Positions 1 through 64,000 of a DNA stretch of 64,000 bases are shown here, piece after piece. Each line of letters opens with the position of its first letter. Within the stretch, counting starts at the first letter, position 1. The stretch is from Candidatus Chloroploca mongolica (GTDB lineage Bacteria > Chloroflexota > Chloroflexia > Chloroflexales > Chloroflexaceae): contig NZ_SIJK02000002.1 in the NCBI RefSeq assembly GCF_004762035.2, forward strand, positions 1-64,000, in the 5' to 3' direction. The notes below the pieces were generated by a model. The model did not search any database. It worked only from the letters and a program-made list of their open reading frames with translations, and was not told the origin of the DNA. The translations under genes were made by a program, and so were the position numbers.

Positions 1-273
1 CATGCAACGGGTTTTTGGGAGCATGGTGTCCAAAGGTAGTCTAGCACATAGGGGACGACGCTGCTGCTGCTCGGTCTGTTTGCACGAGCAGGCGATCAAC
101 GCGGCGAAGCGCGGATGGCCGTAGGGCACATCGGCGACCATGTAGCCGGCCCCACGGCACGTTGGGCACACATCGGGCGGCAGCGGTGGCGGCTCCATCT
201 GCAGGGAGGTCGTCCCGCCGATCGACCGCATCCCGACGCGCTGCCAGGGCTTCGTAGCGGTTGACGTGCTCAT
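1..273 (-). CDS. DnaC/IstB-like helicase loader, N-terminal part (runs off the left edge)
   Basis: The frame starts with ATG at 273 and stays open to base 1, so about 91 N-terminal codons are visible. Residues 33-63 carry a four-cysteine pattern (CPTC, then CSC about 25 residues later) that resembles the zinc-binding N-terminus of phage and plasmid DnaC-like loaders. The AAA+ core would lie outside the window. Its ATG overlaps the stop of the upstream initiator gene by four bases (ATGA), which implies translational coupling and one operon. In replicons of this kind the loader delivers the replicative helicase to an origin opened by the initiator. The family call rests on the cysteine motif and on position only, since no Walker motif is in view. 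Confidence 0.6.
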   Translation of the reverse strand, partial: MSTSTATKPWQRVGMRSIGGTTSLQMEPPPLPPDVCPTCRGAGYMVADVPYGHPRFAALIACSCKQTEQQQRRPLCARLPLDTMLPKTRCM

Positions 274-1916
274 ACGGCACCTCCGGTTCCGGCGCGGCGA
301 GCCTGCACGTGCGCCAGGGCCACCGCCGGGGCAAGCCCCTCCTCCAGATCCAACGCGAGGTACTGAATCTCCAGGTCGCTCGCATCCGGCGGAGCCAGCG
401 TCAGCGCCTGAGCCTTCGCATCCGCTGCCGCCTGCGCCGTGAGCAGCCCCGTCTGGGGGGCCTCAGCCTGGGGGGGATCAACGCGCCAGGTCGTCACGAT
501 CGCGCCAATGCCCTGGCCCAACGTGCGCCGCCGCGCGAAGTCGGCCTGCACCGTCGCATCGTCGAGCGCACGAAACTCGCGGGCGGCTTTGACACTGAAG
601 CCCTGGCGGATCAGATACCGCTCCGTAGCGGTCAGCCCACCCCCCTCATCCCCCGCCTGGGTGCCGGTCGCTGCGGGTGGTGGTGTGGGATCTTCATGGA
701 TCTGATTCTCTCTGATCTCATTATAAGGGGCCTTCTTTTGCCGCATCAGGACGCCCTCCGTGCGCCCACCATGCGATCCTGGCGTCGCATCATGCGACTC
801 TGGCGTCGCATCATACGACCCCAGGATCGCATCATGCGACTCTGACGTCGCATCATACGACCCCAGGATCGCATCATGCGACTCTGGCGTCGCATCGGCC
901 CCCTGACCAGTCACCGACTGCGACTCTACGGTCGCATCGTACGACTCTACGGTCGCATCGTACGACCCCAAGATCGCCTCATGCGACTCTGGCGTCGCAT
1001 CATCCGACCCCAGGATCGCCTCATGCGACTCTGGCGTCGCATCGACCCCTTGGCCGGGCAGCGACCGCGATCCTACCGTCGCCTCATGCGACTCTGGTGT
1101 CGCATCGGCCCCCTGACCGACCAGCGGGAGCGCTCCGATCATCACACCTTCCGACCCTGCGGTTGGAGGGTGATCGCCTCGCTGCGGCACCAGCGCGGCA
1201 TCAGATGGGGCACGTGAGACCAACACCGCCTGCTGAGTTGATCGCGAACGTGTCCCATGCGACTCTGGCGTCGCATCAGGTGCGGCGTTGGAGGTCAATA
1301 CCGCATCGTGATGCGCACCTGGGCGTGCGCCATGCGACGCTGGGGTCGCATCAGCCGCCGCGAGGCTGGTCTGTTCCGCATCGTAATGCGCTCCTGGGCG
1401 TGCGCCATGCGACGCTGAGGTCGCATCGCCGGGGAGCGGTGGCATCAGGTTGAGCAGCGCCTGCACCTCGGCCAGGGTCGCTTTGCCCGAGTTGAGCAGC
1501 GTGCGTAGCTCGCTCAGAACCGCCGTGTCGGTCGCGCTACGGGCATGGGTGCGCAAATGGTAGCGGCGTGTCGTGTCACCCCGGCGCGCCCAGATCAGCC
1601 ACCCTGCCTGCTCCAACTCCGTCAGCCAGCGCTCGATACTCCGGCGGGTCGCCGGCTGCCAGGTCGCCTCCTTCGTTGCGCTGCTCGGCCCCAGCGTCCC
1701 CATCAACGTCTGCAACCGCTCCATCACCGGCGGCTCGTGCAGAAACCAGAGCCGGTGCAGCACACACCAAAGCCGAAACGCCGGGTGGCTCACCTGGCGA
1801 TCAATGATCAAGACATGCGAAGCCGGGACGAAGAGCTCGTCACCGCCGAGCCGGGGGAACCCCGGTGATCCATCGTTCGCGCCGTTCTGTGGGCGCGGAT
1901 CAGCAGAGACTGTCAT
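270..1916 (-). CDS. Replication-initiator-like winged-helix protein with tandem peptide repeats
   Basis: A 548-residue protein. Residues about 25-125 look like a winged-helix DNA-binding domain of the kind found in plasmid and phage initiators: they open with an LIIDRQVSHPAFRLW stretch and include a predicted recognition helix near RRSIERWLTELEQAGW. The middle (about 165-395) is low-complexity and made of tandem copies of a 14-residue unit resembling DATPESHDAILGSY. The C-terminal 150 residues hold a second helical region (ATERYLIRQGFSVKAAREF) similar to the end of DnaD-like or phage initiator proteins. The next gene is a helicase loader, overlapping by ATGA. Initiator, repeats within the gene and then loader match the logic of lambda O-ori-P. 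I infer a replication module of a plasmid, phage or integrative element; the exact family is not established. Confidence 0.6.
   Translation of the reverse strand: MTVSADPRPQNGANDGSPGFPRLGGDELFVPASHVLIIDRQVSHPAFRLWCVLHRLWFLHEPPVMERLQTLMGTLGPSSATKEATWQPATRRSIERWLTELEQAGWLIWARRGDTTRRYHLRTHARSATDTAVLSELRTLLNSGKATLAEVQALLNLMPPLPGDATSASHGARPGAHYDAEQTSLAAADATPASHGARPGAHHDAVLTSNAAPDATPESHGTRSRSTQQAVLVSRAPSDAALVPQRGDHPPTAGSEGVMIGALPLVGQGADATPESHEATVGSRSLPGQGVDATPESHEAILGSDDATPESHEAILGSYDATVESYDATVESQSVTGQGADATPESHDAILGSYDATSESHDAILGSYDATPESHDATPGSHGGRTEGVLMRQKKAPYNEIRENQIHEDPTPPPAATGTQAGDEGGGLTATERYLIRQGFSVKAAREFRALDDATVQADFARRRTLGQGIGAIVTTWRVDPPQAEAPQTGLLTAQAAADAKAQALTLAPPDASDLEIQYLALDLEEGLAPAVALAHVQARRAGTGGAV
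792..1426. repeat. Iteron-like palindromic repeats inside the initiator gene
   Basis: Nine perfect copies of ATGCGAC-N6-GTCGCAT start at 792, 834, 876, 981, 1023, 1086, 1257, 1332 and 1407. Several are exactly 42 bp apart, four helical turns, within a 42-bp tandem unit that encodes the repeated peptide. The spacers vary (TCTGGC, TCTGAC, GCTGGG and others) while the 7-bp arms are constant, which suggests selection on the DNA arms. They may form the replication origin. Confidence 0.65.
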
Positions 1917-2001
1917 GGAATACCTCTATGTGCAACCGTGCCATCGGTGATCGCACGGCATAACGTTGCGTGAACCAGGTCGTTGGCAAGCAATGATCCC
2001 C

Positions 2002-2031
2002 TTGCACCGTGCCGGAGGCAGGTGGTATAAT
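2002..2031 (+). promoter_or_regulatory. Sigma-70-type promoter
   Basis: TTGCAC at 2002-2007 and a perfect TATAAT at 2026-2031 are separated by 18 bp. No coding region begins downstream on this strand for over 2 kb, so the transcript may be non-coding. Confidence 0.5.
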
Positions 2032-2037
2032 GGGGGC

Positions 2038-2130
2038 GAAATGGTTTTTTTTGCGCTCTGGAAAGCGCAGGTCGGCCTCACATCAAAGGCTCTTCGACAA
2101 TGCTTGGCGGCGAGTGTCGAAGGGTCTTTT
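2038..2130 (+). ncRNA. Candidate structured small RNA (5' part)
   Basis: Directly after the 2002-2031 promoter lie two hairpins: TGCGCT/AGCGCA at 2052-2057 and 2064-2069, then an 8-bp stem CTTCGACA/TGTCGAAG at 2092-2099 and 2115-2122. The second stem continues outward through a 3x3 internal loop into AAAG/CTTT. No open frame fits. The 3' end is not defined and no known RNA family was recognised. Confidence 0.25.
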
Positions 2131-2790
2131 GGTTTGTGAAGCCTGCCTCGTTTGGTATTACGGTGGCATCGCAACCTCCTTGGGCTTGCAGCAACAACAA
2201 CGACCGGCAGCATCCAGTGGCGCAGCCTGAACGAGCGTACGGCGACAGAGCGCCCAACGCAATCAGCTGAAACCGCAGGAAACTACCGGTCGATGGGTTG
2301 GAACGAGGAGGCTCCTACCAGGAGAGCGAGGAGCAGGCCGAGGCTCATCAGGGGAAGCGGGCAGAGCGAATCGACCCACCGCGAGCCACGACGGCGCGTG
2401 GCATCGGACTGGCGGGCACGCGGAGGAACAGGACTCGAGTGCAAGTCAAGGCGCTCTTCGTCGCGGGCAGAACCACGACGCAGGAGGAAACCGTAGACCA
2501 CATCCTCCATCGCCCAGAAGAGTCGTCGCGCCTGTTGGCGTACGAGCGACGCATCTTTCACCGCATCAAGATGCGGAATCGCGGAGGTAGGCAAGTCTAC
2601 GAGGTAGTAGCACTTTCGTGCGAAAAAACTTCCTTGCGCTCTCGCCAAGATCTGCGATGCTGCGATACCGGGAGTTTGACCTGATTTGGCTGCACAGGCA
2701 AGGGTTCAGGTTACGATCTCGTTTGAGCATCCGCACCGAGTCCTGCTGCGATCGGCCTCTTTGCGGTTGCCCATCTTCGCTATCCTTGCC

Positions 2791-3246
2791 TCAGAGCACA
2801 ATATCCTGCCAGCGCTGGGCAGGCACAATGCGGTTGAGATGGGCAACATTGGTGGTGGCGACCACCAGCGTATCGCCTGCGACAGAGGTAAGCAACGCCT
2901 GCGCCGCCAGAATAACATCAGCATCGATAGCACGCACAGCGGCTGTCGGCAGACCTTGGCGGCGAAGCTCGGCCCAGAGTTCAGCTGCACGCCGCATCGC
3001 CGCCGTCGTCAAGGGCACATAGTCTAGCGTGCGGCCCGCCGTATCGAGGCGCCGCAGACCTTGCTGCTTGCCAGCACGCAGCAACTCCCGGCGCAATTCG
3101 TAATCGGCGATCTCCGGCACTACGACGCGTGCGCCACTAGCCAGCATCCTGCGGAGCCAGGCAGTGCAAGCCACCACGTCCGGAGTCTGGTTCGGGTTGG
3201 TGATGATCCCCAGTGGCCCGGTATCCAACACGATCACGCTGGTCAC
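2791..3246 (-). CDS. PIN-domain ribonuclease, VapC-like toxin
   Basis: A 151-residue protein with a PIN-domain layout: an N-terminal strand with acidic residue (VIVLDTGPLG, D8), an internal glutamate (PEIADYELRR), and a C-terminal acidic pair (AIDADVILAAQAL, then ATTNVAHL). PIN proteins of this type are metal-dependent RNases that act as toxins in type II toxin-antitoxin pairs. The GTG start at 3246 is read in a TAGTG overlap with the upstream antitoxin gene, which couples the two. The length is usual for VapC-like toxins. The RNA target cannot be predicted. I am sure of the PIN fold and fairly sure of the toxin role, because of the paired small upstream gene. Confidence 0.8.
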   Translation of the reverse strand: MTSVIVLDTGPLGIITNPNQTPDVVACTAWLRRMLASGARVVVPEIADYELRRELLRAGKQQGLRRLDTAGRTLDYVPLTTAAMRRAAELWAELRRQGLPTAAVRAIDADVILAAQALLTSVAGDTLVVATTNVAHLNRIVPAQRWQDIVL

Positions 3247-3527
3247 TACGTGCGCTCCGTCGCTTGAGTATGCCGGTCTGGGTAGAACTTGCGGGTTGAC
3301 TCGCGATCTGTGTCAAGCTGCTGGAGCATCGCGTCCCAAGACTCACTGCCGTCATCTGCTTCTGTTGCTTCAGACCACGCATCAAGCATGGCAATCGCGG
3401 CCTGATTGCGGGCAATCTGTGCGGCACGGGCAGCTTCTTCCGCCTCGAGCAGCGCAGCCCGTAGGCGGGCTTGATCGGTTGGCGGCAGTTCGCGGGCCAG
3501 TTTCAGCACGTGATCAAATGTTGTCAT
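3246..3527 (-). CDS. Antitoxin partner of the PIN toxin
   Basis: A 93-residue protein starting at ATG 3527, which has a strong AGGAGG ribosome-binding site about nine bases upstream. It opens with MTTFDHVLKLARELPPTDQ, a short helical segment typical of Chloroflexota and cyanobacterial VapB-like or DUF-type antitoxins, followed by an acidic, disordered C-terminal half that would wrap the toxin. The open frame continues upstream to 4052 only because a dead serine recombinase happens to be in frame; the Shine-Dalgarno site, the promoter at 3564-3591 and family length all favour 3527. It overlaps the toxin start by one base. Confidence 0.7.
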   Translation of the reverse strand: MTTFDHVLKLARELPPTDQARLRAALLEAEEAARAAQIARNQAAIAMLDAWSEATEADDGSESWDAMLQQLDTDRESTRKFYPDRHTQATERT

Positions 3528-3563
3528 CCCGATGTTCCTCCTCACGTTCTCTGGAGTGTGACT

Positions 3564-3591
3564 ATTGTAGCATACGAACAGACGTATGCAA
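3564..3591 (-). promoter_or_regulatory. Toxin-antitoxin promoter with embedded palindromic operator
   Basis: On the minus strand TTGCAT (3591-3586) and TACAAT (3569-3564) are spaced by 16 bp. The spacer is filled by GCATACG-AACAGA-CGTATGC (3570-3589), a perfect 7-bp inverted repeat. The layout suits repression by the toxin-antitoxin complex. Confidence 0.55.
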
Positions 3592-3596
3592 ACCCT

Positions 3597-3965
3597 CTCA
3601 ACCGCTTGCTGGCAGATCTCATTCACCGTGAAGGCAATCCAGGTTCCTGCGGGAACCCGCCGGGGCACATGGATGACCTCGCCCGTCTCCGGATCTTGGC
3701 GCTCCAGGTAGGGCCGGCGCTGGTAGATCAACAGCCCTGGGGTTGGTGGAACCTGTCGCTTGGCTCCCTCCTCCAGCACGATCCCCTCATTGAGCATGCG
3801 CGTGATCGTGTGATAGCTTAGCCCTTCACCACGCTTGCCCAGGATCCAGAGCAGCACCGCATAGCTCTCGGGATCAGGCATGAACCAGCCCTGGCCGTCA
3901 GGAAGAACCCCATACGGAATGTTTCCACCGCGCCACTTGCCTTGCTGGGCACGAAAGCGATGGCG
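3597..3965 (-). pseudogene. Remnant of a large serine recombinase (recombinase domain)
   Basis: About 120 residues resemble the middle 'recombinase' domain of large serine integrases: GNIPYG, then a DPESYAVLLWIL stretch, GLSYHTITRMLNEG, and a conserved ending GTWIAFTVNEI. Neither the N-terminal catalytic resolvase domain nor the zinc-ribbon and coiled-coil end is present. The piece ends abruptly near 3600 and upstream of it the frame reads an unrelated hydrophobic stretch. It is a decayed integrase fragment and supports a mobile-element origin for the left end of the window. Confidence 0.65.
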
Positions 3966-4225
3966 CAATAAAAACGTAGAGCATAGAACGCAGAACATAA
4001 TCATTGCGATGGCCGCGATAGAATAGATCCTCCAGGTAGCGTGTGCCACCATGCTCCCTTGACCTTCCTTCCTTGGGGGGTTCAGAAGGTGATCACAATG
4101 AGAATCACCCTTGCTGAGCCACCGATGGTTGCGAATCGCTCACGCAAAATACAGGGTTTACGGGCTGACAGATGGCTTTTGCATGTGTTACGCTTCGCGT
4201 AGCTCAATACAAACGGAGGTGTGCC

Positions 4226-7200
4226 ATGCGTCGCTCCGCTGTCTGCTCTGCCATGCTGCTGCTCGTCTTGGTGCTAATCACGACGACGCTGATGAGCGTG
4301 CCCCAGGCTGCGGCCGCGCCGGACGAAGCCCCGGCGGCGGCGACGCTCCAGGCTGTCAGTTATGTTCAAGTTGCGGCTGGTGGAACTCATACCTGCGGCT
4401 TGAGCAGCGACGGTACGGTCTACTGCTGGGGCTCAAACTTGTACGGCCAGCTTGGTGACGGCACGACGACCAAGCAGCTGATACCGGTCGCAGTGGGTAG
4501 CTTGAGCGGCGTCATTGCGATTGCAGCGGGCTACTATCACACCTGTGCGCTGCTGGATGATGGAAGCGTGCGCTGTTGGGGCTGGAACCAACATGGACAA
4601 CTTGGCGATGGGACGACAACTGATCGACTGACACCAGTGGTCGTGGGTGGACTGCTCAATACAGTTACGCTTACGGCAGGCAACGCTTACACTTGTGCTC
4701 TGCTGACTGATGGCAGCGCTCGCTGCTGGGGCGCGAACTGGCAAGGTCAACTCGGTGATGGTAGCACGACGACCCGATTAACGCCGGTCGTGGTGAGCGG
4801 GCTGAGCGATGCACGTGCCATTGCGGCGGGCTACACCCACACCTGTGCACTGCTGAACAATGGCACGGCCCGTTGTTGGGGTGCAAACGAGAACGGTCAA
4901 CTTGGCGATGGTACGGCCATCAGGCGGTTGACGCCAGTCACGGTGAGTGGGTTAAGCAGTGCTATTGCGCTCGCCGTAGGTGGTGCTCATACCTGTGCGC
5001 TGCTGAACAACAATACAGTCCGCTGTTGGGGCAATAACGTGAACGGCCAACACCCGTCGTTGTGTATGGACTGAGCGGTGCGGTCGCGATCACCGCTGGT
5101 GCCGCGCACACCTGCGCCTTAATGAGCAATGGTACGGCCCGTTGCTGGGGGGCAAACGGGGAAGGGCAGCTTGGTGATAGTACTACTACTTATAGACGAA
5201 CACCGGTGGTAGTCAACGGGCTATCTGGTGCAGCCGCCCTTACGGCAGGTCGCTTGCATACCTGTGCATTGCTAGATAACGGCAGTGCCAATTGCTGGGG
5301 TCAGAATTACTACGGCCAACTTGGCGATGGCACAATGACCAACCGCCTCACTCCGGTGACCGTAAGTGGGCTGAGTGGTGTAGTTACCCTCGTAGCAGGC
5401 GATGATCATACGTGTGCATTGCTTGCCGACAGGGGTGCCCGCTGTTGGGGGAGTAACTATCACGGTCAGCTTGGTGATGGCACAACAACCGATTGGCTCA
5501 CACCGACGACAGTGAGTAGCTTGAGTGGCGTGGCTGCCCTTACCGCTCGTTCACATACTTGCGCCGTCCTGGACGATGGGAGCGCCCGTTGTTGGGGCAA
5601 TAACAACTTTGGTCAGATTGGCGACGGCACGGCTGGCTTTAGCTCCGTTCCGGTTGCTGTGGCGGAGCCTGTTGGGGATGGTGGTTCAACCTGCGCCCGC
5701 TTCGTCAGCGATGGCAACTACCCCGACGGCACGGTGGTCAATCCGGGGCAGGTCTTTGAGAAGCGTTGGCGGCTCCTGAATTGTGGCCCGGCGAGTTGGA
5801 ACGGCTACCAGGCCGAGCGCATCAGCGGCGACTATGGCCCAGCGACCTTCCCGGTCTCCGGCGCGGCCGGTGCGACGATTGATGTCTCAGCGACGTTCAC
5901 CGCACCGCTAACCCTGGGAACCTACCGTGCAACCTATAAGCTGCGGGGGCCACAGGGCCTCTTTGGCGATGCCTTCTGGGTTGAGGTGAGGGTGCGCCCT
6001 GGTCCCCTCCCGAATGCCACGGTGAGTGGGCGGGTCACCGCCGCTGATCGCGGTCTTGGCGGCGTGTTGATTACGGCATTCGGTTCACGGTTTGCCTTCA
6101 CGCTGAGTGCGGCTGATGGCAGCTATCGTTTTGCCGACATGCCAGCAGGCAACTATCAACTCACTGCGATGCGCCTGGGCTATGCTTTCGGCGCACCGAA
6201 GCTGGTGACCCTGCCGCCAGATGCGCAGGAACTTGATTTCGTGGGCCAAGCGATCACACCACCACCCTCACGGAAGATTGCCATTATGGTGCATGGTTGG
6301 CAAGGCTTCGAGACTGATCGCTCCAAGTACGATTGTCAGATCGAAAAGTTTGTCGGGCCATACCAGCGTGATCCGAGCGGCGAAAAAGCCGACGTGCCGG
6401 GCTGGGATCTGGTTGGACAGCAGCTCACCAAACTTGGCTATGAGGTCTACCTAGCAAACTGGACGACCAGTTTCTGGTACACGACCACCGCCGAAGACGC
6501 GGCGCGTGATTGCCTCGCGCCCCAAATTGCCTCAGTGGTCGGTGATGATAGTGACGGCAAAGTGTTGCTCGTCGCCCACTCGATGGGTGGATTGGTCAGT
6601 CGTGCCTACATCGAAAATGCCGATCGCTCCCAGCACCAGCCAGATGTCGAGGCGCTGATCACGCTGGGCACACCCCACGTAGGCGTCAATCTAAATACGC
6701 TGATCAAAATCGTTGGAATCTTGAACCCGAATACCCAACTTGCGACGGTTGCCATTTGTGTGGCAAATCCCGGCTTATGCCAGCTTGGCAGTGATGCGAT
6801 GTTGCTCTTTAACATCGCGCATACACCACGACATGATGTACCATACCTGTTTATGGGAGGATCGGGTGGCCCGGATTGGCTGGGATTTGTGAACTTTACA
6901 GAGGGACGGAACGACGGCATTGCTGGCTTTCGCAGCGCGACCGGCTACCAATATCAATATGCTTCCAGTATACCCTTCACCGGACGCCCGCTACACGATG
7001 ATTATCTGCTTGTTCAAGGTACCAATATTGTGCGCCGCTATAGCGATTCGTCTCATGGGGGCATTCCTTTCGTCAGTAAGCCGTGGTACGCTGATGATGT
7101 CAAGGTTAACGAGTGTGTCGCTTCCTATCTCGGCCATCGCTCATCCTTAGCCTGCAGCACCATGCGCGAACCCGTACTAAACGCAATGCCAGCCCAGGCG

Positions 7201-8253
7201 CCGCAACAAGCCATTGCGTTCACGCCCACGCAGTTTGGTACGCTGCGCAGCGGTGAGATCATCACGGCTACGCTTGACCTTGAGGGGACTGAAGCCATGG
7301 TGCTGCTGTCTGCTAGCGATGGACAGCTCAGCTTGACATTGACCGCGCCGGATGGCACGCTGCTCACGCCAACCAACGCCGTACAGATTGTGCCGGGTGC
7401 CCAATACAGCGAGCCGACCACGACTGGTGATCCACCGATCGTCAGTTACCGGCTGCCCAACCCACCTGCCGGGCGTTGGGTGGCAACCATTGCCGCCACC
7501 GACGTGATCAGCGAAACCGCCTACGCACTCGTTGCTGCCCTGCAATCAGCTTTGACGTTGGAAGTGGAACGACCATCATCGGTCGGGGTAGGGCAGTCGT
7601 TCATCATCCAGGCGACCCTGCGTGACGGCACGACGCCGGTGGATGGAGCGACCGTGAGCGTGACTCTGCCCACCACACAAGCGACGCACGTGGTAACGCT
7701 CACCCGCACGGCACCGGGGCTTTACAGTGGTCAGTTGACCGCCCCGGCAGAAGCTGGCCCGCACCTGTTCACGGTGACTGCGACCGGCAGCACCACGACG
7801 CCCTTCGCCCGCCAATTCGACGATCTGATTACCGTGCAGGCCAGTGGCGTGCAACGCCGCGGCGCAGCGATAGTGACCCCGGTTGACCGTGATGGCAATG
7901 GGCGCTACGAAGCGCTTGAGCTAACCGTGCCATACACGGCAGCGATCGCTGGCGACTACGCCGGCCTAGCAACGCTTCAGGATGCCAGTGGGCGAGTGAT
8001 CGCCCTCGCCCGTACGCAGGTGACCTGGGCAGTTGGAGATCATACCCTCAGGTTTAGCTTTGTGGGTGGTGAGATTCTTGCTAGTGGCGTGAATGGGCCG
8101 TATCGCGTGGTAGCACAGATCGTCAAGACAGAGGGGGCGCAGTTGATGGTAGATGAGCAGCCCTTGGTGGACGGGTTGAATTACCAGGCCAACGACTTTG
8201 AGGGCGCGTCTCCGATCCAGCGGGTTTATTTACCGTTCGTTCGGCGCTCCTGA
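4226..8253 (+). pseudogene. Secreted RCC1-repeat / NBR1-like / lipase protein, broken by an internal deletion
   Basis: One gene read in two frames. The first part (4226-5074) starts at ATG 4226 with a GGAGGT site. It has a signal peptide and five RCC1-type repeats with the signature HTCALL..G..RCWG..GQLGDGT. After codon NGQ near 5050 about 31 bp are missing compared with neighbouring repeats, so the frame shifts and stops at 5074. The second frame (usable start 5062) continues with four more repeats, an NBR1-like Ig domain, a carboxypeptidase-regulatory-like beta domain, an alpha/beta hydrolase (MVHGWQG and the nucleophile motif AHSMGG with Ser near residue 507 of that frame), Ig-like segments, and a C-terminal VYLPFVRR. 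Intact, it would be a large extracellular lipase or esterase on a beta-propeller. The downstream half lacks a signal peptide, so export is probably lost unless frameshifting or sequencing error is involved. Confidence 0.75.
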
Positions 8254-8410
8254 CCCAATCACGATCACCCCATTGTCTCGGCCATCACTCATTTCTCATA
8301 GTCGTTATCTCCACGAGTGGGAAACCATAAGCTATGCTATTCTCGTCTGGTTGTAACTTCATCCAAACGACCGAACCAATCAGTGCATAGTGCTAAAGTT
8401 CAGCAAAAAA

Positions 8411-8440
8411 AAGGGCCAGCGCCGTCGGGCACTGGCCCTT
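8411..8440 (-). terminator. Rho-independent terminator oriented to the minus strand
   Basis: A 12-bp stem with one mismatch (AAGGGCCAGCGC / GCACTGGCCCTT, loop 8423-8428) is followed on the minus strand by eight T. The flanking genes are on the plus strand, so it would stop antisense transcription. The rest of 8254-8540 shows nothing else. Confidence 0.5.
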
Positions 8441-8540
8441 CGTCATGCAGTGAAACGCGTTGGCTCCCCGCTACGCCGTCGCCTCCAGCGCGAGCAGGCT
8501 CACCGCGGCGTTGAGCGCCGGCGATGTGCTGAGCAGCGTT

Positions 8541-9389
8541 ATGCTACGTCGTTTTGGCTTAGGCCTGTTCGCCGTCGTGGTTGCGCTGAGTTTCTTTGCC
8601 CTCCCGTTGTTTGAACCGGGTGAGGTGGCTGGTCAAGCCACGCTTGCGCTCCAAACCCCAAGTTTTGTCCGTTCCGCCGCCGCTGCCGAAGGGCAGGTTG
8701 GGCTCGATCAGGTGCTCGCGAATGATATTCAACGTGAGGCTGGGCTGGCGCTCTATGTCAAAGCGCCTACGACGATCAATCTGACGAATAGTTCATTGCG
8801 CGGTTTATTCCGCACGATTGAGGATGCGACGGACACCTATATTCGTGGCTCGATCTCGCCGCTTAACGACTACGCCGAATATGCCGATGCCAAAGCCTTT
8901 ATTCACAGCGATGGCTGGATCGTCGTCTATGATCCGAAAGAAAAACCGGCGAGCGCGAGCGTCGATTGGCGCAACTACAGCGGCGGCACCTCGGTTGGCA
9001 CCAAGCTCGAATTGGTGCTCCAGCGCATCGCCGGGGTGACTGGCGCGAACGCCCAGAGCGCCAACTACTACCATTTCCAGTTCCCAAATGCGACCAAGTT
9101 GATGCTGATCGGTGATTATGGCCAAGGCAGTGATGAGTTTACGGTGACGCTCTCTGACCAGTTCATCTACGATCAGATCAGTTGGAATCTGTCGCACGTT
9201 TCGGGTTGCTGTTCAAACACTTTCCGTTTGAATGGTACGGTCATTTCGACAATCGACAATCGGTTTAATCCTGAAGATTGGGGCACCTTGACGACCGGCC
9301 AACTCGCCTTGGGTACCCCTCAAACCTTCTCGATTGGCACCACTACTGGCAGCGCCGTCCTCGTTCTGATCTACCGCGAGAGCCAATGA
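8541..9389 (+). CDS. Secreted protein of unknown function
   Basis: The start at ATG 8541 is chosen because it begins a signal peptide (MLRRFGLGLFAVVVALSFF). This gives 282 residues; an upstream in-frame ATG at 8460 would add a non-signal leader overlapping the terminator hairpin. The mature part is soluble, rich in Ser, Thr, Asn and aromatics. It has a segment like INLTNSSLRGLFRTIEDATDTYI and a later WNLSHVSGCCSNTFRLNG with adjacent cysteines, suggestive of a beta-rich extracellular domain. No family was recognised. Its stop overlaps the next gene's start (ATGA), so the two are probably co-translated and act together at the cell surface. Confidence 0.6.
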   Translation: MLRRFGLGLFAVVVALSFFALPLFEPGEVAGQATLALQTPSFVRSAAAAEGQVGLDQVLANDIQREAGLALYVKAPTTINLTNSSLRGLFRTIEDATDTYIRGSISPLNDYAEYADAKAFIHSDGWIVVYDPKEKPASASVDWRNYSGGTSVGTKLELVLQRIAGVTGANAQSANYYHFQFPNATKLMLIGDYGQGSDEFTVTLSDQFIYDQISWNLSHVSGCCSNTFRLNGTVISTIDNRFNPEDWGTLTTGQLALGTPQTFSIGTTTGSAVLVLIYRESQ

Positions 9390-10165
9390 AACAGCGCATC
9401 TTCTCCTTCTTCAGCATCTGGCTGGGGCTGGGGCTGCTGCTGTTTGCCGTACCGGCGCGGCTTCCCGCCCAAGGCGGCGGGATCGTCGTCGATGGCGCCG
9501 ACACGGTGCGCAGTAGCGATCTGCCCAGTGCCGCCGCTTTGGCCACCCCCTTGAGCGCGGCGCGCTTTGTCGTGAACGTCAACTACGCCGACGACCTGCG
9601 TCAAACGCCTTTGGGCTATACCAACGCTTTGAACGCGCCGCTGGCGGAGACGCGCTTTGGGATCAATGTGAACTACGCCAATGCGCTGCGCCAAGTCGGT
9701 TTGAGCTACAATCAGGCCCTCGATGAACCGTTGCAAGCGGCGGCCTTCGTCACCAATGTCAACGCTGCCAACACGATCCAGCACCACGCCTTAGCTTTTC
9801 CGGTGGCGGCGATCAAGGACACGGTGCCGCCACAGATTAGTAACCCGCAAGCGGTCGCTGGTGAGCAACAGATCGATTTTCGCTGGCAAAACGATAGCTA
9901 TGCGCGTGGTGAAGTGCGCTACGGCTTCAGTGCCAACAACCTGACGTTGAGCCTGAGCGATCCCGAATACCGTTTCGAGCACCAATTCAGCCTCGACCTG
10001 AGGACGCTGCCCAGCCTCGCGCAGAGCAACGGCTTCAGTGGCGAACTCTTCTACCAACTCGTCGCCACCGACCAAAGTGGCAACGTGCAAACCAGTGCGG
10101 TCAGTAGCCTCAGCGTTACCGCGAACAACACCGTCTACCTGCCCATCGTGGTGCGCACGCGCTAA
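9386..10165 (+). CDS. Secreted repeat protein ending in a VYLP-type C-terminal motif
   Basis: Start ATG 9386, in ATGA overlap with the preceding gene; 259 residues. Residues 1-24 are a signal peptide. Residues about 45-135 contain three direct repeats of roughly 38 residues, each built around F-x-x-NVNYA(D/N) followed by LR/Q and an Ala-Leu-rich segment. After them comes a fibronectin-III-like beta domain (PPQISNPQAVAGEQQIDFRW start) and the C-terminus NTVYLPIVVRTR. The same kind of ending closes the RCC1-lipase. It is probably an extracellular or surface-attached protein; function unknown. The hairpin at 10171-10207 ends the transcription unit. Confidence 0.6.
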   Translation: MKQRIFSFFSIWLGLGLLLFAVPARLPAQGGGIVVDGADTVRSSDLPSAAALATPLSAARFVVNVNYADDLRQTPLGYTNALNAPLAETRFGINVNYANALRQVGLSYNQALDEPLQAAAFVTNVNAANTIQHHALAFPVAAIKDTVPPQISNPQAVAGEQQIDFRWQNDSYARGEVRYGFSANNLTLSLSDPEYRFEHQFSLDLRTLPSLAQSNGFSGELFYQLVATDQSGNVQTSAVSSLSVTANNTVYLPIVVRTR

Positions 10166-10170
10166 CGCAA

Positions 10171-10207
10171 GGCAGGGGCTGATGTGCGAAACGCACCAGC
10201 CCCTGCC
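10171..10207 (+). terminator. Strong stem-loop after the secreted-protein pair
   Basis: A perfect 11-bp stem GGCAGGGGCTG / CAGCCCCTGCC encloses an inner GTGC/GCAC pairing. There is no T-tract, so termination may be inefficient or Rho-assisted. Confidence 0.5.
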
Positions 10208-10298
10208 CGCTGCCCCCTTGGCTCAGCGCCCCGTGCCGCGCACATATCCATTCGTCCAGGGCTTGAACGCCGACCGCTTGAGCCTCAGTCGCACGAGA

Positions 10299-10326
10299 TT
10301 GATCTTTTGCCGAAACCGTGTAGAAT
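10299..10326 (+). promoter_or_regulatory. Promoter of the second toxin-antitoxin pair
   Basis: TTGATC (10299-10304) and TAGAAT (10321-10326) are separated by 16 bp and lie 65 bp upstream of the antitoxin ATG. Confidence 0.4.
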
Positions 10327-10390
10327 CAAGCTATGCGGAGGCAAGCGCGGATGATTGATCGATGACCGATGACGGAGAGAGGAGGGTGGC

Positions 10391-10660
10391 ATGATCGAGA
10401 CTCTTGAATATGAGCAGGCCCTTGCGCTGATCCGGCGGCTTGACCGCCCAGCCCGTGCGCGCTTGGTGTCCCAGGTTGTTCAGGAATTGATTGTCGAGCC
10501 AGGTGATGCAGGCCGTCGTTCCAGTGAGGCCTGGGATCGCCTGGCGCAGCTGCGTGAAGAATTTGGGCGTCTCGGGCCAGTCTCGCCCAGCCCAGCCGAG
10601 CAACTTGAGCGTGATCGCCAGCACCGGGCGGATCTCCTTGAAGGCAGGATCAGTGAGTGA
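10391..10660 (+). CDS. VapB-like antitoxin
   Basis: An 89-residue, charged, mostly helical protein (MIETLEYEQALALIRRLDRPARARLVSQVVQEL) preceded by a good GGAGGG site. The N-terminal helix pair resembles antitoxins that accompany PIN toxins in Chloroflexota and cyanobacteria; the C-terminal half is Glu/Arg rich and probably disordered until it binds toxin. Its TGA stop overlaps the toxin start. The role is assigned from size and pairing, since no DNA-binding motif is obvious. Confidence 0.65.
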   Translation: MIETLEYEQALALIRRLDRPARARLVSQVVQELIVEPGDAGRRSSEAWDRLAQLREEFGRLGPVSPSPAEQLERDRQHRADLLEGRISE

Positions 10661-11100
10661 TGGACACCCTCGATGCCAACATCTTTGTGCGTGACGCTTC
10701 ACCCAACGATCCTGAGCATGCGACGTGTCACGCCTTGATGGCGCACCTCTATCAGCGCATGACGACGATCATTGTGCCTTTCCTTGTCCTGCCAGAGATT
10801 GCGGGAGCGCTCAGCCGCAGCTTCCGTGATCCGATGCGGGCGCGATTGGAGGTTGACCTCTTGCGGGATTTGCGTCATATCCAGTTTGTGCCACTTGATG
10901 CGGCCATCACATACGAAGCGGCTGAACTCGCTGCGGATCGTGCGCTGCGTGGTGCGGATGCGGTCTATGTGGCGGTGGCCCGTCGTTATGGGTGTGCGCT
11001 GGTCACGCTTGACCGTGAACAGCGCGAACGTGCCGCGCTCGTGGTGCGAGCCCTGACGCCCACGGAGGCGCTGGCCGAACTGGATCCTGATGCGGCCTAA
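10660..11100 (+). CDS. PIN-domain ribonuclease, VapC-like toxin
   Basis: The protein begins MDTLDANIFVRDAS, with the first PIN acidic residue in LDANIF. It continues with an internal Glu (VLPEIAGALSR) and the C-terminal acidic residues in ALRGADAVYVAVARRYGCALVTLD, the hallmark of VapC-family RNases. ATG 10660 overlaps the antitoxin stop (TGATG); GTG at 10657 is an alternative adding one residue. The length of 146 residues is normal. It converges with the HicB-like gene on the other strand and the two stop codons overlap. Confidence 0.8.
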   Translation: MDTLDANIFVRDASPNDPEHATCHALMAHLYQRMTTIIVPFLVLPEIAGALSRSFRDPMRARLEVDLLRDLRHIQFVPLDAAITYEAAELAADRALRGADAVYVAVARRYGCALVTLDREQRERAALVVRALTPTEALAELDPDAA

Positions 11101-11435
11101 CCGCACGACGGTGCGCAATCACGCAACGCACGGGCGCGTGAGATGGTGCCCGCATCCGTGCGCTCACGCTCACGCCGATATGCAGCCATCACCGTATCAA
11201 GTTCGTCACGGAAAGGATCGTCGTGAAACATGCCTGCCGTCTGGAGCCACGGTCGTGCTTCCTCAAACTCAAGCGGGATGATTTTCGCATCACCAAGCTG
11301 CGCAGCAAATGAACGCCGGAGCGCATGCAAGGCCTCCGCCTCCGTGCCACCCTGGGCGGTGATCGCAGGCCAGCCGATCAGCGAGGCCGTGATCGTACCT
11401 TCAGGGTGGTGTTCAATCAAGACATACATCGTCAT
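11097..11435 (-). CDS. HicB-like / DUF-type small protein
   Basis: Start ATG 11435 is preferred over in-frame sites further upstream because a GAAAGG site precedes it. The 112-residue product opens MTMYVLIEHHPEGTITASLIGWPAITAQGGTEAEAL, the partly degenerate RNase-H-like fold of the HicB antitoxin family (a strand with P/G-rich turn, then an E-A-L helix). No HicA-like toxin gene is adjacent, so it is either an orphan antitoxin or a regulator. Its 3' end overlaps the convergent PIN toxin gene. Confidence 0.6.
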   Translation of the reverse strand: MTMYVLIEHHPEGTITASLIGWPAITAQGGTEAEALHALRRSFAAQLGDAKIIPLEFEEARPWLQTAGMFHDDPFRDELDTVMAAYRRERERTDAGTISRARALRDCAPSCG

Positions 11436-11539
11436 CGGGGTAGACCTTTCGTTCATCGTCATCTGCAGATAGGATACCACACGCACACATGTACCGACAC
11501 AATAATCATCGTTCAGACAACTACGTGTTGTCTATGCTC

Positions 11540-11654
11540 CAATACCTTGCAAAGAAGGCGATTGTTTTGACGCAAAGGCGCAAAGGCGCAACGTTTTTCG
11601 CGTAGGAGAGCGAGCCCTTCGCGCCTTCGCGTGAGCTTCTTTGCAAAGTATTGG
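11540..11654. repeat. MITE-like dispersed repeat, copy 1
   Basis: Terminal inverted repeats of 19 bp with one mismatch (11540-11558 and 11636-11654, beginning CCAATAC) flank a core with the family sequence TTGACGCAAAGGCGCAAAGG and its inverted partner CCTTCGCGCCTTCGCGTGAG. It has no coding capacity. Related copies or halves lie at 24106, 27081, 29592 and 53459. Confidence 0.6.
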
Positions 11655-11683
11655 TTCATGCGCCCCGTTTTGCGTTCTACGTT

Positions 11684-11926
11684 TTACGTTCTGAACAGCC
11701 GCCCAAACTGCTCGGGCACCACCGCCTCCGTCGACCCGGCGACGAAAGCGACGTGACAGCGGTGGCAGTACCAAGCCTGCTGCCAGCGGGCGACCTGACG
11801 CTGCCAGCGCTCGTTGGCGGCACGGCGACGCTGCTCGTCTCGTTGGATGCAGCGCCCGGTGAGGCCAACGGCGAGCAGCGCACCGACGCTGGCAACGCCC
11901 GCGAAGAGGTGCTCGGCGTAGGCGGG
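11684..11926 (-). pseudogene. C-terminal fragment of a zinc-ribbon membrane protein
   Basis: The minus-strand frame encodes a hydrophobic helix (HLFAGVASVGALLAVGLTG), then a basic helix RRRAANERWQRQVARWQQAWYC with a CHRC zinc-knuckle half, and ends VPEQFGRLFRT. The pattern W-x-x-xYYCHRC...VPPE near a C-terminus occurs in small Chloroflexota zinc-ribbon proteins. Only one Cys pair is present and no start with a ribosome-binding site exists, so it is probably a decayed fragment. From 11927 to 12200 I see nothing else convincing. Confidence 0.4.
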
Positions 11927-12200
11927 GCTAAAACGGAAAATATTGAAGAGACATCTTGATTTCGTGCTTACGAAAAGATGCTTTTTTGCCAGATTGCTCA
12001 ACGGTAATGCAGTGGTTCTCTCAATAGGTTATACTAAGTGTGAGCAGTCGCTTCTGTTGCTCAGATCGCCTTCCATCGTGATCGGCGTTCCAATACATGA
12101 TCGCGAAATCACACGATGGTTTGCCCCGTATTCAGATATGTTGACCGTTACGTACGTCGCTGCTCTGCTCTGTGCTGGCCATCATTTCTTGCGCTAGAGA

Positions 12201-13412
12201 ATGATGGATCCCTGTTTTTTGAGAACTGATATGCGTATTCCGCAGCCAATTCACCCATTTCCCGCCCGTATGGCACCTTCAATCGTCCTGGAACACATTC
12301 AACAGTTACCCGCTGGTTCGGTTGTCCTTGATCCGATGATGGGTTCGGGTACCGTTGTGCGAGCAGCGTCTGATGCTGGTCATTACGCCATTGGAAGAGA
12401 TGTTGATCCCCTGGCGGTGCTGATGGCACGGGTATGGACAACCCCAGTTCATCCACAACATCTGCTGACGTTTGCCGAGGGTCTTGTTGAGTCAGCGCGT
12501 ATGTTGCGCGAAGAACACCTCTCACTGGCTTGGATTGACGAGGATGTTGAGACAAATCAATTTATTCAATTTTGGTTTGCGCCATCTCAATGCACCCAAT
12601 TACGACGCCTGGGCTGTCTATTGGCCGATATGCGTTGTTCTGAGGGAGATGCGCTACGTATTGCGCTGAGCCGAACTATTATTACAAAAAATCGTGGTGC
12701 ATCATTGGCACGCGACGTATCACATAGCCGTCCACATCGCGCATTTGAGCACAATACCTATGATGTGTATGATGGGTTTTTACGGGCTACGAGACACCTG
12801 GTAAAACGGTTTGAGCAAGAACCACCCCATGGCCAAGCCCAGATTGGCCTTGGTGATGCACGTCAACTCACCCTTGCTGACGGCTCAGTTGACGCAGTCA
12901 TCACCTCACCGCCATATCTCAATGCGATTGATTATTTACGCGGCCATCGCCTTGCGCTCGTATGGCTCGGCCATCGTGTTGGCAGCATTCGCTCCATTCG
13001 CTCAGGCAGCATCGGTGCTGAGCGTGCCCCAGACCCGCACGTAGACACAAAGCTTGCGGCTCGTGTCATACGGCACATGGGAATGACCAATCAGTTGCCA
13101 CCTCGTCAACACCGGATCTTCGAGCGCTATGTGCTTGACCTTGCAGCGATGATGGGTGAGATCCATCGCGTGTTGAAAGCCGGAGGCCGAGCGGTCTTTG
13201 TACTAGGCAACTCATGTGTGCAAGGTGTCTTTGTCCGCAATTCGGAAGCAGTTTTGATGTTGGCAAGAGAATCTGGTCTTGCGTTGATAGATCACTATGA
13301 TCGAGATCTCCCCGATGCTCGTCGCTATCTTCCGCCACCGACGGCTCATGCTGCATCGAGCATTGAGCGTCGTATGCGGAAGGAGGTTGTGCTCACTTTT
13401 GATCGTGCATGA
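12201..13412 (+). CDS. DNA methyltransferase (N4-cytosine / N6-adenine type)
   Basis: A 403-residue protein. Residues 44-51 (DPMMGSGT) form the SAM-binding motif and residues 235-239 (TSPPY, followed by LNAIDYLRGHR) form the amino-methyltransferase catalytic motif. HPFPARMAP near residue 19 is a family signature. It would transfer methyl groups to exocyclic amines in DNA, marking self. No restriction endonuclease is adjacent; instead the gene leads a run of co-directional genes for a nuclease, helicases and regulators, overlapping the next by ATGA. That suggests it provides self-marking for this island. Start 12201 gives MMDPC; ATG 12231 is an alternative and neither has a strong ribosome-binding site. 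Confidence 0.8.
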   Translation: MMDPCFLRTDMRIPQPIHPFPARMAPSIVLEHIQQLPAGSVVLDPMMGSGTVVRAASDAGHYAIGRDVDPLAVLMARVWTTPVHPQHLLTFAEGLVESARMLREEHLSLAWIDEDVETNQFIQFWFAPSQCTQLRRLGCLLADMRCSEGDALRIALSRTIITKNRGASLARDVSHSRPHRAFEHNTYDVYDGFLRATRHLVKRFEQEPPHGQAQIGLGDARQLTLADGSVDAVITSPPYLNAIDYLRGHRLALVWLGHRVGSIRSIRSGSIGAERAPDPHVDTKLAARVIRHMGMTNQLPPRQHRIFERYVLDLAAMMGEIHRVLKAGGRAVFVLGNSCVQGVFVRNSEAVLMLARESGLALIDHYDRDLPDARRYLPPPTAHAASSIERRMRKEVVLTFDRA

Positions 13413-14080
13413 TCTGGAACGTCTTGGTGGAGGGCATTGTGCCTGCATCTCGTCCCCCAACTGAAGCGATTGATCGCACGTACCAGCGCGTTCTTGCTGG
13501 CGAGCCTGATGCGCCCTCCGATTTGATCGAACTACTCCTTGAGCCACTCGTTGCCGCATTAAAGCACCGTTTCCCCAGCCTACCTGATCCCAACCTCGTC
13601 ATTGATACGGTCACCGACTCGCTCTTCCGCTTGGTTCAGGATCCCACGCGTTTTCATCCCGAGCGTGGTACGCTCTGGAGCTATCTTGTTATGGATGCCC
13701 TCGGTGACCTGCGAAATGCTTGGAAGAAAGAGCGTCGCCGTCTCAACCGTGAGCAAACGTTCGATCCTGTCGCACACGACCATCCAGATGGGAATAGTGA
13801 TGTAGAAGGATTGATCATACGCAAGCTGGTGCCCGATGGATTGCCTGAAGGCGCTGATGAAGCGGATCTCATTGCTCACCTGCGTGCCGCGATCACAAAT
13901 CCACAAGACTGGCAGGTTGTCCTCTTGATGATGGGGGGAGAGCGCAAGACGGAAGCCTTTGCGCGCGTCCTTGGCATCACTGATCGACCGCCTGCTGAGC
14001 AGCGGCGTCGTGTCAAGCAGGCCAAAGACCGGCTTCGGGTGATGCTGAAGCGGCGGGGAGCAACCTTCAATGAGCAGTAA
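13409..14080 (+). CDS. Sigma-factor-like protein (ECF region 2-like)
   Basis: A 223-residue protein whose residues about 35-110 (from LIELLLEPLVAALKHRF through GTLWSYLVMDALGDLRNAWKKERRR) look like sigma region 2 of ECF factors. The C-terminal 60 residues (TEAFARVLGITDRPPAEQRRRVKQAKDRLRVMLKRR) resemble region 4 with a helix-turn-helix. It could direct RNA polymerase to the island's own promoters. The ATG overlaps the methyltransferase stop (ATGA), and its own 3' end overlaps the next gene by 11 bp. Sigma-like genes paired with a small helical protein and an ImmA/IrrE peptidase suggest regulated proteolysis. A non-sigma regulator with the same fold is possible. Confidence 0.6.
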   Translation: MIWNVLVEGIVPASRPPTEAIDRTYQRVLAGEPDAPSDLIELLLEPLVAALKHRFPSLPDPNLVIDTVTDSLFRLVQDPTRFHPERGTLWSYLVMDALGDLRNAWKKERRRLNREQTFDPVAHDHPDGNSDVEGLIIRKLVPDGLPEGADEADLIAHLRAAITNPQDWQVVLLMMGGERKTEAFARVLGITDRPPAEQRRRVKQAKDRLRVMLKRRGATFNEQ

Positions 14081-14468
14081 CGTGTCGAATGCACTGGCGC
14101 GAGCAGCTCGCCGCGCTGAACAACAGCCCTTCTTTCTTGCCAGTGTACTCGCAGCATACCGGCAGGCCAATCGTCTCGATGATGCGGCGCTAGCGACCCT
14201 GCTTGATTGTCAGTTGGCTGATATGCTGCGCCTGGCCCTCTGTCGTCGGCCAGCTACTGAGCAGACCCAGTTCATGGCCGATGTTGATCAACTGGCGCAA
14301 CGCTTCAACCTCCGAGGCGACCAGTTGGCAATGATCATCAGGCAGGTTGATGCCCTCGCAGCCATCCAGCAACAGGTGCAGGTTGCGTATGATGGCATGG
14401 GCATGCTGCGCGCAGCACGCGACCATGAAGAACCTGCGGCAATCGATGAGGAGGGCCAACATGGTTGA
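14070..14468 (+). CDS. Small helical (HTH-like) protein, probable partner of the ImmA/IrrE peptidase
   Basis: A 132-residue all-helical protein. The segment RLDDAALATLLDCQLADMLRLALCRRP (about 34-60) looks like a divergent XRE helix-turn-helix, and another predicted helix pair lies at 75-100. Its start overlaps the sigma-like gene by 11 bp and its end overlaps the metallopeptidase gene by 8 bp, so all three are tightly coupled. XRE-type repressors are common substrates of ImmA/IrrE peptidases (the ImmR-ImmA pair is the model), so it may be a repressor or anti-sigma protein cleaved by the next gene product. That role is inferred from context. Confidence 0.5.
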   Translation: MSSNVSNALARAARRAEQQPFFLASVLAAYRQANRLDDAALATLLDCQLADMLRLALCRRPATEQTQFMADVDQLAQRFNLRGDQLAMIIRQVDALAAIQQQVQVAYDGMGMLRAARDHEEPAAIDEEGQHG

Positions 14469-15198
14469 ACCTTGGCTCGAACGTGCAGCAGAACAATTCT
14501 GGGAGGCTGTTGGCGAACCACTGGCGCTCCCACGCGATCTTGCTTCCGTGATCAGCCGTCCCTTTCCACTCGGCGTGATCACCCTTCCAGCGCTGGATAT
14601 GCTCAAGGTCGAAGGCTGGTTTGCCGAACGCAACGTACCCTACCGCTTTCTCTGCCAAAATCGCGCCCTGTGCGGCTGCATCGTGGCTGCACGGGGTCAT
14701 GGCTTGATCTTCATTGATCCCAATGATCCCCCTGCCGAGCAACGCTTTACCGTGGCGCATGAAGTGGCGCACTTTCTGCTCGATTATCTTGAGCCACGGC
14801 AGGAGGCCCTTGCACGGCTGGGCGAGTCGATCTTGCCAGTGCTGAATGGCGAGCGTGCGCCAACGACAGACGAACGTATTCATGCGCTCTTAGGGCGGGT
14901 CAAGCTCGGTTTCTATCAGGATATGATGCCACGAACTGCCTCCGGGAGTATTGATCAGACGGCCATCCTGCGTGCGGAGGATCGTGCCGACCGGCTTGCG
15001 CTCGAATTGCTTGCCCCCGCCACTCATGTGCTGGCTTCCGCAACAACCATTGCCAGCACGCCCTTTGAGCGAACACGAGCACTAACTGAACTATTGGAAC
15101 AGCAGTATGGTTTCCCACGCGCTGTAGCGCGTGCCTATGGTACCTCCCTTGTAAAACAGAGTTCCAAACCATCGTTGGCTGAGTGGTTTGGGATCTGA
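14461..15198 (+). CDS. ImmA/IrrE-family zinc metallopeptidase
   Basis: Start ATG 14461 gives 245 residues. Residues about 100-104 are HEVAH within FTVAHEVAHFLLDYLEP, the zinc-binding HExxH helix. A later ERADRLALELLAP stretch, here read EDRADRLALELLAP near residue 176, supplies the third acidic ligand. These motifs define the ImmA/IrrE (DUF955) family, whose members cut repressors after DNA damage or other signals. In this operon the likely substrate is the small HTH-like protein or the sigma-like protein just upstream. ATG 14461 was chosen over upstream in-frame starts because these would lie deep inside the previous gene. Confidence 0.85.
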   Translation: MVEPWLERAAEQFWEAVGEPLALPRDLASVISRPFPLGVITLPALDMLKVEGWFAERNVPYRFLCQNRALCGCIVAARGHGLIFIDPNDPPAEQRFTVAHEVAHFLLDYLEPRQEALARLGESILPVLNGERAPTTDERIHALLGRVKLGFYQDMMPRTASGSIDQTAILRAEDRADRLALELLAPATHVLASATTIASTPFERTRALTELLEQQYGFPRAVARAYGTSLVKQSSKPSLAEWFGI

Positions 15199-15361
15199 GT
15201 CGCACTTCGCTCATCGCTGCGGAACAAATGAGTGATCGGGATACAACGTAAATAAGGCTGAAGAGTCGTCTTCTAGACGAGTCGCACATTTGTAAGGATC
15301 GCGGAAGAAGAAGAAGAAGAAGCAACTTTGTACGACGAGCATGACTGCTCTGGAGGACGAA
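15199..15361 (+). other. Gap between the regulatory trio and the nurA/herA genes
   Basis: It contains a small hairpin (TCGTCT/AGACGA, 15268-15282) and a purine-rich GAAGAAGAAG tract before the next start. It may hold a second promoter for the nuclease half of the island, but no clear -35/-10 pair was found. Confidence 0.35.
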
Positions 15362-16585
15362 ATGGTACATACATCAGGGTCTGCGCCATATCAAATGAAT
15401 GAAAATGCTTTGGTTGTTGACGATGAAAGTTTTGCTGCTGCCTATGGTGAAGAGCTCAGTGCCACCCTTAATATTGATGCGTGGCAAACAGGAGGTGATC
15501 TCGAAGGCTTATATGAACGCATAGAGGCCGAAGTGACGAGTGGGATTGCGTTTGAGCAGGCTCAGCGCCCAACCATTCGGCGTGAACTCTTTCCCCGCTT
15601 GCGCACACGCCCGAACGCACCTGCTGCCGCTGGGTGTTACCGTGCGACCCTTGATGATCTGCGCCGCGTCCATCGCTCGCTCCTTTTCAATGGTGCGGTC
15701 GAGGCCTGTGATGGCACACGGGTCGAACATGACACCCTGCCAGTCACCATTACCCAGATCGGGGTGTGCCTGGTCTCGTACCAGGGTGATCAGGGTTCCT
15801 GGGCCCAGCGCCTCTACCGGCGCGATCTGCGTGCCAGTACTGGCAATGCGTTAGACGATCTGATGGCGCTGTTAGACAACCGTGGGCAACGTGGGAATAC
15901 CGATAACGATGAGCGCGGAAAACTCAGTGAATTGGCGCGTCGTGGCATTATGACCTATGCCGAACGCGCCATTTTGACCAAGAAGTCAACGGCCATCTGG
16001 AAGATGGGGCATGGCGATCCGACGCCCTATGATCTGCTCACTGGTTCGGGCAGTATGCAGTTGCTTGAGAAGAGTATGGAGATTTTGCGTGAATTGATCC
16101 TCCAGCACCGCAAAATCCTCTTTGTGCCCAGTGCCCCACGTGCGCGTGAGTGGATGACCCTTGGTCAGGCGCTTGACCCGCTCGAATACCTGATCATTGA
16201 CTCACATACCCAAAAGATGCTGCACGTTGTTGAGAGCAAGGACGGCGGACGGGGTGGTCATTACAGTAAAGAATATGCCCGTAAGGTTCGTGATTTCTGC
16301 TACGAGGTTGGGCCGCACATTTTGTTTGGAATCTATCGTACTTCAAGTGCGGCTCCGCCCCAGTTGTTCTTTGCCCATGCCGATTTTGTCCACGAGGCCG
16401 CACTGATCGCCATGGCTGATAGTGTCTTGCAAGAGCACCGGGGCTTCCCGATGCTGATCGATCTCGCCGATACGATCTGTCGGACGACCTTCGGTAACGA
16501 TATCTTCAACAATGTCGTTCAAATGGCGTATGCCCATGCTGGCGAGCCGTTCCGCTTCCTGAATGAGCGGATGACGCGGGCGTAG
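15362..16585 (+). CDS. nurA: NurA-domain nuclease
   Basis: ATG 15362 is preceded by GGAGG at five bases, better than ATG 15341. The product has 407 residues. An N-terminal segment with a metal-binding aspartate (VEACDGTRVEH) begins the NurA RNase-H-like core, and the ending PMLIDLADTICRTTFG...YAHAGEPFRFLNERM matches the C-terminal part of NurA domains. NurA is a 5'-3' single- and double-strand nuclease that works with the HerA hexameric translocase in DNA end processing. Here herA follows by 24 bp, so a NurA-HerA complex is very likely. The N-terminal 80 residues are not typical NurA and may link the complex to other island proteins. Confidence 0.75.
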   Translation: MVHTSGSAPYQMNENALVVDDESFAAAYGEELSATLNIDAWQTGGDLEGLYERIEAEVTSGIAFEQAQRPTIRRELFPRLRTRPNAPAAAGCYRATLDDLRRVHRSLLFNGAVEACDGTRVEHDTLPVTITQIGVCLVSYQGDQGSWAQRLYRRDLRASTGNALDDLMALLDNRGQRGNTDNDERGKLSELARRGIMTYAERAILTKKSTAIWKMGHGDPTPYDLLTGSGSMQLLEKSMEILRELILQHRKILFVPSAPRAREWMTLGQALDPLEYLIIDSHTQKMLHVVESKDGGRGGHYSKEYARKVRDFCYEVGPHILFGIYRTSSAAPPQLFFAHADFVHEAALIAMADSVLQEHRGFPMLIDLADTICRTTFGNDIFNNVVQMAYAHAGEPFRFLNERMTRA

Positions 16586-16609
16586 GCTTCTCGTAGAAAG
16601 GAAGTGTGG

Positions 16610-18520
16610 ATGAACCAGCTCAGCTTTGATGCGCTGAACGAGAACGGTGTTGCGACTGACAGCCATGGAGACGACATCTTCTCTGCTCCGCCTTCCGATG
16701 TCTTTCACTCAATTGATGCCGATGCTGAAGCGGCGGGCGGTGAGTGGAAAGAACCAGCGGCGTATGAAGGTTCGGTCGGACGCACGATGTTCGATACGCC
16801 TTCGAGCAAAGACAACAGCCTCATCGTGTTGCTGCCTCGCGAGAGCATGGAGTTGGTACCAGCGCAGTCGCTGGTGCGGATTATGAGTATTCAGGACGGG
16901 CGCTCTTACCTGGGTGTGGTCATTGAAGGACCTTTCGCAGAACCCGACGGGATCCGCGGTGATGCACCGATCGTGGTAACGACGACAGTCAAGGGTGGCA
17001 TCTTTATGCCGAAGTTTCACGGTCGCGTCCACGTAGAGTTGCTCGGCGAAGAGGTCAATGGGGTGCTGATGCCGCCGCGCTTCCGTCCCTTGCCAAACAG
17101 CCCGGTCTTTGCCCTTGATAGCGCAGAGACCGAGGCAGTTCTTAAAGTGCAGGGCGACATTCCGCTCGGGTTGGCGGTTGGCCACGAAGCGCTTCAGGTG
17201 AACATTCCTGCTGATCGCAAGTCGGTACTGCCGCGCCATCTCGGGATCCTTGGGACCACTGGTGGTGGTAAGTCTACGACTGTCTCGGGCCTGATCAACA
17301 GCTTCCAAAAGGCTGGCATTGCCACGGTACTGATCGACACCGAAGGTGAGTACACGATGATCAACGAAGAGACGACTGACAAGAACATGAAAGCTGCGCT
17401 CGAACGGCGAGATTTCAAGCCAGAGGGTGTACAGCGCACCCATCTGTATCATCTGTTTGGGCGTGAAACAACCAATCCACAGCATCGCCCCCGAACCACC
17501 TTCTGCCTACGGTTTGAGCGGCTCTCCCCCTATCTTGTTATGGAACTCTTGGAACTAAGTAGTGCCCAAGAGGAACGCTACTTGCGGGCCTATGATGTGA
17601 CCAAACGGGTCCTTCAAGATCTCAAGATTTCTCCTCAACAGGGTGAAGACACGGAACAGTTCGTTGAGCTTGATGAGATGGAGGAGGGCTATCCGCGCAT
17701 GACCCTCGCCCACATCTACGATGTTATCGCCGCTTGCGCTCAATTGGTTGACAAAGCCGAAGACGGCATTGATTTCTATGCCAATGGTTTTCGTGAACGA
17801 AAAGATCAGGTTCTTCCTGCGATCAAGAAAGCAATTGGTGCTAGTAGTGGAGCAAGTAGCAAGAAGGCTGAAGGCTCGCTGCCCGGTAATGCGATCAGTT
17901 GGCGTGCGCTTCAGGGCAAGCTTGGCCGGATTCGCCGCTTGAAGATCTTCGATAACCCTGAGGCGAACCCCCTTGACTACACGCAACTCACGACACCGGG
18001 CCAGGTCTCAATCATTGACCTCAGCGATACCGACTCGCCCCGGATCAATAACCTCGTGATCGCCGAGATCCTGCGCGGCATCCAGCAGCAGCAGGATGAG
18101 AACTATACCCAGGCCGAGAAGTCGCGCCAAGAACCAGGCCGCACGATGGTTGTCATTGAGGAAGCCCACGAGTTTCTTTCGGCAGAGCGGATCAAACAAA
18201 TGCCCGTCCTCTTTCAGCAGGTCGCCCGGATCGCCCGCCGTGGGCGTAAACGCTGGCTTGGGCTCGCTTTTGTTACACAATTGCCGCAGCACTTGCCCGA
18301 TGAGGTATTGGGCCTGATCAACAACTTTATCCTGCACAAGATCTCCGATGCCGGTGTGATCAGCCGCCTCAAGCGTTCGATCGGCGGCATTGATGAGGGG
18401 CTCTGGTCACGGCTGCCAAGCCTGGCTCCTGGTCAGGCCATCGTCTCGATGACGAGTATGGCACGACCACTCCTGGTTGCGATTGACCCAACACCGTGCA
18501 AGCTGAGAATGGTAGATTAA
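16610..18520 (+). CDS. herA: HerA-like ATPase / DNA translocase
   Basis: ATG 16610 is preferred over GTG 16604 because AGGAAG lies upstream at a suitable distance; 636 residues. An N-terminal acidic region is followed by a HAS-barrel-like beta segment, then Walker A GTTGGGKST (about residues 216-224), a DTEGEYT segment typical of HerA, and Walker B VVIEEAHEFLS (about 514-524). An arginine-rich ARRGRKRWLGLAFVTQ stretch follows, as in FtsK/HerA proteins. A helical insert sits in the centre. It would form a hexamer that pumps DNA into NurA. HerA-coupled nucleases occur both in archaeal-type repair and in anti-phage systems; the neighbouring genes favour the second here. Confidence 0.88.
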   Translation: MNQLSFDALNENGVATDSHGDDIFSAPPSDVFHSIDADAEAAGGEWKEPAAYEGSVGRTMFDTPSSKDNSLIVLLPRESMELVPAQSLVRIMSIQDGRSYLGVVIEGPFAEPDGIRGDAPIVVTTTVKGGIFMPKFHGRVHVELLGEEVNGVLMPPRFRPLPNSPVFALDSAETEAVLKVQGDIPLGLAVGHEALQVNIPADRKSVLPRHLGILGTTGGGKSTTVSGLINSFQKAGIATVLIDTEGEYTMINEETTDKNMKAALERRDFKPEGVQRTHLYHLFGRETTNPQHRPRTTFCLRFERLSPYLVMELLELSSAQEERYLRAYDVTKRVLQDLKISPQQGEDTEQFVELDEMEEGYPRMTLAHIYDVIAACAQLVDKAEDGIDFYANGFRERKDQVLPAIKKAIGASSGASSKKAEGSLPGNAISWRALQGKLGRIRRLKIFDNPEANPLDYTQLTTPGQVSIIDLSDTDSPRINNLVIAEILRGIQQQQDENYTQAEKSRQEPGRTMVVIEEAHEFLSAERIKQMPVLFQQVARIARRGRKRWLGLAFVTQLPQHLPDEVLGLINNFILHKISDAGVISRLKRSIGGIDEGLWSRLPSLAPGQAIVSMTSMARPLLVAIDPTPCKLRMVD

Positions 18521-18522
18521 CC

Positions 18523-21117
18523 ATGAATGACGATTCACAAGCTCATAGGTTATCGTTAGCTACCGTCACCATCACCACTGATGGGGCAACTCGCAGCGAC
18601 CCTGGGCCAGGAGGCTGGGCCGCGCTGCTGGAATATGGCACCCATGAACGGCTGATTGATGGCGAGGAGCCCACGGAGACGACCACCAAGGTGATGGAAC
18701 TGGTTGCGGTTGCTGCTGCGTTGGAAGCGCTGAAACGTCCTTGTCATGTGGTGCTGCGGTGCGACTCAACCTATGTTCGCGATGGTCTCATATGCTTGCT
18801 TGATGGTGGCGCACTCCCCAGGACGAACCGTGCGGTCTGGGAGCGGCTGAGCGCCGCCATCGGACGGCATACGCTGGAGCTTGGCTCGGTGAAGGGTCGT
18901 ACCGGTGATCAGCGTTATGAGCGCGTCGATGCGGCTGCGCATGCGGCGGCTAACCGGGCGTATGCGCACGTCGCAGCACAGTATGGCAGCAACATCGGTG
19001 ACGATACCTTCACTCATGCCCTGGCTCTCCTGCGCACGGCGCTCGCTTGTCCACAAGCCGAATTTCGGCCGGGGCAGTGGGAGGCTATCGAGCAACTTGT
19101 CGTTCATCGCGCCCGCCTGCTCGTTGTTGAGCGAACCGGCTGGGGCAAGAGCCTTGTCTACTTCATGGCTACCCGGCTGCTCCGCGAGCGCGGGGCCGGG
19201 CCGACTCTGCTTATCTCGCCGCTGCTGGCGCTTATGCGCAACCAGATCCTTGCCGCAGACCGGCTTGGTGTGCGAGCCGAGACGGTTAACTCCACCAACA
19301 AAGATGATTGGGATCAGGTGCTTGCACGGCTCCACGCCAACCAGATCGACGTGCTGCTGATCTCGCCCGAGCGACTCGCGGACGAGACCTTCCGTGAACG
19401 CTACCTGCTGCCGATTGCCGCCAGCATTGGTCTCTTTGTCGTCGACGAGGCCCACTGCATTTCGGATTGGGGACATGACTTTCGCCCTGATTACCGGCGC
19501 ATCGTGCGCATCCTCCAGGCGCTCCCAAGCACGATCCCTGTCGTCGCCACAACCGCAACCGCCAACGAGCGTGTCGTGCGCGATGTGGTCGAACAGCTCG
19601 GTACTGAAGTACAGGTCATCCGTGGGCCGTTAATCAGAACGAGCCTCTCGCTCCAGAACATTCATCTGCCCAGTCAGGCGACCCGGTTGGCCTGGCTCGC
19701 CGAGCACTTACCGCAGATGCCAGGGAACGGCATTATCTATGCGCTCACGAGGAAGGACACCGAGCATATTGCCGCGTGGCTGCAGATGCAGGGTATTGCG
19801 GCTGAGGCGTATCACGCAGACGTGGAGAACGATCGCCGCGTGACACTCGAAGCGCAGTTGCTCGACAATCAACTGAAGGCGTTGGTGGCAACATCGTCCT
19901 TGGGGATGGGTTTCGACAAGCCCGACATGGGCTTCGTTATCCACTTTCATCGCCCCGGCTCGGTCGTCCACTACTACCAGCAGGTTGGCCGCGCCGGGCG
20001 TGCGATCGAGCACGCCTATGGGATCATGTTGAGCGGTGACGACGATGATGAGATCCTAGACTACTTCATCGCTACGGCGTTCGAACCCGAGGAGCACATC
20101 GCTGCTGTGCTGGCACAGCTCGAAGCGACCGATCACGGATTGAAAATCAAAGAGCTTGAGCAAGGCCTGAATCTGCGACGGTCACATATTAAGCATATAC
20201 TCAAGCTCCTTTCGGTCGAGACCCCTTCGCCGGTGAGTGAGCAGCACGACGGCTGGCATCTCAACCCGATCAACTATGTCCCCAACCAGGAGCGGATTCA
20301 GCGAATTATTCGCCAGCGACGCGAAGAGCAACAGCGGATGTATGCGTACCTTCATACCCACGAGTGTCTGATGCGCTTCTTGGGGCGCGAGTTGGACGAT
20401 CCCGCTGTGTCCAAGTGCGGCCGCTGTGCGAGTTGTGTTGGGCAACCACTTCTGCCCACTTCCCACTCGGTGTCCCTGGCTACTCAGGCCGAAGACTTTT
20501 TGCGGCACCTCAACCAGCGCATCGAGCCACGCAAGCAGTGGCCCGGCGAGGCATTGGTTGTGCCACATGGCTGGAAGGGTAACATTCCAGTCCATTTTCA
20601 GGCGGAGGAGGGTCGCACCCTCTGTCTTTGGGGTGATACGGGCTGGGGGGAGCTCGTCCGCAAGGGTAAGCAGCGTGATGGGAGGTTCGCCGACGAATTG
20701 GTTCAGGGCGCCGCTGAGCTAATCACGCAGCGCTGGCACCCAGATCCAATGCCAACCTGGGTCACGTGCGTCCCGTCGCAGCGCCACCCTACCCTGGTCG
20801 CTGACTTCGCCCAACGGCTGGCTCAGGTGCTCCGCTTGCCGTTCGTCCCCGTGGTGCGGCGCATTCGCCCGACCGAGTCACAGAAATTGATGCGCAACAG
20901 CTACCAGCAGGCGCACAACCTCGCAGGCGCATTCACCATTGATGCCTGGTCACATCTTGCCAAGCCGGTGCTCCTGGTCGACGATATCGTTGATTCAGGC
21001 TGGACGTTCACCATTCTTGCAGCGCTGCTGCGCGAAGCTGGCAGCGGATCGGTTTATCCCTTCGCGCTTGCCCAGGTGCTTGCCGATGACGATGAACGTA
21101 GGCCATCGCCAGGATAG
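18523..21117 (+). CDS. RNase HI :: RecQ helicase :: phosphoribosyltransferase fusion
   Basis: An 864-residue three-part protein starting two bases after the herA stop; GTG 18496 is an alternative. Residues about 10-150 are an RNase HI domain with all four catalytic acidic residues visible (TTDGA, MELVAV, RCDSTYV, ERVDAAAHAA). Residues about 180-640 are a RecQ-type SF2 helicase: Walker A TGWGKS, motif II DEAHCISDWGHDFRPDYRRI, TATA, motif VI QQVGRAGR, and a cysteine cluster CGRCASC. Residues about 690-850 are a ComF-like phosphoribosyltransferase with the PRPP-loop motif LLVDDIVDSGWT. RNase H removes RNA from hybrids and RecQ unwinds; the PRTase may sense or modify nucleotides or DNA. The fusion suggests processing of RNA-DNA hybrids, or of invading DNA during transcription or replication. 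Confidence 0.85.
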   Translation: MNDDSQAHRLSLATVTITTDGATRSDPGPGGWAALLEYGTHERLIDGEEPTETTTKVMELVAVAAALEALKRPCHVVLRCDSTYVRDGLICLLDGGALPRTNRAVWERLSAAIGRHTLELGSVKGRTGDQRYERVDAAAHAAANRAYAHVAAQYGSNIGDDTFTHALALLRTALACPQAEFRPGQWEAIEQLVVHRARLLVVERTGWGKSLVYFMATRLLRERGAGPTLLISPLLALMRNQILAADRLGVRAETVNSTNKDDWDQVLARLHANQIDVLLISPERLADETFRERYLLPIAASIGLFVVDEAHCISDWGHDFRPDYRRIVRILQALPSTIPVVATTATANERVVRDVVEQLGTEVQVIRGPLIRTSLSLQNIHLPSQATRLAWLAEHLPQMPGNGIIYALTRKDTEHIAAWLQMQGIAAEAYHADVENDRRVTLEAQLLDNQLKALVATSSLGMGFDKPDMGFVIHFHRPGSVVHYYQQVGRAGRAIEHAYGIMLSGDDDDEILDYFIATAFEPEEHIAAVLAQLEATDHGLKIKELEQGLNLRRSHIKHILKLLSVETPSPVSEQHDGWHLNPINYVPNQERIQRIIRQRREEQQRMYAYLHTHECLMRFLGRELDDPAVSKCGRCASCVGQPLLPTSHSVSLATQAEDFLRHLNQRIEPRKQWPGEALVVPHGWKGNIPVHFQAEEGRTLCLWGDTGWGELVRKGKQRDGRFADELVQGAAELITQRWHPDPMPTWVTCVPSQRHPTLVADFAQRLAQVLRLPFVPVVRRIRPTESQKLMRNSYQQAHNLAGAFTIDAWSHLAKPVLLVDDIVDSGWTFTILAALLREAGSGSVYPFALAQVLADDDERRPSPG

Positions 21118-21154
21118 GCGCAAGCGCTTTTCTCCTGCACGGAAGGGAGGTACA

Positions 21155-21205
21155 ATGAAGCGCAGAACGGTTTGTGATGCGAGGAGAGTTTACCACAATG
21201 ACTAG
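21155..21205 (+). CDS. 16-residue leader peptide / upstream ORF of the dprA-like gene
   Basis: ATG 21155 has the strongest Shine-Dalgarno in the region (GGAAGGGAGG at 21141-21150), yet the frame encodes only MKRRTVCDARRVYHND and stops at 21205. It ends eight bases inside the dprA-like gene, whose ATG is at 21198. The peptide is short, basic and resembles nothing known. It probably tunes translation of the downstream gene by coupling rather than acting as a protein. Confidence 0.45.
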   Translation: MKRRTVCDARRVYHND

Positions 21206-22634
21206 TCATGTGCTCACACCCGATACGCAGGCCATCCTGCTCCTCTGTGGCAGTCTTGGCCAGTCGCGTGCGCGTGAGGCACCCCTCACCCAGGGTGAGT
21301 ACAACCAGGTTGCGCAGTGGCTGCAGCGCGAGCAGCTACGTCCGGCCGATTTGCTCCAACCTGAGGGACTTAACCGTGTGCAGGCGGCTGGCGCAACATT
21401 GCCCCTGGGACGTCGTGTCGAAGGCCTGGTCTCGCGGGGGGGCGCACTCGCGCTGGCCGTCGAGTCCTGGACGAATAAGGGGCTCTGGATCATCAGCCGG
21501 AGCGACCCGGACTATCCCCGTGCCTTGCGCAGCCGCCTGGGGAGGCAGGCACCACCGATCCTCTACGGTGTCGGCGAGCGCCTCCTACTCGAGCAAGGCG
21601 GTCTCGCGATTGTCGGCTCACGCGACGCCGACGAGGGTGGGCTTGACTTCGCCCGCTCGGCTGCGCTGGCCTGTAGCAGGCAAGGGGTTCCGGTCATCTC
21701 AGGTGGAGCCCGTGGCGTGGACAGCACTGCGATGGATGCCGCCATCGAGTCCGAGGGCGTTGTTATCGGCGTCCTGGCCGATAGCTTGGCACGTGCTGCG
21801 GTCACACGGAAATATCGCACCGCGATCCGAGAGGGCCTGCTGGTCTTCGTTTCCCCCTTTGATCCTGACGCTGGGTTCAACACAGGCAATGCGATGAATC
21901 GGAACAAGGCGATCTACGCCCTCAGCGATCTCGCCCTCGTGGTGAGTGCTACGTTAGAGAAGGGCGGTACATGGAACGGTGCGACTGAAAACCTTAAGCA
22001 CGGATGGGTGCCGCTCTTCGTGCGCAACGAAACGCCGCAGCTCGCGGGCAATCGCCGCCTCATCGAGCTTGGGGGGTACAGCGTCGATCGCGGCGTGCTT
22101 GACCGTCGGGTAAGCGTCGACGATTGGCTCGACGGACGGGAGCTTGCAAGCAATATGGGTCTCCCCCTCCAGCCTACCATGGCGATATCAGAAGCCGTAC
22201 CGATACAGACCGAGGAGGATGCCGCACTGAACACCCAGAGCTTAGCAGAACTGCCTGCGGTTGCCGAGGGCTTCCCTGCAACAAACATTGAGGCAGAATC
22301 TTCGCTCACATCGTCTGAAATCGCTGAGGCAACCTCTCAGTTGGTCGAGAAACTGAAGCAACAGCCAGTTGTCACGAATGGAGACGAGTACGATCTCTTT
22401 GGGATCGTGTGGCCCTACCTCAAGCAAGCCCTCGCAACACCCCGGACTGACCGTGAGGTGGCTGAACTGTTCCAGCTCGAGCTGAAGCAGGCCCAGACAT
22501 GGCTCCGCCGTGCTATCGAACAGGGAAGCCTGAAAAAGTTACAAAAGCCTGTCCGATATGTCGCGACAAATTCCACCTTGCAGCCACTACCACTATTTGA
22601 CCAAAATGACTATCAAGGGAATGCTGCAAGCTGA
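21198..22634 (+). CDS. DprA/Smf-like DNA-processing protein with winged-helix end
   Basis: ATG 21198 is chosen for its GAGGAGAG site; 478 residues. After an N-terminal helical region, residues about 130-290 form the DprA Rossmann-like fold: ILYGVGE, VGSRDADEGG, ISGGARGVDSTAMDAA, and NAMNRNKAIYALSD, which supplies the nucleotide/DNA-binding loops. Residues about 410-470 (REVAELFQLELKQAQTWLRRAIEQGSLKKL) look like a winged helix. Classical DprA loads RecA on incoming single-stranded DNA in transformation. No competence genes are nearby, so here it more likely binds or senses single-stranded DNA for the RecQ/NurA/HerA machinery. Fused or adjacent DprA and PRTase domains support a shared nucleotide-linked mechanism (inference). 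Confidence 0.8.
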   Translation: MTSHVLTPDTQAILLLCGSLGQSRAREAPLTQGEYNQVAQWLQREQLRPADLLQPEGLNRVQAAGATLPLGRRVEGLVSRGGALALAVESWTNKGLWIISRSDPDYPRALRSRLGRQAPPILYGVGERLLLEQGGLAIVGSRDADEGGLDFARSAALACSRQGVPVISGGARGVDSTAMDAAIESEGVVIGVLADSLARAAVTRKYRTAIREGLLVFVSPFDPDAGFNTGNAMNRNKAIYALSDLALVVSATLEKGGTWNGATENLKHGWVPLFVRNETPQLAGNRRLIELGGYSVDRGVLDRRVSVDDWLDGRELASNMGLPLQPTMAISEAVPIQTEEDAALNTQSLAELPAVAEGFPATNIEAESSLTSSEIAEATSQLVEKLKQQPVVTNGDEYDLFGIVWPYLKQALATPRTDREVAELFQLELKQAQTWLRRAIEQGSLKKLQKPVRYVATNSTLQPLPLFDQNDYQGNAAS

Positions 22635-22646
22635 AAAGGAACGCCC

Positions 22647-23003
22647 ATGCAACAGTGGGATGTCGATGTGCAGCGCCGAACGCTTGTGTATGCAAACAAG
22701 ATCCTTGATGTGGTGGATAGATTGCCCAATGCACGATCGGCCTCCATTCTTGCGAATCAGTTGGGGCGCTCAGCGACGTCAGTGATGGCGAATCACGCCG
22801 AAAGCACGCGGGCACGAAGTGTTGCCGAGAAGATCGCGAAGCAGGGCCTCTGTCTGCAAGAGTTGCAAGAGTCTCACGCCTGGCTTGCGCTGCTCAAGCT
22901 GCGCACGTATTGTGATGTTGAAAGCTGTGACGAACTCCTGAAAGAAACCGATGAACTGATCGGTCTCTTTGTCGCCAGCATCAAGCGCTTCGCAAACCAG
23001 TGA
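22647..23003 (+). CDS. Four-helix-bundle protein (S23 / IVP family)
   Basis: A 118-residue all-alpha protein starting at ATG 22647 with an AAGGAA site. It shows the family pattern: RRTLVYANKILDVVDRLPN, then a SAATSVMANHAESTRA helix, EKIAKQGLCLQELQESHAWLALL, and a C-terminal ELLKETDELIGLFVASIKR. The family occurs in 23S rRNA intervening sequences and as free-standing genes, and the accessory Avd of diversity-generating retroelements is related; no reverse transcriptase is present here. It follows the dprA-like gene by 12 bp, so it could be a basic, nucleic-acid-binding subunit of the island. Its last 54 bp are duplicated just downstream. Confidence 0.75.
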   Translation: MQQWDVDVQRRTLVYANKILDVVDRLPNARSASILANQLGRSATSVMANHAESTRARSVAEKIAKQGLCLQELQESHAWLALLKLRTYCDVESCDELLKETDELIGLFVASIKRFANQ

Positions 23004-23163
23004 TCGCCCTAGATTTCCGCTTTCCGCTTTCATCTGATGAGCTGATCGGTCTCTTTGTCACCAGCATCAAGCGCTTCGTAAACCAATGATCGCTCTGGCT
23101 TTCCGCTTTCCGCTTTCCGCTTTCATTTTTCATCTTTCATCTTTCATCTTTTATCTTTTATCT
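22950..23163. repeat. 86-bp tandem duplication of a gene end, plus simple repeats
   Basis: Bases 22950-23035 (end of the four-helix gene plus downstream TTTCCGC repeats) recur at 23036-23122 with a few substitutions. The second copy runs into TTTCCGC and TTTCATC tracts to 23163. A short open frame to 23283 ending in RRLAAKYGVDA shows no known domain. This looks like slippage-driven expansion. Confidence 0.6.
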
Positions 23164-23307
23164 AAGGTCAGTGCTTCGACCTTCTCGGGCGCGCGCCTGG
23201 AGCAGGCCCTTGGGATGTCAGCGACGATACGCAATGTCACCACGGTACGCCGGCTGGCCGCGAAATATGGCGTGGACGCGTAACGTCCGATGCGCTGGGA
23301 GGAGTTG

Positions 23308-24081
23308 ATGGACACGACGCTGGTTGCAACGACCGAAGTGACCTTTGCCCGGCAGATCCTCCGGGCCGATTGCCCGGTGCTCGTCTGTTTTGGCGTGCGC
23401 ACGTGTCCTGCCCGTCGCGCTTTGCTGCCGATCCTGACGCGCATCGCGGTCGCGTTCCAGGGACAGCTCCGGGTCGCAACGGTGCTGCTTGACGATGCCC
23501 CGTTGCTCGCTGAGCAGTATGGCATCGTGGCCTCCCCAACGCTGGGGGTGTTCCAGCACGGTGAGCGCCAGGGTCAGGTCGTTGGGTTCATCCCGGAGGG
23601 GTTGGTTCAGGTGCTTGCCGACGAGGTGTGCCACGGTGCGGTGAGCGGCGACACGCGCTGGAGCCCGTGCGAAGAACGGTTTGAAACGGCGGTGATCATC
23701 CCGTTGCTCGCGCAGTGGGGGTTCACGGTTCAGCGTCAGGTGCCGTGTGTGCTGCCGAGCCACCCCACCGCACACCGTGGCCGGATCGATCTGCTGGTCT
23801 ACGAGCATCCATCGAGCCCGCCCGTGACCCTGATCGAGAGCAAACGGCAGATCAGGCATGCCCAGGAGCTCCGGCAGGCCGTCACGCAGGCCGCAACCTA
23901 TGCGCACAGCCTGGCCCTCGCCTCGTTTGTCATCGCCGCGCCGCGCGGCCTGTGGATCTATCGATATGGCGACGCCGGCGCGGTCTGCGAGCGCCACGTC
24001 ACCAGTCTCGCGTTGCATCAGACACCGGAACTGCCGCGTCACCTGCTCCTTCAGCTGCGGGCTGGGGGCGCGGCAGCATAA
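23308..24081 (+). CDS. Thioredoxin-fold :: PD-(D/E)xK nuclease fusion
   Basis: ATG 23308 has a GGGAGGAG site at five bases and is preferred over ATG 23290; 257 residues. Residues 1-100 form a thioredoxin-like domain (VLVCFGVRTCPARRALLPIL, YGIVASPTLGVFQHG) in which the first active-site Cys is kept and the second is Arg (TCPAR instead of WCGPC). Residues about 125-235 look like a PD-(D/E)xK restriction-type nuclease fold: HRGRIDLLVYE supplies the Asp and TLIESKRQI the ExK. No standard family combines the two. It sits just past the defence-like island on the same strand with its own context, so it may be an independent defence nuclease with a redox-sensing or scaffold domain. Confidence 0.65.
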   Translation: MDTTLVATTEVTFARQILRADCPVLVCFGVRTCPARRALLPILTRIAVAFQGQLRVATVLLDDAPLLAEQYGIVASPTLGVFQHGERQGQVVGFIPEGLVQVLADEVCHGAVSGDTRWSPCEERFETAVIIPLLAQWGFTVQRQVPCVLPSHPTAHRGRIDLLVYEHPSSPPVTLIESKRQIRHAQELRQAVTQAATYAHSLALASFVIAAPRGLWIYRYGDAGAVCERHVTSLALHQTPELPRHLLLQLRAGGAAA

Positions 24082-24105
24082 CGGGCACGCATGGCTCGGC
24101 GCACG

Positions 24106-24219
24106 ACCGTGCAACGAAGGTGGTTCTTTTGACGCAACGGCGCAACGGCGCAAAGGTTTTCGCGGAGGTGCGCGAACCCTTCGCGCCTTCGCGCCTTCGC
24201 GTGAGCTTCGTTGCACGGT
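24106..24219. repeat. MITE-like dispersed repeat, copy 2
   Basis: Perfect 14-bp terminal inverted repeats ACCGTGCAACGAAG (24106-24119) and CTTCGTTGCACGGT (24206-24219) enclose the same internal family sequence as at 11540 (TTGACGCAACGGCGCAACGG and CCTTCGCGCCTTCGCGTGAG). Confidence 0.6.
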
Positions 24220-24255
24220 AGGGTGGCTCGGCGACGAGGCCAGTTCGCTGGAACG

Positions 24256-24606
24256 ATGGAGGGAGTTGTGGGGCCTGGGAGCACGGTGGACTGCTGGAAC
24301 GCTTGGCAGCACACCGTCCGGCTAGTCGACGTGCTCCGCCGTGATTTCACCGCCAGGTATCCGCGCTGCGTTGGGGGCGAGCGAGCCTGTCCACCCGAGG
24401 ATTGTGCAGAAATGTATCGCTTTGCAGAGATTCTCCGTGACCTCGCCGATGACACGCTGGACGACGATCTCCGCGCCTGGTTGCCGCAGGGGTATGACCC
24501 GGCCCGCTTCGACCCCGCCGCGGTGCGTTTCAGCGACCCGGCCCGGCGGCTGGCCTACAGTTGGTATGGCAATGCTGAGGCAGGGGATGACCCGTTTGGG
24601 GGGTAG
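24256..24606 (+). pseudogene. Fragment of a plasmid pRiA4b ORF-3-like protein
   Basis: The frame carries the family's diagnostic CVGGERACPPEDC stretch followed by the GYDPARFDPAAVRF end motif. It lacks the long N-terminal domain, and the final Gly-rich cysteine-flanking part is diverged (CAEMYRF instead of CGGPWGY). ATG 24256 is only the nearest possible start. I take it as a truncated relic joined to the MITE-like repeat on its left. From 24607 to 24879 nothing else is supported. Confidence 0.5.
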
Positions 24607-24879
24607 GGTTGTTCAACGGCATCTGCGGTCATCGCCGTGAACGGTTCGGCTGCTGGCTCGCACAGATCGCCTTCGCGGCCTGATCCAGACAGGGCAGGCC
24701 AGCTTCGTATGCTGTAGCTGAGGCGTTGACGCCAATGGTGCGGGCGTATGGACGAGATCCGAAGGTCTGGCGGGGTATATGAACGGCAGAAGTCCATTGC
24801 CCTGAGCGAGCGTTTCAAGGCGGCCTGATGAATCGGAAACGGCTGTAACGATGCATACCCCTCGCCGACGAAAAGGCTA

Positions 24880-24888
24880 TGGTATAGT
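24880..24888 (+). promoter_or_regulatory. Extended -10 promoter for the acyltransferase gene
   Basis: TGGTATAGT (TG-n-TATAGT) lies 39 bp upstream of the ATG at 24927. No good -35 is visible, as expected for extended -10 promoters. Confidence 0.45.
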
Positions 24889-24926
24889 GAAATAAGATAC
24901 ACTTTATTCCCTTGCCATAAAGATCA

Positions 24927-25820
24927 ATGGACAATCGTCAATCAGCACGCGCCTATGCGTCGAGTCATGTGTCGGCAGGGTTGCTCCCTGCATCAATTGC
25001 CGAGTTAACCCATCTCAATACGTCCGATATATTGACCGCTTTCGGGGTACAACGCGAGTGGCCGTTGCGTGGCCTATTCGAGATTCTCTGTCGCCCGGCG
25101 GCACATCGCTTTGCCCGTGAAGTCGTGGCACTCGACCAGTTGGTGGGTTCCGCCGGTCTGGCGGTTGGTGGGGCCTGGATGGTTGGTCGGTGGGCCGAAC
25201 GGTTCACGGTGCTAGGCGATCCTCCGCCTGATGGGCCGTTGTTGCTGGTGGCGAACCATCCCGGTATGCTCGATGCGATGGCGCTCTTTGCCGGGATTCA
25301 GCGTGAAGACCTGCGAGTGCCGGCGATTACCCGGCCCTTTCTGCGCTGCTTGCCGCATATCAGGTCGGTCTTGATCCCGGTAGGTGGGCAGCCGGGTGAG
25401 CGGGTGACGGCGTTGCGCACGGCGGCGCGGCATATGCGGGAAGGTGGGGCGATCCTGACGTTTCCAGCCGGTCGGATTGAGCATGATCCGCTGATCGATG
25501 CACGTGCCGTCACGGATCTGGCGCACTGGTCAGAGAGCATTGGCCTCTTTGCGCGCCTGGGTGGTCAGGTTCCGGTTGTGCCGGTGATTGTGGCTGGTGT
25601 GATTGCCCCTGAAGCGCTGCGGCATCCGATCGTTCGTTTGCGCCGTCGTCCCGAAGATCAACGCTGGCTGGCCGCAATCTTGCAGTTGTTGCGCCCACAG
25701 CTGGGGCGGGTGCATGTGCGCGTCAGCTTCGGGCGTCCATTGTCGTCAACGCTTCCTGACCTTGCCGCTGCCGTACGGGCCGAGGCGCGCCGTCTAATCG
25801 AAGGGTTGCGTCAAGCATGA
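24927..25820 (+). CDS. PlsC-family 1-acyl-glycerol-3-phosphate acyltransferase-like protein
   Basis: 297 residues. The catalytic NHxxxxD motif is NHPGMLD (about residues 110-116), followed by the acceptor-site regions FLRCLPHIRSVLIPVGG and TFPAGRIEHDPL. These are PlsC/LPLAT motifs for acyl transfer onto a lysophospholipid or similar acceptor at the membrane. The N-terminal 90 residues are an extra helical region not found in minimal PlsC. The gene overlaps the downstream MFS transporter gene by ATGA; LPLAT-MFS pairs often act in lysophospholipid recycling, so the two may together flip and acylate a lipid. Confidence 0.8.
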   Translation: MDNRQSARAYASSHVSAGLLPASIAELTHLNTSDILTAFGVQREWPLRGLFEILCRPAAHRFAREVVALDQLVGSAGLAVGGAWMVGRWAERFTVLGDPPPDGPLLLVANHPGMLDAMALFAGIQREDLRVPAITRPFLRCLPHIRSVLIPVGGQPGERVTALRTAARHMREGGAILTFPAGRIEHDPLIDARAVTDLAHWSESIGLFARLGGQVPVVPVIVAGVIAPEALRHPIVRLRRRPEDQRWLAAILQLLRPQLGRVHVRVSFGRPLSSTLPDLAAAVRAEARRLIEGLRQA

Positions 25821-27037
25821 AGCATGTTCTTGCCCGTGTTCGGCGTGGCTCGCCCCTGGCAATTGTGTTCGCTTCCGTTTTCATCGATATGCTGGGCTAC
25901 GGCATGATTGTGCCGCTGCTGCCATTTCTGGTGCGTGAATATTCCGCAAGTGCGCTGCTGGTTGGGCTGCTCAGTTCGCTCTATGCGCTGATGCAGCTTT
26001 TTATGGCCCCGCTGCTTGGGGCCGTTTCCGATCGCATCGGGCGTCGTCCGGTGCTGATTGGCTGTATCGCTGGCTCGGGGGTGGCGTACCTGCTGCTCGG
26101 GCTATCGAATACGCTGGGGTTGCTCTTTCTAGCGGTTGGTCTGGGCGGCATGGCCGGTGCCAGTATTCCGACGGCTCAGGCCTACATTGCCGATACGACC
26201 AAAGCGGAGGATCGGGCGCGCGGGTTGGGGTTGATCGGGGCTGCGTTCGGGCTGGGGCTCATGCTGGGTCCGGCCATGGGTGGGCTCCTGAGCAGCTACG
26301 GCCTGGCTGTGCCAGCCCTAGCTGCGGCTGCTTTTGCCGCCTTCAATACAATCTATGCCCTGCTTGTTTTGCCCGAGTCGCTCCCACCCGAGCGACGGAG
26401 CCATCAGCCGTTGCACTTGCGCAACCTGACCGCACAACTGGCCGATGCGCTGACCCTGCGCCGGATCAGGTTGTTGCTGGTGGCGATCTTTTTGCTGAAC
26501 CTGGCCTTTGCCGGGTTGCAGAGCAACTTTCCGTTGTTCACTAATGTACGCTTCGGTTGGGACGTGCGGCAGAACGGGATCTTCTTTGCTTTTATCGGTG
26601 TGTGTGCCGTGATGACGCAGGGCTTTCTGATCGGTAAACTTCAGCCGCTTTGGGGCGAGGCGCCGTTGGTGCTGGCAGGGTTGGGGTTGATGACGATCGG
26701 TTTGCTGTTGATCGCCCTGGCTCCGCAGGCCTGGTTGCTCTATCCGCTGGTGGGAACAATGGCGGTCGGGTTGGGTCTGGCCATTCCCTCGTTGTCCGCA
26801 CTGGTCTCACAGCGCGCCGGTGAACATCGCCAGGGGGCGGTTATGGGCGGTACCCAGTCGCTCTTGAGCCTGACCCTGATCATCGGGCCGCTGCTGGCAG
26901 GGTTGGCGTTTGATCTGGCCGGGCCGGGCGCCCCGTACCTGCTCGGCGGTGGCTTGGCCGGCCTGGCGTTCCTTGCCGCAGCGGCCACGTTGCGCCCGTT
27001 GCTGTCTTCAGGGGAACAGACCGCTTCGAAAGGCTAG
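25817..27037 (+). CDS. MFS transporter (TetA/LplT-like)
   Basis: 406 residues with about 12 hydrophobic segments. The MFS signature DRIGRRPVL follows helix 2 (GAVSDRIGRRPVLIGC), and an ARGLGLIGAAFGLGLMLGPAMGG stretch corresponds to the helix-5 motif of drug-proton antiporters. A second half repeats the pattern, with a long cytoplasmic loop near residue 195. The gene overlaps the acyltransferase by ATGA, so a lipid substrate (LplT-like) or a drug is equally possible. The substrate cannot be read from sequence. Confidence 0.8.
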   Translation: MKHVLARVRRGSPLAIVFASVFIDMLGYGMIVPLLPFLVREYSASALLVGLLSSLYALMQLFMAPLLGAVSDRIGRRPVLIGCIAGSGVAYLLLGLSNTLGLLFLAVGLGGMAGASIPTAQAYIADTTKAEDRARGLGLIGAAFGLGLMLGPAMGGLLSSYGLAVPALAAAAFAAFNTIYALLVLPESLPPERRSHQPLHLRNLTAQLADALTLRRIRLLLVAIFLLNLAFAGLQSNFPLFTNVRFGWDVRQNGIFFAFIGVCAVMTQGFLIGKLQPLWGEAPLVLAGLGLMTIGLLLIALAPQAWLLYPLVGTMAVGLGLAIPSLSALVSQRAGEHRQGAVMGGTQSLLSLTLIIGPLLAGLAFDLAGPGAPYLLGGGLAGLAFLAAAATLRPLLSSGEQTASKG

Positions 27038-27080
27038 ACAAGGAAATAGAAGATAGGAAAGAGAAAGTAGATCAATCAAA

Positions 27081-27108
27081 ACTTCGCGCCTTTGCGCCTT
27101 TGCGTCAA
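27081..27108. repeat. Half copy of the dispersed GCGCCTTTGCG repeat
   Basis: Only the right arm of the family (CGCGCC-TTTGCGCC-TTTGCGTCAA) is present, in the gap before ribA. Confidence 0.5.
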
Positions 27109-27157
27109 AATTACGACTGTTTTTTGTCAGAAAGCACAGATGAAATGAGGAAGCCCA

Positions 27158-27760
27158 ATGCCTGAGAGTTTGCGAGCTCGTGTAAATGTTGTTGCCAGCA
27201 CCACGCTTCCGACCCGTTATGGCGTGTTTCAGATGCATGTGTATGTTGACGATAACGGGTTGGAGCATGTCGCGCTGGTCGTCGGCGATCTCGCCGGTTC
27301 CGCCCCGGTGCTGGTGCGACTGCACTCCGAGTGCCTGACCGGCGACGTGTTCGGGTCGCAACGCTGTGATTGCGGCGAGCAGTTGCAGCAGAGCATGATC
27401 GAACTCCAGGCGGCACAGCGGGGCATATTGCTCTATCTGCGTCAGGAGGGGCGTGGCATCGGGTTGGTGAATAAGATTCGCGCATATGCGCTGCAAGATA
27501 CCCAAGGTCTGGATACGGTCGATGCCAATCGGGCCCTGGGTTTGCCTGACGATATGCGCGAGTATAGTCGGGCCGCCGCCATTCTAGCCGACCTCGGTGT
27601 GGATCGGGTGGCGCTGATGACAAATAATCCGCTGAAGATCCAGGATCTGCAACAGCACGGGATCGTTGTTGTCGAGCGTTGTGCGGCGCACGTGCCACCG
27701 AATGTCCACAACCAGCCGTATCTTCAGACCAAACGCGAACGCATGGGTCATTTGATCTAA
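27158..27760 (+). CDS. ribA: GTP cyclohydrolase II
   Basis: 200 residues, the usual length. It opens GTP to 2,5-diamino-6-ribosylamino-4-pyrimidinone 5'-phosphate, the first riboflavin step. The zinc-binding cysteines are in [18 protein letters not shown], the catalytic region is [20 protein letters not shown], and the end [17 protein letters not shown] is also diagnostic. A GAGGAAG site precedes ATG 27158. It stands alone between the repeat and a terminator, but the pterin-like cluster on the opposite strand starts just beyond and also uses a riboflavin-type reductase. Confidence 0.93.
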
Positions 27761-27791
27761 ATGCGTGCAAGCTGTGCTTGCACGCATTTAG
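27757..27791 (+). terminator. ribA terminator hairpin
   Basis: A perfect 15-bp stem with a 5-nt loop; the left arm includes the ribA stop codon and the right arm ends CGCATTTAG. Confidence 0.65.
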
Positions 27792-27812
27792 AAGGGAGGG
27801 AGGGGGTTTTTC

Positions 27813-28119
27813 AGGGAGGGCTTGCCCTCCCTAGCACCCTCCCAGGGCGATTGCATCATACGAAATCGGATACAACGGGGCACCCGCAAGGGGTATCCGT
27901 ACCGGGGTGGGGCACCCGCCAGGGGTGCCCCTACAGGGCCGGGGGGCGGGCCCGGTGTAGGGGCACCCCTGGCGGGGGCCCTGGCGGGGGCCCTGGCGGG
28001 GGCCCTGGCGGGGGCCCTGGCGGGTGCCTTGGCGGGGTGCATACACGGAAGATGCAATCGCCCTGGGACCCGCCCTACCGCTGATCGCGTGCGTTTTTCA
28101 GGGAGGGCAAGCCCTCCCT
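27813..28119. repeat. Nested palindromic GC-rich element
   Basis: Outer near-palindromes AGGGAGGGC-TT/AA-GCCCTCCCT occur at 27813-27832 and 28100-28119. Inside, a 17-bp inverted repeat (27841-27857 and 28051-28067) flanks a perfect 21-bp hairpin (27915-27935 with 27956-27976) and five 12-bp tandem units CTGGCGGGGGCC (27969-28028). There is no coding gene; it fills the gap between ribA and the convergent glycosyltransferase gene. Confidence 0.7.
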
Positions 28120-28129
28120 GTGACCCGCC

Positions 28130-29176
28130 CTACCGCTGTCGCGCTGCGTGCAACGCATCCAACACCCGTGCCGCTGTGTCGTCCCAGGTCGGTAGCTCGG
28201 CGGCACGGGTTCGGGCTGCTGCCGCCATCTGCGTGCGTTGAGCCGGGTTGTTCAAGAGTTGGCGCAGCGCCGTGACCAAGTGGGTCTGGTTCCCCGGTGC
28301 GGTCAGGATGCCTGCCTCGGGGCCGACCAGGTCGGGAACGGGGCCGACGGCATAGGCGATGATCGGGAGCCCATGGGCCAGCGCTTCGGCAAAGACCAGC
28401 CCATACCCTTCGTAGCGCGACGGCAGGACAAACAGGTCGGCCCGGCGATAGGCCGCAACCAGATCGGCGTCGCTGATCGGGCCGTGGACGACGATTGAGT
28501 CTGTCGGCGCTCGCGCAATGGCAGCCTGTACCCTGCGGGTATAGGCCAGGTCAACGTCGGTCTCGCCGATCAACTCTAGCCGCGCCCCCTCCGGTGCGGC
28601 CTGGCTCCACGCTCGTACCAGATCGAGAATACCTTTGCGCGCAATCCACTGAGCAACGCAGAGCGCCGTCAGGGGGTGTTTGCTGGAACCCTCGGCTGGC
28701 GCGGCGGCTAGCGACGTGAGCCGATCGTAGCCGCCGGGTGCGACCGTGATCCGCGCTGAGGCAACTCCCCGATCTTCAAGGATGTGCCGCCCGTGCTCGC
28801 TGACGGTGATCAGCCGGTCGGCCCGCAACAGCGGTGCCTCCAGTTCAAGATCGCCGACAGACACACCTTCGGCCCCGGCGACGCTGGGGAGTTCGTGAAC
28901 CAGCGCTACCAGGGGGCGGACGGCGCGCCAGCGATCGGCCCAGTGGGCGCAGAGGCCCCGTGCCAGAGCATCAATCAGCAGCAGATCGTAGGCGGTTGGG
29001 TCGAAGCCGCCAAGTTTCGGGGCCGCAATGAGCTGCGCAGCGAGATCGGCGCCACTCGGAACAAGCTCAGTGATGGTAACCCCGGCCTTTTGCAAGCGAG
29101 CGAAGACTTCACGGTGGTAGAGGTAGCCACCGGTCATACGTTGGGTGTCACCGACGGTCAGACATGCGACATGCAT
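28130..29176 (-). CDS. Glycosyltransferase family 4
   Basis: 348 residues with the GT-B layout: an N-terminal domain ending near PGGYDRL, a central LTALCVAQWIARKGILDLVRAW segment, and the donor-sugar-binding SRYEGYGLVFAEALAHGLPIIAY, with the E(x7)E pattern of retaining GT4 enzymes. It overlaps the PTPS-like gene's stop by one base (TGATG), so it is the last gene of that operon. In cyanobacteria and green sulfur bacteria glycosyltransferases attach sugars to tetrahydropterins, so a pterin or pterin-like acceptor is plausible here, inferred only from neighbours. Confidence 0.8.
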   Translation of the reverse strand: MHVACLTVGDTQRMTGGYLYHREVFARLQKAGVTITELVPSGADLAAQLIAAPKLGGFDPTAYDLLLIDALARGLCAHWADRWRAVRPLVALVHELPSVAGAEGVSVGDLELEAPLLRADRLITVSEHGRHILEDRGVASARITVAPGGYDRLTSLAAAPAEGSSKHPLTALCVAQWIARKGILDLVRAWSQAAPEGARLELIGETDVDLAYTRRVQAAIARAPTDSIVVHGPISDADLVAAYRRADLFVLPSRYEGYGLVFAEALAHGLPIIAYAVGPVPDLVGPEAGILTAPGNQTHLVTALRQLLNNPAQRTQMAAAARTRAAELPTWDDTAARVLDALHAARQR

Positions 29177-29550
29177 CAGAGCTGATCCTCATAGGCGGCA
29201 TAGGCATCGGGGTTTTCCCAGATCCGTACCGTAAGCGTGACGATTGGACTGCCCTGCAAGGCCTGGGCCAGCCGGTGCCAGCAATAGCCAGCCAGGTTTT
29301 CCGCCGTCGTATTGATCTGCTCCAGCCCGGGCACATCGGCCAGGTCGCGGTAATGCAGGTCGTTGACGATCGCATCAAGCGCCACTTGTAGGCGCGTTAT
29401 GTCAATCAGCGTGCCGTCTGGTTGTAAGCGCGGCCCGCGGATCACCACCTCAATGCGATAGGTGTGGCCGTGCATGCGTGTCGCCGGGCCAAAATCGCCG
29501 ACCAAGCGGTGCGCTGCTTCAAAACGGGCGCTCACTCCAATTTCAAACAT
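29176..29550 (-). CDS. PTPS/QueD-family protein lacking the usual catalytic cysteine
   Basis: 124 residues of the 6-pyruvoyl-tetrahydropterin synthase / 6-carboxytetrahydropterin synthase fold. The three zinc histidines are present (EAAHRL and HGHTY), as are the conserved HY (NDLHYRDL), the TTAEN substrate region and the C-terminal Glu (WENPDAY). The nucleophilic Cys normally four residues before HGH (CGRLHGH in QueD) is replaced: the sequence reads GPATRMHGH. So it probably does not perform the standard PTPS or QueD reaction, and it may be a lyase variant. It is followed by the glycosyltransferase and preceded, after a repeat, by a dehydrogenase, reductase and FolB. Confidence 0.8.
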   Translation of the reverse strand: MFEIGVSARFEAAHRLVGDFGPATRMHGHTYRIEVVIRGPRLQPDGTLIDITRLQVALDAIVNDLHYRDLADVPGLEQINTTAENLAGYCWHRLAQALQGSPIVTLTVRIWENPDAYAAYEDQL

Positions 29551-29591
29551 CGTTGCCCCTCATGCAATAGCTTGCACATAAGACGGTTAGT

Positions 29592-29668
29592 TTGACGCAA
29601 AGGCGCAGAGGCGCAAAGGTTTGATGGATCGGCATGCCCAGCTTTGCGCCTTTGCGCCTTTGCGTCAA
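29592..29668. repeat. MITE-like dispersed repeat, copy 4
   Basis: The left arm TTGACGCAAAGGCGCAGAGG and the inverted right arm ending TTTGCGTCAA can pair into a long hairpin. It splits the PTPS-like gene from the upstream dehydrogenase gene in one gene series. Confidence 0.55.
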
Positions 29669-29681
29669 TAGTGTGAACAGT

Positions 29682-30704
29682 TCAATTATACGTGATGACG
29701 ACCTGCACGGCCTGCTCGGGTTGTTCGTCGATCAGTCTGTAGGCATCGGCGATCCGGGCGAATGGTATGTGGTGGCTAATGAGCGGTGCCAGCTGGAGTT
29801 GCGGCAACCAGGCGAGCACCGCCTCCCAGCGCCGATTATGATCCCAGCGCGCTGTCACTTCGGGGCTGAGCCGGCCTACCTGCGACGAGCGCAGCGTGAT
29901 CCGTCCGCGGTGAAAATGCCCGCCCAGGTTGAGTTGCACTGGTTTGTGTCCGTACCATGAGCCGACGACCACGTTGCCCTCGGGCATGACGCACGCGATG
30001 GCCGCCTGGAGTGCCGCCGGTGAGCCGCTGACCTCGATCGCCAGGTCGGCGCCCCGGCCCCTATTCAGATCGCGAATCTCCTCCGGAAGGGTCGGCGTCG
30101 GCGCCAGCGCAACATCGGCACCGACGTGCAACGCCAGCGTGCGCCGCGCCGGGACAGGTTCAACCACAATGATCTGGCCCGCACCGGCTCGTTTGAGCAA
30201 CTGCACGACGAGTAACCCGACCACGCCTTGCCCAAAGACGATTGCGGTCTCGCCCAGGTTGATCCGTGCATCGTGGATCAGGTTGATGGCGGTTTCGGTA
30301 TTAGCGGCGAAAACCCCTAGTTCCGGTGTCAGGTGTGCCGGTAAGCGCCGACAGAGATCCGCCTCGATACAGAAGTGGCTCTGGTGCGGATGCAGGGCGA
30401 AGACACGATCACCCGTTGCGAGCGACGTCACCCCGGCACCGACCGCCGTGATTTCGGCGACACAGGCATAGCCGAACTTGATCGGGAAGCCGAAACCGCC
30501 CGCCAGGGTCGGCAGGTCAAGTGGCAAACACGGATCAACCTCGCCCCGGTAGACCAGCATCTCTGTGCCGTGGCTGATCGCCGACGCGCGCACAACGGCC
30601 TGCACCTGGCCGGGGCCAGGCAGGGCCAGCGTCTCGTCACGGAACTCAACCTGGCGTGGCGCGCTGAACCAGGCTGCGCGAGTCGTTGTTGGTGGCGTCG
30701 TCAC
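29682..30704 (-). CDS. Medium-chain (MDR) zinc-type dehydrogenase-like protein
   Basis: 340 residues with the MDR layout: a GroES-like N-terminal half (ASAISHGTEMLVYRGEV, GYACVAEITAVGAG, TGDRVFALHPHQSHF) and a Rossmann half (AIVFGQGVVGLLVVQLLKRAG, then VVEPVPARR). The catalytic-zinc Cys and the structural-zinc cysteines of alcohol dehydrogenases are not visible, so it is probably a zinc-free oxidoreductase. The acidic Glu after the last strand suggests NAD(H). The ATG overlaps the RibD-like gene stop, placing it in the pterin-like cluster; a side-chain dehydrogenase or reductase role fits. BchC-like enzymes look similar but I cannot assign that. Confidence 0.75.
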   Translation of the reverse strand: MTTPPTTTRAAWFSAPRQVEFRDETLALPGPGQVQAVVRASAISHGTEMLVYRGEVDPCLPLDLPTLAGGFGFPIKFGYACVAEITAVGAGVTSLATGDRVFALHPHQSHFCIEADLCRRLPAHLTPELGVFAANTETAINLIHDARINLGETAIVFGQGVVGLLVVQLLKRAGAGQIIVVEPVPARRTLALHVGADVALAPTPTLPEEIRDLNRGRGADLAIEVSGSPAALQAAIACVMPEGNVVVGSWYGHKPVQLNLGGHFHRGRITLRSSQVGRLSPEVTARWDHNRRWEAVLAWLPQLQLAPLISHHIPFARIADAYRLIDEQPEQAVQVVITYN

Positions 30705-31399
30705 GATGGCGAACCAGTTTCTGTTGCCGAGCCGACGTGCCGGTAGACTATCTGGCCTTCGATGATCAGATCAACCCCAGCGTGCGTCAGCGTGACTCCT
30801 TCCAGCAAGCATGCGTCATCAAGGTGCTCAATGCCCAGGTCGCCAACCGCTGCGATCCCCGTGCCGAGGATCTTCGGTGCCATCGTGATCGCCAGGCGAT
30901 CGGCGAGGCGGTGACGCAACAGACTGGTGATCAACTGTGCGCCGCCCTCAACCATCAGCGTAGCAATGCCTCGTTCGGCCAGGATCGCGAGCAGGTGCGC
31001 CAGATCGACCCTCCCATCAGCCAGGGCCGGCGTCTCGATCAGGGTGACGCCGCGTTCGGCAAGCTGCACACGGCGTTCCTGCGGTGCGGCGCTCGTACAG
31101 GCGATCAGCGTGCCAACAACAGCCCCGTCGCGCAGAACGGCAGCGTTGTCCGGCAGCCGCAAGCGGCTATCAACAATCACGCGTAACGGATCAGTACCGG
31201 GCACCAGGCGTACCGTCAGACGAGGATCGTCGGCCAGCACCGTACCGACCCCGACCATAACCGCATCGCTCGCCGCCCGCAGTTCATGGCTGAACCGCAA
31301 CGACTCAGTGCCGCTGATCCACTGCGAGCTCCCGCTACGCGTCGCCAAACGCCCATCGAGGGTCTGCGCATAACTCAGCGTGACAAGTGGGCGGCTCAT
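30701..31399 (-). CDS. RibD C-terminal-type pyrimidine/pterin reductase
   Basis: 232 residues matching the dihydrofolate-reductase-like RibD reductase domain: SYAQTLDGRLATRSG, SQWISGTESLRFSHELRAASDAVMVGVGTVLADDPRLTVR, and MVEGGAQLITSLL. The deaminase half found in full RibD is absent. It reduces a ribosylated pyrimidine with NADPH in riboflavin synthesis; stand-alone copies are also used in pterin pathways. It overlaps FolB upstream and the dehydrogenase downstream by four bases each, so it serves this cluster. Substrate uncertain. Confidence 0.85.
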   Translation of the reverse strand: MSRPLVTLSYAQTLDGRLATRSGSSQWISGTESLRFSHELRAASDAVMVGVGTVLADDPRLTVRLVPGTDPLRVIVDSRLRLPDNAAVLRDGAVVGTLIACTSAAPQERRVQLAERGVTLIETPALADGRVDLAHLLAILAERGIATLMVEGGAQLITSLLRHRLADRLAITMAPKILGTGIAAVGDLGIEHLDDACLLEGVTLTHAGVDLIIEGQIVYRHVGSATETGSPS

Positions 31400-31767
31400 C
31401 CGCGCCGCCGTACAATCTCGACGACCGAACCGTCGAGGATCGTATCTTCGAGGCGCACCCAGGGTTTCGTAACCTGCACCTGAACGGCTTGGACGCGAGG
31501 ATGGTCAGCGAGCACAGCGGCGGCGATCCGCTCGGCGACAGCTTCGGTCAACTGCAGCGGTTCACCTTCAACAATCTGGCGGGTGCGCTGGTGAACCTGG
31601 CTATAATCAACCGTCTGCTGCAAATCGTCAGTGCGCCCGGCAACCTGCAGATCGAGAAAAAGGGTCAGATCGACCACGAACTGCTGTCCGAGGCTACGTT
31701 CCTCAGGTCGGGTACCGTGATATCCAACAAAACGCATGCCCCGTAGATGGATTTTATCGAGTTCCAT
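31396..31767 (-). CDS. folB: Dihydroneopterin aldolase (FolB-like)
   Basis: 123 residues, the normal length. MELDKIHLRGMRFVGYHGTRPEER contains the conserved Y-HG and the following Glu region, and VQVQVTKPWVRLEDT holds the catalytic Lys. FolB cleaves the side chain of dihydroneopterin, or epimerises it, in folate synthesis. No other fol gene is here. First in a run of overlapping genes with a reductase and a dehydrogenase, it may instead act on a neopterin precursor in the modified-pterin route. Confidence 0.88.
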   Translation of the reverse strand: MELDKIHLRGMRFVGYHGTRPEERSLGQQFVVDLTLFLDLQVAGRTDDLQQTVDYSQVHQRTRQIVEGEPLQLTEAVAERIAAAVLADHPRVQAVQVQVTKPWVRLEDTILDGSVVEIVRRRG

Positions 31768-31814
31768 ATATCCTCGCTTCCGGGCCGCAGCCCTGGATGT
31801 TGCAATAGCCCTGA

Positions 31815-31871
31815 AAGGATGGTATAGATCGGTTTTTTGGCAAAGCCAAAAAACCGATCTATACCATCCTT
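31815..31871 (-). terminator. 27-bp perfect hairpin terminator
   Basis: Arms 31815-31841 and 31845-31871 pair perfectly around an AAA loop and contain A6/T6 tracts, so the structure works on both strands. It includes the stop codon of the methyltransferase gene. Confidence 0.7.
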
Positions 31872-32727
31872 ACTGTTCCGCCAGCAATCCATACATCAAC
31901 GGAATCGCCGGCACATCATCAGGTGGATAATACCGGCGCTGATCATCAAGCCGCATCCGCGCAAAGGGCTTCTCGCCATTGATATAAAAGAACTCTTGCA
32001 ACCGGCGAATACGCAGACCCGCAGCGGCGAAGGCACTGACGATCTCGCCGATACCCCAGCGATAGAGATGGCACTGGTGCGGATTGACGAAGTCGCGCAC
32101 GCCCTCGGCGAAACCACCAGGACTGAGCCCGCCGCCGGCGGCCGCGACATAGTCGCCGACACCATCAAGCGTCAGCAACTCTCCACCGTGGGGATAGTTA
32201 TAACGCAGCCGCCATTCGGGATCGAACATATTCGACGTAGGATGAAAGTCAACCAGCACAAACCGCCCCTCCGGTGCCAGGATCGCCGCCACACCGTTGG
32301 CGAAGGTGGCGAGATCGCGGAGCCAGCAGATCGCGCCATACCCGCAGTAGATCCGATCGAAGGAGAGACCCGCATGGGCCGCTTCGCTCAAATAGGCATA
32401 CACATCGGCCTGCACAAAGGTGGCCTGTAAGTCGGTCGCCTCAGCCAGGGAGCGAGCATACGCAATCGCCGCATCGCTCAGATCAACGCCAGTAACAGTC
32501 GCCCCAAGGCGATTGAAGCTGAGGCTCTCGTGGCCGGTATTGCAAAACAGGTGCAGCAGACTGCGGCCCGTCATCTCGCCGAGCAAGGCCAGTTCTTCCG
32601 GAAAGACCGTCAAGCCACCTGTGCGCAGATAGTGCTGCAACCCTGGTCGATGGCTGGCATGGGCCTCAACCGCCGCATTCCATGAATGCCGATTATGCTC
32701 TGCTGCAACCTCAGAATCCACCGTCAT
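31870..32727 (-). CDS. Class I SAM-dependent methyltransferase
   Basis: 285 residues. Residues about 50-62 (LLHLFCNTGHESLSFNRLGATVTGVDLS) carry motif I and the acidic residue of the SAM site, and LAPEGRFVLVDFHP is the motif IV region. The family includes methyltransferases for small molecules and quinones; the acceptor is unknown. It is separated from the pterin-like cluster by the perfect hairpin and is probably transcribed alone, divergent from the SDR gene. Confidence 0.8.
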   Translation of the reverse strand: MTVDSEVAAEHNRHSWNAAVEAHASHRPGLQHYLRTGGLTVFPEELALLGEMTGRSLLHLFCNTGHESLSFNRLGATVTGVDLSDAAIAYARSLAEATDLQATFVQADVYAYLSEAAHAGLSFDRIYCGYGAICWLRDLATFANGVAAILAPEGRFVLVDFHPTSNMFDPEWRLRYNYPHGGELLTLDGVGDYVAAAGGGLSPGGFAEGVRDFVNPHQCHLYRWGIGEIVSAFAAAGLRIRRLQEFFYINGEKPFARMRLDDQRRYYPPDDVPAIPLMYGLLAEQ

Positions 32728-32821
32728 GCGTTCTCCTGGTCTTCGATATTGTCGGTGAGAGTCAGCATAACTTCATTGTACCACTGATGTGTTAGGCAAT
32801 CCGAATTGCCGCCTTTACTCA

Positions 32822-32899
32822 TGCTATACTACCAACACGAGGAAGCCACAATGCAAGGTGGTCAGTGGTTTCGGCTCTGCCGAAACCACTGACCACCTT
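32822..32899 (+). promoter_or_regulatory. SDR promoter and 5' leader hairpin
   Basis: An extended -10 TGCTATACT (32822-32830) is followed by a perfect 21-bp hairpin with a TCT loop (32855-32875 with 32879-32899). It sits in the untranslated leader and ends 24 bp before the SDR start, where it could attenuate transcription. Confidence 0.5.
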
Positions 32900-32923
32900 A
32901 TCTCTCTATAGGAGTTTTCAACG

Positions 32924-33868
32924 ATGAGCCAGAAATGGACCCAATTGGATATCCCTGATCTTACCGCTAAAGTCGTCGTTATTACCGGTGCCAACAGTGG
33001 CCTGGGCTTTGAGTCGGCGCGCACGCTGGCGTCGAAGGGTGCGACGATCGTGATGGCAGTGCGCACGCCGGCCAAGGGCGAACAGGCTCGCGCCGAGATT
33101 CTCAAGGTTCATCCGAACGCGGTCATCGAGGTGATGCGGCTCGATATGGGCGACCTGAGTTCGGTGCGTGAGTTTGCCGATGCCTTTGTGGCGAAGTATG
33201 ACCGCCTCGATATTCTGTTGAACAATGCAGGTCTGATGGCGATCCCACGGCAAGAGACGGTTGATGGCTTTGAGATGCAGCTGGGGGTGAATCATCTCGG
33301 CCATTTTGCGCTGACCGGGCATCTGATCGCTACGCTTGTGAAGACCCCGAAGGCGCGGATTCATAATGTCTCTAGTAGCGCCAACTTTGCCGGGCGCATC
33401 AACTTCGACGATTTGATGGGCAAGCGCAACTATGGGCGTTGGGAGGCCTATGGCCAGAGTAAGCTCGCGAATATCTTTTTTACGTTTGAGCTGCAAAAAC
33501 GATTAAGCGCAGCCGGGGTCGATACAATCACCAATACATCGCATCCAGGCCTGGTGATGGGCAACCTGCAAGAAAACAGTGTCGCGCAGTCGGGGACGCA
33601 GCTGGAGGCGCTCCTCTATCGGGTGATCCAGCCCATCCTGGCTCAGGATATTCACATGGGCGTATTGCCGATGCTCTATGGCATGACCGCACCCGACGCC
33701 AAGGGTGGCGTCTTCTACGGCCCCGAGACGTTCAATATGCGGGGCTACCCTGCCGAGCAAAAAGCCAACAAGGCCGCCTATGATGCGGCAGCCCTCACGC
33801 GTTTCTGGGAAGTCTCCGAGCAACTGACGGGGGTACGGTACGCCGTACTGGATAAGGTGGCGACGTAG
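32924..33868 (+). CDS. Short-chain dehydrogenase/reductase (protochlorophyllide-reductase-like)
   Basis: 314 residues with SDR motifs in order: TGANSGLG (cofactor, about 22-29), NNAG, the catalytic Ser in VSSSANFAG and YGQSK. The sequence around VNHLGHFALTG and HPGLV belongs to the retinol-dehydrogenase / WW-oxidoreductase-like SDR branch. An Arg after the second strand (AVRTPAKG) suggests NADP(H). Single-gene unit after a strong leader hairpin. Substrate unknown. It could be a carbonyl reductase for the neighbouring pterin cluster, but that link is weak. Confidence 0.85.
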   Translation: MSQKWTQLDIPDLTAKVVVITGANSGLGFESARTLASKGATIVMAVRTPAKGEQARAEILKVHPNAVIEVMRLDMGDLSSVREFADAFVAKYDRLDILLNNAGLMAIPRQETVDGFEMQLGVNHLGHFALTGHLIATLVKTPKARIHNVSSSANFAGRINFDDLMGKRNYGRWEAYGQSKLANIFFTFELQKRLSAAGVDTITNTSHPGLVMGNLQENSVAQSGTQLEALLYRVIQPILAQDIHMGVLPMLYGMTAPDAKGGVFYGPETFNMRGYPAEQKANKAAYDAAALTRFWEVSEQLTGVRYAVLDKVAT

Positions 33869-34053
33869 GATAGCGCATGTCTCGTTGTGACATGCCTTGC
33901 TCCTCAGCTTTTCAGTGCGCGACACGGGCTAGACCTCACAAATCTTTCGTTCCGGCGCACCTGCCCATAGGGGAGGGCGGCCTCTCACACAAGGACTGGG
34001 GTCTAGCGGATTATTCACTCGTTGAGCGGCTGGAACATGGTAGGAAGCCAGGC

Positions 34054-34106
34054 TTGACAAGTATTTTTGATATATGCTAAAATAAATTTTAGGTAAGCCA
34101 AAATTT
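34054..34106 (+). promoter_or_regulatory. Promoter overlapped by a DtxR/MntR-like operator
   Basis: TTGACA (34054-34059), an 18-bp spacer and TAAAAT (34078-34083, with TG upstream) form the promoter. Directly after the -10 lies AAATTTT-AGGTAAGCC-AAAATTT (34084-34106), an imperfect dyad with the TTTAGG core of metal-responsive DtxR-family sites. A DtxR-type repressor is encoded at 59749-60474. Confidence 0.5.
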
Positions 34107-34132
34107 GAAAAGATGAGGTGGAGCGTAACCCT

Positions 34133-35083
34133 ATGTTGATGCGTATGCTTAGTCTGATCGTTGTTGCCGTTGTTTTCCTTGCTGCCTGTGGGCCTGCCGC
34201 TGATGTTGCGCCACCCGCAACCGATGGGGCAGCTTCGCCCCTCAGGGTGGTCGCAACGACCCAGCAAATTGCCGATATGGTCCAGAATATCGCCCAGGAT
34301 CGGGTTGAACTTACGACGTTGCTCGGGCCGGGCCTTGATCCGCACTCGTATGTTGCGACCGAGGGTGATTTGCAGACCTTCCAACAGGCCGATCTCATTC
34401 TCTACAACGGTCTGCAACTCGAAGCACAGCTCGAGCGGGTGCTGAAGCAGATCGGTGAACGAGGTGAGGTGCGTACCGTCGCTGTGGCCGAGCAACTTGA
34501 TGCCCAACTCCTGCTGCAGTGGGAACCAGAAGAGGGCAAACCGTATGATCCTCATATCTGGAATGATGTTCAGCTCTGGATCAAGGTGACCGACATCGTT
34601 CGGGATACCCTGAGTGAGCTTGATCCTGACAATGCAGCGTTGTATGCAGCAAATACCGCTGCGTATGTCACTGAACTCGAAGCTCTCCATGTCTACTTGC
34701 TGGCCGAGGTCGAGCGCATTCCCGAGACCCAGCGCATCCTGGTGACAGCCCATGATGCCTTCGGCTACCTTGGTCATGTCTACGGACTGGCGGTTGAGGC
34801 GGTGCAGGGCATCAGTACCACCAGCGAAGCAAGTGTCGGTGATATCCAGGCGCTGGCTACGATCATCGTGGAGCGCAATGTCCCAGCGATTTTCGTTGAG
34901 TCAACGATTTCACCGCGTACCATCGAAGCCGTGCAGCAGGCTGTTCGCGCCCAGGGCCGTGATGTCGCCATTGGTGGCGAACTCTACTCTGATGCCATGG
35001 GTGAGTCAGGCACGCCTACCGGGACATACATTGGCATGATGCGTCACAATATGGATACGATTGTGGCCGCGCTTGCCCAGTAA
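34133..35083 (+). CDS. Metal-binding ABC lipoprotein (ZnuA/MntA/TroA family)
   Basis: ATG 34133 follows a GAGGTGGAG site; 316 residues. The lipobox is LAAC, giving a lipid-anchored extracellular protein. The cluster A-I fold is indicated by VVATTQQIADMVQNI, GPGLDPHSY (first His ligand), DPHIWNDVQ (second), VTAHDAFGYLGHVYGL and ESTISPRTIEAV, all standard for Mn/Zn solute-binding proteins. Unlike most, no His-rich loop is seen, which favours manganese or iron. No ATPase or permease gene follows: the hairpin at 35097 ends the unit. It must use a transporter encoded elsewhere. The operator suggests repression by a metal-loaded DtxR protein. Confidence 0.85.
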   Translation: MLMRMLSLIVVAVVFLAACGPAADVAPPATDGAASPLRVVATTQQIADMVQNIAQDRVELTTLLGPGLDPHSYVATEGDLQTFQQADLILYNGLQLEAQLERVLKQIGERGEVRTVAVAEQLDAQLLLQWEPEEGKPYDPHIWNDVQLWIKVTDIVRDTLSELDPDNAALYAANTAAYVTELEALHVYLLAEVERIPETQRILVTAHDAFGYLGHVYGLAVEAVQGISTTSEASVGDIQALATIIVERNVPAIFVESTISPRTIEAVQQAVRAQGRDVAIGGELYSDAMGESGTPTGTYIGMMRHNMDTIVAALAQ

Positions 35084-35096
35084 GCGCTGTTCTCTG

Positions 35097-35145
35097 TTGG
35101 TGCATTGAAAAAAGCCAGCTACGCTGGCTTTTTTCAATGCACCAA
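35097..35145. terminator. 23-bp perfect hairpin terminator
   Basis: Arms 35097-35119 and 35123-35145 pair perfectly around TAC and contain A6/T6 tracts. It terminates the lipoprotein gene. Confidence 0.7.
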
Positions 35146-35257
35146 CGCTGAGGCGGCAACCTGCGCCCGTGTGCGTGAAACGTGGGCGGCAACAGCGTTT
35201 ATCTAGATAGAATTTTATGGCAATTTTGGGCCACAAGCGCCTATCCGTGATGCACTT

Positions 35258-35266
35258 TGGTATAAT
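35258..35266 (+). promoter_or_regulatory. Extended -10 promoter giving a leaderless mRNA
   Basis: TGGTATAAT (35258-35266) ends only six bases before the ATG at 35273, and no ribosome-binding site is present. The transcript probably starts at or next to the ATG. Confidence 0.5.
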
Positions 35267-35272
35267 ACGCCT

Positions 35273-36643
35273 ATGCCTACCTTTACGATTGATGGTACGC
35301 GCATCTATGCGCGTGAAGAGGGGCCACGAACTGGTCAGATCTGTCTGCTGATCCACGGCTGGTCAAGTTCGTGGTATGCGATGTCGCCGCTGTTACCTAT
35401 TCTCAGTCGGCGTTTTCATTGCCTTGCCGTTGATCTGCCTGGTTATGGCAATTCCGAACGGCTCCCTACGCGTACCACGATCATGCGTTATGTCGATTTG
35501 TTGGCGAAACTCGTTCAGGAATTTACCGATAGCCCGGCGACCCTGATAGGCCATTCGATGGGGGGGATGATCAGCATCACTATGGCGCTGCGCTATCCTC
35601 AGTTGATCGATCGCATGGTGCTGCTCGCACCAACGATCAGTGGGCAACTCTCGGCGTGGATCACCTATGCGATTGCGCCAATTACGATGCTCGAGCGCCA
35701 TACGATTGCCGATCGCCTGGTTTCGGCGATGGAGCCGTCGTTGTTGCGCATTACGGATCGTTTGATGCGCCCTGCCTCGTTTGCTGAACGGAGTGCGATT
35801 AGTGAGGCTGATTATCTGCGGTTACGGGCGGACGCGCGCCGTCCGGGGCAGGGTCGTGTCCGCGCCGAGTGTTATACTGCGATGCGCGACAATGATCTCC
35901 GTGGCCGCTTGCGCAACCTGGAAACGCCTGCCCTGGTCATCTGGGGGGCCGAAGATAATACCGTTCCCCTGCGTGATGCCGGGGTGGTCGCCGATGAGTG
36001 GGTTGGCGCTGATTTGCGCATTGTGCCCAAGGCCGGTCATTGGCCGCAGTTCGAGACGCCTGAGTTCACCTGGCGCATGCTGGCTTCGTACCTGGCGTTG
36101 CCCCTCATTACGACGCGCCTGGAGGACTCAACTACCTCGGCGGTGATCACGAGTGAGGTGGCCACTTTTCTCGCCAACTCGGATCTTGGCAGTGGTTTGA
36201 GTCTCGCGCAACGGACGCGTCTGGCTGGTCTGATGCGCCGACGCGTCCATCAAGCCGGGGCAATGGTGGCTGAAGCTGATGAAGCCTGCACCGATCTCTA
36301 TCTGATCCAGGATGGCTCGGTCGAAGTCTGGACAAGTGCCGTTGACGAGCATACCCCGCCGCGCCAGCTTGCAACGGTCTTGCGTGGCCAGCTCACCGGC
36401 GAAATGGCTCTGATTGATGGTGGTCGCCGGAGTGCCGCCCTGCGTGCTGGCTTAGATGGTGCGGTGGTGCTGGTATTGCAGCGTGAACAGTTGCGTGCGC
36501 TGGTAGAAGATGATCCTGCCCTCGGCAATGCCGTTGTCTGGAACCTGGCTTCGTCGCTGGCGTTGCGTTTGCGCCTCGCGAATTTTCAGATGCAGATGCT
36601 GGCAACACAACTGCAAGGTGGCGTGGTTGGCGAGACGGTATGA
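35273..36643 (+). CDS. Alpha/beta hydrolase fused to a cyclic-nucleotide-binding-like domain
   Basis: 456 residues. Residues 1-275 form an alpha/beta hydrolase: oxyanion LIHGWSSSW, nucleophile GHSMGG (Ser near 94), acid ALVIWGAEDNTVP and His in PKAGHWPQFE. Residues about 310-440 look like a cNMP-binding beta barrel: GAMVAEADEACTDLYLIQDGSVEVW, then LRGQLTGEMALIDGGRRSAALRAG. The phosphate-binding cassette reads GEMALIDGGRRSA, close to the G-E-x-A-x-x-x-x-x-x-R-x-A form. The combination suggests a hydrolase regulated by cAMP or a similar ligand. It is expressed from a leaderless promoter and stands alone before a DUF3054 gene 31 bp downstream. Substrate unknown. Confidence 0.8.
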   Translation: MPTFTIDGTRIYAREEGPRTGQICLLIHGWSSSWYAMSPLLPILSRRFHCLAVDLPGYGNSERLPTRTTIMRYVDLLAKLVQEFTDSPATLIGHSMGGMISITMALRYPQLIDRMVLLAPTISGQLSAWITYAIAPITMLERHTIADRLVSAMEPSLLRITDRLMRPASFAERSAISEADYLRLRADARRPGQGRVRAECYTAMRDNDLRGRLRNLETPALVIWGAEDNTVPLRDAGVVADEWVGADLRIVPKAGHWPQFETPEFTWRMLASYLALPLITTRLEDSTTSAVITSEVATFLANSDLGSGLSLAQRTRLAGLMRRRVHQAGAMVAEADEACTDLYLIQDGSVEVWTSAVDEHTPPRQLATVLRGQLTGEMALIDGGRRSAALRAGLDGAVVLVLQREQLRALVEDDPALGNAVVWNLASSLALRLRLANFQMQMLATQLQGGVVGETV

Positions 36644-36674
36644 AGTTTAGGGCTACTCAGCCCAGGGAGACGGT

Positions 36675-37085
36675 ATGAAGATCGAGGTGACTGAGCAGAT
36701 CGCTCCTGTACGCACAGCAGGTTTGGTGACCGGGGATGTGGTGGCTTTTCTGGTCTTTGCGGCGATCGGGCGGGGGAGCCACGGTCTCGCCAATGGCCCG
36801 GAAGCCCTGGTTGAGGTTACGCGTACCGCCGCGCCCTTTCTGGCTGGCTGGCTCGTGGTGGCCCCGCTGGTTGGTGCCTATAACCGTGCTTCCACCTCGG
36901 ATGTTGGTGGTATGCTCCGTACGACCTTGCTCGGTTGGAGCGGCGGCATCATCATTGGTTCACTCGTGCGTGCGGCGATGATGGGGCGTTTTAGCCCGAT
37001 CTCGTTCTATGTCGTCACCTTTATCGCCGCGCTGATCATCGTCGGTGGCTGGCGGACGATCTTTGCCTTGATCGAACGACGTTAG
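36675..37085 (+). CDS. DUF3054 integral membrane protein
   Basis: 136 residues with four predicted transmembrane segments (from GDVVAFLVFAAIG, PFLAGWLVVAPLVGAY, LLGWSGGIIIGSLVRAA and FYVVTFIAALIIVGGW). The conserved start GD.....F...G and the WR near the end fit DUF3054. It follows the hydrolase by 31 bp, probably in the same transcript. The 37094 hairpin ends it. Function unknown. Confidence 0.75.
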   Translation: MKIEVTEQIAPVRTAGLVTGDVVAFLVFAAIGRGSHGLANGPEALVEVTRTAAPFLAGWLVVAPLVGAYNRASTSDVGGMLRTTLLGWSGGIIIGSLVRAAMMGRFSPISFYVVTFIAALIIVGGWRTIFALIERR

Positions 37086-37093
37086 AGTCGTTT

Positions 37094-37142
37094 GGCTCGC
37101 ACAAAAACAGGCCAGCTTTGCTGGCCTGTTTTTGTGCGAGCC
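37094..37142. terminator. 23-bp perfect bidirectional terminator
   Basis: Arms 37094-37116 and 37120-37142, loop TTT, with A5/T5 tracts. It lies between the convergent DUF3054 gene and the amino-acid ABC operon and can serve both. Confidence 0.75.
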
Positions 37143-37149
37143 GTCTCTT

Positions 37150-37893
37150 TTACAGAATCTGACTCAAGAAGAGCTTGGTGCGTTCGTGATGTGGGTTGGT
37201 GAAGAAGTGTTCGGGGGTGCCCTCTTCGACAATCTGGCCGCGATCCATAAAGACAACGCGGTCGGCGACTTCGCGGGCAAAGCCCATTTCGTGGGTGACA
37301 CAGATCATCGTGATACCCTCGCTCGCGAGCGTCTTCATCACATCGAGTACCTCTTTGACCATCTCGGGGTCGAGCGCCGAGGTTGGTTCATCAAAGAGGA
37401 TAATGCGCGGATCCATCGCGAGCACGCGGGCGATGGCGACGCGCTGCTGCTGCCCACCCGAAAGCTGTCCAGGGAATTTCAGGGCCTGTTCGACGATGCC
37501 GACGCGTTCCAGCAGTTCAAGCGCCCGCTGCTCACTCTCTTTGCGCGTCTTTTTGCGCACCCAGACCGGGGCGAGGGTCACATTTTGCAGCACCGTCAGA
37601 TGGGGAAAGAGATTGAACTGTTGAAAGACCATCCCAACTTCGCGGCGGATGGCATCGATATTGCGAATATCGTTGCTCATCTCGATCCCGTCAACAATAA
37701 TGCGGCCCTGTTGATGCTCTTCAAGGCGATTGATCGTCCGAATGAAGGTACTCTTCCCGCTGCCCGAAGGACCACAAACGACGACGACCTCACCTTTCTT
37801 CACCCGAATCGAAACATCGTTGAGTGCACGGAAATCGCCAAACCACTTGCTTACATTCTCGCAAACAATAATATCTTCACTACTACTACTCAT
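37150..37893 (-). CDS. aapP: Polar amino-acid ABC transporter, ATP-binding subunit
   Basis: 247 residues. Walker [11 protein letters not shown]-loop [12 protein letters not shown], signature LSGGQQQR, Walker [12 protein letters not shown] and the His switch in VTHEMGFA are all present. FQQFNLF and [18 protein letters not shown] mark the GlnQ/AapP polar amino-acid group. Last gene of a four-gene operon (binding protein, two permeases, ATPase), overlapping the upstream permease gene by four bases. It energises import of general L-amino acids. Confidence 0.93.
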
Positions 37894-39116
37894 CTTGCAC
37901 CTCTATTCAGATTCGCCTCGATCTGGCGAGAGCTACGTGACATCGTAAAGCTAAAGATCCAGTAGATCACCGCGACGACAAAGAACGTCTCGCGCCAGAC
38001 GCCACCGGGGAACCCAAGCCATTCGGGCTGAGTATTGATCGCACGGGCGACGCCGAGCAGATCGAGCAGACCAATGATCGCCACGAGGGAGGTGTCCTTA
38101 AAGAGCGAGATGAACTGCCCAACGAGCACCGGAATAACCGCTTTGAGGGCCTGCGGCAGGGTAATCAGCAGCGTTGTCTTCACCACATTGAGGCCGAGCG
38201 CACGAGCGGCTTCGACCTGACCTTTGGGGATCGACTGGAGGCCACCGCGCACATTTTCGGCAAGGTAGGCGGCACTAAAGAGCGTCACCGCGACCACCGC
38301 ACGCACGACCGCATCAATGCGCACTTCCGAGGGCAAAAAGAGGGGCAGCATCAACTGGGCCATAAAGAGCACGGTAATGAGCGGCACACCACGGATCAGT
38401 TCAATATAGACCACACAGAAGAACTTCACCACGGGCAGACTGCTGCGTCGACCGAGGGCGAGCAAGACCCCAAGGGGGAACGAGAGCACAATGCCACTGA
38501 CGGACAGCAACATCGTCAACATCAAGCCACCCCAGAGGTTAGTTGGTACGGCGGTGCCGCCAAAACCCTGGAGGATCATGATGATCGTGGGGTAGGCCAG
38601 AAACCAGCCCACAATAATCGGCCAGCGCAACCGCTCACCGCCTGCGCGTCCCGCTGCATACGCCCCACCGACCAGCGCGGCAATGCCCACGAGCACAAGT
38701 TCGGTCGTCAGTGGGGCTGGCGGATTTGCCGGGGGCAACTGCGTCCACAGGGCAGTCAGCACAAGCATCATCCCCGCAAAGCCAATCGTCAGGGCCTGCG
38801 CAATCCCGCGCCAGACGCCACCGCTGAGGCCGAGCAAGATTGCCACGAGGGCGAGGGCCAGTTGCGGGCGCCACAACTCAGCCGCAGGATACCGACCAAC
38901 CAGGATCAGGCGGCCATTGGAAGCGGCCGCAATCCAGCCCTCGGTCGTAAAGGCCCACTGGAAGAAACCGGTGACAACCTGAACGACGATCACCAGCAAG
39001 ACGACCGAAATGAGTGAGTTGTACCAGGTACTGAAGAGATTTTTACGCAGCCAGCCAGGAACATCAATTCCTGGTTGGGGCGCACGGGTTTGACTCTGGG
39101 AAACCTCAGTTGCCAT
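37890..39116 (-). CDS. aapM: Amino-acid ABC transporter permease (AapM-like)
   Basis: 408 residues, longer than simple HisM/GlnP proteins and typical of the AapM subunit, with N-terminal extra helices before the core. The EAA loop is [30 protein letters not shown], which docks the ATPase. It pairs with AapQ to form the membrane channel. ATG 39116 follows AapQ's stop after 8 bp; at the other end it overlaps the ATPase gene by ATGA. Confidence 0.9.
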
Positions 39117-39124
39117 GCTACTCC

Positions 39125-40321
39125 CTAACGCTCGACGAGCTGAATGCGCTTGTTATACCAGTTCATAAACAACGACGTCACCAGGCTGACCGTCAGATAC
39201 GCCGCCATCACCATCATAATCACCGGCACGGTCTGGCCGGTCTGGTTGAGGGTTGTGCCAGCAATCGAGAAGAGGTCAGGATAGCCAACGGCGACGGCGA
39301 GGCTACTATTTTTGGTCAGATTCAGGTACTGACTGGTCATCGGCGGGATCATAATGCGCAGGGCCTGGGGGAAAATAACTAGGCGCAGTGTCTGCCCAGG
39401 GGTAAGGCCCAGGGCACGGGCGGCTTCACGTTGCCCCTTATTCACTGCCTGAATACCGCTACGCACAATCTCACCGATAAAGACCGAGGTATAAATGACC
39501 AGGCCCGCCAGGAGGGCGGCAAAGCCAGGTGTAAGCCCGATGCCACCGACGAAATTAAAGCGCTGCAGCTCAGGGATCGAGAGGCTCAACGGCCACTCAC
39601 CATTGGAGAGGCCAACAAAGACATAGCCAATAGCGACGACGGCACCAGCAAGCAAAAAAGCCTGCGGCATCGCAACACCGGGGCGGTCACGGCGGGCAAA
39701 CTGGATGCGGCGCACAACATAAAAGGCAATGCCTGCCAGCAGACCGAGCCAGAGCCACGGAACCCACGCGCCAAAGTCACTGCCTGTTACAGGCCATGCC
39801 ATCGTGACCCCACGGTTATGCAAATAGATCAGCCCGAAAATACTGATGCTGTCTTGCTGCCGCGGAAAGGTCTGGGTCAGGGCAAGCCACATAAAGAGTT
39901 GCAACAAGAGCGGCACGTTGCGCACAATTTCGACATAGACCGTGGCAACATTGCGCAACAGCCAGTTTTCGGAAAGGCGGCTGATGCCCAGAATGATTCC
40001 GATAATGGTGGCGAGGATGACCCCTGCGATGGCGACCCGGATCGTGTTGAGTACCCCAATAAGCAATGCATAGCCATACGTATTGCTTGGGTCGTAGGCA
40101 ATAACACTTTCACCAATCGAGAAACTTGCTGGTTGCGAGAGAAAAGCAAAACTTGGGAGGAGATTTGCCTGGCGAAGCCCGGCCATCATCGTCGTGTAGA
40201 AAAACCAGAGCACACCTACCACAATGATGACAAAGAGTACCTGAAACAAAACAGCCAGAATGCGCGTGTCGCGCCAGAAGGGGATGGTTGTCTTTTGCAC
40301 TGGTGGCGCAGCAGTTGCCAT
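39125..40321 (-). CDS. aapQ: Amino-acid ABC transporter permease (AapQ-like)
   Basis: ATG 40321 is preferred because GAGGAG lies about nine bases upstream; the longer frame to 40339 uses a start inside that site. 398 residues. The EAA loop is [30 protein letters not shown], followed by TSQYLNLTKNSSLAVAVGYPDLF, a hallmark of AapQ/BztB proteins. About eight hydrophobic segments. The hairpin at 40352-40377 separates it from the binding-protein gene. Confidence 0.9.
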   Translation of the reverse strand: MATAAPPVQKTTIPFWRDTRILAVLFQVLFVIIVVGVLWFFYTTMMAGLRQANLLPSFAFLSQPASFSIGESVIAYDPSNTYGYALLIGVLNTIRVAIAGVILATIIGIILGISRLSENWLLRNVATVYVEIVRNVPLLLQLFMWLALTQTFPRQQDSISIFGLIYLHNRGVTMAWPVTGSDFGAWVPWLWLGLLAGIAFYVVRRIQFARRDRPGVAMPQAFLLAGAVVAIGYVFVGLSNGEWPLSLSIPELQRFNFVGGIGLTPGFAALLAGLVIYTSVFIGEIVRSGIQAVNKGQREAARALGLTPGQTLRLVIFPQALRIMIPPMTSQYLNLTKNSSLAVAVGYPDLFSIAGTTLNQTGQTVPVIMMVMAAYLTVSLVTSLFMNWYNKRIQLVER

Positions 40322-40351
40322 CGCGATTGCTCCTCTCACATCATAAAGAGT

Positions 40352-40377
40352 GGCCCGTCTGCCAACGCAGACGGGCC
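40352..40377 (-). terminator. Intercistronic hairpin after the binding-protein gene
   Basis: A perfect 10-bp stem GGCCCGTCTG / CAGACGGGCC with a 6-nt loop. Such hairpins protect the upstream mRNA segment and reduce read-through, so binding protein would exceed permease. Confidence 0.55.
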
Positions 40378-40387
40378 GAGGGGCTTT

Positions 40388-41551
40388 CTAGCGGAAGGGC
40401 GGTGAGTAGAGCAACCCACCATCGGTGTAGAGCGCGTTCTGGCCGCGGGGCAGGTTGAACGGCGTCTCGGGTCCAAGGTTGCGGTTGTAGATCTCTTCGT
40501 AGTTGCCGACGCTGCTGATGATGCGGGCAGCGAAGTCATTGGGCAGACCAATGCCCTGACCAAGCTCACCCTCGACGCCAAGGAAGCGGCGAATGTCGGG
40601 GTTGTCACTGGTCAGGAAGTCGCCAATGTTCTCGGAGGTGATGCCGAATTCCTCAGCCTGAATGGTCGCGAGCACGACCCAGTTGATCGCATCGGCCCAC
40701 TGCGCATCGCCCTGAAGCACTGACGGGCCAAGCGGCTCCTTCGACATGGTCACGTCGAGGATCTTGTGGTCAGCCGGCACAGCCAGCTTGGTCTGATAGC
40801 TCACCAGGCCCGACTTGTCGGTGGTGAAGCCGTCACACTGACCAGCGTCGTAGGCGGCAGCTGTCTGGTCGGCATCCTCAAACACCTGCGGGGTGAAGTT
40901 CACACCGATGGCGCGGAAGTTGTCAGCCAGGTTCAACTCGGTGGTCGTGCCACTCTGCACACAGATGGTGGCACCCTCCATGTCCTCAAGGGTCTCGATG
41001 CCGCTGTCGATCCGTACCATCATGCCCTGGCCGTCGTAGAAGGTCACGGGGCCAAAGTCAAGGCCGACCGACCCATCGCGGGTCAGCGTCCAGGTCGTGT
41101 TGCGGATCAGCACGTCGACCTCACCCGTCTGCACCGCAGTGAACCGCTCCTGGGCGGTCAATGGGCGGAACTGAACGGCGGTGGGATCATCAAAGAGAGC
41201 GGCGGCCGTAGCGCGGCAGAAGTCAACATCGAAGCCGCTGAACTCGCCAGCGCTATCAACGTTGCCAAAGCCGGGCAATACCTGGTTGACGCCACAGATC
41301 AACTCGCCACGGGTAAGAATGGTCTGGATGCGCCCACCAGGCGTCGGCTGCTGGGTCTCACCGCCAGCGGGCGGGGCCGTGGTCGCGGGCGGGGCTTCGG
41401 TTGCTGTGGGCGCCGCTGTATCAGCGGGGGCTGCCGGAGCTACCGTATCGGCGGGAGCGGGCGAGGCCGGGGCCTGGGGAGTTTGTCCACCACACGCTGC
41501 CAGAATCATGGCAAGCGCACCGACGAGAACGATCAGAAGCTGTCGTTTCAT
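40388..41551 (-). CDS. aapJ: Amino-acid ABC transporter substrate-binding lipoprotein (AapJ-like)
   Basis: 387 residues. The signal peptide ends with the lipobox LAAC, then a long Ala/Pro/Thr linker (about 20-75) extends the domain from the membrane. The periplasmic-binding fold contains FSGFDVDFCRATAAALFDD, QTGEVDVLIRNTTWTLTRD, GATICVQSGTTTELNLAD, SYQTKL and the C-terminal NRNLGPETPFNLPRGQNALYTDGGLLYSPPFR, all typical of AapJ. First gene of the operon; GGGACAGGAG precedes its ATG. It binds several polar L-amino acids. Confidence 0.92.
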   Translation of the reverse strand: MKRQLLIVLVGALAMILAACGGQTPQAPASPAPADTVAPAAPADTAAPTATEAPPATTAPPAGGETQQPTPGGRIQTILTRGELICGVNQVLPGFGNVDSAGEFSGFDVDFCRATAAALFDDPTAVQFRPLTAQERFTAVQTGEVDVLIRNTTWTLTRDGSVGLDFGPVTFYDGQGMMVRIDSGIETLEDMEGATICVQSGTTTELNLADNFRAIGVNFTPQVFEDADQTAAAYDAGQCDGFTTDKSGLVSYQTKLAVPADHKILDVTMSKEPLGPSVLQGDAQWADAINWVVLATIQAEEFGITSENIGDFLTSDNPDIRRFLGVEGELGQGIGLPNDFAARIISSVGNYEEIYNRNLGPETPFNLPRGQNALYTDGGLLYSPPFR

Positions 41552-41919
41552 TTGGTCTCCTGTCCCTTACATATGCTCTACGCGGTGTTCAGGTGTTGAA
41601 ACTGTATCAACGCTCCATCACCGCAACGAACCCAATGGGATGACTTCAGCAAACAAGGCTGATAAAGTGGCGCTCGCGGCCAGGGTATCTTGTGAATTTG
41701 TTACACTGGAATTGAACGCAATTGTACCATAAACCGGGGCAATGTTGCAACAGTACAAATGGTGCTGGTCGGTTGAGCGCCGTAGGCGCTCAACCGACCA
41801 GCGTGAGCAAAATGCCTGGCGGGGCAACCCTATGCGCATCAACACGAGGGCTGTTGCCCTCGCGTTGATGCAGTACAATAATCTTGACGGTCTCGTCATT
41901 AATGTAAGGATGAAGAAAA
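41552..41919. other. Divergent intergenic region between aapJ and the dhaR-like gene
   Basis: It contains a 10-bp palindrome TGTTGCAACA (41743-41752), also represented upstream of glpF; a perfect 18-bp hairpin with GTA loop (41764-41781 with 41785-41802); and a 16-bp hairpin with one mismatch (41836-41851 with 41856-41871). No gene is seen. Confidence 0.55.
41743..41752. promoter_or_regulatory. Candidate DhaR-type operator upstream of its own gene
   Basis: Perfect palindrome TGTTGCAACA, whose half-site TGTTGCA recurs in the 43812-43828 dyad before glpF. Confidence 0.35.
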
Positions 41920-43809
41920 ATGATACCGCTTCTTCGTCATGCGTGGCAACGGTGTATTGCCCGTGGGCAGGGCGTGGATCAACCCCTGACTAGGCAAGAG
42001 GCGCTGGATGCGCACCAACAGCAGCTGTTGGCCCTGGCGCGTTCCTCGATTGAGGATTTGTACCAGTTGATCGAGCGCCCCGGGTTTGCGGTGTTGCTCG
42101 CTGATGCGTCAGCTTGTGTTGTTGATCTTTCCGGTGATCCCGCGTTGCTTGAGCTGGCGTTGCAGTGTGGCGTGCGCCCACTTGTCCAGTTAGAAGAAAC
42201 GGTCGCAGGCACAAATGCGGTCGATCTGGCACTGCGTGAGGCGCAACCGCTCTGGACGGTGGGCGAGGAGCATTATCATCTGCAGTTGCGCCCCCTTGCC
42301 TTCGCCGCCGCTCCTTTCTTTCGTGCCGAGGGCGATCCTGTGGGGGTAATCGCGCTCTTGATGGGCGCCCCGGATGCGCATCCCTATGCGCTGGGCATGG
42401 CGATTGCGACTGCGCAGGCCTTGCAGAATCAGTTGAGGGCTGAACAGTTGCTCGCTGAGGCCAATGATCAATTGGCCGAACTCTATGCGGCGCTCGAGGC
42501 GATGAGTGAGGGGGTGATCTTTGTTGGCCCCCATGAAGAGATCCGTCGCATCAATAGCCACGCCGCCGGTCTGCTGGGGGTGAGTGTGCGGAGTGTGGCC
42601 GGACGTCCGTTTGTGACGGTGCTGAGTCCGCCACCGCTTGTCTATCAGGCCTTGCAGGAACGGAGTGAACTTGTCGAGCAAGAGGTGCTCTGGCCGGTGC
42701 GTAAGGGGGTCAGCGGTCTGGTCTGCGCGTTGCGTCCTGTGCATGATTATGGCGGGCGTTACCTGGGGGCGCTGGTGACGCTGCGCCCCACGCAGAGTCT
42801 GCATCGCCTCGTGCATCGGGTCGTCGGGGCTGAGGCACGCTTTACCTTTCGCGATATCATTGGGCAGAGTCCGGCGATGTTGGCAACGTTGCATCAGGCG
42901 CATCTGGCGGCGAATGGCTCGGGGAGCATTTTGCTCCGTGGTGAGGCGGGCGTTGGCAAAGAGGTGCTTGCGCAGGCGATCCACAATGCGAGTTCACGTG
43001 CCGATGGGCCATTTGTGGGCTTGAATTGTGCTGCGGTGCCACGGCCGCTGCTCGCTGGTGAATTGTTTGGCGTCGAGGGCGATCCGCTTGATGTCCGCCA
43101 TCAGGGCCGTCCCGGTAAAATCGAACTCGCCCAGGGGGGGGTGCTCTATCTGGAAGATGTTGAGGCCCTGCCGATGGAGTTGCAGACGGGCCTGCTGCGG
43201 GCGATTGAGATGCGACGCATGATGCGCAGCGGCAGTGTCCGGGTGGTGCCGATTGATGTGCGCATTATTGCAACGGCTGGCAGTGATCTCGAACGCCATG
43301 TCTATGAAGGGCGCTTTCGTGCCGATCTGCTGGCGCGTCTGTCTACCCTGGAAGTGGTAATCCCTCCGCTACGCGAACGCGGTGATGATCTGCTGTTACT
43401 GGTGACGCATCTGCTGGGGTTGCTTGGTGAGCGCCTGGGGCGGCAGGTGGCGCTCGAACCCGAGGCGTTGCAGGCGTTGCAGGTCTATCCCTGGCCTGGC
43501 AATGTGCGCGAGCTTGAATTGGTGCTTGAACGTGCGCTGTCGAGTAGCGAGAAGAGTGTGCTGACCCTTGATGATCTGCCGCCAGGCATTGCGCGAGGGG
43601 CCGTGCCCCTCGACATTCCGCCGATCGCACGGCTTGAGGAACATAACCGCTTTAGCGAGCGTGATGCTATTCTGCGGGCCGGACGTCAGGCCAGCGGCCA
43701 TCTCGGACGTACCGCAGCACTGCTTGGTATCAGTCGGGCGACGCTCTGGCGCAAAATGACCCGCTATGGCCTCGCCCGTGATGATTTCTGGACAGGCTTT
43801 GTGAAATAA
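41920..43809 (+). CDS. dhaR: DhaR-like transcriptional regulator (GAF-PAS-AAA+-Fis) without GAFTGA
   Basis: 629 residues. Residues 1-175 are a GAF-like sensor, about 185-300 a PAS domain (LYAALEAMSEGVIFVGPHEEIRRINSHAAGLLG), about 310-545 an AAA+ domain (Walker A GEAGVGKE, GGVLYLEDVE, RADLLARLSTLEV, YPWPGNVRELE), and the end a Fis-type HTH (GHLGRTAALLGISRATLWRKM). Where sigma-54 activators have GAFTGA the loop reads GVEGDPLDVRHQGRPG, so it probably does not contact sigma-54 and may activate sigma-70 promoters, as reported for DhaR of E. coli. It sits directly before the glycerol and dihydroxyacetone genes and is their likely regulator. Confidence 0.8.
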   Translation: MIPLLRHAWQRCIARGQGVDQPLTRQEALDAHQQQLLALARSSIEDLYQLIERPGFAVLLADASACVVDLSGDPALLELALQCGVRPLVQLEETVAGTNAVDLALREAQPLWTVGEEHYHLQLRPLAFAAAPFFRAEGDPVGVIALLMGAPDAHPYALGMAIATAQALQNQLRAEQLLAEANDQLAELYAALEAMSEGVIFVGPHEEIRRINSHAAGLLGVSVRSVAGRPFVTVLSPPPLVYQALQERSELVEQEVLWPVRKGVSGLVCALRPVHDYGGRYLGALVTLRPTQSLHRLVHRVVGAEARFTFRDIIGQSPAMLATLHQAHLAANGSGSILLRGEAGVGKEVLAQAIHNASSRADGPFVGLNCAAVPRPLLAGELFGVEGDPLDVRHQGRPGKIELAQGGVLYLEDVEALPMELQTGLLRAIEMRRMMRSGSVRVVPIDVRIIATAGSDLERHVYEGRFRADLLARLSTLEVVIPPLRERGDDLLLLVTHLLGLLGERLGRQVALEPEALQALQVYPWPGNVRELELVLERALSSSEKSVLTLDDLPPGIARGAVPLDIPPIARLEEHNRFSERDAILRAGRQASGHLGRTAALLGISRATLWRKMTRYGLARDDFWTGFVK

Positions 43810-43811
43810 AG

Positions 43812-43828
43812 TGCAACATGTTGTTGCA
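43812..43828. promoter_or_regulatory. Candidate operator of the glycerol operon
   Basis: TGCAACA-TGT-TGTTGCA is a perfect 7-bp inverted repeat located 42 bp before the -35 of the 43870 promoter. It shares the half-site with 41743-41752. Confidence 0.4.
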
Positions 43829-43869
43829 ATAATGAAACGATTTTCAGGATAACTACACTGTGCACATGC

Positions 43870-43899
43870 TTGACGTTGCTAGTGCCAATCTGCTATGCT
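43870..43899 (+). promoter_or_regulatory. Promoter of the glpF-dhaKL-glpK operon
   Basis: TTGACG (43870-43875) and TATGCT (43894-43899) are spaced by 18 bp, giving a leader of nearly 400 nt before glpF. Confidence 0.45.
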
Positions 43900-44297
43900 T
43901 GCCTCTGTCAGGCACATCCTGGTACATCAAAGCTGGCTATCTCTTGCAACTCAACGACGAGCGGCATCTTCTCCTGCTTCTCAGCAACACCCTCTCTGCA
44001 CAGAGAGGATAGTTGCAATGATTTTCCTTCCGCTTGTCTCGTTGCACGAACGTGCGAGTGACCTTTTCTGCGTCACCGATCAGTGTGATCGGAGCTAGCT
44101 TTGCGATACCCAAAAAGCTGTCAACTGCATGTCCGAGAGGGGGTGAAAATCCACTGGTCGTAGGTTGACCGTGATGGTCACCGTGTGGCGTGTCGGCCTT
44201 GCCAGGGCAATGCATTGCTTTGCTCGGCGCTGTCTTGTATCAACGATGATTCGCACAGTCGCTGGTTTTCGTGTTTCATAGAAGAAGGACAGAACCT
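43900..44297 (+). promoter_or_regulatory. Long structured 5' leader of glpF
   Basis: It contains a composite hairpin at 43984-44016 (outer GCAAC/GTTGC and inner CTCTCTG/CAGAGAG), a 7-bp stem CCGATCA-GTG-TGATCGG (44076-44092) and a TGACC/GGTCA stem near 44167. No known riboswitch class was recognised and no small ORF is convincing. Confidence 0.35.
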
Positions 44298-45032
44298 ATG
44301 CCCTCCTCGTTTGTGGGTGAACTCTTTGGGACAATGATCCTGGTTTTGCTCGGCAACGGTGTGGTTGCGAACGTGGTCTTGACCCAGACCAAAGGCAATA
44401 GTGCTGGCTGGATTGTGATTACTGCTGGCTGGGCTTTTGCTGTTATGTCCGGTGTCTTTACCGCTGCTGCGCTTGGTAGCCCCGGGGCTGATCTGAACCC
44501 TGCTGTCACGATTGCTGTGATGGTGCGTGGCGGGTACGATGTAATGACTGGCCTGCTGCACATGGTCGCACAGGTGATTGGTGCCATCATTGGGGCGACG
44601 CTGGTCTGGGTGGCCTATCTGCCGCACTGGGCGGTGACCAAAGATCCAGGTTCCAAGTTGGCTTGTTTTAGCACGGGGCCAGCGATTCGCAACCCCGGCA
44701 TGAATGTCGTCACTGAAGTCATTGGCACGTTTGTCCTCGTTTTTGTGATTTTTGCGATCTTCAGCGCCAACGGTGCAACGGCCGGTTCGCCTGCTTCAGG
44801 TGTTGGCCCGTATCTTGTGGCTGCGCTTGTGTGGGGCATTGGCCTCTCGCTTGGTGGTCCGACGGGATACGCGATTAACCCGGCGCGTGACTTGGGTCCG
44901 CGCATTGCTCATGCGATCCTGCCGATTGCTGGCAAGGGCGACTCGGATTGGGCCTATTCATGGGTGCCTGTGGTTGGCCCGCTGATTGGTGGGGTGATTG
45001 CCGCTGTGCTGGCGATGGCGTTGGGAATGTAA
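44298..45032 (+). CDS. glpF: Glycerol facilitator (aquaglyceroporin)
   Basis: Start ATG 44298 with a GAAGGA site; 244 residues. Both NPA boxes are present: NPAVTIAVMV and NPARDLGPR, the latter with the Arg of the selectivity filter followed by an Asp-containing GlpF-type sequence. About six transmembrane segments. It lets glycerol, and probably dihydroxyacetone, diffuse across the cytoplasmic membrane. First gene of a run of eight in the same direction that trap and oxidise these substrates; a long structured leader precedes it. Confidence 0.92.
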   Translation: MPSSFVGELFGTMILVLLGNGVVANVVLTQTKGNSAGWIVITAGWAFAVMSGVFTAAALGSPGADLNPAVTIAVMVRGGYDVMTGLLHMVAQVIGAIIGATLVWVAYLPHWAVTKDPGSKLACFSTGPAIRNPGMNVVTEVIGTFVLVFVIFAIFSANGATAGSPASGVGPYLVAALVWGIGLSLGGPTGYAINPARDLGPRIAHAILPIAGKGDSDWAYSWVPVVGPLIGGVIAAVLAMALGM

Positions 45033-45056
45033 CGACGTTGCAAGAGGAGATCTTCA

Positions 45057-46058
45057 ATGAAGAAGTTGATCAATGCACCTGAGCAGGTGGTCAAAGAGGC
45101 GCTGGCAGGCATGGCCGATGCCCATGCCGATCTGCTGAAGGTGCATTACGACCCTGACATCATTGTGCGCGCTGATGCGCCGGTTGCGAATAAGGTTGGG
45201 CTGGTGTCGGGTGGTGGTTCGGGCCACGAGCCTATGCACGGTGGTTTTGTGGGCAAGGGGATGCTTGATGCCGCATGCCCCGGTGCGGTCTTTACCTCGC
45301 CGGTGCCCGATCAGATGCTCGCGGCAACCAAGGCGGTCAGTGCGGGCAAGGGTGTCCTGCATATTGTCAAGAACTATACCGGCGACGTGATGAACTTCGA
45401 GATGGCCGCTGAACTGGCGGCAGCCGAGGGCATTGAGGTTGCCAGTGTGGTGACGAATGATGATGTGGCAGTCAAAGATAGTCTCTATACCGCAGGACGG
45501 CGTGGGGTTGGCGTGACGGTGCTAATGGAGAAGATTGTCGGTGGTGCGGCCGAGGCCGGGGCCGATCTGGCCGAGGTCAAACGCCTTGCCGAGAAGGTCA
45601 ACGCCCACGGGCGTAGCATGGGCATGGCGCTTACGAGTTGCGTAGTGCCTCACGCTGGCAAGCCAACCTTCGATCTGCCCGACGATGAGATGGAGATTGG
45701 CATTGGCATTCACGGTGAGCCAGGTCGTACGCGGGTGAAAGTGGGCCATGCCGCCGATATCGCCGCGATGCTGGCCGGGCCGATTCTTGAGGATCTGCCG
45801 TTCAAGCAAGGCGACCATGTGCTGGCGTTTGTCAATGGCATGGGTGGCACGCCGCTGATCGAGCTCTATCTGATGTATAACGAGTTGAATAAGATCCTGA
45901 CAAGCCACGGAATCACGATAAGCCGCAGGCTCATAGGGAGCTATATCACCTCGCTTGAGATGGCCGGCTGCTCGTTTACTTTGCTCAAGCTGGATGATGA
46001 GTTAACGAAATTCTGGGATGCCCCCGTGTTGACTCCTGCCCTCCGTTGGGGATGTTAA
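45057..46058 (+). CDS. dhaK: Dihydroxyacetone kinase subunit DhaK
   Basis: 333 residues, the normal length. It binds dihydroxyacetone covalently through His in [12 protein letters not shown] (near residue 219); [24 protein letters not shown] forms the substrate pocket. Works with DhaL, which carries the ADP cofactor, and DhaM, which supplies phosphate. 24 bp downstream of glpF with an AGAGGAG site. Conserved through [15 protein letters not shown] to the end. Confidence 0.95.
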
Positions 46059-46103
46059 CGCCAGCATTCGTCGGGCCACAACAACTGTAATGTAGAGGTA
46101 GCC

Positions 46104-46742
46104 ATGCAGATCACAGCCGATCACGTCATCAAGTTCATCGAAACGATTACCATGCGCGTGAAAGAACAACGCGACTATCTCACCCAACTCGACTCGGCGA
46201 TTGGTGATGCCGATCATGGTGTAAACCTTGATCGCGGTTTTACGACCGTGTTGACGAAGTTGCCGAGTGTCGCGGATAAGGATATTGGGACGATCCTCAA
46301 GACCGTTGGCACGACGCTGGTCTCGACGGTGGGAGGGGCGAGTGGCCCGCTCTATGGGACGGCGTTTCTGCGTGCAGGCATGGCTTCGGCTGATCGCTTC
46401 GAGTTGAGCGTGGATGATCTCGCGGTTGTCGTCGAGGCGGCGCTTGAGGGTATTCAGGCGCGTGGCAAGTCGACACGGGGTGAAAAGACGATGATTGATG
46501 CGATCGGGCCGGCGGTTGATGCGCTGAAAGCGGCACGCGCTGCTGGTGATGATCTGCTGACGTCGTTGCGCAAGGCTGTCGCGGCCTGTCAGGCCGGGAT
46601 GGAGGCGACCATTCCGATGCTCGCCACCAAGGGTCGTGCGTCGTACCTCGGCGAGCGCTCGATCGGGCATCAAGACCCCGGGGCAACCTCGGCGTTTCTG
46701 ATGGCCCAGGCGCTTCTTGAGGTGCTGGAAGCTTCACAATAG
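46104..46742 (+). CDS. dhaL: Dihydroxyacetone kinase subunit DhaL
   Basis: 212 residues. The ADP/Mg2+-binding Asp cluster is in LDSAIGDADHGVNLDRGF; GGASGPLYGTAFLRAG and RGKSTRGEKTMIDAIGPA complete the nucleotide site. In the PTS-linked system ADP stays bound and is rephosphorylated by DhaM rather than exchanged. It follows dhaK by 45 bp. A hairpin-prone gap separates it from glpK. Confidence 0.95.
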   Translation: MQITADHVIKFIETITMRVKEQRDYLTQLDSAIGDADHGVNLDRGFTTVLTKLPSVADKDIGTILKTVGTTLVSTVGGASGPLYGTAFLRAGMASADRFELSVDDLAVVVEAALEGIQARGKSTRGEKTMIDAIGPAVDALKAARAAGDDLLTSLRKAVAACQAGMEATIPMLATKGRASYLGERSIGHQDPGATSAFLMAQALLEVLEASQ

Positions 46743-46859
46743 TATGCAGAGGAGGGCGTGCAGGGGTCGTCGCTACGGCTGAAGGCACCTGCTGCCCTCC
46801 CTAATTACAAACTGGTCTGGCTTTGTGTGGCCAGACGATAGACAAAGGAGTCTTTTCGT

Positions 46860-48356
46860 ATGACAAAGTATGTCGCTGCAATTGACCAGGGGACGACGAG
46901 TACGCGGTGTATGATCTTTACGTACGATGGCAAGGTCGTGAATGTCGATCAGCGTGAGCATACGCAGATCTTTCCGCAGCCCGGTTGGGTTGAGCACGAT
47001 CCTGATGAGATCTGGCAGCGCACGCAGGGCGTGATTATTGGGGTGCTCGAGAAGGCCTCGCTAGCGGCGAGCGATCTTGCTGCCGTTGGCATTACCAATC
47101 AGCGTGAGACGACGGTGGTCTGGAATCGCAAGACGGGCAAGCCAGTCTACAATGCGATCGTCTGGCAGGATACCCGTACCGATCAACTGGTCAATCTGTT
47201 TGCGAAGGATGGCGGCCAGAATCGTTTCCGGGCGAAGGTTGGGCTGCCCCTGGCAACCTATTTTTCGGGTCCGAAGATCCGCTGGATCCTTGACAATGTT
47301 GAGGGTGCCCGCGCTGCCGCCGAAGCCGGCGAGCTCGCTTTTGGCAATATTGATACCTGGGTAGCATGGAATCTCACCGGCGGGGTCGAGGGCGGTCTCC
47401 ATATTACCGATGTCTCGAATGCGTCGCGAACCATGTTGATGAACATGGAGACGCTCGATTGGGACGATGAGATCCTCGGGATTATGGGTGTTCCACGCTC
47501 GATGCTCCCGCAGATCCGGTCGTCCAGCGAGGTCTATGGTGATTGCCGAGGCGTGCTCAGTGGGGTGCCACTGGCGGGTATTCTCGGTGACCAGCAGGCG
47601 GCGACGGTGGGCCAGGCCTGCTATAGCCCCGGCGAAGCCAAGAATACGTATGGTACCGGCAACTTTATGTTGCTCAATACCGGCACGAGTCTTGTTCACT
47701 CCAAGAGTGGTCTGTTGACGACGCCAGCCTATAAGTTTGGCAATGAGCCAGCGATCTGGGCGCTTGAGGGTTCGATTGCGGTCACGGGCTCGCTTGTGCA
47801 GTGGATGCGCGATAACCTTGGGATGATCAATACCGCCCCCGATGTCGAAAATCTGGCACGTACCGTCAAAGACAATGGCGGTATGTATATTGTGCCAGCC
47901 TTCTCGGGGCTCTTTGCCCCCTACTGGCGCTCGGATGCCCGTGGCGTCATGGTTGGTCTGACCCGCTTTATCAACAAGGGCCATATCGCCCGGGCCGTGC
48001 TCGAGTCGACGGCCTATCAGACCCGCGAAGTCCTTGATGCGATGGAGAAGGACTCGGGTGTGACGCTCAAGGAACTGAAGGTTGACGGTGGCATGGTCTA
48101 CAACAATCTGTTGATGCAGTTCCAGGCCGATATCCTCGGCGTGCCGGTCGTGCGCCCGATGGTCGCCGAGACGACGGCGCTCGGGGCGGCGTATGCGGCT
48201 GGCCTCGCGACGGGCTATTGGAAGAATACCGATGAGATGCGGGCCAACTGGGGCATGGATAAGCGTTGGGAACCCCAGATGGGCACCGATCAGCGTGATA
48301 CGCTCTTTGCACAGTGGAAGAAGGCCGTAACCCGTACCTTCGACTGGATCGAGTAA
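46860..48356 (+). CDS. glpK: Glycerol kinase
   Basis: 498 residues with FGGY-kinase features: N-terminal [40 protein letters not shown], catalytic region [14 protein letters not shown], and C-terminal [26 protein letters not shown]. It phosphorylates glycerol to sn-glycerol 3-phosphate with ATP. Preceded by AAAGGAG. Being beside a DHA kinase is unusual; it feeds the GlpABC dehydrogenase encoded next. Confidence 0.96.
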
Positions 48357-48366
48357 GCAGGTGCGT

Positions 48367-48396
48367 GGGGTGCGCCAGGTGTGCCTGGCGTACCCC
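48367..48396 (+). repeat. Intercistronic hairpin between glpK and glpA
   Basis: A 13-bp stem GGGGTGCGCCAGG / CCTGGCGTACCCC with one G-U pair and a 4-nt loop. It may modulate read-through or mRNA stability between kinase and dehydrogenase genes. Confidence 0.45.
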
Positions 48397-48457
48397 ATGC
48401 TGATCGCGCCGGAGGGTGGGGCGCAAGCCTCTTTTTCCAGAACGCCAGGAAAAACGT

Positions 48458-50161
48458 ATGCGAACGATTGAGACTGATGTGCTGGTGATCGGTGGCGGGG
48501 CAACAGGAACAGGGTGTGCGCGTGACCTGGCGATGCGTGGTATGCGGACGATCCTGGTTGAGAAGGGTGATTTGACCCACGGAACGACCGGACGCTACCA
48601 CGGTCTGCTCCATTCGGGTGGACGTTATGTCACGAAAGATCCCCAGTCTGCGACCGAGTGTGCCCGCGAAAATGTTGTGTTGCGCAAAATTATGCCTCAT
48701 TGTCTTGAGGACACCTCTGGCTTTTTTGTGACGACCCCCTGGGATGACCCGGCGTATGGCGATGTGTTTGTGAAAAATTGCCGCCTCACCGGTGTCCCCG
48801 TGCAAGAGATTTCGGTTCAAGCGATGTTGCGCCGCGAGCCGGTGCTCAATCCACGAATTTCGCGTGTCTTTGAGGTGATGGATGGTTCGGCTGACTCGTT
48901 TCTTGCCACCCGCTCAACGGCATTGTCGGCAGAGGAGTATGGCGCTCAGATCTGGACCTATCACCATGTGGTCGATCTGGTACGCGAGGGTGATCGCGTG
49001 ACCGGGGCGGTCGTGGAGGATCTGCGCAACGGCGAGCGGATTGGCATTCTGTGCGCATGTGTGCTCAATGCAGCCGGGGCGTGGGCCGGCAAGATTGCCT
49101 CCATGGCCGGCGTGACGGTGACGGTGCTGCCGGGCAAGGGGACGATGGTGGCAATGAACCATCGTATGCTCAATACGGTGGTCAATCGGTGCAAATTGCC
49201 CGACGATGGCGACATCATTGTGCCGATCCATACCGTGGCGGTGATCGGGACGACTGATGTGCATGTGCCTGATCCCGATGTCTATGGCATCGAGCCTGAT
49301 GAGATCCAGTTTATGCTTGCTGAGGGTGACAAACTGATCCCCGGTTTTAGCCAGTACCGGGCGTTGCGCGCATGGGCCGGCGTGCGGCCCCTCTACAAAG
49401 ACCGCGATGTAGCCAACGATCGCGATATCCCACGCACCTTCAAATTGCTCGATCATGCCGAGCGCGACGGCGTCGAGGGGATGCTCTCGATTGTTGGCGG
49501 CAAATGGACAACCTATCGCCTGATGGCGGAAGAGTCGGTTGATGCGCTTGCAAAACGCCTGGGCAATACGCGACCCTGTCGTACCGCCGAGGAGCCGCTG
49601 CCGCTGCCGCCGACTGAACATCAGACGACCTTTCGCCCGCCGGTACGCACGACTGGCCCCGGGGCGAGCGTTGCCGCCGAGGTTGAAGCACTGCAGCACG
49701 CCCCGCTCTACTGGCTGGGCAAGCACCTGGCCGAGGTCGAGCGCGAGCAGAGTTTTGCCGATCTGATCTGTGAATGCGAAATGGCCTCGCGGTCGCGGGT
49801 GCTGGCGGCAATTGATGCCGGGGCCAAGAATCTTGATGATATTCGCCGCGATGTACGGATGGGCATGGGGCCGTGCCAGGGTGGCTGGTGCATCTATCGT
49901 ACGACAGCGCTGCTCTTTGAGCGCCGTGGTCAGGATGGGCTCAGTCAAGCCAACAGCAATGATGCCCTGTTGCACTTCTTGCAGGCGCGGTGGAAAGGCC
50001 TGGTGCCGGTGCTCTGGGGGGATCAGTTGCGGCAGGCGCGCCTCGATGAATTGATCTACGTTGGCGTGCTCGGGGCGGATCGGCTGCGCCCGATCGCCGA
50101 GCAGGGCGGTGGCCTAGTGACCGATAATCCCGCAGTCGCAACCGAGTATGTGAAGGCGTAG
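48458..50161 (+). CDS. glpA: Anaerobic-type glycerol-3-phosphate dehydrogenase, FAD subunit
   Basis: ATG 48458 fits a CAGGA site and the start of the FAD domain; 567 residues. The dinucleotide-binding motif is VIGGGATGTGCARDLAMRGMRTILVE, followed by HGLLHSGGRYV, and the C-terminal [2Fe-2S]-type cysteine region is CECEMASRSR...MGMGPCQGGWC, diagnostic for GlpA and absent from GlpD. It oxidises glycerol 3-phosphate to DHAP and passes electrons through GlpB and GlpC to the quinone pool. Confidence 0.94.
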   Translation: MRTIETDVLVIGGGATGTGCARDLAMRGMRTILVEKGDLTHGTTGRYHGLLHSGGRYVTKDPQSATECARENVVLRKIMPHCLEDTSGFFVTTPWDDPAYGDVFVKNCRLTGVPVQEISVQAMLRREPVLNPRISRVFEVMDGSADSFLATRSTALSAEEYGAQIWTYHHVVDLVREGDRVTGAVVEDLRNGERIGILCACVLNAAGAWAGKIASMAGVTVTVLPGKGTMVAMNHRMLNTVVNRCKLPDDGDIIVPIHTVAVIGTTDVHVPDPDVYGIEPDEIQFMLAEGDKLIPGFSQYRALRAWAGVRPLYKDRDVANDRDIPRTFKLLDHAERDGVEGMLSIVGGKWTTYRLMAEESVDALAKRLGNTRPCRTAEEPLPLPPTEHQTTFRPPVRTTGPGASVAAEVEALQHAPLYWLGKHLAEVEREQSFADLICECEMASRSRVLAAIDAGAKNLDDIRRDVRMGMGPCQGGWCIYRTTALLFERRGQDGLSQANSNDALLHFLQARWKGLVPVLWGDQLRQARLDELIYVGVLGADRLRPIAEQGGGLVTDNPAVATEYVKA

Positions 50162-50165
50162 TGCT

Positions 50166-51407
50166 ATGAACTATGAGACGATCGTAATTGGGGCGGGCCT
50201 CGCTGGAATGCTGGCTGCCCTCGTGCGGGCCGAACGCGGCGAGCGGGTGATGATGCTTGCCAAAGGGCATGGAAGCACCCACTGGGCGGCTGGATGCCTT
50301 GATCTGCTCGCCGATGCTGATGATCCGCTTGGGGCCATTAATCAACTGGTGCAAGCCAGGCCTGCACACCCCTATGCCCTGGCCGGTGTAGCTGCGCTCG
50401 AGCAGGCCCTCGCACGGGTACGCGGTGTGGCCGAGGCTGCCGGGTATCCGCTGGTCGGCAATGCCGGACGGAACCTCTTGATGCCGACGGCGCTAGGTGC
50501 GTTGCGTCCGACCGCATTTGTGCCCGCAACCATGGTCAACGGCGAAGCGCGCCAACTCGGCGATGGCCGTCCAATCTTGATTGCCGGCCTGCACGAGCTT
50601 CGTGATTTTTTTCCGCCCTTGATTGCGGCGAACCTGCGTGCCCAGGGCTACGCCGCCGAGGGCGTCTATCTTGAGTTGCCTCCGGTGGAACGTTCACACG
50701 ACTTTAACCCGGTGGTGATGGCGCGTCTCTTTGAGCGCCCGGCGTTTCGGGCTGAGATCGGGCGGCAACTGGCGACCCTGGTGCGCAAGGGTGGCTATGC
50801 CCGCGTCGGCTTGCCGGCGGTGCTCGGGTTGTACAACGCCGTCGAGGTAGTCCGCGAATTGCAAGCGCTCACTGGAGCGCTGATCTTTGAAATTCCAACC
50901 TTGCCAACCTCGGTGCCGGGGATGCGGCTCTTCCATGCCTTTGAGCAGGCGTTGACGAAGGCCGGTGCGCGCATCCAGATCGGTGGCTGGGTTTTACGTG
51001 GTGAAGGCTCAGGTTCACATCTTCACGCTGTCTTCAGCGAAGCGGCGTCGCGTGAACAGCGCCATATGGCGCGTCGGTGGGTGCTGGCAACCGGCGGCAT
51101 CATGGGCGGTGGTCTGCGGGCGGAACATACCGGGGTGATCAGCGAAACGGCCCTCGGTTTGCCGGTGCGGACTCCCTCGGGCCGTAGCGATTGGTTCCAG
51201 GCCCGTTTTCTCGATGAAGCAGGGCACCCAGTCTTCCGTGCGGGGATTGCCGTTGATGCACAATTGCGCCCGCTTGATGCGGCTGACCAGATTGTCTATA
51301 CCAATGTTGCCGTGGTGGGGTCGGCGCTGGCTGACTGTGACCCTATTCGGGAAGGCTGCCTTGAAGGCATTGCGCTTGCCACTGGTTTTGCCGCCGGGCA
51401 ACTGTGA
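50166..51407 (+). CDS. glpB: Glycerol-3-phosphate dehydrogenase subunit B
   Basis: 413 residues, starting 4 bp after the glpA stop. The N-terminus VIGAGLAGMLAALVRAERGERVMMLAKGHGSTHWAAGCLDLLA carries an FAD/FMN-binding Rossmann motif, and the ending AVVGSALADCDPIREGCLEGIALATGFAAG is characteristic. GlpB carries FMN and links GlpA to the Fe-S subunit GlpC at the membrane. Confidence 0.9.
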   Translation: MNYETIVIGAGLAGMLAALVRAERGERVMMLAKGHGSTHWAAGCLDLLADADDPLGAINQLVQARPAHPYALAGVAALEQALARVRGVAEAAGYPLVGNAGRNLLMPTALGALRPTAFVPATMVNGEARQLGDGRPILIAGLHELRDFFPPLIAANLRAQGYAAEGVYLELPPVERSHDFNPVVMARLFERPAFRAEIGRQLATLVRKGGYARVGLPAVLGLYNAVEVVRELQALTGALIFEIPTLPTSVPGMRLFHAFEQALTKAGARIQIGGWVLRGEGSGSHLHAVFSEAASREQRHMARRWVLATGGIMGGGLRAEHTGVISETALGLPVRTPSGRSDWFQARFLDEAGHPVFRAGIAVDAQLRPLDAADQIVYTNVAVVGSALADCDPIREGCLEGIALATGFAAGQL

Positions 51408-51506
51408 GACGTCGGATTTTGGATGGATCATGGAGTGTCTGGGGCACGTGCGTCATTGACGCACCTTCCCGACATGGCAATGAAAGCTCATAGATAGGCG
51501 TACGCA

Positions 51507-52733
51507 ATGGATCATATTGAACTCTCTCTTACGCAGTCGCTCGATCACTGCATCAAATGCAATATCTGCACTTCGGCATGTCCTGTGGCTGCGGTCACGG
51601 ATGCCTTTCCGGGGCCAAAGTATGTTGGCCCGCAGGCCCAGCGGTTTCGCCACGAGGGACAGCCGGTGCCCGATGCTTCGGTCGATTACTGCTCAGGTTG
51701 CCGCGTGTGCAATCAAGTCTGCCCCACGGGGGTCAAGATTGCCGAGTTAAATGCACGGGCGCGAGCGCAGATCGTTGCTGAACGTGGTTTGCCTTTGCGC
51801 AACTGGCTGGTGGCGCGGGCGGGACTGGTCGGAAGAATGAGTTGTGGGCCGCATGCGCCGCTGCTCAATTTCGGCCTCAGATTATCACCAGCGCGCTGGG
51901 CCGTCGAGAAGGTGATTGGCATTCATCGCAAAGCCCCGCTGCCGGCGTCGAGCACCTACACCTTCCGTGCGTGGTTCCGCAAGCATCGCGCCCCGGCGAC
52001 GGCGCGGCGTCAGGTTGCCTTCTTCCATGGCTGTGCAACCAATTTCTATGAGCCGCATGTTGGCAAAGCAGCCATCGCCGTGCTCGAGCACAACGGCTTC
52101 GAGGTATTGCTGCCGAAACAGCAGTGCTGTGGCCTGCCCCTGATCTCGAATGGAGACTTCAAGGCGGCCACTAGCGCCCACGAAGCCAATGTTCAGGCCC
52201 TGGTAAGCTATGCCCGCCAGGGAATCCCGATTGTCGGCACGAGCACCAGTTGTACGCTGACCCTCAAAGAAGAGGCCCCCGAGATTCTGGCGTTGCACAG
52301 CGAAGATGTCCAGGCCGTCGCGGCGGGAACCTACGACATCTTTGAGTTCCTGCGTAGCCTGGCCGAACGGGGCGAATTGAAGACGGACTTTCGCCCAATC
52401 GAACGGCATCTGCCCTATCACCAGCCGTGCCAGTACCGGGCGCATCGCCTCGGCAGCCCCGCGATGGATGTCCTGAGCCTCATCCCTGGTCTGGTGCTCG
52501 AAGAGAGTCATGCCGAGTGCTGCGGCATTGCCGGAACCTACGGCTTGAAGAAAGAGAAGTATCAGATTGGCATGGACGTAGGCGCGAAGCTCTTTGACAT
52601 GGTCAAACGCTCTGGCTCCGATCTGGCGCTTTGTGACAGTGAGACCTGCCGCTGGCAGATTACCCACGCTACCGGAGTTACCAGCAAACACCCGATTGAA
52701 ATCCTCGCCGAAGCATATGGTCTTGAACTATGA
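51507..52733 (+). CDS. glpC: Glycerol-3-phosphate dehydrogenase subunit C (Fe-S)
   Basis: 408 residues. Two N-terminal [4Fe-4S] motifs (CIKCNICTSACP and CSGCRVCNQVCP) are followed by two CCG-type domains: VAFFHGCATNFYEPHVGKAAIAVLEHNGFEVLLPKQQCCGLPLISNG and the later HQPCQYR...ESHAECCGIAGTYGLKKEKYQIG. These hold the heterodisulfide-reductase-like clusters that anchor the complex and pass electrons to quinone. It overlaps dhaM by four bases, joining the dehydrogenase and the DHA kinase genes in one transcript. Confidence 0.93.
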   Translation: MDHIELSLTQSLDHCIKCNICTSACPVAAVTDAFPGPKYVGPQAQRFRHEGQPVPDASVDYCSGCRVCNQVCPTGVKIAELNARARAQIVAERGLPLRNWLVARAGLVGRMSCGPHAPLLNFGLRLSPARWAVEKVIGIHRKAPLPASSTYTFRAWFRKHRAPATARRQVAFFHGCATNFYEPHVGKAAIAVLEHNGFEVLLPKQQCCGLPLISNGDFKAATSAHEANVQALVSYARQGIPIVGTSTSCTLTLKEEAPEILALHSEDVQAVAAGTYDIFEFLRSLAERGELKTDFRPIERHLPYHQPCQYRAHRLGSPAMDVLSLIPGLVLEESHAECCGIAGTYGLKKEKYQIGMDVGAKLFDMVKRSGSDLALCDSETCRWQITHATGVTSKHPIEILAEAYGLEL

Positions 52734-53455
52734 TTGGCTTGCTTATTATCTCACACAGTGCCGCGATCGCCCAGGGGGTCAAAGAACTTGCCGGGCAGAT
52801 GGCGCAGGGCAAGGTGCCGATTGCCGCCGCTGGCGGTACGCACGACGGTCAGCTTGGAACATCGGTTGATCTCATCAACGCGGCGCTCGAGACGCTTCAG
52901 GGCACGGATGGGGTGCTTGCCCTGGTGGATATGGGTAGCGCCGTGATGAGCGCCGAGATCAGCCTTGAAATGAGTGGTCTGCCGTTTCTCTTGAGTGGTG
53001 CGCCGCTCGTTGAAGGAGCGCTGATGGCGGCAGTGGAAGCCTTGCATCCCGGTGCCAATCTGGCGCGCGTGGCGACGGCAGCGATGCGGGCGCTCGAGTC
53101 GAAGAATATCCCTGAGCATACGCCTGCGTTGGTGCCCGCAAAGGCAACCGTAGCGGAGCCTGAGCCGGCCACGAACAGCGCCGAAACGACCCTCATTGTG
53201 CACCATATGCACGGTCTGCACATGCGTCCAGCAGCCAGTTTTGTGCAACAGGCGGCCAAGTTTACCAGCACCGTGCGGGTGCGCAACCTCGACCGCCCCG
53301 AGCGACCTGAAGGCAATGCCAAAGCAATGCTCGATATTATGAAGATCGGCGTCTCGACCAACCAGCGCCTCTACATCCGTGCCGAAGGCGACGACGCTGC
53401 CGAAGCGATTGCCGCCTTGACCCGCCTGGTTGAAGGGAATTTTGGCGAGGCGTAG
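52730..53455 (+). CDS. dhaM: Dihydroxyacetone kinase phosphotransfer subunit DhaM (EIIA-Man + HPr)
   Basis: 241 residues. Residues 1-125 are the mannose-type EIIA domain, with phospho-His at H9 (LLIISHSAAIAQGV) and the conserved VDMGSAVMSAEI. Residues about 155-241 are an HPr domain with its phospho-His in GLHMRPAASFV (about H164). It passes phosphate from enzyme I to DhaL-bound ADP. The EI-like third domain seen in enterobacterial DhaM is absent, so a separate enzyme I is needed and is not in this window. Last gene of the operon. Confidence 0.93.
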   Translation: MIGLLIISHSAAIAQGVKELAGQMAQGKVPIAAAGGTHDGQLGTSVDLINAALETLQGTDGVLALVDMGSAVMSAEISLEMSGLPFLLSGAPLVEGALMAAVEALHPGANLARVATAAMRALESKNIPEHTPALVPAKATVAEPEPATNSAETTLIVHHMHGLHMRPAASFVQQAAKFTSTVRVRNLDRPERPEGNAKAMLDIMKIGVSTNQRLYIRAEGDDAAEAIAALTRLVEGNFGEA

Positions 53456-53458
53456 CAA

Positions 53459-53522
53459 TTTTGACGCAAAGGCGCAGAGGCGCGAAGGTTTGATGGAGCG
53501 CTATACGCATCTTTGCGCCTTA
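53459..53522. repeat. MITE-like dispersed repeat, copy 5, interrupted by an IS
   Basis: The left arm TTTTGACGCAAAGGCGCAGAGG is complete; the right arm (CATCTTTGCGCCTTA) is cut after its first third by the IS5-like element at 53523. The rest of the right arm is not found beyond the element. Confidence 0.55.
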
Positions 53523-54387
53523 GAGGCTGTCTGAAAAGGGGGTGAAATGGCGGCTATGGGGCCGAATCGCGTACACTTGGGGTATGAAAAAGAACCAAAC
53601 CTACGCAACCGACCTCACGAACCGCCAGTGGAATTGTATCAAAGATCTGATCCCTGCCGCGAAACCTGGCGGACGCCCACGGAGCCTGGATATGCGCCAG
53701 GTCATGAACGGTATCCTGTACGTCGTCGTGAGTGGCATCCAATGGCGCCTGTTACCGAAAGAGTATCCGAACTGGAAGACCGTCTACCATTATTTTCGTA
53801 CCTGGCGTGATAATGGTACTTGGCAGCGGATTCACGACACGCTGCGGGCACAGGTGCGGCAGAAGGCTGGACGCCACAAGCATCCAACCGCCGGGTGTCT
53901 CGACAGTCAAAGCGTCAAGACGACGCAGATCCCCGGCGAACGGGGCTACGATGCGGGAAAAAAGGTCATGGGGCGGAAACGACATATCCTGGTTGATACG
54001 ATGGGGTTGCTCATCATCGTGGTGGTGACGGCGGCTTCGATGTCTGATCCCGCAGGAGCACGCGTGCTCTTTTCCCGGCTTGGGGGTGCCGGGAAAAAGC
54101 TGCGGCGCATCTGGGTTGATGGCACGTATCGAGGGAAACTCGTCGATTGGGTCATCGCACAGCGGCGGTTCGTCCTGCAGCCCGTCCTGCGCACAGATGG
54201 GAAGAAAGGTTTCTTGGTGCTCCCAAAGCGCTGGGTTGTGGAACGAACCTTCGCGTGGCTGACCCAGTGCCGCCGCTTAAGCAAGGACTACGAGGTTCTG
54301 CCAGCCACGAGCGAGGCGATGATCTACCTTGCCATGACCCGCGTGATGCTCCGGCGGTTGGCCGCATGACCCTTTTCAGACAGCTTC
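53523..54387 (+). mobile_element. IS5-family insertion sequence, apparently complete
   Basis: 865 bp. The terminal inverted repeats GAGGCTGTCTGAAAAGGG (left) and the complement of CCCTTTTCAGACAGCTTC (right) differ at one position. A 3-bp target duplication TTA is seen at 53520-53522 and 54388-54390. A single intact transposase gene lies inside. Confidence 0.85.
53584..54369 (+). CDS. IS5-family transposase
   Basis: ATG 53584 gives 261 residues. An N-terminal DUF4096-like helical domain (LTNRQWNCIKDLIP...GGRPRSLDMRQVMNGILYVVVSGIQWRLLP) is followed by the DDE core: CLDSQSVKTT (first Asp), IWVDGTYRG (second Asp) and WVVERTFAWLTQCRRLSKDYE (Glu). All three catalytic residues are present and the frame is intact, so the enzyme is probably active. 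It moves the element by cut-and-paste into TNA targets. Confidence 0.92.
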   Translation: MKKNQTYATDLTNRQWNCIKDLIPAAKPGGRPRSLDMRQVMNGILYVVVSGIQWRLLPKEYPNWKTVYHYFRTWRDNGTWQRIHDTLRAQVRQKAGRHKHPTAGCLDSQSVKTTQIPGERGYDAGKKVMGRKRHILVDTMGLLIIVVVTAASMSDPAGARVLFSRLGGAGKKLRRIWVDGTYRGKLVDWVIAQRRFVLQPVLRTDGKKGFLVLPKRWVVERTFAWLTQCRRLSKDYEVLPATSEAMIYLAMTRVMLRRLAA

Positions 54388-54390
54388 TTA

Positions 54391-54574
54391 GACATGTTTC
54401 AAACGAGCTTGATCGTTCGCAGCGAAGGTAGCACCGGCTTCCAGCCGGTCAGGAAGCCCCACCGGCTGGAAGCCGGTGCTACCAAACGGTCAAGCTGGAA
54501 GGCCCGATTCTGAAACATGCCTTGGAGTGCCGACTTCAGTCGGCTTCCGCTCAGCCAACTGAAGTCGGCACTCC
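54391..54574. repeat. Two dispersed palindromic repeats
   Basis: A perfect 23-bp inverted repeat (54427-54449 with 54461-54483) is nested inside an outer CATGTTTCA/TGAAACATG pair. It is followed by a 22-bp inverted repeat with one mismatch (54524-54545 with 54553-54574). No gene is present in 54391-54659. Confidence 0.65.
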
Positions 54575-54659
54575 GCGTGCGGCTCCCGAGAGCGAAGTCG
54601 GCCTTTGCCGACAGAATCAGGCCACGCAGGTAAGCTTCGCAAACCAGGAGGCGATGCGT

Positions 54660-55832
54660 TTACGGTGATGGCAGAAGGCGCTTCTCTTGGAGCCGTCGCT
54701 GCAACGCGGTAGACTTTGCATATGGGGCAATGACGTCGGCCAGTTTTGCGTCAAATGCCGCCCGCTTCTGCTGATGGATCGCCAGTTCGCGAAGCTCGAC
54801 TAGGTACCCCACACTCTCTTCGTAGCTGCTTGCCGTACGCTTGGCAAGCAAGATTGCAATCTGTTCCCAGAGCGCATCCTCGCGCTGAGCGAGGGCGTCG
54901 AGCCGTGCGAGCCGTGCCTGCGCTGCTGCTTCGCGTTCGCGCTGAATGCGCCGTGAGCGCTGGACTTCAGCGATAGCTTGGAGTTCAGCGAAGGTGCGTT
55001 GCGGCCCAATGCGCACCGCCATGCTGGAGGCACGGCCCACCTCGCGGAGGCGACGGCACAGGGCCACCCCAACATGAGCTTCGCCCTGCACCACGCGCAA
55101 CAGGAAGGCATTGCGTTCCTCTTCGGGTAACAGCGGAATCCATGCGGCGAGGGGTTCTTCGTTGGCCGTCAGCGCTGGACTCTGCTCGGCGGCGGCGGCG
55201 ATGAGATCACGATCGATCTCGAAGAACTCGACCAACGCCTGCAGCGCTTCATCGAGTTGGCCTAGCCCCGCAGGGACAGGTGGCTCAACCAGAGGCTCGG
55301 CAACATTGTCGTCTTCATCTTCTTCGTCTTCTTCCTCTTCCATGACCCACCCGGCCCGCTCGTTGGCAGCGCGGAGCCAGTAGAGATAGAGTGCGCGCAG
55401 ATCACCTTGCAGCAGCGCCTCACGGAGCGGCACCAAGGGATCAAGCAAACCTTCGCCTTCGATCCAACCATAGCCCTCTTCCTCATTCAGTTTCAGGTTG
55501 AGCAGCACGTGGGTCGCCGTTACGGCTACCTCTGCGGAACAACTCTCCTCGGCATCGAGTAGATAGGGCTGAAGTTGTTCAGGATCAAGGGCGTTTTTGG
55601 GAAAACGAAACGCCAATTGCTTGGAACCCCAATTGGCAATATAGAGCAACGCATCAAAGTGTTGCTCAAGCACCTTCAACGGCTCACCACGAAAGTCGCT
55701 ATACGCGTAGTTGAAAACCGCCTGCGTTGCACTCAGTTCCACGCGACTGGAGAGTTTGCGCATCGCAGCCTTCTGTTCGGCGGTGAGAGGGCGGTCAACG
55801 GCTTGGAACTCATAGTACTGATATTCGCTCAT
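54660..55832 (-). CDS. Conserved hypothetical protein (acidic, helical)
   Basis: 390 residues. The N-terminus (MSEYQYYEFQAVDRPLTAEQKAAMRKLSSRVELSATQAVFNYAYSDFRG) is a strongly conserved signature of a widespread uncharacterised family. A Glu/Asp-rich stretch (about 163-175, EEEEDEEDEDD) splits it from a second half with a long predicted coiled coil (about 285-345). Orthologues often neighbour SWIM zinc-finger or SNF2-type genes, but none is here. The stop of the DUF1405 gene lies on its other side; the two overlap slightly at 55829-55832. Confidence 0.75.
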   Translation of the reverse strand: MSEYQYYEFQAVDRPLTAEQKAAMRKLSSRVELSATQAVFNYAYSDFRGEPLKVLEQHFDALLYIANWGSKQLAFRFPKNALDPEQLQPYLLDAEESCSAEVAVTATHVLLNLKLNEEEGYGWIEGEGLLDPLVPLREALLQGDLRALYLYWLRAANERAGWVMEEEEDEEDEDDNVAEPLVEPPVPAGLGQLDEALQALVEFFEIDRDLIAAAAEQSPALTANEEPLAAWIPLLPEEERNAFLLRVVQGEAHVGVALCRRLREVGRASSMAVRIGPQRTFAELQAIAEVQRSRRIQREREAAAQARLARLDALAQREDALWEQIAILLAKRTASSYEESVGYLVELRELAIHQQKRAAFDAKLADVIAPYAKSTALQRRLQEKRLLPSP

Positions 55833-56446
55833 AGCTTCTTCTCTAATACCTCCAGGCGCGTGGGGAGGAGCAGCAGGGCCATGCCGAGCAGCGTGGTCAG
55901 GCCTGTTGCAACCCAGAAGACAAACGCAACTGGCACAGCGTAGGTGAGCGGGGGATGGTGCCCCAGGCCATAATCAACCCAGATCGAGAGGGCAAACCAG
56001 CCGATGATGCTCAGGCGGACAGGCAGCCTCAGCGAACCAATGCGGAGGGCCAGCAGCACGCCCTCGGCGGTGAGCCCCATGTGCGAGACGAAGAGCATGA
56101 CTTCGAGCGGCTCAAACGCACCGACAACTGACCAGTGGCGGAGCCAGAAAGCGAGCGTCCAGAGGCCGTATTTGATGCAGGCAAAGGCAGCAAACGCGTT
56201 GAACCAGCCCCAGGCGCGCCCGTAGCGTAGCCCAAGAAAGGCGATGGTGGCCCAGAGTGCCGCCGCAGGGCAGTCGGGAATAAAGAGCCACGCCCACCAG
56301 GGCGCAGCCGCCAGTTGTGGCCCGTACCAGATCCAGCCCCCCCAGACCACCCCGACCAGGTTGGCCCCCATCGCTGCCCAGAAGAGCAGCGGCTGACGTA
56401 AAATGAGCGCTAAAATCCACTCGAGCAGGCGTAAAAAGTGTTGCAT
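55829..56446 (-). CDS. DUF1405 integral membrane protein
   Basis: ATG 56446 is preferred because longer starts run into the upstream acyltransferase gene; 205 residues. About six hydrophobic segments; the conserved pieces FIPDCPAAALWATIAFLGLRYGRAWGW, KYGLWT and LFVSHMGLTAEG belong to DUF1405 (YpjA-like). Function is unknown. It is sandwiched in a co-directional trio with an acyltransferase and the acidic protein, separated by a few bases. Confidence 0.8.
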   Translation of the reverse strand: MQHFLRLLEWILALILRQPLLFWAAMGANLVGVVWGGWIWYGPQLAAAPWWAWLFIPDCPAAALWATIAFLGLRYGRAWGWFNAFAAFACIKYGLWTLAFWLRHWSVVGAFEPLEVMLFVSHMGLTAEGVLLALRIGSLRLPVRLSIIGWFALSIWVDYGLGHHPPLTYAVPVAFVFWVATGLTTLLGMALLLLPTRLEVLEKKL

Positions 56447-56450
56447 AGTG

Positions 56451-56990
56451 CTAACGTAAAGGGCGAATTGGAATCCCACCAACAAACGCACCCGGCGGAA
56501 CATCGCGATTGACCAGGCTCATCGCCGACACGGTGGCCCCATCGCCGATGACGACCCCCGGCAAAATGGTACAGTTGGCCCCGATCGTGACATCACGACC
56601 GATCACCACGGGCCCACGGCGCCAGGCGTGACGGGTAACCTCGTGGCAAAGAATGGTTGAATTATAGCCAATGATGCAATCCTCGCCGAGGGTCACATCC
56701 TCGGGAAAGAAGATATCGAACATCACCATCAACCCTACCGAGGCATGCGGGGCGACACGCATCCCGATTTGGCGGTAGAGCATATTTTTCACGGGCATCC
56801 AGGGGAGATACCGGGCCAGTTGGATCAACATCGCATTGCGAGTAACACGTGCATAGCCCCCGGTTAGCTGCCGATAATACCAGAGTGCATTGTGTGGCCC
56901 AGGTGAGGCCGAAATTTTGAGGCGAGTCTTGCGCCCTTGTTGCTTCTCGCTTGCTTCATCGTCGCTCACACAGAACTCCTCGTCGCTCAC
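56451..56990 (-). CDS. Hexapeptide-repeat (LbH) acyltransferase
   Basis: 179 residues from GTG 56990; a second GTG at 56969 has an identical ribosome-binding site because of a 21-bp duplication. The left-handed beta-helix is marked by hexapeptide turns (MVMFDIFFPEDVTLGEDCIIGYNSTILCHEV, VVIGRDVTIGANCTILPGVVIGDGATV) with a catalytic-type His (CHEVTRHAW). It resembles maltose/galactoside acetyltransferases. The acceptor is unknown. Confidence 0.8.
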   Translation of the reverse strand: MSDEEFCVSDDEASEKQQGRKTRLKISASPGPHNALWYYRQLTGGYARVTRNAMLIQLARYLPWMPVKNMLYRQIGMRVAPHASVGLMVMFDIFFPEDVTLGEDCIIGYNSTILCHEVTRHAWRRGPVVIGRDVTIGANCTILPGVVIGDGATVSAMSLVNRDVPPGAFVGGIPIRPLR

Positions 56991-57002
56991 ACAGAACTCC
57001 TC
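56961..57002. repeat. 21-bp tandem duplication of a start region
   Basis: Two exact copies (56961-56981 and 56982-57002) each carry GAGGAG plus a GTG start on the minus strand; the frame is kept. From 57003 to 57238 there is no gene, only a CTGAGCGCAGCGAAGCATCT-type dispersed sequence near 57187. Confidence 0.7.
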
Positions 57003-57238
57003 ATATTCGCTGAATCAAACGTCGGCCTAGTTGTAGGGTTGGGGTCTGCGGCCCCCGAGAAGTTCGCTCAGCAAAGTCCCGGGGTTGCAGGGCAGTAGCC
57101 CCTCAGTAGTGTGTGAACGACGTTTTCTTGCTTTCCTGAAAGCGCGGGTGGTTCGCCTGCCCTCCCGGCTCGCGACCTTGTTATGCTGAGCGCAGCGAAG
57201 CATCTCAGGCGCCGGGCCGACCGATCCCCTTTGCTTCG

Positions 57239-58483
57239 CTATTGTTTGTCGTAGGGTTTGCCGACCGCAGCGGGACCAACGGCGCGGCCAATCAGACCAG
57301 CGAGTACAACCATCGTGACGAGGTACGGCAACAACTGCAAGAATTGGGTTGGGACAGGGACATCGAATAACTCGACATTCAAAATCTGAAACCTGATCCC
57401 GAGAGCCTCAGAAAAACCAAAGAGTGAGGCCCCCCCAAAGGCCCCGAAGGGGGTCCATTTACCAAAGATCATCGCGGCAAGCGCAATGAAGCCTTTGCCC
57501 GCCGTCATGCCATCATCAAAACTGCCGACTGTTTCAAGCGAAAACCAGGCCCCACCAAGCCCGGCAATCGCTCCACTGAGGGCCAGGTTGAGATAGCGCG
57601 TCCGGATCACGTTAATCCCCACGGTATCTGCCGCTTTCGGATTCTCCCCAACGGCACGCATGCGGAGGCCCCAGCGCGTATAAAAGAGAACCACATGCGT
57701 GAGGAGTACCAGCAGAATCATAGTAAAGAAGATCGGCCTGCCCACAAAGAAGAGGGGGCCAATGATTGGGATCTCGCTGAGCAACGGAATCGAAATTTGC
57801 GGCAACGTGACACGCCCCCCACTTGAGTCAACAATGAACTGGCGTCGCAAATACCCGGTGACGCCAATCGCCAGGATATTGATGACGGTGCCACTGATAA
57901 TCTGATCGGTGCGCAGGCTGATCGATAGTACCCCATGGATCAGAGCCATCACCGAGCCGAGCATCACGGCAGTAGCCACGCCAAACCAAATGTTCCCCGT
58001 AAAGGCAAATGCGGCAAAGCCAAAAGCCGCGCCGGTCAACATCATCCCTTCGATCGCAATATTGATAACCCCCGAACGCTCGGCATAAATCCCGGCCAGC
58101 GCACCAAGGGCAATCGGGGTCGCGAGGCGTAACGACTCACCAACCAGGCTTGCCGCATTGGTCTGCTTACCCGCCGCAGCCCAGATCAAAATTGCCGGCA
58201 AAATCAGGGCAACCCCACTCCAGAGCCCCCAGTTGCCCAGACGATCAAGCCGCGGCACAAGCGCAGCAACCCCGGCGATAAGCCAAACTACCCCGATCAG
58301 AATCAGCGACAACGCTGTCGGCAATTCGAGAACGAGATTAGGTACCCCAAAGGTGAGCCTCGTCGTAACTGCGGGCTGAACGCCGAGTTCAGAGAAGTTC
58401 CCAAGAACGATGAGCAGACCCAGAAGGGTAAACCCGACGGCGATAACCTGACGCCGTGTCACGCCCCGACGACGCTCTGGCAT
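57239..58483 (-). CDS. Nucleoside/sugar-type ABC transporter permease (BmpD / YufQ-like)
   Basis: ATG 58483 follows AAAGGA and is preferred over 58546; 414 residues. About ten transmembrane segments. Key pieces are LRLATPIALGALAGIYAERSGVINIAIEGMMLTGAAFGFA and GENPKAADTVGINVIRTRYLNLALSGAIAGLGGAWFSLETVGSFDDGMTAGKGFIALAAMIFGKW, typical of the second permease of BmpA-type nucleoside importers. The ATPase, binding protein and first permease that normally accompany it are absent on both sides. It must act with distant genes or be a relic. Confidence 0.8.
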   Translation of the reverse strand: MPERRRGVTRRQVIAVGFTLLGLLIVLGNFSELGVQPAVTTRLTFGVPNLVLELPTALSLILIGVVWLIAGVAALVPRLDRLGNWGLWSGVALILPAILIWAAAGKQTNAASLVGESLRLATPIALGALAGIYAERSGVINIAIEGMMLTGAAFGFAAFAFTGNIWFGVATAVMLGSVMALIHGVLSISLRTDQIISGTVINILAIGVTGYLRRQFIVDSSGGRVTLPQISIPLLSEIPIIGPLFFVGRPIFFTMILLVLLTHVVLFYTRWGLRMRAVGENPKAADTVGINVIRTRYLNLALSGAIAGLGGAWFSLETVGSFDDGMTAGKGFIALAAMIFGKWTPFGAFGGASLFGFSEALGIRFQILNVELFDVPVPTQFLQLLPYLVTMVVLAGLIGRAVGPAAVGKPYDKQ

Positions 58484-58565
58484 GACCTGTGATCCTTTCG
58501 GTGCAGAAGCGGTGCTGGTGTTATGATACCATGAGATCAGCAGCAAGCATGCGTGGGGTGATAGC

Positions 58566-58623
58566 CGTATGGTAGCGCGGGCTTGCTGCCCGCACGCAAG
58601 CTGGAAGCCCGCACTACCATACG
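58566..58623. repeat. Dispersed inverted repeat before the crp-like gene
   Basis: A 19-bp inverted repeat with one mismatch (58566-58584 and 58605-58623) lies between the divergent permease and crp-like genes. Confidence 0.55.
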
Positions 58624-58673
58624 AGGATTTTCCCCAAACTACTCATTGGTATTGAAGAAAGAAAACGAGACGC

Positions 58674-59354
58674 ATGATTACCGAGGCTCAATGGACTGAA
58701 GCGGTTGCGCTTCTACCCTTTCTGGCCCATCCAGACGCAGCAATCACCCGTGCGTTTCGCCATGAAGCGATGCTGATGCGGTTGCCTGAGGGGGCCACGA
58801 TCTTTAGCGAAGGCGATGCCTGTACGTCGTTTTCTATTCTGCTGAGTGGGCAGGTGCGGGTCTTTAAGATCGGGGAGACCGGGCGCGAGCTGACGCTTTA
58901 TCGGCTGGCCCGTGGTGAAAGTTGCATTCTGACGGCAAGTTGCTTGCTCAGCGAACGCCAGTTTCCAGCCATTGCGACGGTTGAGCAGGTGGTCGAGGCT
59001 TTTGTTATTCCGCAGACGAGTTTTCAGGGATGGATGGATACGTATCCCGCGTGGCGGGCCTATGTCTTTCAACTGATTGCGCAACGGTTGTCGACCGTGA
59101 TGGCCGTGGTTGATGAGATTGCCTTTCGGCGTCTTGATGTGCGCATTGCGCAGTTTTTATTACGGGGAAGCGACTCGATGCAGGCAACGCTCAGCCTTAC
59201 CCATCAACAGATTGCGGTCGAACTTGGCACCTCGCGTGAGGTCGTTAGTCGCATTCTGGCCGATTTCGTTGACGACCGTCTGGTGCGGGTTGCGCGGGGG
59301 AGTGTGACAATCCTGGATCGCCAGGCGTTGGCCGAACGAACTGAGGCAAATTGA
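58674..59354 (+). CDS. Crp/Fnr-family transcriptional regulator
   Basis: 226 residues. A cNMP-like sensor barrel (LPEGATIFSEGDACTSFSILLSGQVRVFKIGETGRELTLYRLARGESCILTASCLL) is followed by a long dimer helix and a C-terminal wHTH (LTHQQIAVELGTSREVVSRILADFVDDRLVRVARG). The GESC-x5-SC cysteines are typical of a group without N-terminal Fe-S ligands. It probably senses oxidants or nitrogen oxides rather than cAMP. The gene downstream encodes a DUF2892 protein, whose promoter has a well-placed dyad, so local control is likely. Confidence 0.85.
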   Translation: MITEAQWTEAVALLPFLAHPDAAITRAFRHEAMLMRLPEGATIFSEGDACTSFSILLSGQVRVFKIGETGRELTLYRLARGESCILTASCLLSERQFPAIATVEQVVEAFVIPQTSFQGWMDTYPAWRAYVFQLIAQRLSTVMAVVDEIAFRRLDVRIAQFLLRGSDSMQATLSLTHQQIAVELGTSREVVSRILADFVDDRLVRVARGSVTILDRQALAERTEAN

Positions 59355-59408
59355 GGAAGGATAGGCTTGGCGCAAGGCTAACGAATCTGTGGCATTGGGC
59401 TTCCTTCG

Positions 59409-59450
59409 GTGACATTGTCACTGACAGACGAGGATGCGTGGGTGTATACT
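59409..59450 (+). promoter_or_regulatory. Class II activator-type promoter of the DUF2892 gene
   Basis: The perfect dyad GTGACA-T-TGTCAC (59409-59421) is centred about 42 bp before the expected start site, overlapping the -35 (CTGACA, 59421-59426). TATACT lies at 59445-59450 with an 18-bp spacer. The geometry matches Crp/Fnr class II activation. Confidence 0.5.
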
Positions 59451-59487
59451 CGTACACACAAGCATATGAAAGAGAAGGAGCACGTTG

Positions 59488-59691
59488 ATGCAGCAGAATA
59501 TGGGAACGATTGATCGTGGGATTCGGGTCGCGCTAGCGGTTGTTGTTGGGCTCTTAATTGTCACTGGTCAGATTAGCGGTTGGCTGGCAATCATCCTCGG
59601 CATCCTGGCCGTGGTCTTTGTCGCAACGAGTGTGATCAGTTTCTGCCCGCTCTACCTGCCTTTCGGCATTCGCACCGGCCCGCGTAAATAA
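59488..59691 (+). CDS. DUF2892 small membrane protein
   Basis: ATG 59488 follows AGAAGGAG at eight bases; 67 residues. Two transmembrane helices (RGIRVALAVVVGLLIVTGQISGW and LAIILGILAVVFVATSVISF) are followed by CPLYLPFGI, the DUF2892 signature near the membrane end of YgaP-like proteins. The conserved Cys may react with sulfur or nitrogen species. Likely controlled by the upstream Crp/Fnr-type protein. Confidence 0.85.
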   Translation: MQQNMGTIDRGIRVALAVVVGLLIVTGQISGWLAIILGILAVVFVATSVISFCPLYLPFGIRTGPRK

Positions 59692-59694
59692 GTT

Positions 59695-59739
59695 TTGTTG
59701 TTCCGTTTTGGCGGCAAAGCCGCCAAAACGGAACAACAA
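59695..59739. terminator. 21-bp perfect bidirectional terminator
   Basis: Arms 59695-59715 and 59719-59739 with an AAA loop, between convergent genes. Confidence 0.7.
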
Positions 59740-59748
59740 GAAGTTTGT

Positions 59749-60474
59749 TCAGGTAATCAGCGCACTGTCACCCCAGACGACGGCGGCTACCTCGGGGGAG
59801 ATGGTGATATTCTGGTTGCAGCGACGTAAGGTGACGCCATAGACCGGTGAAGTGTCGGGGATGAAACACTGGGTTCCGGGGGTGAGGCTGTTGAGTTCGA
59901 GGTAACGCATCAGATCAACCTGAGCTTCAGCTTCTTCGGCAATGCGCTGGATCGTAAACATGGTACCCACGGTGGCCGTATCAAGCCGTACGTTGCCAAC
60001 ATAGGTCTGGCTGCGCCCTGGGATGGGGTTACCGTGCGGGCAGGTAGTGACTGGCCCAACGAGGCTAAAGACACGCTCGGCCAAGATGGGCGAGAGCACG
60101 CGCTCAAGGCGGGCGGCTTCAACATAGAGCAGATGCCAGGGTATGCCAACCACACTCGCGAGAAAGTGTTCAAGCACCCGCTGGCGCTGGACAATTTCTT
60201 TGGCAAGGGTCTGGCCCTGGCTCGTGAGGGTGATCTGGTTGCGTTCGTCACGCAGAATGAAGCCCTTGTCAACCAGTTGTTGCACCGCGTGACTCACCGT
60301 GGGCGGCTGGACGCCAAGCCGACGCCCGAGTGAAGCGGCAATGACGGGCTCATCACTCTGGGTGAGCGCATAAATGATCTCGAGATAGTCGCGCTCTTTA
60401 TCAGTCGGCCCGCCAGAACTGGCTAACGTGCGCGTGCGCTGGTGTGCACGTTTCGCCATCGCAGCATCTCCCAT
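59749..60474 (-). CDS. DtxR/MntR-family metal-dependent repressor
   Basis: ATG 60474 follows GGAAGGAAG; 241 residues. An N-terminal wHTH (DYLEIIYALTQSDEPVIAASLGRRLGVQPPTVSHAVQQLVDKGFI) is followed by the metal-binding dimerisation domain (RVLEHFLASVVGIPWHLLYVEAARLERVLS...CPHGNPIPG) and a C-terminal FeoA/SH3-like domain. In place of the usual CEAEH..EH region it reads VEAARLERV, so metal-ligand identity is unclear. The DtxR-type dyad found upstream of the metal-binding lipoprotein gene (34084-34106) is a plausible target. Confidence 0.88.
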   Translation of the reverse strand: MGDAAMAKRAHQRTRTLASSGGPTDKERDYLEIIYALTQSDEPVIAASLGRRLGVQPPTVSHAVQQLVDKGFILRDERNQITLTSQGQTLAKEIVQRQRVLEHFLASVVGIPWHLLYVEAARLERVLSPILAERVFSLVGPVTTCPHGNPIPGRSQTYVGNVRLDTATVGTMFTIQRIAEEAEAQVDLMRYLELNSLTPGTQCFIPDTSPVYGVTLRRCNQNITISPEVAAVVWGDSALIT

Positions 60475-60608
60475 AATTGCTTCCTTCCAGCGGTGCGTGC
60501 CGAATACCTGACTCATCTGAGGATCGACTATATCTCGCCTGGATCGATGCCGGTCGCCAGAGCGGAGGGATCGCTCACGCTGTAGTGTTTCGGCTTCAAA
60601 CTACTTTT

Positions 60609-60637
60609 AGTATAACATGCCGATCTCTTTGAGGCAA
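60609..60637 (-). promoter_or_regulatory. Promoter of the DtxR-type gene
   Basis: On the minus strand TTGCCT (60637-60632), a 17-bp spacer and TATACT (60614-60609), with TG upstream making an extended -10. Confidence 0.5.
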
Positions 60638-60742
60638 TAGTAGCGCTTGCAGACAGAACGCGGTATTATAGGAAGAGGGTCACGCCGAGGTGCTACCTTG
60701 GCGTGCGTTTTGTTTTTTCTTCACCAGAAGGAGCGGAGGGCA

Positions 60743-61570
60743 ATGCAGATACTGGTGGTGAATGATGATGGCATCGCGAGCGTCGGTTTGTGGATGCTCG
60801 CTGCGGCACTGCGTGATGCCGGGTTGGGTACCGTCACGATTGTGGCCCCTGAGGTTGAGCAGAGCGGGACGAGTATGGCGTTGCCGATGCAGCGCGAGTT
60901 GACGATGAAGCCTGCCCAACCCCTTGACCCTGACTACGCTGGGATTGCGGCTTATACCGTGAATAGCACGCCAGTCGGTTGTGTGCTCGCTGGGGTACGG
61001 GCTTTCCCTGGTGGTGTCCCTGACGTCGTCGTTTCGGGGATCAACCGGGGGCTCAATACCGGTACCAATGTCTTGCTGAGTGGTACGGTTGGCGCAGCGA
61101 TGTTTGCGGCCTTCTGGGGTATCCCCGCTCTCGCGGTTTCGCAGATGTTCATCGGTGATGCACCGATGCCCTGGGCAACCGCGACGTGGGCGGCGGTGCA
61201 GACGTTTCCGTTGCTTGAGCGTGTCCGTGGTCAGGGGCCACTTGTGCTGAATGTCAATGTGCCCCACGTGCATGACCTGGCTGACGTACGTGGTTTTCGC
61301 CAGACAGAGTTGTCGGCTTTTTTCTATGGGGATGTTGTTGAATTGGATGCCGCAGTGCCTGTTGATGCTCCCGAAGAGCGTCATCTCGGCATACGGTTTG
61401 TGCGTGAGCGGGTGCCTGCGTTTGCCCCTTCGAGCGACGATGGCGCGGTTCGCGAGGGGTATATTTCGGTCACACCCTTGACCCCGACAACGGCAGCCTG
61501 TTTCGATCTGTCGGCTGCGCTGCAAGACTTGACATCTGAGACAAGGGACAGGAGTCAGAGCACAGCTTGA
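60743..61570 (+). CDS. surE: 5'/3'-nucleotidase SurE
   Basis: ATG 60743 follows GGAGG and begins MQILVVNDDG; upstream starts are unlikely. 275 residues. Metal-binding VNDDG, the SGT near residue 40, and VVSGINRGLNTGTNVLLSGTVGAAMFA are the SurE active-site regions. It dephosphorylates nucleoside monophosphates, and possibly polyphosphate, under stress. The last 20 residues are not conserved. It is followed by an inositol-phosphatase-family gene after 68 bp. Confidence 0.93.
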   Translation: MQILVVNDDGIASVGLWMLAAALRDAGLGTVTIVAPEVEQSGTSMALPMQRELTMKPAQPLDPDYAGIAAYTVNSTPVGCVLAGVRAFPGGVPDVVVSGINRGLNTGTNVLLSGTVGAAMFAAFWGIPALAVSQMFIGDAPMPWATATWAAVQTFPLLERVRGQGPLVLNVNVPHVHDLADVRGFRQTELSAFFYGDVVELDAAVPVDAPEERHLGIRFVRERVPAFAPSSDDGAVREGYISVTPLTPTTAACFDLSAALQDLTSETRDRSQSTA

Positions 61571-61638
61571 GCGTATCAAGGCGCGGTGCAGCGCCCTGAA
61601 CGATCAAGGAGCCTGGAACCTTCCCTTCGCATAAAGGC

Positions 61639-62427
61639 ATGCCTGAAAGTGAGCGCGCTGTGAGTGAGATTGCCATCGATGCAGTACGTGAGTGGGTGGC
61701 TGAAGCTGGCGTCCTTGCGATGAGTTACTTTAATAATGTGCAGGCCCAGCGGAAAGCTGACCTGAGCCTGGTGACCCAGGCGGATCTTGAGATTGAGCAT
61801 ATGTTGCGTGAGCGCATTACGGCTCGGTATCCTGATCATGGCATTATTGGCGAAGAGCATGGGAGCGGGGACACTGATCGCGAGTATGTCTGGTGCCTTG
61901 ATCCGATTGATGGCACGGGGGCGTTTGTGGCGGGCCTGCCGACCTGGTGTGTCTCGGTCGGGTTGCTGCGCCATGGTCAACCCTACCTCGGCGTCATTTT
62001 GTTGCCGATTCTTGGTGATTGCTACTGGGCTGATGCCACTGGCCCCGCGTTTCGCAACGAGTTGCCGATCACCGTCAGTCAGGCAACCTCGATTGATCCC
62101 AACGACTGGATGAGCGTTTCATCGCATGTGCATCGCCAATTTCGGCTCTGTTTTCCTGGCAAAACCCGGGTGTTGAGCAGTGTCGCTGCTGATTGTTGTT
62201 ATGTTGCCCGTGGGAGTTCGCTTGGCTCGTTGATCGGGCGTGCGAACCTCTGGGATCTGGCAGCGGGCTTTGCGATTCTGCGTGCCGCTGGTGCGGTGGT
62301 AACGGGCCTCAGTGGTGCGCCAGTTGATGTGCCGGCGCTATTGGTGCAGCACCGCCTGCCCGAGCCGATTGTCCTGGCCCCGCCCCAGTTGATCGATAAA
62401 CTCCTTGGGTATATTGCATGTGTGTGA
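61639..62427 (+). CDS. Inositol-monophosphatase-family phosphatase
   Basis: 262 residues. The lithium-sensitive phosphatase motifs are GEEHGSG (Glu ligands), WCLDPIDGTGAFVAGLPTW and the late Asp in NLWDLAAGFAILRAAGAVV. These bind two to three Mg2+ and hydrolyse sugar or inositol phosphates, histidinol phosphate or PAP. Substrate cannot be fixed. An ATG at 61639 is used; a GTG at 61660 (VSEIAID) is an alternative. Follows surE in the same direction, possibly in one unit. Confidence 0.85.
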   Translation: MPESERAVSEIAIDAVREWVAEAGVLAMSYFNNVQAQRKADLSLVTQADLEIEHMLRERITARYPDHGIIGEEHGSGDTDREYVWCLDPIDGTGAFVAGLPTWCVSVGLLRHGQPYLGVILLPILGDCYWADATGPAFRNELPITVSQATSIDPNDWMSVSSHVHRQFRLCFPGKTRVLSSVAADCCYVARGSSLGSLIGRANLWDLAAGFAILRAAGAVVTGLSGAPVDVPALLVQHRLPEPIVLAPPQLIDKLLGYIACV

Positions 62428-62461
62428 GGGGCTGGGCCTACGGCCCAAGCCCCTCACACAC

Positions 62462-62717
62462 GGTGAAGGGGCCGGGCACCATCGGCCCTGCCCCTCACAC
62501 GGTGAAGGTGTCGGGCTCCATCGGCCCTGCCTCGCACGCACGCTGACGGTGTCGGGCACCATCGGCCCTGCCCCTCACGCACGCTGACGGTGTCGGGCAC
62601 CATCGGCCCTGCCCCTCACGCACGCTGACGGTGCCGGGCTCCATCGGCCCTGCCCCTCACACGGTGAAGGTATCGGAACCCATCGGCCCTGCCCCTCACG
62701 CACGCTGACGGTGTCGG
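62462..62717. repeat. 41-bp tandem repeat array, about six copies
   Basis: The unit contains CACCATCGGCCCTGCCCCTC and either a CGCACGCTGAC or an ACACGGTGAA end, with small substitutions between copies. No regular unique spacers occur, so it is not CRISPR. It fills the convergent gap between the phosphatase and SURF1 genes. Confidence 0.75.
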
Positions 62718-62730
62718 AGGCTGCAGGCGT

Positions 62731-63483
62731 TTATGTTGGAGCGTAGCGCTGCAATTCCTGGCGCATCAAAATGGTGTAGACCACGATCATCATCCCGGCA
62801 AAGGTGAACCATTGCAGGGCGTAGCCGAGGTGTGGCCCGTCGTCGAGTTGGCGGGGATCGGGTGGGCGCGGAAGGGAGGCTGCGTCAGCATTGGGGAGGA
62901 CTTCGATGTAGAGTGGGAGCAGTGGAAGCCCGACCTGTTGCTGGAGGCCTGGAACATCAACGCGTACCCATGCGTCAATCCGTGTTTCACCTGGCAAGGG
63001 CAAGTCGCGTGGGGCGAGCGGCGAGTCTGGGCGTACCTGCGGTGCCCAGGCGAATCCTTCGAGCGTGACTTCGCGAGCGACCGCATAGCCCGCCAGGTCA
63101 CTCGGACTCCGCTGGTTACTCGGCAGCCAGCCCCGGTCAACAAGAATGGCCGCTTCGCTGCCGCTCAGTTGGAATGGGGTGAGCAAGTGGACTCCATCAA
63201 CCCCACTGTCTGAGCGCCGCCCTCTGAGGACGACACTCTCTTCATTGCGATAGGTTCCGGTGAGCCGTACTTTGCGGCCGATCAGCGCTGCGAGATCGGG
63301 TTCCGTACCGGTGATGGTCAGGGGAGCCTGATCCAGCAAGGCAATGCGTTCGGCGTTGGCACTACGGCGTTCCTCGAGGCGTAGCAACTGCCAGATACCG
63401 AGGCTTACGAGGGTGATAAAGATCGTGAGCGCAAAGAGATGTTTCGGGATCCATGCGCCACGGAGCAAAGGATGTATATGCAT
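62731..63483 (-). CDS. SURF1-family protein
   Basis: ATG 63483 begins MHIHPLLRG, directly before the first membrane helix (KHLFALTIFITLVSLGIWQLLRLEERR); 250 residues. The SURF1 landmarks are the GIWQLLRL helix end, RKVRLTGTYRNEESVVLRGRRSDSGVDGVHLLTPFQL, VDRGWLP and a C-terminal membrane helix. It helps assemble haem-copper cytochrome oxidase, probably delivering haem a. Longer frames to 63630 lack support. The neighbouring partial membrane protein may belong to the same oxidase locus. Confidence 0.9.
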   Translation of the reverse strand: MHIHPLLRGAWIPKHLFALTIFITLVSLGIWQLLRLEERRSANAERIALLDQAPLTITGTEPDLAALIGRKVRLTGTYRNEESVVLRGRRSDSGVDGVHLLTPFQLSGSEAAILVDRGWLPSNQRSPSDLAGYAVAREVTLEGFAWAPQVRPDSPLAPRDLPLPGETRIDAWVRVDVPGLQQQVGLPLLPLYIEVLPNADAASLPRPPDPRQLDDGPHLGYALQWFTFAGMMIVVYTILMRQELQRYAPT

Positions 63484-63537
63484 AGGTACAGTATACCGCG
63501 CAGTAGAATACCATTCCAGCGTCAGGGATGAGCACGT

Positions 63538-63590
63538 AGGGCTACGCTGAAAATGGGGGAACGTGGTTCCCCCATTTTCAGCGTAGCCCT
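63538..63590. terminator. 25-bp perfect hairpin
   Basis: Arms 63538-63562 and 63566-63590 around a GTG loop. The right arm overlaps the end of the next gene; it separates that gene from surf1. Confidence 0.65.
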
Positions 63591-64000
63591 GGAAGGGCCC
63601 GGGGGCGGATCCAGGTGTACCAGAAAGCACTGCCCAGGGCTGCCAGCGCGATCACGACCCAGAGGATTGCCCAGAAGGCGGCGGGAAGAAAGGTGATCTG
63701 CGCCATGGCATGCGCGTCCGTCATGCTTCCCATGCCCGCGCTGGTGCTGAGCTGGAAGAGCACGCGCAGGTCACTCAGGGCACTCAGGCCGATCCAGAAG
63801 GCGAGCAGGTTCAAGAGACCAAGCGCCCACGGAAGCGTCGCTTTCCAGGCGACCCCGAGCAGCGCCGCCCCCAACGCCAGCCCTGCGCCCAATGTTAGGA
63901 ACCCGCTCAGGATATGGACGCTAAAGACTGACGGCAAGGCGTAACGCAGGGTAAGCAGGACAAGCACCGCGCCAATGATCCCGAGGGCAATCCGGCTTGC
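63578..64000 (-). CDS. Integral membrane protein of unknown function (runs off the right edge)
   Basis: The frame is open from 63578 to the edge; a GTG at 63967 is possible, but 11 further in-frame codons extend to base 64000, so it is treated as 5'-partial. At least 140 residues with four hydrophobic segments (LVLLTLRYALPSVFSVHILSGF, LGAGLALGAALLGVAW, LPWALGLLNLLAFWIGLSAL, FWAILWVVIALAALGSAFWYTW). Upstream of SURF1 on the same strand, which suggests a link to respiratory oxidase assembly. No family was recognised. Confidence 0.55.
   Translation of the reverse strand, partial: ASRIALGIIGAVLVLLTLRYALPSVFSVHILSGFLTLGAGLALGAALLGVAWKATLPWALGLLNLLAFWIGLSALSDLRVLFQLSTSAGMGSMTDAHAMAQITFLPAAFWAILWVVIALAALGSAFWYTWIRPRALPGLR

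Follow-up and report, generated by a model that had tools for sequence, protein, structure and literature searches.

Why should a single gene of Candidatus Chloroploca mongolica contain the same palindrome, ATGCGAC-N6-GTCGCAT, nine times over within its coding sequence? The gene lies at the end of contig C83, the first 64 kb of which (here termed the window) constitute the whole stretch analysed, and the original prediction was of a layout like the O-ori-P segment of phage lambda, with an initiator gene carrying its own origin and followed by a helicase loader. We consider it very probable that these repeats serve as the iterons of a replication origin which lies within the coding sequence of the initiator that would bind them and start replication there. 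Judged from its sequence, the arrangement appears to be that of an origin inside an initiator gene on a mobile element of Chloroflexales, which are green filamentous bacteria.

The repeat array and the gene that contains it

Exactly nine perfect copies of the palindrome are present in the window (Table 1), all between positions 792 and 1426 as originally predicted, and a genome-wide search found that these are also the only perfect copies in the 6.3-Mb genome, the other contigs containing none. When up to three mismatches to the palindrome are allowed there are 17 matches in the window, 15 of them inside the array, compared with an expectation of 5.1 ± 2.2, and none of 100 shuffles gave as many as 17. 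Three or more palindromes with the same arm occur in none of the 123 further ORFs examined in the window and at neighbouring loci.

Table 1. Features of the initiator-like gene, its repeat array and the adjacent contig end (window coordinates)
Feature	Position	Strand	Basis
Multicopy insertion sequence end; interrupts the loader gene, contig terminates here	1..53		Repeat copies in genomes
DnaC-like helicase-loader gene, 5′ part, about 73 codons, ATGA overlap with initiator	54..273	-	98 % DNA identity to C. asiatica
Initiator-like gene, 548 aa: DNA-binding-type N-terminal domain, repeat-coded linker, C-terminal domain	270..1916	-	ORF; homologues in Chloroploca, Viridilinea, Oscillochloris
C-terminal domain, ERYLIRQGF to stop; presumed role in helicase or loader recruitment	273..623	-	Homologue comparison
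A+T-rich box, presumed unwinding element; codes for PYNEIRENQIHED with GAGATC-like repeats	686..725	-	A+T maximum of gene
Iteron array (putative), 21-bp unit, about 17 dyads of the form NCGAY-N6-RTCGN; encoded heptapeptides DATPESH, DAILGSY and variants	771..1426		Pattern match
Perfect palindrome 1	792..811		Pattern match
Perfect palindrome 2	834..853		Pattern match
Perfect palindrome 3	876..895		Pattern match
Perfect palindrome 4	981..1000		Pattern match
Perfect palindrome 5	1023..1042		Pattern match
Perfect palindrome 6	1086..1105		Pattern match
Perfect palindrome 7	1257..1276		Pattern match
Perfect palindrome 8	1332..1351		Pattern match
Perfect palindrome 9	1407..1426		Pattern match
N-terminal domain, residues 1-158, HTH_36-like	1443..1916	-	Sequence comparison; hhalign

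The start-to-start distances between the nine perfect sites are 42, 42, 105, 42, 63, 171, 75 and 75 bp. The spacing of exactly 42 bp that first drew attention is thus seen three times, although the true unit of the array is 21 bp long, equal to seven codons and to two helical turns, and the 42-bp steps arise because alternate 21-bp units are imperfect. A relaxed core, NCGAY-N6-RTCGN, occurs 17 times in the gene, mostly at intervals of 21 bp and otherwise of 42, 54, 63 or 75 bp; the same core is found 23 and 22 times in the genes of two sister species, and nine times in each of three more distant relatives. The impression that the arms are constant and the spacers variable was partly an artefact of choosing the perfect copies, since the imperfect units differ in their arms (for example ATACGAC, ATCCGAC and ATCGCCT) and the spacer TCTGGC is identical in five of the nine perfect palindromes. 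What is fixed across the units is CGA...TCG together with the wobble bases of the arms.

The repeat cluster occupies a central position between the N- and C-terminal domains of the initiator-like gene. The N-terminal domain is 98-99 % identical to those of the sister species and about 67-75 % identical to those of other genera, and its matches to the HTH_36 family (PF13730) fall short of the cut-off, with E-values of 0.055 for the window protein and 0.0046 in the Pfam search with its relatives; a remote homologue, L111, is above the cut-off in the PF13730 search. The hhalign probability is 98.3 % to L111, and when the N-terminal domain was aligned with HTH_36 initiators as a set, L111 among them, it was 97.4 %. 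A Foldseek comparison of the domain with the PDB gave no match below E = 0.79, and nothing significant was found in a profile search of the PDB. The domain is most likely a divergent HTH_36 domain; the winged helix of the original prediction finds weak support in the HTH_36 similarity and no confirmation in the AlphaFold prediction, which is a poor model (mean pLDDT 58.8).

Constraint on the DNA and on the peptide

A repeat within a gene may matter as protein, and it could be argued that a linker of DATPESH heptapeptides simply grew by slippage, with the palindrome following incidentally from the codons chosen. In the window the 13 sites that were listed do share one frame, and the linkers of sister species are 56-113 aa apart in length, as is typical of tandem duplication; since all sites share a frame in the window's own lineage, repeated duplication of one unit does explain part of their similarity. 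However, within the same units the wobble bases of the arms are fixed while those of the spacers are free. The arm serine codon is TCG in 74 of 77 distinct heptads, whereas in the conserved domains of these genes TCG makes up 15 % of the serine codons. For the codon at the second arm position, 70 of the 77 units have G as third base although the residue encoded may be alanine, proline, threonine or serine. By contrast, the third bases of the spacer threonine codons are 18 C, 18 G, 12 A and 7 T (Fisher p = 1.6e-12 against the arm position, a value that is indicative because units from related genes are not fully independent). Arm and spacer wobble positions have one common duplication history, and shared ancestry alone therefore cannot explain the contrast. 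The comparison of synonymous with arm substitutions among homologues, suggested alongside the original prediction, thus comes out in its favour: arm wobble bases stay fixed and spacer wobble bases drift.

Synonymous resampling, in which the protein was held fixed and the genes' own codon usage was applied, gave on average 0.08, 0.14 and 0.07 perfect sites in three species for which the observed numbers are 9, 15 and 10. These numbers were never reached in 1000 trials, and codon shuffling within the linker likewise never yields them. In L111 and its paralogue L164, GAY-N6-RTC dyads are retained at steps of mostly 18 to 21 bp, and because this core is read in a different frame the repeat peptides are DTNVKS, DSGVIID and DTIVQS as opposed to DATPESH in the window's lineage. 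One dyad among the copies of these two genes is GCGAC-N6-GTCGC, which corresponds to the inner five bases of each Chloroploca arm. Homologues that keep the peptide and lose the palindrome were not seen; the opposite was, with the dyad kept and the peptide changed. These comparisons indicate that the DNA repeat is conserved and the encoded peptide is not. With the synonymous nulls lying far below the observed counts, the dyad being read in another frame in homologues, and several frames being used within single genes elsewhere (see below), we regard it as very unlikely that the repeats matter as protein.

A role as hairpins, formed either in the mRNA or in DNA when it is single-stranded, is also conceivable for the palindromes, as their 7-bp arms can pair around the 6-nt centre. 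However, the outer arm positions are left unpaired without compensation, pair 3-18 being Watson-Crick in 17 of 42 distinct Oscillochloris-type units. The test for arm-to-arm covariation gave p = 0.66 in Chloroploca and p = 0.017 in the Oscillochloris group, where the signal probably reflects residue choice because it is absent when only glycine codons are compared; base-pair covariation between the arms is therefore not convincing. Hairpin function is extremely unlikely, and its RNA form was rejected since there are no compensatory changes.

The A+T-rich box and the neighbouring genes

Directly 3′ of the array lies a box of 62 % A+T, a modest value that is a point against its being an unwinding element, in a gene that has 33 % A+T as a whole. 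Six related array-bearing genes, counting that of the window, all have their 40-nt A+T maximum at this place, and in every one it starts at, or only a few bases from, the same PY[NS]E codons. Among 18 independent array-bearing genes the A+T maximum is at the 3′ end of the array in 14, where 2.2 would be expected, and one gene has it on the 5′ side. For this count the 3′ side was scored from -30 to +90 nt relative to the 3′ end of the array, the array ends were placed manually from the detected copies, and gene L029 was scored on its compact run of repeats, without which the count is 13. The copies in the four genes that fail the test are mostly scattered, and these may not be true arrays. The order of elements is therefore DNA-binding domain, iterons, A+T box and C-terminal domain, followed by the DnaC-like loader.

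By analogy with phage lambda and plasmid pSK41 (PMC5043065, PMC5703833), the N-terminal domain, probably as a dimer, would bind each CGAY-N6-RTCG dyad. A 21-bp repeat is the shortest step that keeps the reading frame (seven codons) as well as making two helical turns, and dimers so bound would thus align on one face of the helix. Wrapping or bending of the DNA by these dimers would then open the A+T-rich box just 3′ of the array, at which the C-terminal domain and the translationally coupled DnaC-like ATPase would load the host helicase. The peptide encoded by the array would be a mere flexible linker, and for that reason free in both sequence and length.

The genes further downstream in the relatives encode an actin-like protein and an FtsK-like ATPase, an order that is conserved, and together with the loader they give the module the look of a mobile-element backbone. 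The actin-like gene raises the alternative that the array does another job for the same element, either as the partition centromere for this protein or as an operator for autorepression, and repeat arrays are also typical of centromeres. We think this unlikely, given that the array sits between the two initiator domains, that the A+T maximum consistently follows it on the 3′ side, and that array-bearing initiators of other families show the same placement.

The loader gene was originally recognized as DnaC-like and as overlapping the initiator through ATGA. The overlap is confirmed, and the relatives have intact loaders, whereas the window holds only a fragment of about 73 codons, which alone has no Pfam match. 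The C. asiatica loader matches IstB/DnaA AAA+ proteins (IstB_IS21, E = 5.9e-21), and that of a further relative, L051, matches the DnaC-like loaders of phrog_50 (E = 7e-55), while the Pfam search with relatives gave IstB_IS21 at E = 1.7e-21; by these matches the second gene in the relatives is a DnaC/DnaI-type AAA+ loader. Bases 1-53 of the window recur elsewhere in this genome, at several sites, and also in two sister genomes, and the match stops at 53-55. Since this insertion sequence cuts the loader at about codon 73, the window's copy of the replicon module is probably defective, although the contig terminates inside the insertion-sequence end and an assembly join is therefore possible. 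An ORF fragment upstream of the C. asiatica initiator (L035:3-584) had been read by eye as a serine recombinase; it has no Pfam match and the assignment was dropped. Elsewhere in the window, an ORF at 2791-3246 encodes a PIN-domain protein (E = 1.2e-5), possibly the toxin of a toxin-antitoxin pair, and positions 4172-8253 encode an RCC1-repeat protein (E = 6e-57 for the first part), where overlapping frames at 4172-5074 and 5062-8253 suggest a frameshift.

Homologues of the initiator are found in Candidatus Chloroploca asiatica, Chloroploca sp. Khr17, Candidatus Viridilinea, an uncultured Oscillochloris and one further Chloroflexi bin. In a sample of 400 genomes from the phylum the initiator was confined to the window's own family; another family of the same order has L161, a copy of the L051 type, and the more remote L111. 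Searches of plasmid, phage and viral-contig records with the initiator and its array gave no match. A 316-aa homologue in Viridilinea, whose initiator frame is open, is devoid of array and A+T box alike, and the array is thus not always kept; because the loader frame that accompanies it diverges before the end of the ATPase domain, this may be a dead copy.

Known in-gene origins and the HTH_36 initiators of the phylum

In lambda, each iteron is an inverted repeat of 19 bp to which a dimer of O binds, and a 40-bp A+T-rich region follows the iterons (PMC5043065). The ori within gene O has the same order as that described here, namely N-terminal domain, inverted-repeat iterons, A+T-rich region, C-terminal domain and loader gene, although lambda has four iterons and Chloroploca about 17-23. 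Neither the window protein nor its relatives have a Pfam match to Phage_rep_O, the lambda O family, and the 'O-like' phrog_391 gave a weak match to L051 only (E = 0.01). The loaders also differ in type, the lambda P protein being unrelated to the DnaC/IstB-type AAA+ ATPases of the Chloroploca relatives. The proposed O-ori-P-like layout is thus supported, by the 3′ A+T box, the silent-site constraint, the homologues that use another frame and the intact loaders of the relatives, as a likeness of layout.

Closer comparators than lambda are the staphylococcal plasmids pPR9 and pSK41, and pPR9 in particular is the nearest described relative in design. The pSK41 Rep, a RepA_N protein, has four Rep boxes centrally within rep, bound by an N-terminal winged HTH, and the ori-coded centre of the protein is a dispensable linker; pPR9 encodes a pSK41-type Rep with an HTH_36 (pfam13730) N-terminus (PMC5703833). 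Central placement of the sites within the initiator gene is common to these plasmids and to the Chloroploca gene, for which binding is predicted. The Chloroploca gene differs in having no Pfam match to RepA_N (up to E = 1 for the window protein and 0.1 for the relatives), a C-terminal domain that is unrelated by the tools used, many more sites and a loader gene that follows. In iteron plasmids the iterons are placed outside the rep gene, whereas the Chloroploca sites are dyads inside it. P1, R6K, RK2 and pSC101 share with it a helix-phased array of initiator sites beside an A+T-rich region, with iterons that are mostly direct repeats bound by monomers (PMC5043065). The locus would accordingly be described as an origin inside an initiator gene, and belongs, as far as its sequence can tell, to neither the lambda O nor the RepA_N family.

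There are signs that an in-gene array is a common design in the phylum. Among 70 non-redundant ORFs, drawn from an HTH_36 (PF13730) survey of the phylum and from genes related to the window initiator, 22 have a repeat cluster above a synonymous-shuffle null, which comprised four shuffles per gene, so that weak cases are uncertain. Many of the arrays whose copies were listed use two or three frames or both orientations: L061 encodes both NPER and QTLNA from the same repeat DNA, L070 encodes DTSV and ATPVS from GCGACACCAGTGTCG, the repeat of L141 is likewise read in two or three frames, and L066, L062 and L148 are three-frame arrays.

Several of these genes have features of their own. Two initiators of one genome, G032 (L029:1740-1922 and L032:1760-1917), contain the palindromes ACGATCTACAGATCGT and CACGATCATTTGATCGTC at 18-bp steps, encoding DDLQIV and DDQMIV, and their N-terminal domains have a weak LexA-like match. 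The HTH_36 initiator at L018:1201-2517 has in-gene palindromes of the form CGACAGCAGTGTCG, one copy of which has an inverted centre; it ends in DnaA domain I (DnaA_N, E = 4.7e-9), and thus seems to carry the helicase-contacting domain of DnaA, and it is followed by an apparent ParA gene. L063, L076 and L144, from different genomes, share an in-gene direct-repeat core close to GGTGACAT that is read in different frames.

A broader proposal, for which we would put the chances at about even, is that Chloroflexota hold a large unrecognized class of self-contained replicons, in which each HTH_36-type initiator gene contains its origin, made up of iterons read in any frame and an A+T box after them, so that the specificity domain would move together with its binding sites as a cassette. 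The Chloroploca genes have 17 to 23 sites, 9 to 15 of them perfect, a number that on this view changes quickly from one sister species to the next through tandem duplication and that may tune copy number. What the case adds is its large number of sites, an array size that differs quickly among sister species, sites that are independent of frame, and the sign of wide occurrence in the phylum.

A limited literature search found no paper on replication origins of Chloroflexales mobile elements, for which a probable origin and initiator can now be proposed. The locus also offers a clean case in which one stretch of DNA is both the code for a protein linker and an array of predicted binding sites, and in which, as a consequence of this double role, constraint falls on silent positions and leaves the coding ones free. 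The combination of in-gene array and A+T box could be used to find origins in other elements from sequence alone, and since sister species differ in array size, they allow a direct test of whether copy number depends on how many sites there are.

Follow-up and report, generated by a model that had tools for sequence, protein, structure and literature searches.

What would a gene do that appears to join an RNase H, a RecQ-like helicase and a phosphoribosyltransferase (PRTase) in a single chain? A preliminary description of the window (here, the entire 64,000-nt stretch of Candidatus Chloroploca mongolica DNA that we analysed) read these three parts into one intact 864-residue frame, followed by a DprA-like gene, and proposed a nucleotide-coupled response to R-loops or invading DNA. 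Translation of the window bears out the frame, which is open throughout on the plus strand, with 864 codons and no stop. The features of the locus are as follows.

16604..18520, plus strand: HerA-like ATPase, directly upstream of the fusion gene with a 2-nt gap; final member of a separate, conserved cassette
18523..21117, plus strand: RNase H-PsyrT fusion gene, 864 aa (translation and profile matches)
18559..18963, plus strand: RNase HI-like domain, approximately residues 13-147; D20, E59, D81 and D136 kept; N16D, N44T, N45K, H124R and N130Y (E. coli numbering)
18964..19002, plus strand: linker/junction, residues 148-160; ATC at codon 158, against ATG in the relative G013, in place of the native PsyrT start
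19003..20052, plus strand: RecQ-like helicase core of PsyrT, with Walker A K209, DEAH at 308-311 and QQVGRAGRA
20365..20436, plus strand: cysteine cluster C615, C632, C635 and C638, resembling the RecQ zinc site in sequence
20752..21075, plus strand: C-terminal PRTase domain, with the PRPP loop VDDIVDSGWT at 20977-21006
21174..22634, plus strand: PsyrA/RqlI-type DprA-family partner, 486 aa from a GTG; a later start is possible

In Pfam profile searches of the fusion protein, RNase_H covers residues 15-143 (1.4e-18), DEAD residues 182-354 and Helicase_C residues 393-494. The third domain is recovered weakly: Pribosyltran scores 18 bits, below its own cut-off of 26.3 bits, and the TIGR00201 ComF model matches at 8.6e-6. 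The motifs that had been pointed out are all present, namely, the four RNase HI acidic residues, the RecQ motifs GWGKS (including K209) and DEAH, and the PRPP loop at residues 819-828, and the next gene indeed belongs to the DprA family (Pfam, 1.3e-35).

Assignment to the PsyrTA/RqlHI system

The PADLOC model of PsyrT covers residues 165-855 of the fusion protein almost end to end (model positions 7-687 of 689; E 1.4e-290), which places the PRTase region within a known architecture, and the PsyrA model matches the downstream gene (E 1.4e-129). Because the two profiles match both genes, the RecQ-PRTase-DprA part can be assigned, by sequence, to the known PsyrTA/RqlHI toxin-antitoxin system. Conservation of individual positions is in line with this assignment: the fusion protein keeps 148 of the 153 PsyrT columns whose conservation reaches 95% or more across 99 full-length relatives, and its partner keeps 41 of 42 conserved positions. 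The RqlH residues mutated in published work, K49, D148 and D663, have K209, D308 and D824 as their counterparts here; the offset is constant at 160-161 and equals the size of the added N-terminal part. The PRTase acids D820, D821 and D824 are all kept, the last of these being invariant in the alignment of relatives (A2).

The sequence features that define PsyrTA/RqlHI, that is, intact helicase core motifs, a C-terminal PRTase with a PRPP loop (DIVD) and a DprA-family gene directly downstream on the same strand, are all found here. The helicase is RecQ-like in the broad sense (TIGR00614, 249.6 bits, above the cut-off) but not a canonical RecQ (TIGR01389, 293.5 bits against a cut-off of 640.2), and the PRTase falls short of the competence protein ComFC (TIGR00201, 25.8 bits against 233.55). 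The toxin usually starts with the helicase, a trait that does not define the system, whereas here 160 extra residues precede it; this trait is not universal among PsyrT proteins, given that the protein at locus L076 has a long N-terminal fusion of another kind. The novelty of the three-part chain thus shrinks to the RNase H addition, the other two parts and the DprA gene being already described as a system.

Published work on the E. coli pair shows that RqlH combines a RecQ-like helicase with a PRTase domain and binds its DprA-like partner, RqlI. On its own, RqlH induces the SOS response, filamentation and a growth arrest that requires the PRTase pocket, where D663 is needed for toxicity. In one study of PsyrTA in a native host, protection was not seen under the conditions used, so that anti-phage activity is not universal.

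The fusion junction

The nearest PsyrT relatives, from the same family (G013, 83% identical, and G035, 68%), lack the RNase H part and begin at the position that corresponds to residue 158 of the window protein. The DNA resembles that of G013 (81% similarity) from codon 161 onwards, and the start region reads ATG-GCG-CAT-GAC-ACC in G013 and ATC-GGT-GAC-GAT-ACC in the window. Codons 141-214 of the window gene include no in-frame ATG, GTG or TTG; the first of these after the join is codon 215, beyond the ATP-binding lysine, so translation can yield a PsyrT that includes the ATP site only in fused form. With only a 17% difference between its PsyrT part and that of G013, the fusion is likely to be fairly recent. 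At its other end, the fusion frame begins 2 nt past the stop codon of the HerA-like gene, a gap that suggests that the two genes are probably co-transcribed.

The join sits at the PsyrT start of an unfused relative, with the start codon lost, and on this ground the fusion looks genuine. An assembly or sequencing artefact joining two genes appears very improbable, because the error would have to hit the right frame and the exact native start codon and, in addition, alter the ATG itself, and would have to do so without a stop or frameshift within a contig of 230,914 bases. What could be said in its favour is that the fusion occurs in one genome only and that a second assembly was not found.

Search for further fusions

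We searched for further fusions in 158 genomes of the class, 400 genomes of the phylum, 80 contig loci, plasmids, phages and viral contigs, and none turned up. None of the 99 full-length PsyrT genes carries an RNase H domain. Matches were found in 38 genomes of the 400-genome phylum sample, and only in the window's own genome does the match start from residue 1, the other 37 lacking the N-terminal part. Among the plasmid and phage records, 130 and 24, respectively, contain a match, and none of these covers 80% of the query; some are ordinary RecQ helicases, which makes these counts looser than the 99-gene set. No similar RNase H gene was detected near PsyrT in the loci covered (for the set of contig loci, up to 6 kb on either side, less at contig ends), and a literature search yielded no paper on RNase H together with RecQ and PRTase. 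The RNase H extension of PsyrT is thus unique so far.

Three long frames were considered as further fusions and dismissed. In G438, the 313-residue N-terminal stretch is unlike any window protein and has the look of read-through. The frame in G167 consists of an MFS-like gene running in frame into PsyrT, and the two are overlapping genes in G290. The L076 protein is not the same fusion, its N-terminal part being of a different, helicase-RQC-HRDC type. This frame (L076:754-6411, Gemmatimonadota; 1885 aa) combines an SF1 helicase (AAA_11/AAA_12), RQC, HRDC and HTH_40 domains with PsyrT, and is followed by PsyrA.

Origin and state of the RNase H-like domain

A tree built from 31 RNase H domains places the window domain in a seven-member clade (support 100/100), together with stand-alone RNases H of the same order. 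Its branch is long (0.87), either because a donor outside the sample had diverged earlier or because the domain changed quickly once fused. One member of this clade, in G016 (locus L028), shares 4 nt with the SF1 helicase gene that follows it, so pairing with a helicase is not foreign to these RNases H. The same locus (L028:2399-7088) encodes the RNase H, the overlapping SF1 helicase and a UvrD-like helicase, possibly, a three-gene operon.

The domain matches the type 1 RNase H profile and keeps all four DEDD acids (D10, E48, D70 and D134 in E. coli numbering), in contrast to the hybrid-binding asparagines and H124, which are missing. Among the 18 columns that are invariant in the other 30 RNases H, the window domain breaks five, those of the replacements listed above, whereas each comparison row breaks at most two of its own invariant set. 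Positions 16, 44, 45 and 124 are N, N, N and H in all 29 relatives and in E. coli, against D, T, K and R in the window. Matched by the offsets of the DEDD residues, N16, N44 and N45 correspond to human N151, N182 and Q183, which have been named as hybrid-binding residues of the catalytic domain (PMC7657459). H124 aids catalysis, and E. coli RNase H becomes substantially less active with the H124A replacement; the histidine is absent from some type 1 RNases H, and the B. halodurans enzyme uses a glutamate (PMC8900815).

Given the loss of these asparagines and of the catalytic histidine, it seems unlikely that the domain efficiently cleaves hybrids in the canonical manner. The suggestion that the chain cuts RNA in hybrids is accordingly weakened and now doubtful, although the four acids on which it was based are in place and, all being present, make some RNase H activity possible. 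Housekeeping probably does not require this domain, since a second RNase H1, on another contig of the same genome, has a much higher profile score (138 bits against 72). The loss of invariant residues with no stop or frameshift would, in this single fused example, fit a change of use and early decay alike.

Genomic neighbourhood

Upstream of the fusion gene lies a cassette (12201-18520) that encodes a methyltransferase, a sigma70-region-2-like protein, a small protein, an M78/IrrE-type peptidase, an unknown 414-aa protein with no Pfam, PADLOC or solved-structure match, and the HerA-like ATPase. Copies of this cassette are found in about 20 further genomes from the phylum and in a viral contig (L130-L135, L186, L230-L243), and the order sigma, small protein, peptidase, unknown protein, HerA is well preserved. 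The genes past HerA vary: PsyrTA in the window; CRISPR-Cas in four copies (L234-L237); and, in others, a TmtA-like and a UvrD-like gene, a sigma-like gene with a Druantia/MrfA-like helicase, a nuclease-helicase or nothing obvious. We therefore rejected PsyrTA as an integral part of the cassette: because other copies precede other systems, PsyrTA appears to be a neighbour of the HerA cassette within a defence island.

The gene at 15341-16585 was considered as a NurA nuclease partner of HerA and rejected, since it has no Pfam match and a profile comparison with 15 NurA proteins gave none either. In one copy of the cassette (L242:1058-4160, in G223), a gene for a 572-aa RecQ-like helicase occupies the usual place of the sigma, small protein and peptidase genes. 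Elsewhere in the window, a four-helix-bundle protein of the 23S rRNA intervening-sequence type (TIGR02436) is encoded at 22647-23003, 12 nt downstream of PsyrA, and an RCC1-repeat protein (Pfam RCC1, 2e-47) at 4172-5074, upstream of the island.

Proposed mode of action and alternatives

We conclude, with a probability of about 80%, that the fusion is a PsyrTA/RqlHI toxin to which an RNase H-like N-terminal domain was added by in-frame gene fusion, and that this domain probably lacks efficient RNase H activity. By extension from the published RqlHI work, PsyrA would bind PsyrT and restrain its PRTase, and the helicase would travel 3'-5' along DNA that is single-stranded or damaged, for example that of a replicating invader. 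Once DNA damage or invader replication relieved the control by PsyrA, the PRTase would act with PRPP on DNA or nucleotides, and the resulting DNA damage signalling and growth arrest would halt the multiplication of the invader. The RNase H domain, probably derived from the stand-alone clade of the same order, could now provide an extra nucleic-acid contact or be a passenger, tolerated as the carrier of the ribosome start. In these terms, two elements of the preliminary proposal can be retained: a response to invading DNA is plausible because the RecQ-PRTase and DprA pair is PsyrTA/RqlHI, and nucleotide-coupled action is reasonable in view of the published mutants, in which the counterpart of D824 is needed for toxicity.

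Two alternatives concern only the RNase H domain; both are compatible with the PsyrTA assignment, and their probabilities need not sum to one with it. The domain might be an active RNase H, cutting the RNA of R-loops or of primed DNA in cooperation with the helicase. The four acids, the RNase_H profile match and the intact frame would favour such activity, but replacement of five residues that are invariant in 30 other RNases H makes it doubtful. Nor do the retained acids prove selection: three of them are among the 18 invariant columns, and if 5 of the 18 were lost at random, all three would be kept with a probability of about 0.35. The domain could also be decaying, retained only as the carrier of the PsyrT ribosome start and frame in the HerA operon. 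This option has to be taken seriously, even if we hold it somewhat short of even odds. The native PsyrT start is gone and no other usable start exists, the HerA stop lies 2 nt ahead of the fusion ATG, and the branch is long, with conserved residues lost; against this stand 160 codons without a stop or frameshift and the retained acids, and decay and altered function look alike in one example. Taken together, the sequence comparisons suggest that an accessory nucleic-acid contact or a passenger is more likely than an active nuclease, in other words, a PRTase toxin with an appended domain that has been repurposed or is decaying. A more specific variant, in which the altered domain would read unusual nucleic acids (primed forks, hybrids or replication intermediates) and thereby set helicase loading and firing of the PRTase toxin, making it a new trigger module of PsyrTA, is improbable.

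The gene pair could, alternatively, encode a DNA repair or competence enzyme of the ComF/DprA type rather than a defence toxin. The similarities to DprA and ComF point in this direction, as do links to transformation raised by the authors of the RqlHI work and the common occurrence of RqlH without RqlI among Gram-positive bacteria. However, the best full-length match is to the PsyrT/PsyrA pair, both members of which adjoin here, and the locus lies in a defence island, so that we consider such a role unlikely. We read the locus as a known toxin-antitoxin/defence system whose RNase H extension is probably weakened in catalysis. A toxin to which nature has added a nucleic-acid domain provides a handle on what triggers PsyrTA/RqlHI, and this case cautions that four catalytic acids alone do not prove an RNase H domain active.

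Comparison with known systems

PsyrTA of Pseudomonas syringae likewise consists of a helicase-PRTase toxin and a DprA-family antitoxin in the same order and on the same strand, with full-length profile matches, and the window toxin differs in the RNase H-like domain of 160 residues that precedes its helicase. The E. coli F11 pair RqlHI, whose RqlH also occurs in Mycobacterium smegmatis, has the same architecture, with the equivalent lysine and aspartates and a DprA-like RqlI downstream; unlike the window protein, RqlH starts with the helicase. ShosTA also combines a PRTase toxin with a DprA-family partner, and the window proteins match ShosT weakly and ShosA moderately, but the ShosT model has 237 positions, the size of a PRTase, to which the window toxin adds the helicase and RNase H. 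The RNases H encoded as stand-alone proteins in the same order (G016, G040, G045, G057 and G069) are 51-59% identical to the window domain and share with it a short loop where E. coli has the basic protrusion; they differ in keeping N16, N44, N45, H124 and N130, in being separate genes and, for most, in having a second half (RVT_3-like in two). In WRN, an exonuclease is joined to a RecQ helicase; the nuclease is a DnaQ-type exonuclease, and there is no PRTase. WRN thus offers, as an idea for cooperation, a nuclease of RNase H-like fold in front of a RecQ helicase, in an arrangement that is not homologous to that of the window protein.
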